Shown in pieces: positions 1 to 33,824 of a stretch of DNA of 33,824 bases. How positions within the stretch are numbered: the stretch's first letter is position 1; every line of letters begins with the position of its first letter. Where the stretch lies: positions 1 through 33,824 of IMG/VR virus record IMGVR_UViG_3300043540_000712; one strand, given 5' to 3'. Source of the DNA: a virus. The notes beneath the pieces were generated by a model. That model made no database searches, was not told the DNA's origin, and was given only the letters and a program-made list of their open reading frames with translations. The position numbers were made by a program, and so were the translations under genes.

Positions 1-1089
1 GCGGACCGCCTGGTCGATCAGGTCCATCGCGGTATCGTGGTGCTCATCGCCGCTGTCGTAGTAGTCCTCGGCGCTGCGGAAGTGCATCGCGGCGCCGCGG
101 ATCGCCTCCTCGTGCCCCTCAGGCAGCGTCGCATCCGGGCCCGGATCACCATCCGTCGCGTCACGCCGGCGCCGGCGGCCCGGCCCGCTGCGCCGCAGCC
201 GGCGGAACTCGCTGCGCACCGCGGCGCTGACCAGCCCGGCGAGGCGCTTGTCGGCGTTGTCGTCCTCGGTGCCCGCCCCAGCGCCCCCGAAGCCATGGAT
301 GGCGCACTCGGCCGGATCCTTGAGGCCACACTCCTTGTCCGCCGGTCGCCCGCAATTGCCGACCGTGGCACCGCCGGCCGCCGGGTCTTCGGTCATCGTC
401 GGATCATCGGCGCGCAGCCGCGGCTTGGGCATGGTTCGGGATTCCTTCGCTTGCCTGCGCAGCGCGAGCAGCTGCGCCTTCGGGATGAGCACCTGGCCGC
501 CGCCGTCCAGCAGCTTCTCCGCCCAGGCGATCAGCGGCCGGGTGTCGATCCCCTTGGCGCGCGCCTCGGCCAGCGCGTTCGGATTGGCCGGGATCGGGCA
601 GGGCGAGATCTCCAGCAGCTCCTGCCGCTTGAAGTCGATGCCCCAGCCGCGCTTGGGATCGTTCTCGATGTAGCTGTACTCGATCGGCAGGAAGCCGACC
701 GACACCGCGTTGAGGAAGCCCGCTTCGAACAGCCGGAAGATCGTGTCCGCGAAGGGGTAGACCTCGGCCGTGGCGAACTCGATGTCGCCCATCAGGCGGG
801 CGGCCTCGACCGCCAGGTTGCTGGCCCGCCCGATCGGCGGCGACCAGGAATCGTGCGCCCACAGCGCCACCGGGTTGGCCAGGAAGTTGGCCAGGTCCCA
901 GCCGTTCGGGTCAATCGTATCGCCCATCCGATCGACGCTGCCGTCGCTGAAACAGAACCGCCGTGTGCGGGCCGCGCCGTCCACCGCGACCGAGGGCAGC
1001 GTGCTGACGCGGAAGACGCCGCCCGCCGGCGGCGGCTGCTTGGCACGCAGCGCCGAACGGAAGTCCGCGATACTGGTGAACGTCGTCAT
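1..1089 (-). CDS. HK97-family prohead protease (peptidase U35), partial at C-terminus
   Basis: Cleaves the capsid scaffold/delta domain during prohead maturation. The frame opens at an ATG at 1089 and is still open at base 1, so at least 363 residues are present and the C-terminus is missing. Residues 45-165 carry the family pattern: a GDTIDPNGW stretch (56-64), LWAHD with His79, NAVSVGF with Ser130, and ELLEISPCPIPANP with Glu160. His79 and Ser130 are the likely catalytic pair. After about residue 225 comes an unusual tail, with a Cys-rich patch (NCGRPADKECG, then AEC) and an Arg-rich, then acidic and His-rich segment. The normal family length is about 180-250, so this is an extended or fused form. 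It follows the portal and two small genes in the same direction, and the capsid gene is expected left of the window. The family call is firm; the tail function is unknown. Confidence 0.88.
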   Translation of the reverse strand, partial: MTTFTSIADFRSALRAKQPPPAGGVFRVSTLPSVAVDGAARTRRFCFSDGSVDRMGDTIDPNGWDLANFLANPVALWAHDSWSPPIGRASNLAVEAARLMGDIEFATAEVYPFADTIFRLFEAGFLNAVSVGFLPIEYSYIENDPKRGWGIDFKRQELLEISPCPIPANPNALAEARAKGIDTRPLIAWAEKLLDGGGQVLIPKAQLLALRRQAKESRTMPKPRLRADDPTMTEDPAAGGATVGNCGRPADKECGLKDPAECAIHGFGGAGAGTEDDNADKRLAGLVSAAVRSEFRRLRRSGPGRRRRRDATDGDPGPDATLPEGHEEAIRGAAMHFRSAEDYYDSGDEHHDTAMDLIDQAVR

Positions 1090-1091
1090 CC

Positions 1092-1442
1092 TCAGCCCTC
1101 TGCCTCGGGCGGGAGGGCCGCGCGGCGGCTCAACTCCCAGCGATGTTCCGGCGCATGGGAGAACCAGGCGATGATGACGATCTGCCCGTCATCACCGCGG
1201 GTCTCCGAAGCCATCAGCGTCACCGGCGCCAGAGGCGCACCCGGTTCTTTCGGCGGCATCGGCTTGCCCACCAGAAGCACGTCAAAGGAGTCGCGCCAGC
1301 TGACGTCGTCGATGCTGATGGCCTCCACCGCCAGACCGCGCGGCAGCCCGCAGAGCAGACCGAGCCCAGGGGCATCGATGCGCAGCAGGCCGGCCCGCGT
1401 GCGATCGACGACAGGGCCGGGTGGCAATGGGATGACGGACAT
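1092..1442 (-). CDS. Hypothetical head-module protein (116 aa)
   Basis: I do not recognise this protein. The ATG at 1442 is chosen over the upstream ATG at 1463 because CCGGAG lies 5 bases before it. It has no transmembrane segment and reads as a small beta-rich protein with several hydrophobic strands (VEAISIDDVSW, FDVLLVGKPM, DGQIVIIAWF). It ends 2 bp before the prohead protease start, and both lie in the portal-to-protease interval, so they are almost certainly co-transcribed. Small genes in this interval vary between phages and often encode head accessory or scaffold-related proteins. That role is inferred from position only. Confidence 0.72.
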   Translation of the reverse strand: MSVIPLPPGPVVDRTRAGLLRIDAPGLGLLCGLPRGLAVEAISIDDVSWRDSFDVLLVGKPMPPKEPGAPLAPVTLMASETRGDDGQIVIIAWFSHAPEHRWELSRRAALPPEAEG

Positions 1443-1483
1443 GGACACTCCGGGAAAAGGCACGCGGTCGTCGGCGGCCAGAT

Positions 1484-1891
1484 TCAGGCGGTGATGAGCA
1501 CTTCCAGCGCGGCTGCCACGGCCGCGGCGAGCTGGTCCATGTGACCGGTGCGCCCGGCTGCCAGGACCTGGTCCCGCGCGATCCGCAGGCGGTTCCGGAA
1601 GGCGTCAGCAAAGTCCGAACCGCGGTCCGGCTGCAGCGCCTCGCTGGCCGACTTCAGCGGGTCCGCAGGGGCGAGCGACGGGTCTACCGCGGCAACCGGC
1701 CCCGTCGCCGCCGCACCGGCCTGTGGCGCAGCCGTGGTCGCCGGCGCGCCCCCTTCCGTTGCCACCTGTGCCGCCTCGGCCGGATGATCGCCGGTAAAGG
1801 TCGCAATGCCATCCGATCCGGCGATGATTTGTTCGCGCGGTTCGCCGGTCGCGGCGCCGAGCTGCGGCGCCGGTTGGGTGGTTTCGCTCAT
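1484..1891 (-). CDS. Hypothetical Ala/Pro-rich head-module protein (135 aa)
   Basis: Starts at an ATG at 1891, 10 bp after the portal stop, with GAGGAACTCCCC just upstream as ribosome-binding sequence. The first 75 residues are low complexity (Ala, Pro, Thr, Gly) and probably disordered. The last 50 or so form an amphipathic helical region (SDFADAFRNRLRIARDQVLA, then MDQLAAAVAAALEVLI). There is no signal peptide and no known domain. A disordered front followed by a helix, next to portal and protease, would suit a capsid-assembly helper, but that is inference from position and composition. Confidence 0.7.
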   Translation of the reverse strand: MSETTQPAPQLGAATGEPREQIIAGSDGIATFTGDHPAEAAQVATEGGAPATTAAPQAGAAATGPVAAVDPSLAPADPLKSASEALQPDRGSDFADAFRNRLRIARDQVLAAGRTGHMDQLAAAVAAALEVLITA

Positions 1892-1901
1892 GGGGAGTTC
1901 C

Positions 1902-3218
1902 TCAGTTGCTCGGGGCGGCGTCGTCCGCCGGGTTCCGCAGCGCATCGCCATCGCCACCCGGCGCCGGCGTGCCGGTCTGATCGCTGCCCTGGCCGGATTG
2001 CGACCGATCGGGCGGCGTCCAGCCGAGCGGGGCCATGTTGACCCCCTGCAGCACCAGGTCGCCGCCTTTAACGGCCGGCGCGCCTTCAGCGCGGCGCACT
2101 TCGTTGGCCGCCAGCCAGGGGCCACCGACCGCCTGCCGGTAGTATGTCGCGCGGCTTGCCAGGTCGGCCTTCAGGAAGTGCCCATAGTCCCATGCCAGGA
2201 ACAGCGACTCGCCATCGAGGCCGAAGAACTTCTCCCCCGAGGCCTTCCAGCGCTCGCAGTGCCCGCTGATGGGCCCGTTGAGGTATTCCTGGCCCATCTG
2301 CACCATGGCCGGCCCCTCGGCTTCGCCCTCGATGGCCAGCTTGTAGGGCGGCACGTTGAACGCACGCGCGATGTCGCGCAGGCCGAAGCCCCGGCTCTCG
2401 ATGAACTGCGCGTCCACCATGGTCAGGGTCAGCGGCTGCCATTTCAGCCCCTGCTCCAGCACCGCGGTCGAGCCGCTGTTGGCGGCACCCTCGCGATACG
2501 CCTTCCAGTCACTCGTAAGCTGATCCCGGACCTCCCGTCCGAGCTTCTGGTCGGTGGACAGAAGGCCGCTCGGCCGGGCGCCCTGGCCGGCGAACCGGGC
2601 CTGGTGGCGCTCCAGGGCGATGGACAGGCCGACCGACTCCCGGATCATCCCGATGCGGTTGCTGCCCAGCAGGGAATTCCACAGCGGCAGCCACCGGATG
2701 TGCCAGACGTCCTCGGCCGGGATGAACAGCGGTAGCTCGCGCAACACCGCCATCTCGTGCAGGCCGTTGCGCGTGACGACATAGAACCACTGCCCATCGG
2801 GCGCCTCGTAGAGCGCGACCCGATCGGGAAAGATCGGCACCAGCGTGTGCGGCAGGCCATTGGGATGGCGGATCGCCACTGCATAGGCGTTGCCCCGCAG
2901 CAGCAGCGACGCCTGCATCATCTCCTTGAACTCGAGCGCCGTCTGCCACGGGTTCGGATCGCGCAGCAGCGGCCGCAGCCAATGGTTCCGCGCCGGCCGC
3001 TTCCCGCCGTCCGACAGCGGTTCGAACACATCGAGCGGGATCTTCGCCACGTCCTCGGACAGCAGCGCGACGCAGGCCATCACCGCGGTGTGCTGCATGG
3101 CACGCATCGCGGTGACGGACTCACCGGACTGCGACTGCCCGAACTCGACCCAGCCGTCGCGCAGCTCGGCGCCGACCGCGCCGGCGCTCCTGGCCAGGCG
3201 GCCGAACAGACCGCGCAT
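1902..3218 (-). CDS. Phage portal protein, HK97 family (438 aa)
   Basis: Forms the dodecameric ring at the unique capsid vertex through which DNA enters and leaves. The length matches HK97-type portals (about 400-450). The N-terminus has the family layout: a short basic start, then MRAMQHTAVMACVALLSEDVAKIPLDV, the early helix common to phage portals. The middle carries NPWQTALEFKEMM and LLRGNAYAVA (around residues 85-115), and further on DIARAFNVPPYKLA (around residue 280), where the HK97 family typically has an F.VPP.L segment. The tail is Gly/Asp-rich and probably disordered. Its ATG overlaps the stop of the small membrane protein upstream (TGATG), so the two are translationally coupled. 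It sits between terminase/lipase and protease as expected. Confidence 0.93.
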   Translation of the reverse strand: MRGLFGRLARSAGAVGAELRDGWVEFGQSQSGESVTAMRAMQHTAVMACVALLSEDVAKIPLDVFEPLSDGGKRPARNHWLRPLLRDPNPWQTALEFKEMMQASLLLRGNAYAVAIRHPNGLPHTLVPIFPDRVALYEAPDGQWFYVVTRNGLHEMAVLRELPLFIPAEDVWHIRWLPLWNSLLGSNRIGMIRESVGLSIALERHQARFAGQGARPSGLLSTDQKLGREVRDQLTSDWKAYREGAANSGSTAVLEQGLKWQPLTLTMVDAQFIESRGFGLRDIARAFNVPPYKLAIEGEAEGPAMVQMGQEYLNGPISGHCERWKASGEKFFGLDGESLFLAWDYGHFLKADLASRATYYRQAVGGPWLAANEVRRAEGAPAVKGGDLVLQGVNMAPLGWTPPDRSQSGQGSDQTGTPAPGGDGDALRNPADDAAPSN

Positions 3219-3400
3219 CAGTCAGCCGCCCGCGCCAGCAGCCAGGCGGTTCCCAGCGCCAGCAGGCCGCCCACGATGAACCCGACCGGCGGGTAGATCA
3301 GCCAGGTGCCATACGTGACGCCCGCCGCACCGGCCAGGCCCACCGCATCGCGCAGCAGCGCCGGGGCCGCAGCCGCAAGGCGGGTCCGAACAGCCAACAT
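3218..3400 (-). CDS. Small two-helix membrane protein before the portal (60 aa)
   Basis: Sixty residues with a basic start (MLAVRTRL), a first hydrophobic stretch around residues 14-35 and a second around 38-55 (VGFIVGGLLALGTAWLLA). It probably sits in the inner membrane as a hairpin. TGGAGACCCC precedes the ATG, and its stop shares a base with the portal start. A tiny membrane protein between terminase and portal recurs in some phages of this type. Its role is not known to me. It could be an assembly anchor or a holin-like protein working with the neighbouring lipase, but nothing here proves either. Confidence 0.72.
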   Translation of the reverse strand: MLAVRTRLAAAAPALLRDAVGLAGAAGVTYGTWLIYPPVGFIVGGLLALGTAWLLARAAD

Positions 3401-3415
3401 GGGGTCTCCAGGATG

Positions 3416-4087
3416 TCAGGGCGGCGGTTGAGTCTGCCGATCGCTCGCGACACTCAGCGATGGCGCGACGACCGACGCCGTCGCGCACGCCTCCAGCCCG
3501 GCGATAACGCGGCTGATCTCGTGGCACTCCAGCGGGTCCGGCAGCTCCTCGCCGATCCGCCACAGGGGCCAGACGTGGTCATACCATTCCGGCAATGCCG
3601 GCACGGGATCGTTGCCACAAACGTATTCCCGCCCCTCAATCGGGGTAGCTCTCAGCGCCTGGCGCAGGGTTGCGCCGCCGACCCGCGCAGCCTCGAAGGT
3701 CACGACCTGCACCACCTGCACGCCAGGCGGCCGCCCGAGAGTCAACTCCGCCGCCATGCCGATCGCGAGGCTGCCACCCAGGCTGTGGCCCGTCAGCACA
3801 GTCCGCCGGCCGACCAGGTGGGGCAAAATTGAGGGCAGCATGCCCTCGGCGCCGTCGATAAAGCCCCGATGGCACCATCCTGCCCCAGCGCGCCAGCGCG
3901 GTAGCGCGTCGAAGTCACGGATCCAGTTCGCCAGGCTGGGCGGCTGGGTTCCGCGCGCCACCACGGTGATCGTGTTCCCGACTTCCAACAAATCGGCCCG
4001 CAGATCGTTCCATAGGACCGTCGTGACCCCTGGCACTGGCGGCTGGTACGCAGCCGCGCAGAGCCGAGCAAGCTCGATATCCGTCAT
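3416..4087 (-). CDS. Class 3 lipase-like alpha/beta hydrolase (about 223 aa)
   Basis: Predicted serine esterase or lipase. The nucleophile elbow is plain: LTGHSLGGSLAIGMA, the GxSxG motif of fungal-type (class 3) lipases. It is preceded by the family's VVARGT strand (oxyanion region) and a segment WCHRGFIDGAEGMLPSI that matches the 'hxGF' lid-side motif. The catalytic Asp is probably in CGNDPVPALP and the His in the later H-containing loops (WYDHVW or CHEIS). No signal peptide is visible, so it would be cytoplasmic unless released by lysis. ATG 4087 leaves a 22-bp gap after TerL; an ATG at 4141 would overlap TerL. It is encoded between TerL and portal, so it is expressed with head genes. Possible roles are membrane damage at lysis or a virion-borne activity; both are inference. 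Confidence 0.85.
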   Translation of the reverse strand: MTDIELARLCAAAYQPPVPGVTTVLWNDLRADLLEVGNTITVVARGTQPPSLANWIRDFDALPRWRAGAGWCHRGFIDGAEGMLPSILPHLVGRRTVLTGHSLGGSLAIGMAAELTLGRPPGVQVVQVVTFEAARVGGATLRQALRATPIEGREYVCGNDPVPALPEWYDHVWPLWRIGEELPDPLECHEISRVIAGLEACATASVVAPSLSVASDRQTQPPP

Positions 4088-4109
4088 AACTCGGGTTATC
4101 CGCGCAAGA

Positions 4110-5876
4110 TCACACGATGAGCAGTCCGCGACCGTCGCCATAGGGGGCGGACTCCGAGGCCATCGAGCGGCCCACCGCCATGATGAGCGCGACGATGGGG
4201 TCGATCCGCTCCGTCGAGCGTTCCTTGTCCGGCTTCACATTGGCCGCCGGATCGGTGCGCACCGCGACGTTGGAGGCGCACCAGGTCGCCACCGGATCGG
4301 CGCCGTGTTGCAGCTCGCGCGCCAGCAGACGGCGCATGAATTCGGCCGCCGCCGGTCCCATGCTCTGGAAGCCCTGGCCGAACTCGACCAGCGTCATGCC
4401 CTCGTCCGCCAGGTTGCGCACGATCTCGCCGGCAAACGTCCGGTCGAACGCCAGCTCCCGGATGTCATACAGCCGGGAGAGGTCGAGTATCTCCGCCTCG
4501 ACGAAGGCAAAATCCGTCGTGTTGCCCTCGGTCGCGATCAGGTGCCCCTGGTCCCGCCAGATGTCGTATGGCGCGCGGTCGCGCCGGGCCCGCTCCAGGA
4601 TGTCATCGTCCGGGCACCAGTGCCGCCATAGCACTTTCCATCGCTCGCCGGGCATGACCGGCGGGAACAGCAGCGCCAGCGACGACAGGTCGTTGATCCG
4701 GGCCAGGTCCAGGCCGCCGTAGCAGGTCCGACCGCGCAGCGCCGCGGCGTCGATCGGCGCCGAACCCTCGGCCCAGACCTCCATCGGAATCCAGCGCACC
4801 ACCTGCTGGGTCCACTGGTTGAGTCGCAGCCGGCGGATCGCGTTCTGTTTCGCCGGCAGCTCCAGCGCCAGCGCGACCTCTTTGCGCAGGTCCTCAACTT
4901 GAAGCACCGACCCGAGCGAGGGGTTGGCCTTGAGCCAGGCCAGTTCGTCCCGCCAGTCGTCGTCATCGTCCACCGTGGCGATGAAGGCGAACCAGCTGTC
5001 GCCGGCCTCCACCGGTACCGCGCCCTCCAGCACCTTCCGGGAGAATTCCCAATGCTGGTAGCAGACCGAGTTGCGATTCACGCCGGCCGTCGTGGTCTCG
5101 TACATCAGCGGCTCGGAGCGCGCGCCCATCGCGGTGTCGAGCTTGTCGATCACACCTGAGTTGGGGTGCTCATGCACCTCGTCGACCAGGGCGACGAAGA
5201 CATTCAGCCCGTCCATCTTGGAGGCATCGGCCGAGAGCGGCCGGAACCAGGACGCCGTGTTCACCACCGCCAGGTTGTTGGTGGTGCGGTGAATGCGCCG
5301 GCGCAGCGCCGGGGAGGCATCGCGCATCCGCTCCGCCTCGGAGAACACGATGCGGGCCTGGTCGCGCGTGGTCGCCGCGGAATAAACCTCGGCGCCCGGT
5401 TCGTTCTCGTCGATCAGCGCCTTGAGGCCGATCCCGGCTTCAAGGGTGGATTTGCCGTTCTTGCGCGCGGTGGAGACGAAGGCCGTGCGGAACCGGCGCA
5501 CACCGCCCCGCTTCCAGCCGAAGATCGAGCCGACGACGAACCGCTGCCAGGGCAACAGGTCGAACGGCTGGCCGGCCAGCCGCCCCTTGCTGTGCCGCAG
5601 CACCGCCGGGAAGAACTGGATGGCCCGTAGCGCCGCCTCCCTGTCCCAGGACAGCCCGCGCGCCGCGCCCTCCGCCATGTCGCGCAGGTGGCGCTCGCAG
5701 GCCAGCCGCACCAGCTCCCCGGCGACGACTTCGTTGCCGACCACCGATCGCGCGTAGGCCTCGACCGGATCGAGACTAGCAGGCGGCGCGGGTGGCTTCT
5801 GCCTGGGCTTTCTCGCCGCAGCCTTTCGGCGGGCTTTCGGCGCGGCCGTCGAGCGGCTGCGCCGTTCAACCGCCAC
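4110..5876 (-). CDS. terL: Terminase large subunit (588 aa)
   Basis: ATP-driven motor and headful/cos nuclease that packages DNA into proheads. The GTG at 5876 is chosen because GGAG lies 10 bases upstream and it overlaps the TerS stop by only 11 bp; an ATG upstream would run deep into TerS. ATPase domain: Walker A STARKNGKST (about 135-144) and Walker B VFVALVDEVHEH (about 227-238, with Asp232 and Glu233). Nuclease domain (RNase H-like): acidic residues in YGGLDLARINDLSS (Asp390), LAFDRT (Asp478) and ERIDPIVALIMA (Asp559). The order and length fit the HK97/Terminase_1 type. The first 35 residues are very basic and may bind DNA or TerS. Confidence 0.95.
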   Translation of the reverse strand: MAVERRSRSTAAPKARRKAAARKPRQKPPAPPASLDPVEAYARSVVGNEVVAGELVRLACERHLRDMAEGAARGLSWDREAALRAIQFFPAVLRHSKGRLAGQPFDLLPWQRFVVGSIFGWKRGGVRRFRTAFVSTARKNGKSTLEAGIGLKALIDENEPGAEVYSAATTRDQARIVFSEAERMRDASPALRRRIHRTTNNLAVVNTASWFRPLSADASKMDGLNVFVALVDEVHEHPNSGVIDKLDTAMGARSEPLMYETTTAGVNRNSVCYQHWEFSRKVLEGAVPVEAGDSWFAFIATVDDDDDWRDELAWLKANPSLGSVLQVEDLRKEVALALELPAKQNAIRRLRLNQWTQQVVRWIPMEVWAEGSAPIDAAALRGRTCYGGLDLARINDLSSLALLFPPVMPGERWKVLWRHWCPDDDILERARRDRAPYDIWRDQGHLIATEGNTTDFAFVEAEILDLSRLYDIRELAFDRTFAGEIVRNLADEGMTLVEFGQGFQSMGPAAAEFMRRLLARELQHGADPVATWCASNVAVRTDPAANVKPDKERSTERIDPIVALIMAVGRSMASESAPYGDGRGLLIV

Positions 5877-6327
5877 GCAGGAACCGCTCCGCCGGGTCCT
5901 CCGCACCGCCAGGGTCGGCGGCCTTGATCCGCGACCGCGCCGAGCCGGACAGCCCGATCTGTTCGGCGAGCTGCCGGAGCTGCTCCATCGCCTTGTTGGC
6001 AATCGCCAGGTAAGGCGAGTTCATCGGGTAGCCGTTCGGCGCCTTGATGATCAGCCCCGTGGCCGCGAGTTGCCGTTCGGCATCGATCCAGCGTGCCCAG
6101 GCCTGGCAGTAGCTGGCCAGCACGGCGAGGTCGAGCTGCGAGATCAACCCCACCGCGGCCAGCAGCGGAGTCAGCCGTTTCCACTCGGTCAGCGCGTCGC
6201 CGCTCAGCATCGGCGGCGGTGCCGGGATCTCCGGGCGCGGCTTCGCCTCCCGCGCATTCAGCGGCCGGCGGCCCGGGTTGCCAGTGATCAGCTTGAGGAC
6301 CGTCGCCTTAGGCTTAGCGCCGCGCAT
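5866..6327 (-). CDS. terS: Terminase small subunit, P27 family (153 aa)
   Basis: DNA-recognition subunit that brings the terminase to the packaging site. It begins with the P27-family signature KLITGNPGRRPLN (about residues 12-24), followed by a proline-rich linker and a helical core (LTEWKRLTPLLAAVGLISQLD; NSPYLAIANKAMEQLRQLAEQIGL), the usual P27 layout. The ATG at 6327 overlaps the end of the ParB-like gene by 14 bp, and its 3' end overlaps TerL by 11 bp, so the three genes are coupled. The length is normal for the family. Confidence 0.92.
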   Translation of the reverse strand: MRGAKPKATVLKLITGNPGRRPLNAREAKPRPEIPAPPPMLSGDALTEWKRLTPLLAAVGLISQLDLAVLASYCQAWARWIDAERQLAATGLIIKAPNGYPMNSPYLAIANKAMEQLRQLAEQIGLSGSARSRIKAADPGGAEDPAERFLRGG

Positions 6328-7069
6328 GGGCCTTCGCCGCTTCTTCGGCCTGCAACTGCCGCCCGGCCAGCTCCGCCATCAGGCGCAGCGCGACCGCCGA
6401 GTTGTTGACGCCCATCACCGCCTTGACCTTCACCAGCGCGTCGAAGAAGCCATCGAAATCGGCATAGGCGCCAACCAGGTGCTTCGCCGCCTTCGACTTG
6501 CCGATCCTGTCCAGCCAGCCGCTGAACACCGCGGCGTCGCCCGGCAGGAACGCGATCGTCAGCTCCTCGAAGAACGGCGTATCGACGCGGAGTACTGTGG
6601 TGTCGAGGTCCTCCAGCTTGAACGCATCGTCGGTCAGGCCGGAGTATTCCTTCCACCCGAAGTCGAGTTCGTCATACAGCGACTTCAGGATCGCCGGATC
6701 GTCCTCGCCGGTCACCGCGTTGTGGCTTAGCTGGAGCGCGACGAACTGCTCGCGCGTCAGCGGCGAGGTGACCTCGATGACCGCGGCGTCCTGAATGCCC
6801 GCCTTGATCGCCGCCTGCACCCGATGGTTGCCGGACACCACGACCAGCTTGCCATCGCGCCGGTGCACCAGCGGCACGCTGGTCAGGCAGCCGTCCCGGC
6901 GCAGGTTCTCGACGAGGCGGTTGAACGTCGGCCCCTTCATGAACCGGGCGTTCTTCTCCAGCAGGGTCAGCTCAGCGAGCGGCACCCGCAACACGCGCGT
7001 TTGCAACGAAGCGCTGGAACCACTCGCTGTAGATTTGGCCGGGCGTTTGCTCGCGGACCTTGCTGACAT
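6314..7069 (-). CDS. ParB/sulfiredoxin-fold domain protein (251 aa)
   Basis: Residues about 28-95 carry a ParB N-terminal-like domain: NARFMKGPTFNRLVENLRRDG, then a strand-turn VPLVHRRDGKLVVVSGNHRVQAAIKAG, where SGNHR takes the place of the GERR motif of true ParB. The rest is helical and shows no helix-turn-helix I can identify. It follows the DNA-modification gene with a 98-bp overlap if the ATG at 7069 (AAGGGATG upstream) is used; a TTG or GTG about 60-70 bp further in is possible. ParB-fold proteins of this kind are common beside phage terminases and DNA-modifying enzymes and can act as nucleotide-using or nuclease partners. A function in packaging or base modification is inferred from position. 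Confidence 0.82.
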   Translation of the reverse strand: MSARSASKRPAKSTASGSSASLQTRVLRVPLAELTLLEKNARFMKGPTFNRLVENLRRDGCLTSVPLVHRRDGKLVVVSGNHRVQAAIKAGIQDAAVIEVTSPLTREQFVALQLSHNAVTGEDDPAILKSLYDELDFGWKEYSGLTDDAFKLEDLDTTVLRVDTPFFEELTIAFLPGDAAVFSGWLDRIGKSKAAKHLVGAYADFDGFFDALVKVKAVMGVNNSAVALRLMAELAGRQLQAEEAAKAHARR

Positions 7070-8336
7070 AGTTCAACATCCCTTCGCCGCGGCCCGCCAG
7101 GTCGAAGATGCCGCGATACTTCATGCTGACCGGCCGGTCAGTGAAGGCCGTCGTCATCACCTGGTTGAGCCGGCGTTGCAGCTGCACCTCGACGCGGTGC
7201 ACCACGGTGCGCGAGGTGGCGAGCATGGCGATCAGCTTGCTGACCCGGCTCTTTGGCGCCAGCGCGAAGTCCGACAGCAGATAGAGCTGGTCCGGGGCCC
7301 ACTTGTCGCGCCCGTAGATGAACCCGCCAGCGAGGCAGCCATCCACCAGCACCAGGAAGTTCGCCTCGCCCGCCTGGTGCGCGATGCTCTTCGCCAGGTA
7401 GATGTCCTTGAGGAAGTTCATCTGCGCCGAGCTGGCCCGGACGATCACCACCTCCGACGCCGGCCCGAGGCGCTGCGGGTCCAGTGGCGTATAGCGGAAC
7501 GGCTCAGACCCGTGCGAGGCCCGCCGCACCGACGATCCGGCGCGATCGGCAAAGGTATAGACCGGCTTGTTGGTGGTCGCCCGATAGACGGTCGCCGGCG
7601 TGTGCCGCTCCAGCGCATGGTCGGTCAGCACGCAATAGCGCACCCCGATCTCGTCCAGCTCGTCGATCCAGTCCTCGAGCTTTGCCGGGTCCCAGACGTC
7701 ATAGTCCGGCCGGCTCCACTCAGTGTTCTGGTCGAGGAACCGGTAGAGGTTCTCATAGCCCTTCTTGTAGGTCGGCGGGAACGCCGCCACGCCGCCACCG
7801 ACCTCGGCCGCGCGCTGCGCCTGCTGACGGAAGTCACCGGCGAGGAACGAGGCGGGCTTCATCGTCTCGACGAAACCGGCGAGGCGCGCCACCACCGGCG
7901 CCAGGAAGTCGGCAAACCGTTCGGTGTAGTGCGCGAAATGCGCCTCGGCGAAGGGGTTACCACCCTTGTACTTGCCCATCTCCAGCGCGACCTGCACCGC
8001 GGCCGCCCGCCACAGGAAGGGCTTGCCCGCCACATGATCCTCAATGAACGCCAGCCGGCCCGTGAACCTCAGCGGGAAGCCGCCAGCAGCCTCTGACGCC
8101 ATCACGCTGCCGCGCTGCGCCAGGTATGGCCCGTTGGGTACCGCCAGTGCGCCGATCGAGCAGGTCAGCAGCGACACGTCGTTGCCATGCACCTGCACCG
8201 TCGGGTGGGTCGCCTGCACCGCCCGGTCAAGGCGGAACGATCCCGAGCAGCCGACGAACACCTGGCCCCATTCGGTGAACGGCACCACGCGCGTGATCTG
8301 TTCGATGACCGGCTTCGGCACCGCACCGGTGAACAC
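6972..8336 (-). CDS. Two-part DNA-modification protein: methylase-like N-half, Mom/GNAT-like C-half (about 454 aa)
   Basis: The N-half reads as a divergent adenine-methyltransferase fold. It has a glycine/serine loop (VFVGCSGSFRLDRAV, about residue 26), a following acidic strand end (VHGNDVSLLTCSIG) and FPPTYKKGYE (about 190), which resembles the (N/D)PPY catalytic motif with Phe in the first position. The C-half (about 300-430) has a GNAT-like order: FLVLVDGCLAGGFIYGRD, then LYLLSDFALAP..RVSKLIAML, then a strand ending in KYRGIFDL. That arrangement recalls phage Mu Mom, a GNAT-fold enzyme that modifies adenine. The GTG at 8336 is preferred (AGGGG 8 bases upstream). Homologs of this architecture are often named 'putative antirestriction adenine methyltransferase'; I take that label from memory. 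Likely role: hypermodification of phage DNA to escape restriction. Confidence 0.68.
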   Translation of the reverse strand: MFTGAVPKPVIEQITRVVPFTEWGQVFVGCSGSFRLDRAVQATHPTVQVHGNDVSLLTCSIGALAVPNGPYLAQRGSVMASEAAGGFPLRFTGRLAFIEDHVAGKPFLWRAAAVQVALEMGKYKGGNPFAEAHFAHYTERFADFLAPVVARLAGFVETMKPASFLAGDFRQQAQRAAEVGGGVAAFPPTYKKGYENLYRFLDQNTEWSRPDYDVWDPAKLEDWIDELDEIGVRYCVLTDHALERHTPATVYRATTNKPVYTFADRAGSSVRRASHGSEPFRYTPLDPQRLGPASEVVIVRASSAQMNFLKDIYLAKSIAHQAGEANFLVLVDGCLAGGFIYGRDKWAPDQLYLLSDFALAPKSRVSKLIAMLATSRTVVHRVEVQLQRRLNQVMTTAFTDRPVSMKYRGIFDLAGRGEGMLNYVSKVREQTPGQIYSEWFQRFVANARVAGAAR

Positions 8337-8370
8337 GCTTGCGCCCCTTACCTCAGTGGATTGGCGCAAC

Positions 8371-8457
8371 TATTCATTGCACCCGAGAGTATTACGGTAT
8401 AATATCGAAAGTTGACGCTCCCGCTATACTGCGATGGCGTCTTGTAGGAGTGCACGG
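8371..8457. promoter_or_regulatory. Divergent promoter region between packaging block and DUF488-like gene
   Basis: An AT-rich island in otherwise GC-rich DNA. On the plus strand TATAAT (8398-8403) and TATACT (8425-8430) are good -10 candidates, although no perfect -35 stands at 17 bp; TTGCAC at 8377 is 15 bp from the first. The minus strand reads through TATTAT in the same stretch, which could serve the leftward packaging operon. TAGGAG at 8444-8449 is the ribosome-binding site of the plus-strand gene. Confidence 0.5.
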
Positions 8458-9084
8458 ATGAAAACCGCATCATGGTTCACGCCGCTGCCGGATGATCACA
8501 TCCGCATCGGCATTTCCCGCGGAGTGCCACGCCGGCAGGCCGCCGGCTATCGCGTGTTCCGCCAGCTCGCACCCGGCCCCTGGTTCAACAGCGTCGATGC
8601 CGAGGAATACTATCGACGATACCGCGCCGAAATCCTCGCACCGCTCGACCCCCGCACCGTCGCCGCCGAACTCACCGACCTCGCCGGCGGACGTATCCCC
8701 GTGCTGGTCTGCTACGAACGCCCAGGCGCCGGCGACTGGTGCCACCGCGCCATGGCCGCCGAATGGCTCGCCGCAGCCCTCGGCCGCACCGTCCCCGAAC
8801 TCGGCTACGAGACCCTGCCGCAGCACCAGCACCCGCTGATGCCGCCAGGTCTCAGCCAGCAGCCGAGTGCCATCGAGGTGCTGGACGTCACGCCCTACAT
8901 CGGCCGCCGGAACGTGGTCGATGGGGTCGAATACCGCGTCATCGGCGCCGACCCGCGGCAGCCAGGGCGGGCCATCGTCAGCACCGGCGCCTCGACCTTC
9001 TCCGCCGGACCGGTGAACCTGCGCCGCTACTTCCCGGCGGTTGGAGCTGCTGGAGCGGCTTCGGGAACTGCACCCGCCCGGTGA
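8458..9084 (+). CDS. DUF488-like protein (208 aa)
   Basis: The ATG at 8458 is chosen because AGGAG lies 7 bases upstream. Residues about 85-115 contain the DUF488 signature: a hydrophobic strand ending VLVCYERPG, then DWCHRAMAAEWLA (Cys-His-Arg followed by a helix). Residues 15-60 give the usual start with SRGVPRR and a PGPWFNS/YYRRY region. The C-terminal third is a separate, Gly/Ala-rich extension without a recognised domain. DUF488 proteins are found near DNA metabolism genes but have no settled biochemical role. It stands alone, with a strong terminator right after it, so it is probably a single-gene transcript. Confidence 0.72.
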   Translation: MKTASWFTPLPDDHIRIGISRGVPRRQAAGYRVFRQLAPGPWFNSVDAEEYYRRYRAEILAPLDPRTVAAELTDLAGGRIPVLVCYERPGAGDWCHRAMAAEWLAAALGRTVPELGYETLPQHQHPLMPPGLSQQPSAIEVLDVTPYIGRRNVVDGVEYRVIGADPRQPGRAIVSTGASTFSAGPVNLRRYFPAVGAAGAASGTAPAR

Positions 9085-9120
9085 GAGGATCACCGGTCCA
9101 CTGATGGTCGCCGCATGCAG

Positions 9121-9156
9121 CCGGCGCACCCAGGCCTGGGTGCGCCGGTTTCGTTT
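9121..9156 (+). terminator. Perfect 28-bp palindrome followed by T-rich tail
   Basis: Arms CCGGCGCACCCAGG (9121-9134) and CCTGGGTGCGCCGG (9135-9148) are exact inverse complements, followed by TTTCGTTT. In RNA this gives a stem of about 12 GC-rich pairs with a GGCC tip and a U-rich tail, 36 bases past the stop of the DUF488-like gene. It is a convincing intrinsic terminator. Confidence 0.85.
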
Positions 9157-9251
9157 GTATCGCGTGTAACCAGAGCACGGTAGCTGGCGCAGCTGCGCAC
9201 GAAAGCTCCAGTCATACAGCCGAATATTTATTGTGGTATCGGTCTTTGTTG

Positions 9252-9280
9252 TTGCTATATCGGTGTTATTGCAGTATAAG
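9252..9280 (+). promoter_or_regulatory. Sigma-70 type promoter for the 9.3-11.2 kb operon
   Basis: TTGCTA (9252-9257) and TATAAG (9275-9280) are separated by exactly 17 bp inside an AT-rich stretch (9220-9290), with the first gene starting 36 bp later. The upstream terminator isolates this unit, so a new promoter is expected here. Confidence 0.65.
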
Positions 9281-9315
9281 AATATATAGCGATCTCAACG
9301 CAAAGGCCGCCTCCG

Positions 9316-9753
9316 ATGCTCACAGCCCCCGCCCGCAAATATCGCCCCCGCAGGTCCTACGAGGCCCGCACCGGCGCCAACACACGCGCCGCCGCCATCC
9401 TCGCGAAGGCGGTGGTCGAGAAGCCGAAGTTCTTCGAGGACGCCGACGGCAACGTCGTCCGCGCCTGGAAGTCCTCCGAGATGTCGTCCTTCTCCAACGC
9501 CGACCTGGCCAACGCGCTTCGCAACCGCGTCGCCGTCGAACCCGGCGAAATGCTCGGCACCGTGCCGCCCTCCGCCATCAAGTATTGTGTCACCAAAGGC
9601 TGGCTGGTCCCGAACGAGGCCAGGACCCTTTACGCCGTCACCTTCAAGGCGGCCTGCGAACTCGATCTGCCGGTCCGCTTCAAGGGCGGCGCCAACCACG
9701 GCCGCCGCATCCCCTTCCTGAAAACCGCCCCTACCAGCAAGGCGAAGGGTTGA
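9316..9753 (+). CDS. Hypothetical phage protein (145 aa)
   Basis: First gene of a four-gene plus-strand unit. It starts at an ATG at 9316 with only a weak AAAGG upstream. It is basic at the start (RKYRPRRSYEARTGANTRAAA), with a central segment SNADLANALRNR and a later strand/turn rich part (SAIKYCVTKGWLVPN; YAVTFKAACELDLPVRF). A segment such as NADLANAL...AIKYCVTKGWL could be a winged-helix DNA-binding fold, but I cannot confirm this. There is no membrane segment. It is followed 5 bp later by the next gene. Confidence 0.7.
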   Translation: MLTAPARKYRPRRSYEARTGANTRAAAILAKAVVEKPKFFEDADGNVVRAWKSSEMSSFSNADLANALRNRVAVEPGEMLGTVPPSAIKYCVTKGWLVPNEARTLYAVTFKAACELDLPVRFKGGANHGRRIPFLKTAPTSKAKG

Positions 9754-9758
9754 GCGCG

Positions 9759-10001
9759 ATGCCGCCAACCAAGACCCAGCGGCTTATCGCCCTCATGCGA
9801 GCCGGTCAGTGGGACAAGGCGCTAGGCCTGGCCAACAGCTTCCGCCGCCTTGGCCCGCACCGCGACACCATCCGCCTCGCGCACGAATGCCGGGTGCATC
9901 CCCGGTTCTACCAGGCCCTCGGCCGTGATCCCCAGGCCGCCATCGCAGCCGGAATTGCGGCCCTGCAGGCCCTCTACCCCAGCAAACCGGACCAATCATA
10001 A
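9759..10001 (+). CDS. Hypothetical small phage protein (80 aa)
   Basis: Starts at an ATG at 9759 with AAGGG 9 bases upstream, immediately after the preceding stop. Helical and basic: KTQRLIALMRAGQWDKALGLANSFRRLG, then a segment ending RVHPRFYQALGRDP and an Ala-rich helix. Its two helical blocks resemble an all-helical protein-protein module. I do not recognise a named family. Its place before the Zn-ribbon and ParB genes suggests a shared function in DNA handling, by context only. Confidence 0.68.
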   Translation: MPPTKTQRLIALMRAGQWDKALGLANSFRRLGPHRDTIRLAHECRVHPRFYQALGRDPQAAIAAGIAALQALYPSKPDQS

Positions 10002-10022
10002 CCGGAACGGAAGGACAGATCG

Positions 10023-10241
10023 ATGTCTAACACACCGAAACGAAAGCCGCTGCCCCTGCGACGCCGCATCCCGCTGCGCCGGCTGGAGGAGGTCAGCGGC
10101 CGCAATGGCGGCATCTGCCTCGCCTGCAACGTCGAGAGCGAGGCCTACGCCCCGGACGCCACCGGGCAGCTCTGCCCGGTCTGCCGTCAGCCGCAGGTGC
10201 ACGGCCCCGAGGCCATCATGGCCGCCGGCCTGCACGCCTGA
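10023..10241 (+). CDS. Small zinc-ribbon protein (72 aa)
   Basis: A very basic N-terminus (KRKPLPLRRRIPLRRLEE) is followed by two Cys pairs: CLAC at about residue 32 and CPVC at about 51, spaced as in a zinc ribbon. GGAAGGA lies 7 bases before the ATG. A basic arm plus a zinc ribbon suggests nucleic-acid binding, perhaps as a transcription factor or an adaptor to the host polymerase. It lies between the 80-aa gene and parB in the same unit. Confidence 0.75.
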   Translation: MSNTPKRKPLPLRRRIPLRRLEEVSGRNGGICLACNVESEAYAPDATGQLCPVCRQPQVHGPEAIMAAGLHA

Positions 10242-10267
10242 GTCCTCGTAACGAGAAGGAAACAACA

Positions 10268-11212
10268 ATGCCCAGCAATGCGATCACGATCCCTGGCCGC
10301 GGCATCTCTGCCGCCGACCTGGTCCGCGAGCTGCCCATGGATCGGGTCGCCCCGGATCCGGATCAGCCGCGCAAGCTGTTCGACACCGCCGGCCTGCACG
10401 AACTGGCGGCATCGATCCACCAGAACGGGCTGCTCCAACCGATCACGGTTCGGTCGGCCGGCCCGGAGGCCTTCCTCATCGTCGCCGGCGAGCGTCGCTG
10501 GCGCGCGCATCAGCTGCTCGAAGAACCCACCATCCGGGCCATCGTTATCGAGCCGGCCGACACCGCCGAGGTCCGCGTCAAGCAGATCATCGAGAACGAC
10601 CAGCGCGTGGACGTCACCCCGTTGGAGCACGCCCGCTCCTACCAGGCCCTCATGGAGCTGACCGGCTGGACCGTCGAGGAACTCGCCAGGGCCATCGGCA
10701 AATCGCCCTGGCGAGTCACCGAGCGGACCGCCCTGCTCAGGCTCCGCCCCGAATACCAGCAGCTCCTGGAACGCGGACAGATGAAGCCGTCCGAGGGCAC
10801 CGAACTGGCGAGGCTGTCGCCGCGCTGCCAGGATGTGCTGTTCAAGGCGATCAAGGAGGGCCGCTGCGCCAACTACAACGACCTGCGGGCCGCCGCCACC
10901 GCGCTGGTCCAGGCCGAGGCACAGGCCTCGCTCATCGGCGACCTGCCCCCGCCACCGACCGCCGAGGAACGGCATGCCGCCCGCACCTTCGAGGACAAGG
11001 TCGCCAGGGCCGCCGCCCTGCTCCGGCAGGGCATCCACGACAACCAGGTCGTCGCCCTGCACAAGGTGAACCCATCCCGCGCCAGCACGCTGGCCGACCT
11101 GCTCGCCGCCATGCAACGCGACATCCGTCGCATCGAGGTCGCCTTGCGCGAGGTCGCAATCCAACAGGACCTCCTCGGAAAAGCGGGGGCAAACGAAACC
11201 ACTTTGCATTAG
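10268..11212 (+). CDS. ParB/RepB/Spo0J-family protein (314 aa)
   Basis: Has the order of a true ParB. The N-terminal CTP-binding/sulfiredoxin-like domain holds PDPDQPRKLFD (about 31-41), ASIHQNGLLQPITVR and the GERRWRAHQ motif (about 75-83). The central helix-turn-helix reads WTVEELARAIGKSPWRVTERTALLRL (about 135-160). The C-terminal third is helical with a possible coiled coil. GAAGGA precedes the ATG. No ParA ATPase is encoded in the window, so classical partition is incomplete. It could instead spread on phage DNA as a regulator or silencer, or pair with a ParA outside the window. It is last in its unit. Confidence 0.88.
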   Translation: MPSNAITIPGRGISAADLVRELPMDRVAPDPDQPRKLFDTAGLHELAASIHQNGLLQPITVRSAGPEAFLIVAGERRWRAHQLLEEPTIRAIVIEPADTAEVRVKQIIENDQRVDVTPLEHARSYQALMELTGWTVEELARAIGKSPWRVTERTALLRLRPEYQQLLERGQMKPSEGTELARLSPRCQDVLFKAIKEGRCANYNDLRAAATALVQAEAQASLIGDLPPPPTAEERHAARTFEDKVARAAALLRQGIHDNQVVALHKVNPSRASTLADLLAAMQRDIRRIEVALREVAIQQDLLGKAGANETTLH

Positions 11213-11611
11213 CGGAAGTTCTCAGTCGCCAGCCGCAACTGTTCCTGTTGGTGAGCGCCTGAAATGCCAGGGACGGGGTGGGGACCCCCCCCTGGCAATT
11301 CTGCGACGTATTACGCTTTCCCCAGCACCGGTCCCGTGCGAGGGGAGGGAGGGGGCTGACACCCCCTACCCCCAAGGGTGGTGGGGCGGCGCGAGTGGCG
11401 ACGTGGACGGCCGCAGACGTGCGAGCCGCGGGCTGGAAGGTCAGCCGGCTTGCGTTTCCGAAAGACGTTCTCGCAGGAGATAGCCTTCGAGCGCCCAGAC
11501 CTAGGCGCCGCAAGATCCGCGAGACAAGCATACTGACTGATGTCGCCCGGACACCACTGCGGGTAGGCATTCGACTTTGGGGCCGGTTACCCTGGCAGGG
11601 GTGCCGGCCCT
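11213..11611. other. Non-coding convergent interval with G/C-run hairpin
   Basis: About 400 bp between the ParB-family gene and the HNH gene, which converge on it. Arms TGCCAGGG (11265-11272) and CCCTGGCA (11290-11297) enclose GGGG and CCCCCC runs, giving a very stable hairpin that probably stops transcription on one or both strands. A second G-run block lies at 11340-11395. The open frames here are low-complexity and lack ribosome-binding sites, so I see no gene. A G-rich tract just beyond an HNH gene is also the sort of place where cos sites occur in HK97-like phages; that is speculation. Confidence 0.5.
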
Positions 11612-11917
11612 TCACTCGCCCCGAGCCGTGCGGGCGTTATGGCAGCCATCGCACAGCGGCATCAGGTTGCCCCAGGCGAGCCGCAGCTCTGGCCGCCGCC
11701 GCACCTTTTCGATGTGATGGACCTCGGTCGCGGCCTCAACCGTGCCGCGCCCGGAGCAGTCCTCACACAACGGGTGCTGCATCAAAAACGCCAGGCGCAG
11801 CCGACGCCATGCCGCATCGTAGCCCCTCGAGGCCGCGCTGCCGCGGGTCTCATCGGTGTCGCTCGGCCTCTGGCTAGGCAGCGCGCGGAGCCGGTGCTGC
11901 GGCGGACGATACGGCAA
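11612..11917 (-). CDS. HNH endonuclease (101 aa)
   Basis: Nicking or cutting nuclease with a beta-beta-alpha-metal fold. It shows the phage HNH order: RGYDAAWRRLRLAFLMQHPLCEDC (first Cys pair CEDC), then ATEVHHIEKV (His-His), GNLMPLCDGCHNART (Asn, then CDGC and His). The zinc-binding pairs CEDC and CDGC frame the active site. The TTG at 11917 is chosen because GAGGA lies 8 bases upstream and it starts just after the preceding stop. Such small HNH proteins often assist the terminase at cos sites, but this one is 5 kb from TerS with a plus-strand unit in between. Confidence 0.9.
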   Translation of the reverse strand: MPYRPPQHRLRALPSQRPSDTDETRGSAASRGYDAAWRRLRLAFLMQHPLCEDCSGRGTVEAATEVHHIEKVRRRPELRLAWGNLMPLCDGCHNARTARGE

Positions 11918-11928
11918 CGCCCGCGTCC

Positions 11929-12189
11929 TCAGTGGGCCGCGCGCCGTCCCCCGGCATGCTTCCTCGCCGAAGGGCGTCGATGCTTGACGGCTATGGCTGC
12001 CAGCCGATCGCTCACCCAGCGGCAGGTCTCGTGATATTCGGTCAGCAGAGCCGCCACTTCCTCGGGCAGCAGCTCGCGGCCGACCTGGTCGCGATGCACA
12101 CGCATTGCCTCGATCGCCGACAACGCATGGCCGGCCGAGGCGCCGATCGCCGCCTCGTGCAGTTGGCCGACCCAGCCGCGACGGCTCAC
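11929..12189 (-). CDS. Hypothetical small helical protein (86 aa)
   Basis: Starts at a GTG that overlaps the DUF3164 stop as GTGA, the signature of translational coupling. Helical throughout: GQLHEAAIGASAGHALSAIEAMRVHRDQ, then LLPEEVAALLTEYHETCRWVSDRLAAIAV, and a basic tail KHRRPSARKHAGGRR. No known motif. The basic tail suggests contact with nucleic acid. It lies between DUF3164 and HNH genes in one operon. The real status is good because frame, overlap and neighbours agree. Confidence 0.7.
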   Translation of the reverse strand: MSRRGWVGQLHEAAIGASAGHALSAIEAMRVHRDQVGRELLPEEVAALLTEYHETCRWVSDRLAAIAVKHRRPSARKHAGGRRAAH

Positions 12190-13052
12190 ACCGACGCCAG
12201 GTCGAGCGGCACCTGCTCCAGTTTTTCGTCCTCCGCCTTCCGCTCGTAGAAGCGGACATACTGCTTTCGGCCATCCACACGCACGCCGTTGCCGATCGCC
12301 TCCATAGCGCTTTTCCAGCGCGGATCGTCGATGGCGAGCCGCCGCAGTCCGAGGATGCGGCCGACGTTCAGCTTGCCCGCCTTGTCGACGTCGAAGGCGC
12401 CCATCACCATCGCGACCAGCTCTGCCCTGGCGCCTGCCGACCAATCATGGATGCACTGGTCCACCAGGTCCTTGGCGACCTGTAGCTCCGGCCCGAAGGC
12501 CAGCTGCTCCCCGATCGCCACCTGCACCCGCAAAGTGCCGTCGAACGTGGCCAGGGTGAGGTTGCCCTTGGCGCCGGCCGGCCTGGCGCCGTAGCTCTCC
12601 GCCAGCAGCGCCAGGAAGGCCTCGATGTCGCCGACGCAGGCTGCCTTGAACGCCGCGAGCTGAGCCGACATCGCCACCGCGCGCTCGTGCAGCTGGCGGA
12701 CCAGCGCGTCCTCAAGCAGCTGCTCCTGGCGCACCAGGGTGACCGGCACCAGCCGGCCCTGCGCATCGCGGAGATAGCCGTCCGGGACCGGAACTGCCGT
12801 TGCGGTCCGCGCCGGCGACGGTTCTGGCGCGGCCCCGCTCTGTGCGGCGGCCGGAGGCGGTGCGGCGATGGGTGGTGCTGACGCTCCCGCCGCCGCGTCC
12901 GATGCAGGGGCCCGCGTTTCCGATGTCGCTGCAGGGCCCGAGGTGTCCGACACAGGTTCCGGCGCGACAACCACGGGCGGTGCCGGCGGCGGCGCCGAGA
13001 TCGCATCTGCCGTAGCGCCGGCCGGTGGAGCCGGCTTCTGGTCACGCTTCAC
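12186..13052 (-). CDS. DUF3164 family protein (288 aa)
   Basis: DUF3164 proteins are encoded by Mu-like and other transposable or mosaic phages; their role is not settled. The match lies in the C-terminal two-thirds: VPDGYLRDAQGRLVPVTLV, AFKAACVGDIEAFLALLAESYG, GNLTLATFDGTLRVQVA, then DKAGKLNVGRILGLRRLAIDD and QYVRFYERKA near the end. The first 90 or so residues are a Pro/Ala linker, longer than usual for the family. The GTG at 13052 is chosen because GGAAGG stands 8 bases upstream; it overlaps the preceding gene by 11 bp. No membrane segment. Confidence 0.87.
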   Translation of the reverse strand: MKRDQKPAPPAGATADAISAPPPAPPVVVAPEPVSDTSGPAATSETRAPASDAAAGASAPPIAAPPPAAAQSGAAPEPSPARTATAVPVPDGYLRDAQGRLVPVTLVRQEQLLEDALVRQLHERAVAMSAQLAAFKAACVGDIEAFLALLAESYGARPAGAKGNLTLATFDGTLRVQVAIGEQLAFGPELQVAKDLVDQCIHDWSAGARAELVAMVMGAFDVDKAGKLNVGRILGLRRLAIDDPRWKSAMEAIGNGVRVDGRKQYVRFYERKAEDEKLEQVPLDLASV

Positions 13053-13272
13053 GCTGATCGCCTTCCACGGATTCGCGGGGATGCCGCGGCGGCTGCGCGC
13101 GGCTGTTCCGGCGGTCTCGTCCGCCGTTCGGAAATTGGTAGGGCCTGCCCTCCAGCAACGTCCCGCGCGTGATCGCGCCCCAGGAAATTGGGTCGCCGGC
13201 CCGCATCGCCGTGCGGTCCGCCAGGTCATACGCGGTGAAGCGGCGCCCGCGCACGGTCGCCTCAGCAGTCAC
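13042..13272 (-). CDS. Hypothetical small protein after recombinase (76 aa)
   Basis: Begins at a GTG overlapping the recombinase stop as GTGA and ends 11 bp inside the DUF3164 gene. An N-terminal ordered part (ATVRGRRFTAYDLADRTAMRAGDPISWGAI) is followed by a basic disordered tail rich in Arg and Pro. I do not recognise the family. The double overlap makes translation likely even though the protein is short. Confidence 0.62.
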   Translation of the reverse strand: MTAEATVRGRRFTAYDLADRTAMRAGDPISWGAITRGTLLEGRPYQFPNGGRDRRNSRAQPPRHPRESVEGDQREA

Positions 13273-14138
13273 AGCACCTCGTCCAGGTAGTCCGCCGAGC
13301 TGTCGCCGCGGCGTGCATGCGCGTAGCGGGTGGTGGTACCGAGCGAGGCATGGCCGAGGTTCTGCTGGACCACCTGCGGCGGCGCGCCGTTGTCGAGCGC
13401 ATGGCTCGCGTGGGAGTGGCGCAACCAGTGCGGCGAGACGCTGGCCAGCCCGACACGACGGCTCGCCCGCACCACGATGCGGTGCAACCAGCGGCGGTCG
13501 CGCCGTCGGCCGCCAGGTTCGGCGATCACCGGCGCCCCCGGCGGCATCGCCGGATTGAGCGCCATCAGCTCGCGCCACAGCGGCGCCGGCACCGTCACGG
13601 TGCGGGGCTTCGATCCCTTGCCGAGAATCTTCGCCTCGGCCGCGCCCTTGCGGCCAGGGGTCAGGTCGCGCCAGTTCAGCGCGCAGACCTCCGACGCGCG
13701 GAGGCCGCACAGATACAGCAGGCCGAGAGCCGCATGCCGCAGCGGGGCGGTCTCGGCGGCAATCAGCCGGCGGACATTCGCAGCGGTAATGATCTTCTCG
13801 GTCCCCGCCGCCGCCGGCTTCGGCACTTTCAGGCCGCGGCAGGGGTCAACCGTCAGCAGGCCGACCTCCAGCGCGAACCGGAACAGCGAGCGCACGGCGG
13901 CGATGCGCCGCGCCCGTGTGGCCGCGCTCAGTGCCGTGGCTGCGGTGTCCCAGGCCTGCAGATCCGCCAGCACGATCTGCGCCAGCGGCTTGCCCGCATG
14001 CGCCAGCAAACCCTGGACATCGTTGCGATAAGCTGACGCTGTATTGGGCGCCCTGTTGTGCAGCCACATGCGAAGCAGCATTTCGTCAGGGTTCGGCGGC
14101 GCTGTAAGTCCCTGATCTGACTGCAAGTTCTGGCTCAC
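13269..14138 (-). CDS. Tyrosine recombinase, XerC/XerD-like (289 aa)
   Basis: Site-specific recombinase. N-terminal SAM-like core-binding domain: LRMWLHNRAPNTASAYRNDVQGLLAHAG. Catalytic domain: GLLYLCGLRASEVCALNW (Arg), ILGKGSKPRTVTVP (Lys beta-hairpin), PHWLRHSHASHALDNG (His-x-x-Arg-His), LGHASLGTTTRYAHAR (His and the nucleophile Tyr). All catalytic positions are intact. The length equals XerC/D rather than large phage integrases. The start is uncertain: GTG at 14138 or TTG at 14156. It is a second recombinase, distinct from the att-adjacent integrase at 20.3 kb, and leads a minus-strand operon with DUF3164 and HNH. It might resolve multimers or act on the repeats just upstream (14144-14244). 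Confidence 0.92.
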   Translation of the reverse strand: MSQNLQSDQGLTAPPNPDEMLLRMWLHNRAPNTASAYRNDVQGLLAHAGKPLAQIVLADLQAWDTAATALSAATRARRIAAVRSLFRFALEVGLLTVDPCRGLKVPKPAAAGTEKIITAANVRRLIAAETAPLRHAALGLLYLCGLRASEVCALNWRDLTPGRKGAAEAKILGKGSKPRTVTVPAPLWRELMALNPAMPPGAPVIAEPGGRRRDRRWLHRIVVRASRRVGLASVSPHWLRHSHASHALDNGAPPQVVQQNLGHASLGTTTRYAHARRGDSSADYLDEVL

Positions 14139-14143
14139 AGACC

Positions 14144-14244
14144 TGACCCATAACAAGCATTATGTCCGAGCCCTGAAGCGTTATGGGTCAAATCCGACCC
14201 CGGTCCCCGACTTATTGAGACAGCCGCCAGGTCATTATGGGACA
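14144..14244. repeat. Repeated TTATGGG(T/A)CA motifs upstream of recombinase
   Basis: An exact 11-bp inverted pair, TGACCCATAAC (14144-14154) and GTTATGGGTCA (14180-14190), is 25 bp apart. A third copy with one change, TTATGGGACA, sits at 14235-14244, and a partial CATTATGTCC at 14158-14167. The first copy overlaps the presumed start of the recombinase gene. Such spaced copies fit an operator that controls the recombinase or a recombinase binding site. Confidence 0.5.
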
Positions 14245-14246
14245 CC

Positions 14247-14681
14247 TCAGAACCGGCCCGCGCCGGGCTGGCATGCGTCCCGCCGATGCTCCCGATCGCG
14301 CCCCCAGCGCGCGGAAACCCGTTGTGTTTGGCGCGCCCGCTCCGCCGCGCGCTCCACCTCGGCCAGCAGCCCCGGCCGGACCTGGCCAAGCACGACCTGG
14401 CGCTCGGCCGGCACCGTCAGCAGCTTCGAGACGTCGATCACCAGGCGATCGGCAAGCGCCGAGAACATCATCCGGTCCGACCAGTGGGTGAGTTCAACGT
14501 CGGTCGCCCGCTCCGGCTCCCGGAACCAGACGCGCCACAGCGCCACCTGGCCGCCGGCTGCGCGCGCAACCAGGCCAACGTGGCGGCCATGCCGCACCGC
14601 TGCGCCGCGCTGCAGCCGCTGATCTGTCGGGATTGTGGAGGGGCACCGGCGAACAGGCGTCGCCGCGATCATGCCCAACAT
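14247..14681 (-). CDS. Hypothetical protein upstream of recombinase (up to 144 aa)
   Basis: I do not recognise it. The middle and end read as a real folded protein: GGQVALWRVWFREPERATDVELTH, then MMFSALADRLVIDVSKLLTVPAERQ and a long helix LLAEVERAAERARQTQRV. The first 30 residues are basic. There is no clear ribosome-binding site before the ATG at 14681 or the next ATG at 14672, so the start is open; CTATAT just upstream could allow leaderless initiation. It is oriented like the recombinase and is separated from it by the TTATGGG motifs. Confidence 0.5.
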   Translation of the reverse strand: MLGMIAATPVRRCPSTIPTDQRLQRGAAVRHGRHVGLVARAAGGQVALWRVWFREPERATDVELTHWSDRMMFSALADRLVIDVSKLLTVPAERQVVLGQVRPGLLAEVERAAERARQTQRVSARWGRDREHRRDACQPGAGRF

Positions 14682-14809
14682 ATAGCGGAATCAGCCGCGA
14701 AATCTCCGGTCGATTTGCGGATTTCCGGATTTGTAATGCGAACCCGGCCTCAGTCCTCGATTTACGCCGAGTCCGTTGCAAAAAAATCTCCGGTGACAGT
14801 CATTTACTA

Positions 14810-14838
14810 TTGCCAGACAGGTAATTACTCAGTACAAA
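14810..14838 (+). promoter_or_regulatory. Promoter of the ArdC-type gene
   Basis: TTGCCA (14810-14815), 17-bp spacer, TACAAA (14833-14838), in an AT-rich pocket from 14765 to 14870. Transcription would begin near 14845, about 40 bases before the ATG of the antirestriction gene. Confidence 0.6.
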
Positions 14839-14885
14839 CAAATATAGATGGAGGATGGTCTTCACTATATTCGCAGGCACCGAAG

Positions 14886-15749
14886 ATGACCCGCCAATAC
14901 CAGCAAGTCACAGACCGCATCATCAGCATGTTGGAGAAGGGCGTGCGCCCCTGGTCGCAATCCTGGAATGCCCATGCCCGCGGCGGCCGGCCGCTCCGCC
15001 ATGACGGCACGCCCTATCGCGGCGCCAACGTGCTGAACCTCTGGGCCGCCGGCATGGCCCGCGGATTCACCAGCCCGTACTGGCTGACCTACAAGAAGGC
15101 CCAGGAGATGGGTGCCCAGGTGAAGCGGGGCGCCAAGTCCGAGCTCGCCTTCTTCGTCGGCACCGTGAAGCGGACCGAGGAACGGGACGGGGAGGACGTG
15201 GAGCGCACGATCTCCTTCCTGAAAGCCTACAACGTGTTCAACGCCTCGGAGGTCGAGGGGCTGGGCGCCCGCTACTACGCCCCGGCCGAATGCCCCGTGC
15301 TCGACGAGGCGAACCGGATCCTGGAGGTTGACCGCTTCATGGCGGCAACCGGCGCGAAGATCCACCACGGGGGTGGCCGTGCCTTCTACCGCAGGGACAC
15401 AGACGAAGTTTACATGCCCGAGTTCGGCAGTTTCGATTCTGCCTCGGCTTACTACGGCACGGCCTTGCACGTGCTAACACACTGGACCGGCGCCGAGAAG
15501 CGGCTGGATCGGACCTTCGGCAAGCTGTTCGGCGATCCCGATTATGCCTTCGAGGAGCTGGTCGCCGAGCTGGGTGCTGCCTACCTGTCGGCCGACCTGC
15601 GGATCAACGCGGAGCCGCGCGAGGATCACGCCAGCTACATCAGTGGCTGGCTCAAGGCGCTGCGGGACGACAACCGCAACATCTTCCGGGCCGCTGCCTA
15701 CGCCGAGAGGGCGGCCGGATACCTGCACGGGTTGCAGTCGGTCGCTTGA
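14886..15749 (+). CDS. ardC: ArdC-type antirestriction protein with altered zincin motif (287 aa)
   Basis: ArdC proteins protect incoming DNA from type I restriction and pair an N-terminal ssDNA-binding domain with a C-terminal zincin domain. Here the N-domain shows QVTDRIISMLEKGVRPW, YRGANVLNLW, then WLTYKKAQEMGAQVKRGAKSELAFF and FLKAYNVFNASE. The C-domain ends with FEELVAELGAAYL and SGWLKALRDDNRNIFRAA, both canonical. However, the expected HExxH is HVLTH (residues 195-199): the catalytic Glu is Val at codon 15471-15473, and the usual following His is Ala (TGAE). Full length is otherwise kept. It is the first gene right of the recombinase and is transcribed from its own promoter. It may be catalytically dead yet still bind DNA. 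Confidence 0.92.
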   Translation: MTRQYQQVTDRIISMLEKGVRPWSQSWNAHARGGRPLRHDGTPYRGANVLNLWAAGMARGFTSPYWLTYKKAQEMGAQVKRGAKSELAFFVGTVKRTEERDGEDVERTISFLKAYNVFNASEVEGLGARYYAPAECPVLDEANRILEVDRFMAATGAKIHHGGGRAFYRRDTDEVYMPEFGSFDSASAYYGTALHVLTHWTGAEKRLDRTFGKLFGDPDYAFEELVAELGAAYLSADLRINAEPREDHASYISGWLKALRDDNRNIFRAAAYAERAAGYLHGLQSVA

Positions 15750-15781
15750 AAAAGACGATCGCCTTTGAAAGTAGACATAAT

Positions 15782-15898
15782 CGGAGCTATACACTTTAGG
15801 GCTTGACACCTACCCCTTGATCGGCTACATTCCTACTTACCGGACGGGGTTTCCCTTCCGGCCCGCGCCTCGGGGTTCAGGGGCGGAGACGACAAATG
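15782..15898 (+). repeat. 117-bp promoter/leader repeat, copy 1
   Basis: Matches copy 2 (17137-17253) over 117 bp with four substitutions and no gaps, up to and including the ATG of the following gene. It holds a consensus promoter, TTGACA (15803-15808), 17 bp, TACATT (15826-15831). The untranslated leader of about 58 bases contains an inverted pair CCGGA/TCCGG (15840-15861) and a second GC-rich foldback before the GGAG ribosome-binding site. Two of the four differences fall in unpaired positions of the first hairpin. Confidence 0.88.
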
Positions 15899-16165
15899 AC
15901 CAACCACATCGGGCGCACCTTTACCCATCATGGCCTGAAAGGCGCGACGCAGACCGCGACCGTGATTGCTCAAACCGAACCGACGGGCAAGCGCGCGAAA
16001 GTCCTGTTGACGGTGCGCCTCGAAGACGGCACCGAATACAAGACAGATCCCACGCAAATCCCGCAAGAGATCGTTTTCGCCCCTCCCGCGACTGGCCCGA
16101 TGTTCACCGGCCGCGACAAATACCGCTATGACCGGAACGGCCGTATCTTCAGCGTGGAGGGCTGA
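15896..16165 (+). CDS. Cargo protein 1a of IS1595-like unit (89 aa)
   Basis: Starts at the ATG that ends leader copy 1, with GGAG 9 bases upstream. It reads as a small beta protein: TFTHHGLKGATQTATVIAQ, then KVLLTVRLEDGTEYKTDPTQIP and DKYRYDRNGRIFSVEG. No known family and no signal peptide. Codon use is less GC-rich than the phage genes nearby. The next cargo gene begins 2 bp after its stop. Such genes between a leader and an ISXO2-type transposase are probably passengers; the function is unknown. Confidence 0.72.
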   Translation: MTNHIGRTFTHHGLKGATQTATVIAQTEPTGKRAKVLLTVRLEDGTEYKTDPTQIPQEIVFAPPATGPMFTGRDKYRYDRNGRIFSVEG

Positions 16166-16167
16166 TC

Positions 16168-16473
16168 ATGGTCAATCATCCCAATCGCAGCAATGCAAGC
16201 TACCGCTTCATCGCTTTCTTCATGATCACTCTTCAACCCGCCGCGCATGCCGCGACGGCGAAAGACGCGATGGAACTGGCATCGCGCGACCTCCCAGACA
16301 CCGATTTTATCGAAGTCCTCGACTGCGGCGACAACGGCAGAAAGATTTGGACCGGCGGCGTTCAGCCCGCCAACCCAGTGCCACTTCATAAGGCTCGCGC
16401 CTTGCACACGACAGTGTTTCGCGGCGCCGGTTATGCGGAAAGTTGGCCTGCCATCCCTCTGACTGAGGGTTGA
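16168..16473 (+). CDS. Cargo protein 1b, possibly secreted (101 aa)
   Basis: GGAGGG precedes the ATG by 7 bases. Residues 13-29 form a hydrophobic stretch ending PAAHAATA after a basic start, which resembles a Sec signal peptide with an AHA cleavage site. The mature part is small and mixed (DFIEVLDCGDNGRKIWTGGVQP; ALHTTVFRGAGYAESWPAIP) with one Cys. No recognised domain. It sits between cargo 1a and the transposase, with a 3-bp gap to the latter. If exported it would act in the periplasm; that is inference. Confidence 0.65.
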   Translation: MVNHPNRSNASYRFIAFFMITLQPAAHAATAKDAMELASRDLPDTDFIEVLDCGDNGRKIWTGGVQPANPVPLHKARALHTTVFRGAGYAESWPAIPLTEG

Positions 16474-16476
16474 GAC

Positions 16477-17154
16477 ATGACCAGTATCCTTGAAGTTTAT
16501 CGCCGCTGGCCTGACCACGCGGCGTGCATCAAACATCTCGAGACGGTGCGGTGGGGCGAAAGCCCCACCTGCACCTATTGCGCGTCGCAGAAGGTGTCGA
16601 AACATCGCGAGGCACACCGGGATCGTTGGCAATGCCAGGAGTGCAAAAAGAGCTTTTCCGTCACGGTCGGCACGATTTTTCACAACACCCATATCGACCT
16701 GCAACGCTGGTTTTTGCTGGTTTCCCTGATGCTGAGCGCCAAGAAAGGTCTGTCCTCTATGCAGGCCGCTCGACACATCGAAATCCGCCAGCCTACCATC
16801 TGGTCGATGATGCACCGCATTCGGAAAGCGATGACGGACCACGGCGCGCTGCTGACTGGACTGGTCGAGATGGATGAAACCTACGTCGGCGGGAAACCCA
16901 GGAAGGCCAACCGCCGATCTGATGATCCGCCGGGTGGTCAGGGCGTATCGACCAAGCTGCCGATTATTGGCGCGGTTGAGCGCGGCGGACGGGTTAAGGC
17001 CAAGATCGTCAAGCGCGACGAATTGACCGGGGCGGACATGGAAACCGCGACGGTCACGACGGACGAAAACCGGGCTTACAGCCGGATCAACAATTTCGTG
17101 GCGCACCTCTGGATCAACCACTCGGTCAGTTATTCCCGGAACTATACACTTTAG
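16477..17154 (+). pseudogene. IS1595-family (ISXO2-like) transposase, truncated and internally deleted, copy 1
   Basis: N-terminal zinc ribbon: WGESPTCTYCASQKVSKH and RWQCQECKKSFSVTVGTIFHNTHI (CxxC pairs). This is followed by the helix-turn-helix KGLSSMQAARHIEIRQPTIWSMMHRIRKAM and the start of the DDE nuclease, LVEMDETYVGGKPRK (first Asp). A second catalytic region is present (VTTDENRAYSRI), but about 20 residues expected between ELTGADM and TVTTDE are missing. The frame stops at NHSVSYS where leader copy 2 begins, so the HTNxxE-type last catalytic segment is absent. Family length is about 300 residues; this has 225. It should be inactive. Confidence 0.88.
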
Positions 17155-17253
17155 GGCTTGACACCTACCCCTTGATCGGCTACATTCCTGCTTACCGGAC
17201 GGGGCTTCCCCTCCGGCCCGCGCCTCGGGGTTCAGGGGCGGAGACGACAAATG
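17137..17253 (+). repeat. 117-bp promoter/leader repeat, copy 2
   Basis: Same 117 bp as copy 1 (15782-15898) with four substitutions. It has the identical promoter TTGACA (17158-17163), 17 bp, TACATT (17181-17186), and the same foldback leader. Its left edge coincides with the point where transposase copy 1 loses homology to its family, and its right edge is the ATG of a different cargo gene. Confidence 0.88.
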
Positions 17254-17691
17254 CGCAACGGCAAACTGGCCAGCGACCAAGCTATCGAGATCGCCGAACC
17301 GGCGACGGTGGAAAAGGTCGGGGCCAATCGCGCGCGGGCCTTTTACGCCACCCAAGATGCGGCCGACGGCAAGATTTTCCGTGACGCCACGATCCGGAAA
17401 TTCGCCACCGAGGCTGAAGCTCGCGCCTATCTGCTTCAAGGCTACGACCCGAAAGAGTGGGACCTTTCGACCGCTGAAATCGGTCCTGGCGACTACCGCG
17501 ATTGCTGGATGGAATGGATGAAAGCGCCGCGCGTCGGCAATCCTGGTGCGGGCGACGGCTACGCGCCGTTCACGTTCAACCAGCTTTTCATTCAACATCC
17601 TGGTCAGCATCCCGGCGGTCGGTTCTGGTGGATCACGCCCGCCGTGGATGTGTTGATCATTACGGAAATCCACGAAATCGAAGTGGCCTGA
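17251..17691 (+). CDS. Cargo protein 2 of IS1595-like unit (146 aa)
   Basis: Begins at the ATG of leader copy 2. It shares nothing with cargo 1a or 1b. The first half reads TVEKVGANRARAFYATQDAADGKIFRDATIRKFATEAEARAYLLQGYD, like a small alpha/beta domain. The second half is aromatic-rich (YRDCWMEWMK, GRFWWITPAVDVLIITEIHEIEVA). There is no signal peptide or membrane helix and I do not recognise the family. The stop lies 3 bp before transposase copy 2. The arrangement leader-cargo-transposase is the same as in unit 1. Confidence 0.72.
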   Translation: MRNGKLASDQAIEIAEPATVEKVGANRARAFYATQDAADGKIFRDATIRKFATEAEARAYLLQGYDPKEWDLSTAEIGPGDYRDCWMEWMKAPRVGNPGAGDGYAPFTFNQLFIQHPGQHPGGRFWWITPAVDVLIITEIHEIEVA

Positions 17692-17694
17692 CCG

Positions 17695-18369
17695 ATGACT
17701 GGCATCGTCGAAGTCTATCGTCGCTGGCCCACGCGCGAAGCGTGCATCCAGCATCTTGAAAGCGTGCGATGGGGCGAAAGCCCCACGTGCGTTTATTGCG
17801 CGTCCGCCAAGGTCTCGCGCCACCGGGAATCGATGCGCGATGATCGCTGGCAATGCCAGGACTGCAAGAAATCGTTTTCTGTAACCGTGGGCACGATCTT
17901 CCACAAAACCCACATCGACCTGCAACGGTGGTTTTTGCTGATCTCGCTGATGATGGCGGCGAAAAAGGGGCTGTCGTCCATGCAGGCGGCACGTGATCTT
18001 GGAATGCGTCAGCCTACCGTGTGGTCGATGATGCATCGCGTGCGGAAATCGATGGTGGACGATGGGAATCTGTTGAGCGGTATTGTCGAAATGGACGAAA
18101 CGTACGTCGGCGGAAAGCCTCGGAAGGCAAATCGCCGGTCTGACGATCCGCCGGGCGGCCAGGGAGCTACCAGCAAAACACCAGTCATCGGCGCGATCGA
18201 ACGTGGTGGCCGCGTGAAGGCCAAGGCGACCACGAAGGCCGAATTGACGGGCGAGGATATGGTTAACGCCGTCCGCGAGATGGTGGCGAGCAAGGGCAAG
18301 TATAATATTGCCGGACGTTGTCATCATCGGCGGACCCACGAAGGTCGCCGTTGCCTACCTCGTCAATGA
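17695..18369 (+). pseudogene. IS1595-family (ISXO2-like) transposase, truncated, copy 2
   Basis: Roughly four-fifths identical to copy 1 by eye over the shared part: zinc ribbon (CVYCASAKVSRH; WQCQDCKKSFSVTVGTIFH), helix-turn-helix (KGLSSMQAARDLGMRQPTVWSMMHRVRKSM) and the first DDE segment (VEMDETYVGGKPRKANRRSDDPPGGQG). It keeps the VREMVASKG region lacking in copy 1, but family sequence ends at about 18300. The last 25 or so codons are out of family, reading another gene's frame. The second and third catalytic residues are missing, so it should be inactive. The break falls in the sequence GCAAGTATAATATTGCC, which recurs at 19374. Confidence 0.88.
18296..18312 (+). repeat. 17-bp direct repeat, left copy
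   Basis: GCAAGTATAATATTGCC, with one mismatch to 19374-19390 (GCAAGTACAATATTGCC), followed in both places by two bases and GACG. It marks the end of transposase homology. Confidence 0.6.
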
Positions 18370-18391
18370 AAAGGCGGCATGTCATGGCTAA
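18311..18391 (+). pseudogene. 3' remnant of an unknown gene
   Basis: In the frame other than the transposase, 26 codons beginning PDVVIIGGPTKVAVAYLV and ending at a TAA at 18389-18391 read like the tail of a real alpha/beta protein. The frame overlaps the next gene start by 8 bp, as in a coupled operon. The front half is replaced by transposase sequence, so this looks like a gene truncated by the mobile element. Short, so the call is tentative. Confidence 0.45.
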
Positions 18392-18593
18392 GCACGGCCG
18401 GTATATGGTGGAGTTAAACTCAGAGGAGAGAGGCCCTGAGAGCGAAGCCGATAAAATCGCGCAATCTCGTCGAGTCGCGCAAGAGTTAGGGTGGAATGGC
18501 CCCGTTTTTGCTCCTAAGGAGCAGCTTTTGCCGACCGCGCACCAACACAAGGATAGCCTCAGCCGGACTGTAGGGGGGCGCCATCATGACTGA
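18384..18593 (+). CDS. Hypothetical small protein (69 aa)
   Basis: ATG at 18384 with AAGGCGG upstream; it overlaps the stop of the truncated frame before it. Charged and short: GRYMVELNSEERGPESEADKIAQSRRVAQELGWNGPVFAP. Its GC content is lower than in the surrounding phage genes. No family recognised. It overlaps the next gene by 8 bp, so these small genes form one transcript. Confidence 0.6.
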   Translation: MAKHGRYMVELNSEERGPESEADKIAQSRRVAQELGWNGPVFAPKEQLLPTAHQHKDSLSRTVGGRHHD

Positions 18594-18771
18594 TACAGGG
18601 ACTGCCAAGGATTCCCCTCGTAGTAAGACTCAATCCGAACGGTTCATCGAAATGGCCCGAGAACTCGGCTGCGACGAGGACGAAGCGGCCTTCGAGGAGG
18701 CGCTTCGGAAGGTGGCTCAATCCACGCATCAGCCGAAGCGCGAGCGGGTAAAACGGAAACTGAAAGAGTGA
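18586..18771 (+). CDS. Hypothetical small acidic/basic protein (61 aa)
   Basis: Starts at ATG 18586 after GGGGGGCG and overlaps the preceding gene by 8 bp. Reads SKTQSERFIEMARELGCDEDEAAFEEALRKVAQ, then a strongly basic tail KPKRERVKRKLKE in outline. The core (FIEMARELGCDEDEAAFEEALRKVA) resembles short host-associated proteins of unknown function. No catalytic motif is evident. Confidence 0.6.
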   Translation: MTDTGTAKDSPRSKTQSERFIEMARELGCDEDEAAFEEALRKVAQSTHQPKRERVKRKLKE

Positions 18772-18822
18772 CGCGCTCACATCGGTGATTGGCGTTCCTG
18801 CATATGACGCTGGATTCTTGTC

Positions 18823-19041
18823 ATGAGCCATTCACCGCCGGTCGCGGACAACATAATCCGTCCGCTTGACCTCCGTCGCACGGCAGCGGCCATCGCCTCT
18901 AACTACGGAGACGAGGGCGCTATCGTGATTACCCGTGGGAAAGACGGGATTAGGGTGGGGGTACACAACCTTAATCCTAGCGATCTGCAAGACGTGCTGT
19001 GTGTCGCTATCCACCACGCCGTAGCGAAGACGCTGGCTTGA
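18823..19041 (+). CDS. Hypothetical small protein (72 aa)
   Basis: ATG at 18823, 51 bp after the previous stop, with no strong ribosome-binding site. The sequence IASNYGDEGAIVITRGKDGIRVGVHNLNPSDLQDVLCVAIHHAVAK reads as a compact alpha/beta protein. I cannot name a family. Its 3' end overlaps the 3' end of the HNH gene on the other strand by 35 bp (tail-to-tail). Confidence 0.58.
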   Translation: MSHSPPVADNIIRPLDLRRTAAAIASNYGDEGAIVITRGKDGIRVGVHNLNPSDLQDVLCVAIHHAVAKTLA

Positions 19042-19318
19042 ATGGATAGGCGTCGCCTTTTTCCCGGTTGGCGTCCGTTTGAAGCGGTTGGAGGTTCTGG
19101 AGATTATCCGATCCTCCTTTAGCCACTGGCTTGATGTGGTCAACTTCCCAGCTTTTTGCCCCCTGCTTTCCGAACGATGGTTTGTAAATCTCATTGCCGA
19201 ACGCGTCGCGGCGATACAGGTCAGGGTCTTTGCCTCTGATCTGCTCACCTTTATCCCACACCTGCGCGATGCGTTCTGGCGATATGGCAGAGCGGGACGG
19301 GGTTTTGCGGGTAGCCAT
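19007..19318 (-). CDS. HNH endonuclease-like protein (103 aa)
   Basis: The core HNH is clear near the end: WEVDHIKPVAKGGSDNLQNLQPLQTDANREKGD, with Asp-His, Asn and a closing Asn/Lys region in place of the classical last His. The N-terminal part is basic (SAISPERIAQVWDKGEQIRGKDPDLYRRDAFGNEIYK). The ATG at 19318 follows AGGG by 8 bases; a longer start at 19384 would lack one. It differs clearly from the HNH at 11.6 kb (no Cys pairs). It lies on the minus strand inside the segment bounded by the 17-bp direct repeats, so it may have travelled with that insert. Confidence 0.82.
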   Translation of the reverse strand: MATRKTPSRSAISPERIAQVWDKGEQIRGKDPDLYRRDAFGNEIYKPSFGKQGAKSWEVDHIKPVAKGGSDNLQNLQPLQTDANREKGDAYPFKPASSLRRGG

Positions 19319-19373
19319 TCGAGTCGCCCTTGTGCTGATAGAGCTTGTGCGCTCCCAGATATAGTTTGGGTTT

Positions 19374-19390
19374 AGCAAGTACAATATTGC
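19374..19390 (+). repeat. 17-bp direct repeat, right copy
   Basis: GCAAGTACAATATTGCC, same orientation and one mismatch to 18296-18312. Together the two copies enclose 1.06 kb with four small genes and one gene remnant. Confidence 0.6.
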
Positions 19391-19472
19391 CCCGACGGCC
19401 CGATATCTGCCCGTCGAACCCCGTTGCCACTGGCCATTAGAAAAGTGTCAAGGGAAGGCACGCCTCAGTAGC

Positions 19473-19970
19473 CTACGCTGGGAGGGTTACACGCATCCAC
19501 TTCTCGACTGCCCGTGACGATGGCCCGACCTTGCCGCCGGCAGCGACGCAGAATCCGGGGCGGTTCAGCCTGGTCACCATGCGATCGATCCCACGTCCCC
19601 ACCGCGTCTTGAGAGTGTCCGAATGCAGCCCAGTGATCAGCCGCAGACGGTGCCAGGTGAACACGTAGCGCGGTCGCTCGGGCGGAGAGTCCGGGAAAAC
19701 CAGCGAGCGCATCAGCACCAGGCGCCGCTCCTCCATCTGCTCGATCAGCGCCACCCAGCCATACACCAGGTCCATGTCGCTGATCGCGGCCGAGGTCGGA
19801 GTGGGGTATCGCCGGCCTGGGTCGCCGGCGACCGGAAACGGCCAGAGTGATCGCTCTCCCGCCGGAAAGCATCCTGCCCAGGGCAGCGCCATCAACGTGC
19901 GGCCAGCCGCTTCGAGGGTTGCCTCAACCCATCCAGCCGTAAAGTCGCCGACTGATGGCATATTGCGCAT
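19473..19970 (-). CDS. DUF6362-like protein (165 aa)
   Basis: Pattern typical of a small alphaproteobacterial phage protein family: WVEATLEAAGRTLMALPW, SLWPFPVAGDPGRRYPTPTSAAISDMDLVYGWVALI, then VFTWHRLRLITGLHSDTLKTRWGRGIDRMVTRLN. The last part looks like a helix-turn-helix (TGLHSDTLKTRWGRGIDRMV), so it may bind DNA. ATG 19970 is preferred because GGAAGG and AGGCC stand upstream; the next ATG (19961) has none. It is transcribed from the promoter at 20001-20030, beside the att region. The family name is from memory and should be checked. Confidence 0.75.
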   Translation of the reverse strand: MRNMPSVGDFTAGWVEATLEAAGRTLMALPWAGCFPAGERSLWPFPVAGDPGRRYPTPTSAAISDMDLVYGWVALIEQMEERRLVLMRSLVFPDSPPERPRYVFTWHRLRLITGLHSDTLKTRWGRGIDRMVTRLNRPGFCVAAGGKVGPSSRAVEKWMRVTLPA

Positions 19971-20000
19971 GAGGCCTGCCTTCCGAGACGAAACGGGCGA

Positions 20001-20030
20001 TATATCCCCGAACGATCACTGTTTGGTCAA
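20001..20030 (-). promoter_or_regulatory. Promoter of the DUF6362-like gene
   Basis: On the minus strand TTGACC (20030-20025), an 18-bp spacer and GATATA (20006-20001), 31 bases before the ATG at 19970. It is the only good -35/-10 pair in the interval and faces away from the att site. Confidence 0.6.
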
Positions 20031-20103
20031 TTATCAGGACGGACACGGTCTGGATTGCCCTCTGATGCCGTCGCTGACGGATCAATCTCCGTGCGCTAAG
20101 ATC

Positions 20104-20307
20104 GTGAGACATGGCGCCCATAAGCCGTTGATCTCTCGTGGGCAGCCATAGCGCGAAAATTGTCTCACTTCATTATGGTTTCAGGAGAGGCAGGTGGATC
20201 ATAATCCCTTGGTCGGTGGTTCAAATCCGCCCGCCGCTACCATCATTTCAAAGACTTAGCGGGAAGCAGGCCGCGCGTGAGACACTTCCGAGCCGTTGCG
20301 TGAGACA
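20104..20307 (+). other. attP: Candidate attP: tRNA 3'-end core with flanking arm repeats
   Basis: The core, about 20197-20242, equals the 3' half of a CAU-anticodon tRNA (Met or Ile2). It has an anticodon loop with CAT at 20200-20202, a variable loop TGGTC, a T-arm GGTGG TTCAAAT CCGCC (20215-20231), an acceptor strand CGCCGCT, A and encoded CCA (20240-20242). No 5' half precedes it, so it is not a working tRNA. The octamer GTGAGACA occurs at 20104-20111 (+), 20161-20168 (-), 20277-20284 (+) and 20300-20307 (+), two on each side of the core, as integrase arm-type sites do. GACACTTC/GAAGTGTC (20281-20288, 20318-20325) add an inverted pair. The integrase gene ends 12 bp further on. Both arms being present argues for attP rather than attL or attR. 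Confidence 0.78.
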
Positions 20308-20336
20308 ATCGGTTCGCGAAGTGTCCCGCCCGCCCC

Positions 20337-21491
20337 CTATTTCGGCCTCTCAATCGCCCGCAGCGCAAGCACCCGCGCGTCGGCGCTACGGCGGTAATGC
20401 GCCCGCATCCGCGGGTCAGCGTGTGGCGCAATCGCGTCCAGTTCGGCGTCGGTCGCCCCTCGTTGCGCCAGGTCCGCTAACCGCCCCTTCCGCAACCCGT
20501 GAAACGACACGCCATCGAGGCCAGCAGCCCTGATCGCCACCGCGATCTCGTGGTTAAAATGGTCGATCCGCCACGGCCGACCATCCGGCCGCGTCAGCAG
20601 GGTCACTGCGTCCGAAGGCGGCGCGCTGTCCAACCAGCGGGTCAAATCTGGGTGCTCCGGGATGTCCCGCGTTGCTCCGCTCGTGCGCTTGGTCTTCGAT
20701 GGCGTGACCGTGATCCAACCGCCTCGGCGGGCGCTCCGGGTCACGACCAGGCAATCGGCCTTGCGAAGCGCCGTATACCAGCCCAGCGCCACTGCCCGCT
20801 TGAGGGCATCATGCACATCCGCGCAGGCCAGGAACTGGTCAACCATCTCCTGCGTCCAGGGTGTATAGCCCTCGCCGTCGCTGCGCAGGCGCCGCGGCCT
20901 CGCCGCCGGATTGTCGGATCGCCAGCCCAGCACCCCGCGCGCATACGACATCAGGATGCCGAGGACAGTCACGATGCGGTTGGCCTGGCGCACGTTCGGC
21001 ACCTCGACGGTCCGACCCGGCTCGCCTGGCACCGGTTCTGTGCGTGTTGCATGCCGGCGCTGGATGCGGCGGACGTGGTGTGGCTGCAGCGTGGCCACCT
21101 GCAGGTCGCCGTACAGGTCCTCCAGCGGGCGCAGGGCCTTCTCGTAGTCGCGCCGGGTCGCCGGCGCCAGGCGCTGGAAGTCGTCGGCCCGATAGTGAGC
21201 GATCAAATCGGCCATCGTGCGTGGCGCGATGGACCGCGCCGCGCCGGCTAACGCCGCTGCCTGCTCTGCCGCCTCCCAGGCGGCGTGTGCGCCGTTCCAT
21301 GCGGTCGTGAGGGCGGCAGCATCAGCGGGATCGACGGGGCTGCCGTCCGGGCCGCACAGGCGGCGGTTGATGCCCGCGCGCCGGTAATAGGCCACCGGCT
21401 TCCCTCTGGCCCGATAGACCTTCAGGTATCGCAGGCGCACCGTCCCCAAGCCGCCGGTCCCAATCGTTGGCGTCGTCACTCGCACTGGCAT
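20337..21491 (-). CDS. int: Phage integrase, tyrosine recombinase (384 aa)
   Basis: Integrates and excises the phage at the tRNA gene. N-terminal arm-binding region: LRYLKVYRARGKPVAYYRR. Core-binding domain: MADLIAHYRADDFQRLAPATRRDYEKALRPLEDLYGD. Catalytic domain: GWYTALRKADCLVV (Arg), VTPSKTKRT (Lys), FHGLRKGRLADLAQRG (His-x-x-Arg), APHADPRMRAHYRRS (His, nucleophile Tyr). All active-site residues are present. ATG 21491 has GAGG 6 bases upstream; GTG at 21440 is an alternative. It runs toward the att core only 94 bp away, the usual phage order. The operon upstream contains an AlpA/Xis-like gene. Confidence 0.95.
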   Translation of the reverse strand: MPVRVTTPTIGTGGLGTVRLRYLKVYRARGKPVAYYRRAGINRRLCGPDGSPVDPADAAALTTAWNGAHAAWEAAEQAAALAGAARSIAPRTMADLIAHYRADDFQRLAPATRRDYEKALRPLEDLYGDLQVATLQPHHVRRIQRRHATRTEPVPGEPGRTVEVPNVRQANRIVTVLGILMSYARGVLGWRSDNPAARPRRLRSDGEGYTPWTQEMVDQFLACADVHDALKRAVALGWYTALRKADCLVVTRSARRGGWITVTPSKTKRTSGATRDIPEHPDLTRWLDSAPPSDAVTLLTRPDGRPWRIDHFNHEIAVAIRAAGLDGVSFHGLRKGRLADLAQRGATDAELDAIAPHADPRMRAHYRRSADARVLALRAIERPK

Positions 21492-21705
21492 CCGAGGCCT
21501 CACCGAACTCGCTGTCAATCCAGGCATCCAGCACTGCGCGGGACCACACGACGACGCGGCTGCCCGCGGAAAACGGCCGACCTTTCGGGAGGCGCCCTGC
21601 CGCCGCCTCCCGCACCAGCAGCGCGCGCGATACCCCGAGGTAGCGGGCAGCCACCTCTGCCCGCATCAGCGCAGGCCAGTCCGGAGCGTCGGCGAGGTCC
21701 CTCAC
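21322..21705 (-). CDS. AlpA/excisionase-like helix-turn-helix protein (up to 127 aa)
   Basis: The N-terminal 65 residues are a MerR-like winged helix of the AlpA/Xis type: LMRAEVAARYLGVSRALLVREAAAGRLPKGRPFSAGSRVVVWSRAVLDAWI. The rest, overlapping the integrase gene by about 170 bp, is Asp/Ser then Pro/Arg-rich and may be translated but is not a domain. It starts at a GTG at 21705. It may direct excision or regulate the integrase. An overlap this long with int is odd; a shorter true product or a later int start would reduce it. Confidence 0.75.
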   Translation of the reverse strand: MRDLADAPDWPALMRAEVAARYLGVSRALLVREAAAGRLPKGRPFSAGSRVVVWSRAVLDAWIDSEFGEASDASASDDANDWDRRLGDGAPAIPEGLSGQREAGGLLPARGHQPPPVRPGRQPRRSR

Positions 21706-21714
21706 CGCCGCTCG

Positions 21715-21984
21715 TTACATACCGAGGGCGCGGCGGTAGACGTCGAGCATCGTCTCCAGCTCCTCGACCTCGGCCGCTTCCTGCTTGCGGATGCGGAGCA
21801 GCTGGCGGAGCACCTTGACATCGAAGCCGGCCGACTTCGCCTCGGCGTAGATGTCCTTGATGTCGCCGCCTAACGCCTTGCGTTCTTCCTCCAGGCGTTC
21901 GATCCGCTCAACGATGCTGCGCAGCCGATCGGCCGCGATGCCGGCTGTCTTGATCTCGTCTTTGCTGACCTGGCGCTGGCTCAT
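21715..21984 (-). CDS. GapR-family (DUF2312) nucleoid-associated protein (89 aa)
   Basis: GapR of Caulobacter binds overtwisted DNA ahead of replication forks and polymerases and stimulates topoisomerases. The match covers the whole chain: IAADRLRSIVERIERLEEERKALGGDIKDIYAEAKSAGFDVKVLRQLLRIRKQ, ending in the family's LDVYRRALGM. ATG 21984 is chosen over an upstream start because GGAGG lies 7 bases before it. The residues that line the DNA channel (Lys/Arg in FDVKVLRQLLRIRKQ) are retained. A phage copy beside integrase and Xis may help DNA replication or recombination, or interfere with host GapR; that is inference. Confidence 0.93.
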   Translation of the reverse strand: MSQRQVSKDEIKTAGIAADRLRSIVERIERLEEERKALGGDIKDIYAEAKSAGFDVKVLRQLLRIRKQEAAEVEELETMLDVYRRALGM

Positions 21985-22049
21985 ACGCTCGCCTCCCCCC
22001 TGAGAACCCTGAGACGGATCGGTCCGAAGCTGTGGATCGCCCTGCTTGG

Positions 22050-22214
22050 TCACAGCAGCCAGTTCCCCAGCACGATCCCGACAACCAGGTCACCGATCCA
22101 GCCGGCGACGATCGCCCGGTTGAGCACGAAGCCCCCGTGTGACGGCAGGCTGGCCTGCTGAAAGCCTGAGATCGCCGCGGCGGCCGTCAGGCACAGGATC
22201 AGGAACGGCAGCAT
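22050..22214 (-). CDS. Small two-helix membrane protein (54 aa)
   Basis: Starts at an ATG overlapping the preceding stop (TGATG). Two hydrophobic segments, MLPFLILCLTAAAAISGF (1-18) and IVAGWIGDLVVGIVLGNWLL (35-54), joined by a short loop, with only one basic residue. It should insert in the inner membrane. Size and topology allow a holin- or superinfection-exclusion-type role, but its place in the integrase operon fits the latter better. No family recognised. Confidence 0.62.
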   Translation of the reverse strand: MLPFLILCLTAAAAISGFQQASLPSHGGFVLNRAIVAGWIGDLVVGIVLGNWLL

Positions 22215-22438
22215 CACCGCACCCACACCACGTCGGCGAGCATCACACTGCCCGCACCGCCCGCCACTTCGACCAGTGCCTTGCCGTGCAGGACATAAGC
22301 ACCTGGCGCCACGATCGGCATCTGCTTCACGCCGTCGGCCGTCCGCACGCTGATGGTGTCGCCGACCCGGTGCTTCCCCATAAACTCCTCGCACAACAGC
22401 TGCGCCTCGCTCGGGCGGGGCTTCCGAGACGGTCTCAT
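22214..22438 (-). CDS. Hypothetical small beta-rich protein (74 aa)
   Basis: ATG 22438 with GGAG 8 bases upstream. Basic start (MRPSRKPRPSEAQLLCEEF), then mostly strands: HRVGDTISVRTADGVKQMPIVAPGAYVLHGKALVEVAGG and VMLADVVWVR. This looks like a single small beta-barrel (SH3- or OB-like) fold. No named family. It is coupled to both neighbours (4- and 1-bp overlaps) in the eight-gene minus-strand operon. Confidence 0.65.
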   Translation of the reverse strand: MRPSRKPRPSEAQLLCEEFMGKHRVGDTISVRTADGVKQMPIVAPGAYVLHGKALVEVAGGAGSVMLADVVWVR

Positions 22439-22722
22439 CGCGGGATCTCCGGTGATAAGTTCGAGCCAAAGCGGGCCGCGACCAGGCTCCACAGCCGGCC
22501 TGAGGTCGCGGGATCGGCGCACAGGAAGAAGGCCAGGCGATCCCGCCGGAACAGGTCCCAGGTCTGCTTGTCGCCGAAGCCGATGACGCCGCCGCGGACC
22601 AGCTCGGCCGCGGTCAGAGCGGCGAGGACGCCGGCGACGGCGCGGAAACCCGCCAGGCTGATCCGATCGTCGCCGGCGATCGCCGCCACCGTCTGCGGTG
22701 CAGGGACAGTGCGCATCGTCAC
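22435..22722 (-). CDS. Hypothetical protein (95 aa)
   Basis: The GTG at 22722 makes a GTGA overlap with the previous stop; an ATG two codons later is also possible. Helical: VAAIAGDDRISLAGFRAVAGVLAALTAAELVRGG, then DKQTWDLFRRDRLAFFLCADPATSGRLWSLVAARFG. The moderately hydrophobic helix is too polar for a sure membrane span. Not recognised. Its stop overlaps the next start by 4 bp. Confidence 0.65.
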   Translation of the reverse strand: MTMRTVPAPQTVAAIAGDDRISLAGFRAVAGVLAALTAAELVRGGVIGFGDKQTWDLFRRDRLAFFLCADPATSGRLWSLVAARFGSNLSPEIPR

Positions 22723-22955
22723 GCCGCCCGCCCATAGGGGCGAAACCCGGTGCACCGCGGGTTGCCCTGCCCCTCCCCCCGATCCTGCACCCATTCGCCG
22801 GGATAGTTCGGATCGCCAGGCCGATGGTCGATGGCGCGCGTCAGAATGCCGCAATCGCCCCGCCGCTCGGCAAAGCAGCGCGCGCACCATGCCGAGTAGA
22901 ACGCATCGACGGCGGCGCGATCGAGTGGGCGAAAGGGTTCGGTTTCCACGCTCAT
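22719..22955 (-). CDS. Hypothetical Cys-containing protein (78 aa)
   Basis: ATGA overlap with the upstream gene. Contains AFYSAWCARCFAERRGDCGILTRA, a CxxC plus a third Cys, and later NPRCTGFRPYG, so four Cys that could bind a metal. The first 15 residues are acidic and polar, and an Arg/Pro/Gly-rich tail follows. No family known to me. A small metal-binding regulator is plausible. Confidence 0.65.
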   Translation of the reverse strand: MSVETEPFRPLDRAAVDAFYSAWCARCFAERRGDCGILTRAIDHRPGDPNYPGEWVQDRGEGQGNPRCTGFRPYGRAA

Positions 22956-23275
22956 GACCGCTTCCCTCGCGACATGGCGCGGCGCTGGGCACGGTTCGTG
23001 GCGGCGGTCGGACCGGGACGCCCTTGCTCCGGCTTCACCTGGTCAGCCGCGGCCGTGACGTGCTCGGCGATCTGCGCGGCTGTCTCACCGCGCTCGATGC
23101 GAACGCCCACGGTCTGACCGCCGACGTCGATCGCCAGCCGCAGGGAACGGCGCGCCCGGCCCGTGATGTTCAGCTTTCGCCCGGCGACCATGGCGGTCGC
23201 CACCTGCCGGGCGGAAGGCACCAGCGCCTCGCGCTTTTCGTCCGGCGCTTCCAGTTCGATCTCGGCCGTTGTCAT
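22952..23275 (-). CDS. Hypothetical protein, first gene of the integrase operon (107 aa)
   Basis: ATG 23275 with GGAGG 6 bases upstream. N-terminal EIELEAPDEKREALVPSARQVATAMVAGRKLNITGRARRSLRLAIDVGGQTVGVRIERGETAAQIAEHVTAAADQ in outline: an acidic helix, a strand-turn-strand (LRLAIDVGGQTVGVRIERG), then a helix. The tail is strongly basic (RAQRRAMSRGKRS). It may bind nucleic acid. As the promoter-proximal gene under the operator at 23334-23357, it may be an autoregulator. Not recognised. Confidence 0.68.
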   Translation of the reverse strand: MTTAEIELEAPDEKREALVPSARQVATAMVAGRKLNITGRARRSLRLAIDVGGQTVGVRIERGETAAQIAEHVTAAADQVKPEQGRPGPTAATNRAQRRAMSRGKRS

Positions 23276-23313
23276 GAGTCGCCTCCCGCCTCTCACCAAA
23301 GGGGCCTTCATCA

Positions 23314-23357
23314 CGAGTAAACGATTTGGAGACTATGGTCAATGGATAATAACCATA
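23314..23357 (-). promoter_or_regulatory. Promoter with overlapping inverted repeat, start of integrase operon
   Basis: On the minus strand TTGACC (23342-23337), 17 bp and TACTCG (23319-23314); the -10 is weak. TATGGT (23334-23339) and ACCATA (23352-23357) form an inverted pair that covers the -35, as a repressor site would. The plus strand has GATAAT at 23345-23350, a possible -10 toward the DUF29 genes. Confidence 0.5.
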
Positions 23358-23450
23358 TTGAGGACCACCGGCTTTCGAGCGGGGTGGTAACCTGCGACCG
23401 AAAGTGACGGCCCGCGTTGCCTAAGTCTTCGCCGGGCGGAAGGGCGACCG

Positions 23451-24074
23451 ATGAACGACCTCTACGACCGCGACATCCTGCTATGGAGCGAGCAGCAGTC
23501 GGAACGGCTACGCCGACACGCGGCGGCCGCGCGCGAGAATGACCAGATCGACTGGCCCCACATCATCGAGGAGATCGAAGCCTTGGGTCGGAGCCAGCGG
23601 CGCGAACTGCGCAGCCGGGTGCTGGTGGTGCTGGTGCACCTATTGAAGCTGCAGCTATCGGCATCGCATCGGCCACGCCCCGGCTGGCGTACGACCGTGC
23701 TGGAACAGCAGGCGGAATTGGAAGCGGTGCTGGACGATAGCCCCAGCCTGCGCCCGACGGTGCCCGCCCTGATCCAGGAGTTGCTTCCCCTGGCGCGCCG
23801 GCAGGCCATAACCGCCCTGGAAGACTACGGGGATGCGTTTTCGGGCGACCCGGCTGCGCTATCGTTCACACAGGACCAGGTCCTGGGCCCGTGGCTGCCG
23901 CCAAGGAATCCCCCAGGAGCGACCTCTACGACCGCGACATCCTGCGGTGGAGCGAGCAGCAGTCGGAACGGCTGCGCCGGCACGCTGCGGCCACGCGCGA
24001 AAACGACCAGATTGACTGGCCCCACGTCATCGAGGAGATCGAAAGCGTGGGCAGCGAGCAACTGCACGCCGTGA
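23451..24074 (+). CDS. DUF29 family protein 1, C-terminus read-through (208 aa)
   Basis: DUF29 proteins are small helical proteins of unknown function. Residues 1-148 follow the family: DLYDRDILLWSEQQSERLR, WPHIIEEIEALGRSQRRELRSRVLVVLVHLLKLQ, then SPSLRPTVPALIQELLPLARRQAITAL and the closing FTQDQVLGPWLP. The remaining 60 or so residues are not DUF29; they are the start of DUF29 protein 2 read in another frame. The natural stop seems to have been lost at a junction near 23905. GGAAGGG lies 7 bases before the ATG. The N-terminal 45 residues are nearly identical to those of DUF29 protein 2. Confidence 0.85.
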   Translation: MNDLYDRDILLWSEQQSERLRRHAAAARENDQIDWPHIIEEIEALGRSQRRELRSRVLVVLVHLLKLQLSASHRPRPGWRTTVLEQQAELEAVLDDSPSLRPTVPALIQELLPLARRQAITALEDYGDAFSGDPAALSFTQDQVLGPWLPPRNPPGATSTTATSCGGASSSRNGCAGTLRPRAKTTRLTGPTSSRRSKAWAASNCTP

Positions 24075-24343
24075 CGTCGTTGCTGCGGCAGGCGCTGATC
24101 CACATGCTCAAGGCAGACGCGTGGCCGGACTCCCGAGACGCTGCGACCTGGCGCGCGGGCGCCATCGATTTCCGCACGCAGGCGGCCGATCGCTTCACGC
24201 CGTCGATGCGACAGCGCCTCGACCTGGCGCGCATCTACCGCCAGGCGCTGCGCGCGGTGCCGGCGACCAATAACGGCCAACCTCCGCTGCCGCTTCCCTC
24301 GACATGCCCTATGACGCGCGACGAGCTGCTGGCGGACTCATGA
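23891..24343 (+). CDS. DUF29 family protein 2 (about 150 aa)
   Basis: Begins DLYDRDILRWSEQQSERLR and WPHVIEEIESVGSEQ, nearly the same as protein 1, then diverges: LHAVTSLLRQALIHMLKADAWPDSRDAATWR and a C-terminal CPMTRDELLAD like other DUF29 ends. The codon before SDLYD is AGG, where protein 1 has ATG three codons before its LYD; a single T-to-G change may have removed the original start. A GTG at 23891 is the nearest upstream start but has only a weak AGG. It overlaps DUF29 protein 1 by 184 bp out of frame. Confidence 0.75.
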   Translation: MAAAKESPRSDLYDRDILRWSEQQSERLRRHAAATRENDQIDWPHVIEEIESVGSEQLHAVTSLLRQALIHMLKADAWPDSRDAATWRAGAIDFRTQAADRFTPSMRQRLDLARIYRQALRAVPATNNGQPPLPLPSTCPMTRDELLADS

Positions 24344-24379
24344 TCGCCGCGTGAAACCAACCACTTGGAGAACCGCGAA

Positions 24380-24694
24380 ATGCCGCCAGAGGACGACTTC
24401 CTAAATCAAATGTCGGATGCTCTCATCACGGCACAGGCGATCGCGTTTGCCGCCTGTCACACGGTTCGGGAGATGATGCTCGACGTCGCTAGGCTGCATC
24501 CAGATCCCGAAAGATATCTCACTGGTCTGTTCGACCGTGTGTCGGATCGACTGGATCCTGTGAAGCCATATATGGCGAAGGAAATGGCAGGTCTCGCGCG
24601 CGACCAGATCGGAGCCATGTTTCGAGACGCTTTGAATACTCTTCGCAATGCTCGGCCGGCAGGCCCTCACTCAGCCGGGCGGCCCGCAGACTGA
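24380..24694 (+). CDS. Hypothetical helical protein (104 aa)
   Basis: ATG 24380 with GGAG 9 bases upstream. Helical throughout: DDFLNQMSDALITAQAIAFAACHTVREMMLDVARL, then YLTGLFDRVSDRLDPVKPYMAKEMAGLARDQIGAMFRDALNTL. No membrane segment and no motif I recognise. Lower GC than its neighbours. It is transcribed with the DUF29 pair, starting 36 bp downstream of it. Confidence 0.68.
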   Translation: MPPEDDFLNQMSDALITAQAIAFAACHTVREMMLDVARLHPDPERYLTGLFDRVSDRLDPVKPYMAKEMAGLARDQIGAMFRDALNTLRNARPAGPHSAGRPAD

Positions 24695-24764
24695 CGAGCC
24701 CCGCGAGAGTGTCGTGGATGCTCATGCTTCGGTACTCCTATCCTCAAGGCCTTGAAGGTAGCCC

Positions 24765-25157
24765 TCAACAGCCTCTGCGTCCAACTACCCGCATCAGGCG
24801 ACGCTGCTGGGGCGGGTCATCGGAGTTCGGAGGTGAGTCGCCGTTCTCGCCTGCCATCGAGCGGGCAATGACCATGAGCGCTTTCCGTCGCTCCTCACTC
24901 ATCGAGTCATAGGCAGCGAGGAGGTCCCGCCTCTCCTGGTCTGCCGCATCGATTGGACCCGCCAGAAGCCGTTCCCAGGCGATCCCTAATCTGGGCGCAA
25001 TCCGCTTCGCCCAGATTACCGTTAGCTGCCGATGACCATGCCGAAGATTGAAAATCTGCTGCTTGCTGACGCCAAGCATGGCGGCAAGCTGCGGGTCATT
25101 GACCCCAGCCGCACGCATGAAGTGCCCCAGGAAGTTCGGATAGGGTCCCCCTGCCAT
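24765..25157 (-). CDS. XRE/CI-like helix-turn-helix repressor (about 130 aa)
   Basis: The helix-turn-helix is clear: GVNDPQLAAMLGVSKQQIFNLRHGHRQLTVIWAKRIAPRLGI (about residues 18-60), followed by RDLLAAYDSMSEERRKALMVIARSM, a helical stretch common in phage repressors of this type. There is no peptidase domain, so it is a short CI, not a LexA-like one. It is divergent from the Cro-like gene at 25243, with a palindrome TGTGGTCCACA between. The start is set at the ATG at 25157; a GTG at 25220 is possible but would overlap the operator. It is the likely lysogeny repressor. Confidence 0.85.
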   Translation of the reverse strand: MAGGPYPNFLGHFMRAAGVNDPQLAAMLGVSKQQIFNLRHGHRQLTVIWAKRIAPRLGIAWERLLAGPIDAADQERRDLLAAYDSMSEERRKALMVIARSMAGENGDSPPNSDDPPQQRRLMRVVGRRGC

Positions 25158-25204
25158 CAAGCCGACCGTAACCGCAGTGATTACCGCGGTCGGCAAGCGA
25201 TGTG

Positions 25205-25228
25205 TTGACCTGTGGTCCACAATATGAT
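25205..25228. promoter_or_regulatory. Operator/promoter between repressor and first Cro-like gene
   Basis: An 11-bp palindrome TGTGGTCCACA (25211-25221) lies between the divergent genes. TTGACC (25205-25210) and TATGAT (25223-25228) flank it as possible -35 and -10 elements on the plus strand, though their spacing (12 bp) is not standard. A regulator bound here would control both genes. Confidence 0.55.
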
Positions 25229-25242
25229 TACCGTCCTGCTCT

Positions 25243-25542
25243 ATGGACCTCGACTCCTATCTGCGGCTCAACAATCTGAGTTCCGCGCGATTCGCGCGGC
25301 TCATTGGCGCGCCGTCGAAGCAGACAGTGCACAACTATCGGCACGGTCTACGTTTTCCGACGCCCGAGAACCTGCGCAGGATTCGTGAAGCAACGAACTT
25401 CCAGGTCACAGCCGACGATTTCGTCGACCAGCACGCGGGCCAATCGCTCCAGCCACCCACGGCCCCCTCCCTGACCGACTCGGCCGACTCGCGCGAATCC
25501 CCCGTTCCCACTTCGTCCTCGCGCCGGCGCAGGGCCGCATGA
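25243..25542 (+). CDS. Cro-like helix-turn-helix protein 1 (99 aa)
   Basis: Helix-turn-helix: SYLRLNNLSSARFARLIGAPSKQTVHNYRHGLRFPTPENLRRIREATN (about residues 5-52), Cro/CI-like. The C-terminal 40 residues are disordered and end in a tail RESPVP....RRRRAA that is nearly the same as that of the second Cro-like protein. It starts 22 bp from the operator palindrome, with only a weak ribosome-binding site. Likely the lytic-side switch protein that opposes the CI-like repressor. Confidence 0.8.
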   Translation: MDLDSYLRLNNLSSARFARLIGAPSKQTVHNYRHGLRFPTPENLRRIREATNFQVTADDFVDQHAGQSLQPPTAPSLTDSADSRESPVPTSSSRRRRAA

Positions 25543-25630
25543 CGGCCTCAACCCGCGTCGAAGCGCTTGGGCAAAGCGCTTCCGTGCTTCATGTGCTGTG
25601 GGCTGGCCGTCATCCATGCATCAAGTGTCG

Positions 25631-25693
25631 TGCAACAGATCGTTGTGCCGCAGCTGACAAGATGGCGTTGACTAATTCAACGTTATGTTGAAT
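25631..25693. promoter_or_regulatory. Operator with repeated GTTG/CAAC half-sites
   Basis: ATTCAAC (25675-25681) and GTTGAAT (25687-25693) are an exact inverted pair around GTTAT. GTTGA at 25667-25671 adds a further half-site, and CAAC..GTTG (25633-25646) another pair. TTGACT (25668-25673) may be a -35. They sit just before the second Cro-like gene and look like binding sites for one of the three regulators. Confidence 0.5.
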
Positions 25694-25703
25694 CACTGCC
25701 GTC

Positions 25704-26024
25704 ATGTCGCTCGACTCAGCCCTGATCAACCGTGGGATGACCGATACGGAACTCGCTCGCGCGCTCGACGTGACGTCCGAGGCGGTGCGTCTCTGGCGGT
25801 GCGGAAAGCGCAGGCTCTCTGCCGAAAGGGCAATTGAGATCGAGGACAAAGTCAAAATCCCTCGTTGGGAACTCCGTCCCGATCTCTGGAAATCCCCAGG
25901 CGGCACCGACCGCCCCCCCGGCCGAAGCCGCCGGTCGGCCGTAGCCGCCGCGCAGCCCGCTTCCCCCGAGTCACGCGAACCTCCCGTTCCCGCTCCGTCC
26001 CCCCGCCGCCGGAGGGCTGCGTGA
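25704..26024 (+). CDS. Cro/YdaS-like helix-turn-helix protein 2 (106 aa)
   Basis: Helix-turn-helix: MTDTELARALDVTSEAVRLWRCGKRRLSAERAIEIEDKVKIPRWELRPDLW, the pattern of Cro-type YdaS regulators (RAIEIE and WELRPD are typical). The tail of about 45 residues is disordered and ends RE(P)PVP....RRRRAA, like that of Cro-like protein 1. The ATG at 25704 follows the operator closely. Two Cro-like proteins in tandem with a shared tail point to duplication or tail exchange. Confidence 0.85.
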   Translation: MSLDSALINRGMTDTELARALDVTSEAVRLWRCGKRRLSAERAIEIEDKVKIPRWELRPDLWKSPGGTDRPPGRSRRSAVAAAQPASPESREPPVPAPSPRRRRAA

Positions 26025-26041
26025 TGTTCCGCGTGGCGCTT

Positions 26042-26563
26042 TCACCCACGGAACCCGGCCTCCCGATGCAGCCGCGCTCGACGCTCGGAGTGCGTTTCGG
26101 GCGGCACAACGGGGCTTGGCGTAGCCGACGGAGATCTCTCGGACGCTTGGCGGCGTGGGGACCCTCCCGGGAGTCGCTCCTCCGCCGACTCGGGCGCCGG
26201 GTCGGCCGGCCCAGGGACGTCCGCAGGCGCCATTCTGAGCAGCACGCCACGGATCGCCAAAGCTTCGGCCAGCAACAAATGGGCTGCAGTGCTGATCGTC
26301 ACCGTCACCAGTCCGAAGCCGAACATCGAGATTGCCATTGGCCACACCGCTGGGCCGGTGAACAGAACGACACGCGCGACCGCACCAAGGATCAACAGCG
26401 CACCCAGCGCTTGGACGCCACCAAAGCCTCCCTTTGCTGCGGGTGCCGGCCGGCTGCTCGAAGTTCGTTCCGATCCAGGACGCCTGCGAATGGCCCAGGC
26501 CGTCATGATGAAGGCGACCACGATGCTGCCGATCGTCAAGATCGCAATGATGTCGTCGGGCAT
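26042..26563 (-). CDS. Membrane protein with three predicted helices (173 aa)
   Basis: GAGGAA stands 8 bases before the ATG. Hydrophobic segments: DIIAILTIGSIVVAFIMTAWAI (about 4-24), VQALGALLILGAVARVVLF (50-68) and a third running from WPMAISMFGFGLVTVTIS onward to LLLAEALA (about 74-103). The last 60 residues are hydrophilic, Pro/Arg-rich and probably cytoplasmic. No family recognised. It is the only minus-strand gene between the Cro-like genes and the early operon, a place where superinfection-exclusion proteins often sit; that is inference. Confidence 0.72.
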   Translation of the reverse strand: MPDDIIAILTIGSIVVAFIMTAWAIRRRPGSERTSSSRPAPAAKGGFGGVQALGALLILGAVARVVLFTGPAVWPMAISMFGFGLVTVTISTAAHLLLAEALAIRGVLLRMAPADVPGPADPAPESAEERLPGGSPRRQASERSPSATPSPVVPPETHSERRARLHREAGFRG

Positions 26564-26606
26564 GACAGCTTCCTCGTTGGTGGTGTTGCAATCCCAACGA
26601 TGAAGG

Positions 26607-26646
26607 ACGGGGCGGTTGCGGGCAATGCCTGCGCCGCCCCGTTTGT
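26607..26646 (+). terminator. Stem-loop terminator before the early operon
   Basis: ACGGGGCGG (26607-26615) pairs exactly with CCGCCCCGT (26634-26642), and the inner GCGGGCA/TGCCTGC extends the stem with one G-U pair; TTTGTGT follows. It would stop plus-strand transcripts from the Cro region, or act as an attenuator before the gene at 26665. Confidence 0.6.
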
Positions 26647-26664
26647 GTCGGAAGGGTGCGCCGC

Positions 26665-26832
26665 ATGACCGACACCCCGTGGCCGACGCAGACCGAAGCC
26701 CTCGCGTCGGTCTTCCGCGTCGATCCCGCCGACCTGGACCTCAGTCCCGCCACTCCCCTGCCCGCCGAGGACAGCATGACGGACCCCACCTGCACGGCCC
26801 CTTCGCTCCCGCCGGAAGCGGCGCAGCCATGA
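26665..26832 (+). CDS. Hypothetical small protein, first of early operon (55 aa)
   Basis: ATG 26665 with AAGGG 8 bases upstream; the stop forms an ATGA overlap with the next start. The sequence TPWPTQTEALASVFRVDPADLDLSPATPLPAEDSMTDPT is short, acidic and Pro-rich, without a domain I can name. The coupling and ribosome-binding site are the main evidence that it is expressed. Confidence 0.55.
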   Translation: MTDTPWPTQTEALASVFRVDPADLDLSPATPLPAEDSMTDPTCTAPSLPPEAAQP

Positions 26833-27359
26833 CGGGCAGCTCCACCGGTCCGGCATCGCCGGTGCCGCCTGAGGCCCAGCGCCAGCAGTTGGCGAGAGGA
26901 AATGACGTCGAACTGCGTCAGTGGGCGCTCGACCTGGTGCTGCGCCAGCGCCTGTCCACGGACCTGGGCAAGGCGATCGACCACGCGGAGGCGATGGTTG
27001 CCTATGTGAAGACAGGCCGCCGCATCGGCAGGGCCACAGCAGAGACAGGATACCACGACGGGGGTGGGCGGGCGTCGGTGGCGGTTCCCGTCGCCGGGTC
27101 TACCGCGAAGGCCGTCGCGTCGGGGCCATCGTCCCCGGCACCGTCCCCGGTGAATGGAATGGGCCTGGTCCCGCCGTCCACCCGCACCGGGGACACTCTC
27201 CAGGGCGCCGCGCCCGAGGTTCGGTTCCTCCACCAGGCCGCCGCCGACTTCGTGTCGGTCTCCGGTGCTGCCGGACCGTCGCCGCCGCCGACGATCTCCG
27301 GCGCCATGGCGGCGTCCCCGGACATCACCCTCGTCAACGTGGATGGCCGCAATGCCTGA
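26829..27359 (+). CDS. Hypothetical protein with helical front and low-complexity tail (176 aa)
   Basis: ATGA overlap with the preceding gene. Residues 15-60 are helical and look folded: QRQQLARGNDVELRQWALDLVLRQRLSTDLGKAIDHAEAMVAYVKTGRR. From about residue 65 on it is Gly/Pro/Ser-rich and probably disordered. I do not recognise the front domain. Its end overlaps the next gene start by 8 bp. Confidence 0.65.
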   Translation: MTGSSTGPASPVPPEAQRQQLARGNDVELRQWALDLVLRQRLSTDLGKAIDHAEAMVAYVKTGRRIGRATAETGYHDGGGRASVAVPVAGSTAKAVASGPSSPAPSPVNGMGLVPPSTRTGDTLQGAAPEVRFLHQAAADFVSVSGAAGPSPPPTISGAMAASPDITLVNVDGRNA

Positions 27360-27945
27360 TACCCCCGCCGCCGACCTGCCCGACGGGCTGCTCGGGATGA
27401 TCCCAGGGCGCCTGGAACGGCAGAATGAGGAGATCACGAGAACCTTGCCCGAGCTGGGCGCCAGCGTCATTTGCGCGGAAAGGCTCCACGACAAGGTGTT
27501 TACGCTCAGACGGGCGTTGATCGAAGGGTGCACGCTCCCTCCGGACGACTTGCTCTCGCTCTGCAGCCCCGGCGCGAAACCATTGGATCTCGCGAGCGCC
27601 CGCTCGCTGATTTCGCGCCTCATCACGCCCATGGCGTCGCCGATCTCCGCATCCCTGTCGCTCAGGCTGAACCCGATCGCGGCAGACCTGCGGGGCGAGG
27701 TAACCGAGCAGGTCGCGGCCTCGGTCCAGGGGGGTGACGATCCGGCGAGCGGCGTGCGCGACCAGTCCGCCCCGGTACGCGACATGCTGGCGGATGCCGT
27801 CCGGGCGTTCGTTGCGTCGTATTGTCGCAGGCTGGTGGACCAGATCGGCCAGCCGGGCTGGCCGGACCAGCACCTTGCAGGCATCCACGAGCTGGCGGAT
27901 GCTCTGCACTGGCACCTGGTCGGTCGCGAGGCGCGCAAGGCGTGA
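27352..27945 (+). CDS. Hypothetical helical protein (197 aa)
   Basis: ATG 27352 lies 8 bp before the previous stop; an ATG at 27343 is also in frame. Helical and soluble: GLLGMIPGRLERQNEEITRTLPELGASVICAERLHDKVFTLRRALIEG, then DLASARSLISRLITPMASPISASLSLRLNPIAADLRGEVTEQV and RDMLADAVRAFVASYCRRLVDQIG. No catalytic motif and no named family. It ends the first part of the early operon; a new promoter follows. Confidence 0.68.
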   Translation: MPDTPAADLPDGLLGMIPGRLERQNEEITRTLPELGASVICAERLHDKVFTLRRALIEGCTLPPDDLLSLCSPGAKPLDLASARSLISRLITPMASPISASLSLRLNPIAADLRGEVTEQVAASVQGGDDPASGVRDQSAPVRDMLADAVRAFVASYCRRLVDQIGQPGWPDQHLAGIHELADALHWHLVGREARKA

Positions 27946-28065
27946 CCCTCCTGGCCATCATATCCCCATGCTGGTGCGTGCGATCCCCATCGTGCGCCAG
28001 CTCATCCAGGCGGCGGTTTCTCCCGCCCCAACCCGCCGCCTGGATGTTACGCCGAAGTATTGTCC

Positions 28066-28095
28066 TTGCACCGAATCGCGGCATGCAAGTACAAT
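28066..28095 (+). promoter_or_regulatory. Sigma-70 type promoter of the second early unit
   Basis: TTGCAC (28066-28071), 18-bp spacer, TACAAT (28090-28095), 33 bp before the ATG at 28128. It is one of the best promoter matches in the window and lies in the only sizeable gap (27946-28127) of the early region. Confidence 0.7.
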
Positions 28096-28127
28096 CCCCT
28101 GTGCGCAGGGTAAGGGAGCACAGGAAC

Positions 28128-28442
28128 ATGGGACGGATCACCGATCTTTCTGCACGGAAACTCACGACGCGCGACGGAATTTCCGAAGCCATCGCGAGCA
28201 TCGTTCAACGCGCGGCCCTGCCGGTCCACCCCGGCGAGCGGGTCAAATCGCTCATCAATCGTTCGTCGAAACGTCTTCGAATACCCTACGGCCAGGCCAA
28301 ACGGCTCTGGTATCGGGAGATCAAGAACATCCCGGCGCATGTCGCGATGGCGTTGCTCGAATACGACCGCCGGACCGAGGACCTGAACCGCCAACGCGCC
28401 GAGATCGAGGCGCAGCTCGAACGGCTGGGGAGCGGTCCATGA
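28128..28442 (+). CDS. Hypothetical DNA-binding-like protein (104 aa)
   Basis: Starts after CAGGAAC. Basic and helical: LTTRDGISEAIASIVQRAALPVHPGERVKSLINRSSKRLRIPYGQAKRLWYREIKNIPAHVAMALLEYDRR, then a coiled coil EDLNRQRAEIEAQLERLG. IPYGQAKRLWYREIKNIPAHV could be a small helix-turn-helix. First gene after the promoter at 28066. Its stop forms an ATGA overlap with the next gene. Confidence 0.7.
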   Translation: MGRITDLSARKLTTRDGISEAIASIVQRAALPVHPGERVKSLINRSSKRLRIPYGQAKRLWYREIKNIPAHVAMALLEYDRRTEDLNRQRAEIEAQLERLGSGP

Positions 28443-28618
28443 CGCTGACATGGGTCAGATCTCTGGGCACCGCCCTGCATCCCCGGTCTCTGCGCGCCTG
28501 GTTGATCGCGGGCCGGATGCGCTTCTGCCTGTACCGCGCCGAACAGCTCATGGCGCGCGCGGATGCCTGGCAGCGTCGTGCCAGCGCAGCAAAGGAGCAC
28601 CTGCAACGATGCGCATGA
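28439..28618 (+). CDS. Hypothetical small basic protein (59 aa)
   Basis: ATGA overlap with the preceding gene, 59 residues, helical and basic (SLRAWLIAGRMRFCLYRAEQLMARADAWQRRASAAKEHLQRC). Two Cys and many Arg. It is not membrane-bound by hydrophobicity and not recognised. The overlap supports translation. Confidence 0.6.
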   Translation: MTLTWVRSLGTALHPRSLRAWLIAGRMRFCLYRAEQLMARADAWQRRASAAKEHLQRCA

Positions 28619-28674
28619 AGGGACGTCCGGTCCGGTTCCGTGCGCGCGATCCCCCGATGCCGAGGCGCGTCTGA
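28609..28674 (+). CDS. Possible 21-aa peptide gene
   Basis: ATG 28609 with AGGAG 11 bases upstream opens a 21-codon frame of very basic residues (Arg at 8 of 21). It is short enough that chance cannot be excluded. It overlaps the previous gene by 10 bp. Confidence 0.25.
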   Translation: MRMKGRPVRFRARDPPMPRRV

Positions 28675-28710
28675 ATGTGGGCGCGTCATCCCCTGCTGTG
28701 AAGAAAAATC

Positions 28711-28742
28711 GGGCCTCGTCCGGCGGCTACCAAACGAGGCCC
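28711..28742. terminator. Inverted repeat before the zinc-binding gene
   Basis: GGGCCTCGT (28711-28719) pairs exactly with ACGAGGCCC (28734-28742) around a 14-base loop. On the minus strand TTTTT follows, giving an intrinsic terminator against leftward transcription. On the plus strand it places a hairpin 17 bases before the ATG at 28759. Confidence 0.55.
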
Positions 28743-28758
28743 AGAAAGGTAAAGATCG

Positions 28759-29229
28759 ATGTTAACGACTGTAATATCGGACGAACCGCCGCCGTTATCA
28801 AGTGGAAACGGGCCTGACCCCAGTCAAGCTACTGCGAGCATTTCGACTGCGGCACTGCTTGACCCCTTCGCGGCATGGGATCAGCTCAACCCGGCTCTGC
28901 AGCGGCGCATCGGCGCGGCAACCGTCGCCATGGGTATCGGCTCGCTGGGCATCTCGATCGCCGAACAGCTCGATGATGTCCCCGCCCGCCATCGCCACCT
29001 CACCTCCAACGCCGAGGCCCTGTCGCTGCTGCTGGCGCTGATCGCCGGGCATGTCCTGCGGACCGACGACGAGGTCATCCCTCCCTGGGTGGACCTGCGG
29101 CCGCTCGGCATCCGCCAGTGCAAGGGTTGCGGCTGCACCGACGATTTCGCCTGTGAAGGCGGATGCGCGTGGGTCACCGAAGACCTTTGCAGCCGTTGCC
29201 CGCCCGCTGATCCGCAGGTGATGCCATGA
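28759..29229 (+). CDS. Zinc-binding protein (156 aa)
   Basis: The N-terminal two-thirds are helical (QRRIGAATVAMGIGSLGISIAEQLDD; NAEALSLLLALIAGHVL). The last 45 residues carry a compact Cys cluster: CKGCGCTDDFACEGGCAWV, then DLCSRC, seven Cys in two groups that should bind one or two zinc ions. This cluster recurs in small alphaproteobacterial phage proteins. It may be a transcription or replication adaptor. Its end overlaps the GcrA-like gene as ATGA, so the two are coupled. Confidence 0.8.
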   Translation: MLTTVISDEPPPLSSGNGPDPSQATASISTAALLDPFAAWDQLNPALQRRIGAATVAMGIGSLGISIAEQLDDVPARHRHLTSNAEALSLLLALIAGHVLRTDDEVIPPWVDLRPLGIRQCKGCGCTDDFACEGGCAWVTEDLCSRCPPADPQVMP

Positions 29230-30017
29230 CCGAGTGGACAGACCACACCATCGAGCGGCTCCGCACCCTCTGGGGTGAAGGGCACTCGACCGCCGAAATC
29301 GGCCGGCGCCTCGGACACAGCAAGAACGCCATCATCGGCAAGGCGCGCCGCCACGGCCTCCCCGGGCGCTCGTCGCCGTCCGGCGAGCAACGAGCGCTCA
29401 AATGGACAGCCGCGATCGTGGCGCGCGCGATGCGGATGCAGGCCGAAGGCCAGACGCCATCCCAGATCGCCGCCGTCCTCTCCGCCTCCGATGGTAATGC
29501 CTTCCCTGTATCGGCAGGGGCGGTCAGAGCTAAGTTCAATGATCTGCGGCGCACCTCGCTGGGCACCAGGCTGCCCGATCTCAGCGAGGCCGCTGCGCCC
29601 GGCGTCGATCAAGCCGCTGCGCAACCGGAGGTCTCGCCAACGCTCGTCATCCAGGCCGCGCCTGCGCCGTCGCCATCGCCGCCGGGGGTCATTGGCGTAC
29701 AAACGACCATTGTCGTCGAGCCGGCCCCCGCTCCCGAAACGCCCGACCGCAGCGCTGCTCTCCGGCTCGGCCAGACGCGCCCTGCGGCCACGTTCATTTT
29801 CACAGCCTCTATCGAGGGCGAGAAAATGGACGCATCGCCGCCCATCCGGCGTTCCCGGCCAGAGCCGTGCTGCTTCGTGGTGCGGGAGGGCGGCCGGGGA
29901 CGCATGCCGCTCTACTGCGATGTCATGACCGCGGACGGCCCGTACTGCGCGGATCACGCCATCGGGAAACGAATCGCCAGGCGCTCCCGTGACGCGGCCG
30001 AGTCCTATGAAGCATGA
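29226..30017 (+). CDS. gcrA: GcrA-family cell-cycle regulator (263 aa)
   Basis: GcrA is the alphaproteobacterial sigma-70 cofactor that acts at promoters with methylated GANTC. The N-terminal helix-turn-helix is plain: WTDHTIERLRTLWGEGHSTAEIGRRLGHSKNAIIGKARRHGLPGR (residues 4-48). A second similar block (KWTAAIVARAMRMQAEGQTPSQIAAVL, about 58-85) follows, which host GcrA lacks. The middle is a Pro/Ala linker. The C-terminal Cys/His part (CCFVV, YCDVM, GPYCADHAIGKR) resembles the GcrA sigma-binding end. The length (263) exceeds host GcrA (about 170-180). It may redirect host transcription to phage promoters; that is inference. Confidence 0.87.
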   Translation: MTEWTDHTIERLRTLWGEGHSTAEIGRRLGHSKNAIIGKARRHGLPGRSSPSGEQRALKWTAAIVARAMRMQAEGQTPSQIAAVLSASDGNAFPVSAGAVRAKFNDLRRTSLGTRLPDLSEAAAPGVDQAAAQPEVSPTLVIQAAPAPSPSPPGVIGVQTTIVVEPAPAPETPDRSAALRLGQTRPAATFIFTASIEGEKMDASPPIRRSRPEPCCFVVREGGRGRMPLYCDVMTADGPYCADHAIGKRIARRSRDAAESYEA

Positions 30018-30277
30018 CCCGGCGGGTATGCCACGACTGCGGCTCCAGCTCGGCGGAAACCGCGTTTCCGGCCGCGCGCTTCCGACCAGGCCAGATCCCG
30101 CGCTGCAGCGATTGCGTGGCCGCCGCGCCGACCGCCGATCGCGTCGCCGCCCACCGCGCTGCCGTCGCCGCCGGCGAGGTTCACGTCATCCGGCGCGCCA
30201 GCTACCGAGCCGCCTATCGGCACCGGTGGACGCTGCCGCAACTCGACCTGGTTGACCTGCTGGTGCCTCCGCCATGA
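30014..30277 (+). CDS. Small zinc-finger protein (87 aa)
   Basis: ATGA overlap with the GcrA-like gene. Begins RRVCHDCGSS and has a second CSDC pair at about residue 31, so a CxxC-CxxC zinc site. The rest is Ala/Arg-rich and helical (AAHRAAVAAGEVHVIRRASYRAAYRHRW). Likely nucleic-acid binding. Its stop overlaps the next start by 4 bp. Confidence 0.72.
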   Translation: MTRRVCHDCGSSSAETAFPAARFRPGQIPRCSDCVAAAPTADRVAAHRAAVAAGEVHVIRRASYRAAYRHRWTLPQLDLVDLLVPPP

Positions 30278-30600
30278 GCGAGCACATCACGGGGCCGCCC
30301 GCACCTCCCGCTCCCTCAGCAACCACCGAGTCGGACACACCGGCCGCACTGCACCAGCAGTTCGGCCGGTGCGTCGATGCCTGTCTGCTGACCGCGGACG
30401 GGCTGCTGGAGCAGCTCGGCCCGGAACCGCCGGCGCCGGGTGAGGCGGCATCGGTTGCGCTCACCCATTATGGGAACTCGCCGGCGTTCCGGGCCTGGCT
30501 GGTGTGGAGCACCATCCAGCAGCTCGGCGCGGCGTGGCACGCGCTGCAGGGAGCATCCGGCGACATCATCGCACAAGGCCGGCGAGGCACGACGCGATGA
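30274..30600 (+). CDS. Hypothetical helical protein (108 aa)
   Basis: ATGA overlap upstream and downstream. After a Pro-rich first 20 residues it is helical: AALHQQFGRCVDACLLTADGLLEQLG, and AFRAWLVWSTIQQLGAAWHALQG. No motif recognised. It lies directly before the winged-helix gene and is certainly co-expressed with it. Confidence 0.65.
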   Translation: MSEHITGPPAPPAPSATTESDTPAALHQQFGRCVDACLLTADGLLEQLGPEPPAPGEAASVALTHYGNSPAFRAWLVWSTIQQLGAAWHALQGASGDIIAQGRRGTTR

Positions 30601-31445
30601 CAGTGCCGGTCGCAGGTGAGGGCGTGGGGTTAGGCGACGACCGCGCTGTGGGCGCGGCCGGGGCCCGGACCCCGGCATACCCCTCATCGGCTGACCGGCT
30701 GCAGGACGCCATAGCCGCCCAGCGCGCCGCGCTGCGCGCTCAGAGCCAGGCGGTGACGGATTCCGACCTGGCGGAGCTGCAGCGCCTGGTTTCCGCGCAG
30801 GCCAGCACGCCGACGCGGGAGGCTGTCCGATCGATCGCCGATCACCTCCCGGCGGCAGCCAGGGTGGCGCAGGACGGCGCCCAACGCCGGGTGGACAACC
30901 TCAAGGTTCACGCGGGTGACCTCAACCTGAAGCGGCTCCGGCCGCCCACGGTCAGGCAGTCGTTCTGGATGGCTCGGGTGCGCAAGTTCGCGCCTCGGCG
31001 CAACCTCGGCGATCCGCTGGCGCTGACGATCGTGCGGGTGGGCGGCTACCTCGGCGCCCTCATCGAGAAGGGCGAAGGCAAGGCACGGGTGACCTTCGAG
31101 GAGGTCGCCCGGGCAGTACCCTGCTGCAAGGAGACTGTGCGGCGGGTCGTCCGGCTGCTGGAGTCCTGGGAGCTGCTGGCGACGTTCAACGTGCTGGAGC
31201 GGCACGGCCGCGACCTGATCCGAGGCGCCAACCTCTATTTGCGCACCATGCCGCCCAACCGTCCCGCCGCACCCTCGGCCGAGGACGCGGAGGACCAGGC
31301 CGCCGAAGACGCGGCCGATCCGCTGGTTGCCGTCGTGAAGAAGGCCCAGCGCGCCGAGTATTGGGCGCCGTTCTTCGGCCTCGCTGCCCGCCTTTGGGGG
31401 CTGAACACCGCCCCCGCGCGGCCGGCGCACCCCCCGCCCACCTGA
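30597..31445 (+). CDS. Winged-helix replication-initiation-like protein (282 aa)
   Basis: ATGA overlap with the preceding gene. The N-terminal 100 residues are helical (RLQDAIAAQRAALRAQSQAVTDSDLAELQRLV). A winged helix follows: LTIVRVGGYLGALIEKGEGKARVTFEEVARAVPCCKETVRRVVRLLESWELLATFNVLERHGRDLIRGANLYLR (about residues 140-215), a layout seen in phage replication organisers and Rep proteins. The acidic tail is disordered. It is the last gene of the early operon and is followed by 600 bp of structured non-coding DNA, which would suit an origin. The replication role is inference from fold and position. Confidence 0.6.
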   Translation: MTVPVAGEGVGLGDDRAVGAAGARTPAYPSSADRLQDAIAAQRAALRAQSQAVTDSDLAELQRLVSAQASTPTREAVRSIADHLPAAARVAQDGAQRRVDNLKVHAGDLNLKRLRPPTVRQSFWMARVRKFAPRRNLGDPLALTIVRVGGYLGALIEKGEGKARVTFEEVARAVPCCKETVRRVVRLLESWELLATFNVLERHGRDLIRGANLYLRTMPPNRPAAPSAEDAEDQAAEDAADPLVAVVKKAQRAEYWAPFFGLAARLWGLNTAPARPAHPPPT

Positions 31446-32052
31446 CCTTTCCCTCTGCTGAGAGGCGCCTGTGACCCGCCCCGTGCGGGCGATCCTGATT
31501 CCGCACGGAAGGCTTTTCATTCCGGCCCGCTAATATACAGCGCCTCGCGAGCCTGTGAATAAACCGATATCGGAACATAGAAGGGCGCACGAAGGCCCAG
31601 GGCGATCCATTCGGCCGGCTTGGCGGCGTTTTTCGGGGCAGCTGATACCAGGCAATGGGATCAGTACTGACACCATCGTTTGGCGCACATCGTGTAGAGC
31701 CAAGAGAAGAAAGAGAAGAAATAGAGTGCGCTTCCGCGCACCGGTTTCCCGGCTGACAAGGGGGCGCCGCCCCCTTCGCTCCGCTACGCTTCGCTGACCC
31801 CGGCGCGGACGCGCAGCAGCCCAGCGGTAGAATAGAAGGGGGTAACCTACGGTTCCCCCCTTCGCTCCGCTTCGCTGCGCTGACCCCTCTCCCTGGACCG
31901 CTCCACGGTGGGGACCGTACGTAGAAGATTGCTCAGGAGAGGAGCGGTCCCGGCGCGATTGCGCCCGGGGCAGGCGTCGCAGCGGCCGAGAGGCAGGGTG
32001 GCGGCTAACGCCGCCGTGCACGCCTCCGGCGCGCCAGGTCTTGCGAGCGTCG
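31446..32052. other. Structured non-coding region, candidate origin or ncRNA
   Basis: No convincing gene. Possible terminators lie just after the winged-helix gene: CCCGC/GCGGG (31475-31489) and TTCCG/CGGAA (31499-31510) followed by TTTT. A purine-rich run of AAGAGAAGA-like repeats spans 31702-31726. Two hairpins follow, AAGGGGG/CCCCCTT (31758-31776) and AAGGGGGTAACC/GGTTCCCCCCTT (31836-31862). Each is continued by TTCGCTCCGCT, a few variable bases and CGCTGACCCC. The duplicated hairpin-plus-tail looks like a functional repeat. Frames across it show low-complexity Arg/Gly/Ser. Confidence 0.5.
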
Positions 32053-32991
32053 TCACGCCAGTGAGCTGGTGTCCTCGTTGCGGCTGTGCAGATACAGGTC
32101 GAAGTCGTGGCGCAGCTCCGGCTTGTTGGTCGCGAATTCCAGCACGCCGTACGCGTTGCGCTTCAGGTCCTCGTGCGGGTCGAACTGGTGCTGGACGAAC
32201 ATGCCCCAGCGCGACTGATAGCCCCGATCTCCCTTCCGGCCGTGGAACAGGTGCTCGATGGTGCCCGGCACGTAGCCGATGTTGCCGTTGATGTGCTGCC
32301 GGGCGCGGGCCTCCCAGCGTTTCACCTCGGCGCGATAGGCAAGCGCCGTCCCGCCGGGCATCGAGGCATCCGCACGCCCGACCAGGCCGAGCGCCATGTG
32401 ATGGTCGCCTGACCCCATGCCGCCGAGTTCGAACAGGCCCCCGACCCGCTCATAGGCGTCGCGCGTGATCGCCCAGGCGTAGCCGCTGTGCGGGTAGGCA
32501 TAGGGGCCGCCGTCGCTGTGCCAGAAATTCGGCCCGGTCGGCGCCACCGGCTCGCGGTGGAAGTACTGCCGGCAGAAGGACCGGTGATGAGCGATGTGCT
32601 CGCCGTTCGGCCCCAGGTCGTAGGCATCGCTCCAGGGCTGCACCACGGCATAGTGCTGCAGCGCCCGCACCGTGGCGGCGGCCCAATCGGCGCGGCGGAA
32701 GATCACGTCGGCGTCGATCCAGGCGATGTATTTCGCCTCCGGCGTGCGCCAGACGCCGAGGTTGAGCAGGTTCTCCTTGCACCAGCCGCGGGTGGTGGCG
32801 CGCACCCCGATGTGGGTCGCCCCGTCGAGCTGGCAGGCGAAGTCCTCCTCGCCATAGGCGCACTCGACGACGACCAGGTTCACCCCGCTGTCGAGCATGT
32901 GGCGGGCGAAGCGGAGATAGTTGTCGTGCGGCGCGCGGAACCCCAGCGGGTTGGCGCGGGCAGTGAAGACATACAGCTGATCGGCTCTCAT
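32053..32991 (-). CDS. Glycosyltransferase-like protein, GT-A fold (312 aa)
   Basis: N-terminal half: YVFTARANPLGFRAPHDNYLRFARHMLDSGVNLVVVECAYG, then TRGWCKENLLNLGVWRTPEAKYIAWIDADVIFRRADW, whose DAD is the metal/nucleotide-sugar DxD motif of GT-A enzymes. Later GGLFELGGMGSGDHHMALGL, with Gly-Asp-His-His, matches the acceptor-side GGxxE/D..D region. No signal peptide, so cytoplasmic. It could glycosylate phage DNA, a virion protein or cell-surface sugar. Expressed in the late leftward direction after a strong terminator, so it has its own promoter or depends on read-through. Confidence 0.82.
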   Translation of the reverse strand: MRADQLYVFTARANPLGFRAPHDNYLRFARHMLDSGVNLVVVECAYGEEDFACQLDGATHIGVRATTRGWCKENLLNLGVWRTPEAKYIAWIDADVIFRRADWAAATVRALQHYAVVQPWSDAYDLGPNGEHIAHHRSFCRQYFHREPVAPTGPNFWHSDGGPYAYPHSGYAWAITRDAYERVGGLFELGGMGSGDHHMALGLVGRADASMPGGTALAYRAEVKRWEARARQHINGNIGYVPGTIEHLFHGRKGDRGYQSRWGMFVQHQFDPHEDLKRNAYGVLEFATNKPELRHDFDLYLHSRNEDTSSLA

Positions 32992-33005
32992 GACTGGCTC
33001 ACAGC

Positions 33006-33038
33006 AAAAAGGCGCCCGCCGGAGAGCCGGCGGGCGCC
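33006..33038 (-). terminator. Strong intrinsic terminator
   Basis: GGCGCCCGCCGG (33011-33022) and CCGGCGGGCGCC (33027-33038) are exact inverse complements with an AGAG loop. On the minus strand TTTTT (33010-33006) follows. It lies 30 bp after the stop of the 238-aa gene and 14 bp before the glycosyltransferase ATG. Confidence 0.92.
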
Positions 33039-33068
33039 ACAGGTCAAAAGGGTGTTGCCGAGCAGCAC

Positions 33069-33785
33069 TTATCGGCTGGCGGTGATCCAGCCGCCCGGCG
33101 GGCCGAGGGTCCAGTGCGGCAGGACGGCGGCGAACAGCCAGCGCGGCGAGAGGCTGGACGTCTTCGCCGGCGCCGCCGGCACGACAGCTGGCGCCGCCGG
33201 GGGCGAGGTACTGGGGGCCGCGGTTGCCGGCGCCGCACCGGGGGCGCCGGCGCCTGTCCCGCCGATCGCCTTGGAGGCATCCACGACGCCGTCGGCCGCC
33301 GCCTTCTGGCAGGCCGGCGAGGCGGCAACGGTCAGGCCGGCGTTGACGGCTTTCTGCCCATCGGACACGCCGGGCGCCTGGGCATCGGCGACCACGCCTG
33401 GCGCGGCCTGGGCAACGCAGGCCGTGGCATCGACCGCATCCGGGGCCGAGCAGGCGGCCAGCAGCGAGAGGCCGGCCAGCGCAGTCAGCGCGAAGGCGAT
33501 CCCGAGCGCCCGCGCGGTGGCCGCGGTGGTGCCCGAGGATCCCGCGCCGACGCCGCTCGGCTGGCCGCTCTCGACCGCGGCGATAATATCGGTGGCCGCC
33601 TGCCTGGCACCGGTTTGCAGGGCCGCGTCCTCGGGCCAGATCAGCCCGACCAGGCCGGCGATCATCACCGGGAGGGCAGCCTGCCAGCTGATGGTGCCGG
33701 CCAGCAGCGCGACGCCGGCGCCCGCCAGCATCATGAAGCCATGTCCGGTCGTGACCTGGCGCAGCCAGGCCTTCACCTTGGCCAT
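33069..33785 (-). CDS. Membrane protein with internal lipobox-like segment (238 aa)
   Basis: GGAG stands 6 bases before the ATG. Residues 14-50 hold two hydrophobic stretches (GFMMLAGAGVALLAGTISW; ALPVMIAGLVGLIW) like a small holin. At about residues 92-111 comes a second hydrophobic segment ending LSLLAACS, the classic lipobox, as in Rz1-type spanins or other lipoproteins. After it the chain is Ala/Pro/Gly-rich with two further Cys. Thus two usually separate modules, holin-like and lipoprotein-like, sit in one frame. It is the first gene at the right edge and faces the late direction. Lysis function is likely but not certain. Confidence 0.68.
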   Translation of the reverse strand: MAKVKAWLRQVTTGHGFMMLAGAGVALLAGTISWQAALPVMIAGLVGLIWPEDAALQTGARQAATDIIAAVESGQPSGVGAGSSGTTAATARALGIAFALTALAGLSLLAACSAPDAVDATACVAQAAPGVVADAQAPGVSDGQKAVNAGLTVAASPACQKAAADGVVDASKAIGGTGAGAPGAAPATAAPSTSPPAAPAVVPAAPAKTSSLSPRWLFAAVLPHWTLGPPGGWITASR

Positions 33786-33824
33786 TGCGATCTCCGGGGA
33801 ATGAGCGTGGGTGACCGCATCCGT

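Follow-up and report, generated by a model that had tools for sequence, protein, structure and literature searches.

Two adjoining elements in the genome of a temperate phage, here called U1 and U2, are probably degraded, phage-associated transposons of the IS1595 family with a modular cargo slot, in which small genes have been replaced by recombination. From their sequence we read them as a new variant of this family. The window, i.e. the whole stretch of DNA analyzed, is an IMG/VR virus record of 33,824 bases, in which PHROG matches to a terminase, a portal, two integrases, and a ParB-like protein indicate a temperate tailed phage. Immediately left of U1 lies a gene encoding an ArdC-like anti-restriction protein (ArdcN and MPTase-PolyVal; 14286-15749), which places U1 and U2 within an apparent counter-defense region. 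The components of both units are listed in Table 1.

Table 1. Positions of U1, U2, and their components in the window.
Feature	Position	Strand
U1 (leader, two cargo genes, transposase remnant)	15782-17136	
U1 left terminal inverted repeat (LE), 26 bp, CGGAGCTATACACTTTAGGGCTTGAC	15782..15807	+
U1 promoter: -35 TTGACA (overlaps LE), 17-bp spacer, -10 TACATT	15803..15831	+
U1 portable 5'UTR module: hairpin, then CCCGCGCCTCGGGG...CAGGGGCGGAGAC (15862-15890), GGAG Shine-Dalgarno	15836..15895	+
U1 cargo 1, 89 aa	15896..16165	+
U1 cargo 2, 101 aa, N-terminus MVNHPNRS	16168..16473	+
U1 IS1595-family transposase remnant (30-nt internal deletion; cut by U2 insertion)	16477..17136	+
U2 (leader, one cargo gene, transposase remnant)	17137-18297	
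U2 left terminal inverted repeat, within U1 transposase	17137..17162	+
U2 promoter TTGACA-N17-TACATT	17158..17186	+
U2 5'UTR module (motif 17217-17245)	17191..17250	+
U2 cargo, 146 aa	17251..17691	+
U2 IS1595-family transposase remnant, without 3' part and right end	17695..18297	+

As the original prediction had proposed, the two units share a leader (15782-15895 and 17137-17250) with four differences and no gaps, here measured as 96% identity over 114 bp, and have homologous transposases, 76-77% identical over their common part. Their cargo (89 and 101 aa in U1, 146 aa in U2) is indeed unrelated, its DNA identity being 67% compared with 65% in a shuffled control. The leader identity ends abruptly, as had been noted, but not exactly at the cargo ATG: repeat family D2 runs just beyond it, to 15904 and 17259, respectively. 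Duplication during assembly was ruled out as the origin of the pair because the transposases differ by approximately 23%.

Both transposase remnants match DDE_Tnp_IS1595 (PF12762) and Zn_ribbon_IS1595 (PF12760) above the Pfam cut-offs and score 111 (U1) and 108 (U2) bits against the NCBIfam IS1595 transposase model NF033547 (cut-off 75 bits), to which an intact relative at locus L023 matches with 180 bits. Both genes are broken, as expected from the earlier reading: U1 lacks 30 nt internally and is truncated by the U2 left end after position 17136, and the homology of the U2 transposase stops at approximately 18298, with loss of its 3' part. In the alignment of the U1 and L078 transposases, homology is unbroken up to ..GTCAGTTATTCC, after which the U2 left end begins (CGGAACT). 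Since this left end lies inside the U1 transposase gene, the units, previously described as a head-to-tail tandem, are instead a nested insertion and not a designed array; U2 would have jumped into U1. No right end was found for U1 or U2, and therefore the pair is immobile as it stands, which agrees with the prediction. Where the homology of the U2 transposase ends (18290-18312), there is a 15-mer, AAGTAYAATATTGCC, that recurs almost identically at 19374-19391, where an HNH endonuclease gene on the minus strand (19010-19384) begins; the approximately 1.08 kb between the two sites contains unrelated small ORFs, and the pair could mark either an HNH-associated insertion or a deletion joint.

Relatives of U1 and U2 are mostly metagenomic contigs, found by searching sequence collections through pattern filters. 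A pattern scan with the U2 transposase identified 12 viral loci, and a profile-based scan 51, some of them separate loci on one contig; the U2-transposase search of 85,000 species genomes yielded two loci, one in a Sphingomonadaceae MAG and the other a distant relative in Latescibacterota. Transposase scans, the profile scan, and end-pattern scans together defined a close lineage of 31 elements including U1 and U2. The relatives (approximately 30) lie nearly all on viral contigs, and the genes flanking several of the loci are phage genes, encoding, for example, DNA polymerase, helicase, and head morphogenesis proteins. The exact 22-bp left end of the window type had no match in IMG/VR, where relatives emerged with looser patterns; BLAST searches returned no whole unit among INPHARED phages and no true leader match among PLSDB plasmids (a single 23-bp chance match).

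The leader itself is composed of a left terminal inverted repeat with the -35 box inside it, a predicted sigma70-type promoter, and a 5'UTR. The same 26-bp left end occurs in approximately 30 relatives, and an inverted copy stands at their right ends, so that terminal inverted repeats are present around intact relatives, where the original prediction had suggested looking for them. Exact 8-bp target duplications lie outside both ends in 13 close relatives (L067, L068, L069, L070, L071, L073, L075, L079, L080, L106, L107, L108, and L110), for example AAATCTTT (L069), GCAGGATC (L067), GAAAAATC (L079), and CCCCGTTG (L080). These two traits of the IS1595 family are thus found in the lineage, the right ends and duplications coming from the relatives, and U1 and U2 keeping their left ends only. 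In most intact copies the right-end repeat, on the opposite strand, encodes the last residues of the transposase (..VKP-stop). The -35 TTGACA overlaps the end of the left repeat, and a -10-like box usually follows 17 bp on; a match of at least four of six positions to TATAAT at 16-18 bp spacing is found in 22 of the 31 elements (71%) versus 6% of random positions. Because cargo and transposase both lie behind this left-end promoter, one promoter would drive both. Between the left end and the transposase, 30 of the 31 elements carry one to four ORFs; in the exception, L074, as in the closest sister elements found (L004, L081, L087 type), approximately 70-95 bp separate the left end from the transposase, and any extra DNA is located downstream. 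Four elements (L106, L107, L108, and L110) have an internally deleted transposase with both ends and exact 8-bp duplications kept. They were possibly moved by a helper; as a reading of their duplications, trans-mobilization was set aside, since deletion after insertion explains them equally well.

Cargo replacement is indicated by comparisons of close relatives. Among U1, U2, L078, L083, L099, and L090, leaders are 87-97% and transposases 76-91% identical at the DNA level, with cargo at the shuffled level except in the L083/L099 pair. The same is seen within the groups L072/L073 and L075/L098/L110, in which transposases are 83-91% identical in DNA and 93-99% in protein, the ends match, and the cargo is unrelated; L075 and L098, whose transposase proteins are 98.6% identical, differ in cargo and, beyond the first 31 bases, in the 5'UTR. 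Conversely, homologous cargo is found on separate branches of the transposase tree (U2/L003/L088, with E-values down to 2e-30, L098/L104, L078/L110, and L080/L098). Unrelated cargo on near-identical elements, combined with homologous cargo on different transposase lineages, argues that the exchange is real as a pattern, which we infer from comparisons of mostly metagenomic contigs. Breakpoints vary: they lie at the start codon (U1/U2), at the start of the 5'UTR (U1 and locus L129, described below), or inside the transposase gene, as in L083, whose first approximately 180 nt are 87-95% U2-like, whereas the remainder resembles U1 and L078, with 83-90% identity to L078 over most of its length. 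Loci that combine the same leader or ends and an IS1595-type transposase with differing cargo are thus common, and we found neither a leader restricted to the window nor a leader and cargo evolving together as one IS. The idea of a modular element that swaps cargo behind a fixed leader holds for the swapping, seen in many relatives, but not for the leader, which is not one fixed, IS-bound signal.

Nearly all cargo genes are orphans; among the exceptions are PAPS-reductase/SspD-like genes inside the transposons at L101 (3288-4004) and L105 (634-1389). U1 cargo 1 has no match in Pfam, PHROG, NCBIfam, PADLOC, or PDB, and its homologue in L129 lies outside any transposon. U2 cargo has homologues among the cargo genes of L003 and L088 and among non-transposon genes in L167-L173; neither PDB nor BFVD yielded a significant fold match to its AlphaFold2 model (mean pLDDT 77.6; an earlier model with pLDDT 40 was unusable). 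A second, weakly HTH-like cargo gene is present in L068 (Aca2_YdiL, E=0.012) and L104 (Xre-like, E=0.0026), both under curated cut-offs, and a cargo gene of L003 resembles that of L068. In L167-L171, small HTH genes come after the non-transposon genes of the U2 type, with matches likewise under curated cut-offs; this layout is reminiscent of anti-CRISPR/Aca operons, which we treat as a lead only, and neither U1 nor U2 has an Aca-type HTH gene after its cargo. With so many orphans among them, part of the cargo ORFs could be decaying DNA, but for at least some this is contradicted by the homologues they share and by the conserved spacing of Shine-Dalgarno sequence and start codon.

The second half of the leader, which contains the motif CCCGCGCCTCGGGG-N-CAGGGGCGGAGA ahead of the start codon, proved not to be specific to the transposon. 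The exact motif occurs twice in the window (0.00 expected), and the same module is present in 25 IMG/VR viral contigs, approximately 20 of them without a downstream transposase. It always lies shortly before small ORFs of varied sequence, many of which are of the MTNHPNRS type; 37 motif sites lie directly before start codons of diverse ORFs. The proposed tie between the leader and IS1595 transposases therefore applies to the first half, i.e. the transposon end and promoter, but not to the second. No copy was found in 301 cellular genomes of the sphingomonad order, and model R1 gave one convincing site in 385 alphaproteobacterial genomes (L165, upstream of an NHDNR gene), a second match, inside a coding region, being likely due to chance. 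An MxNHPNR gene is present in 13 of the 14 close-lineage elements with the motif and in none of the 17 without it (Fisher p = 7e-8, uncorrected for relatedness), and on the transposase tree the motif is scattered, with at least four changes. In L129, which has neither a transposon end nor a transposase, the U1 sequence from the 5'UTR through cargo 1 into the first codons of cargo 2 is matched with 84% identity over 354 bp; the match begins at 15836, approximately the predicted U1 transcription start, and ends at the NHPNR codons, which suggests that, besides the start codon, the start of the 5'UTR and that of the NHPNR gene are exchange borders. Locus L121 (5543-6110) has three tandem motifs, each heading a different small ORF, and no transposase. 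Related VLVTT.HRGVFFGYA-type proteins follow or neighbor the motif in L132, L136, and L165, i.e. in viral contigs and one bacterial genome, where the locus is a probable prophage. L003, L104, L068, and L173 have another type of leader, in which a GGC..GGGG..CCCC..GCC-like hairpin precedes a strong Shine-Dalgarno sequence; in L173 this leader stands before a U2-type gene and without a transposon end.

Evidence for an RNA structure in the 5'UTR is modest. An Rfam scan of the region returned nothing significant, and the folding energy of the window leaders is no better than that of shuffled sequences (z 0.93 and 0.18), so that we claim no strong structure. Covariation is seen at only two pairs, which differ in three of the sequences, and a possible pseudoknot, CGCCUC/GGGGCG, is invariant in sequence; the motif contains the GCGCCTCG loop and the GGGGCG strand tied to this candidate.

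Known IS elements with passenger genes, together with the functional constraint on the 26-bp end and promoter, which are conserved across the lineage, favor another explanation, namely an ordinary IS whose cargo was captured once and diverged with the element, leaders staying alike through constraint. We consider it rather unlikely, since cargo at shuffled identity between flanks 87-97% and 76-91% identical, the unlike leaders and cargo of L075 and L098, and the presence of one cargo family on separate transposase branches all speak against it, as does 5'UTR conservation extending well past the 26-bp end. Even less can be said for site-specific, integron-like cassette exchange at the joint between leader and cargo, which we regard as very improbable: the joints at start codons are sharp and the window encodes two phage-type tyrosine integrases, but both match phage integrase families and neither adjoins U1 or U2, and the breakpoints differ among comparisons. 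Behind the likeness to gene cassettes drawn at the outset, no integron-like machinery was seen, neither an attC/attI site, with the Rfam scan of the region giving nothing significant, nor IntI.

A more serious competitor, which we consider possible though clearly less probable than the replaceable slot, reverses the roles: the phage 5'UTR with its small gene would be the primary mobile unit, and the transposon would merely have inserted beside such modules or picked them up repeatedly, without a particular role in exchanging them. The contigs with the motif but no transposase, including the triple array of L121, favor this explanation, as do the L129 homology, which stops exactly at the module borders, and the scatter of the motif on the transposase tree. 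Against it stand the 17 elements that have other 5'UTRs and yet share the slot architecture and varied cargo, which argues that exchange in the slot does not depend on the motif.

An intact element runs from the 26-bp left end with its -35 box through the -10 box, the 5'UTR, and one to four small cargo genes to a transposase ending (VKP-stop) in the inverted right end. If the slot is the exchanging unit, the replaced block would have the promoter or 5'UTR as its left border and the beginning of either the NHPNR gene or the transposase gene as its right border, and replacement would most likely proceed by homologous or phage-recombinase-mediated exchange at these conserved joints, either with other copies of the element or with resident phage genes whose 5'UTR and gene-start sequences are the same. 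Such exchange may be helped by copies that are co-resident or nested, as U1 and U2 are, and transposition may then spread the new combination. This suggests that phages use the transposon as a ready-wired slot for the trade of accessory genes, from which the phage may benefit. More tentatively, the slot may be a mobile, pre-wired means of trading small anti-host or anti-defense genes, spread by transposition, with the 5'UTR acting as an undescribed phage RNA that controls translation.

How small accessory (moron-like) genes enter phage genomes and move between them is poorly understood. As both flanks of the slot are recognizable, the transposon end or the 5'UTR motif can serve as a query for the systematic collection of cargo from any virome. 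This offers a route to orphan genes that phages retain and trade, a few of which may counter bacterial defenses, and makes it possible to test the long-standing idea that phage mosaicism involves conserved boundary sequences.

The IS1595 family (ISXO2-like) comprises the groups ISPna2, ISH4, IS1016, IS1595, ISSod11, ISNwi, and ISNha5, whose members usually carry a single transposase gene (PMC8101967). U1, U2, and their relatives share with this family a transposase with Zn-ribbon and DDE_Tnp_IS1595 domains, terminal inverted repeats, and 8-bp target duplications, but differ in the one to four exchangeable cargo genes placed between the left-end promoter and the transposase. Like integron gene cassettes, they present variable genes behind a fixed promoter, whereas their breakpoints vary and each element has its own transposase. 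The mycobacteriophage mobile elements MPME1/2 (439 bp, with a 6-bp addition at the left inverted repeat; PMC3029335) are likewise very small mobile elements resident in phage genomes, but are unrelated; the duplication here is 8 bp, and no cargo exchange is described for them in that study. The SAS/ESAS of cluster K mycobacteriophages, short Shine-Dalgarno elements near the starts of unrelated small genes and essentially absent from the hosts (PMC3203893, PMC12699233), resemble the 5'UTR motif as conserved elements that contain a ribosome-binding site, lie just upstream of unrelated phage gene starts, and are sometimes preceded by an inverted repeat. The analogy is functional only, the consensus being GGGATAGGAGCCC there and CCCGCGCCTCGGGG...CAGGGGCGGAGA here; moreover, SAS/ESAS occur in many copies, in contrast to the 5'UTR motif, which is present in one or a few copies per contig and is also built into a transposon.
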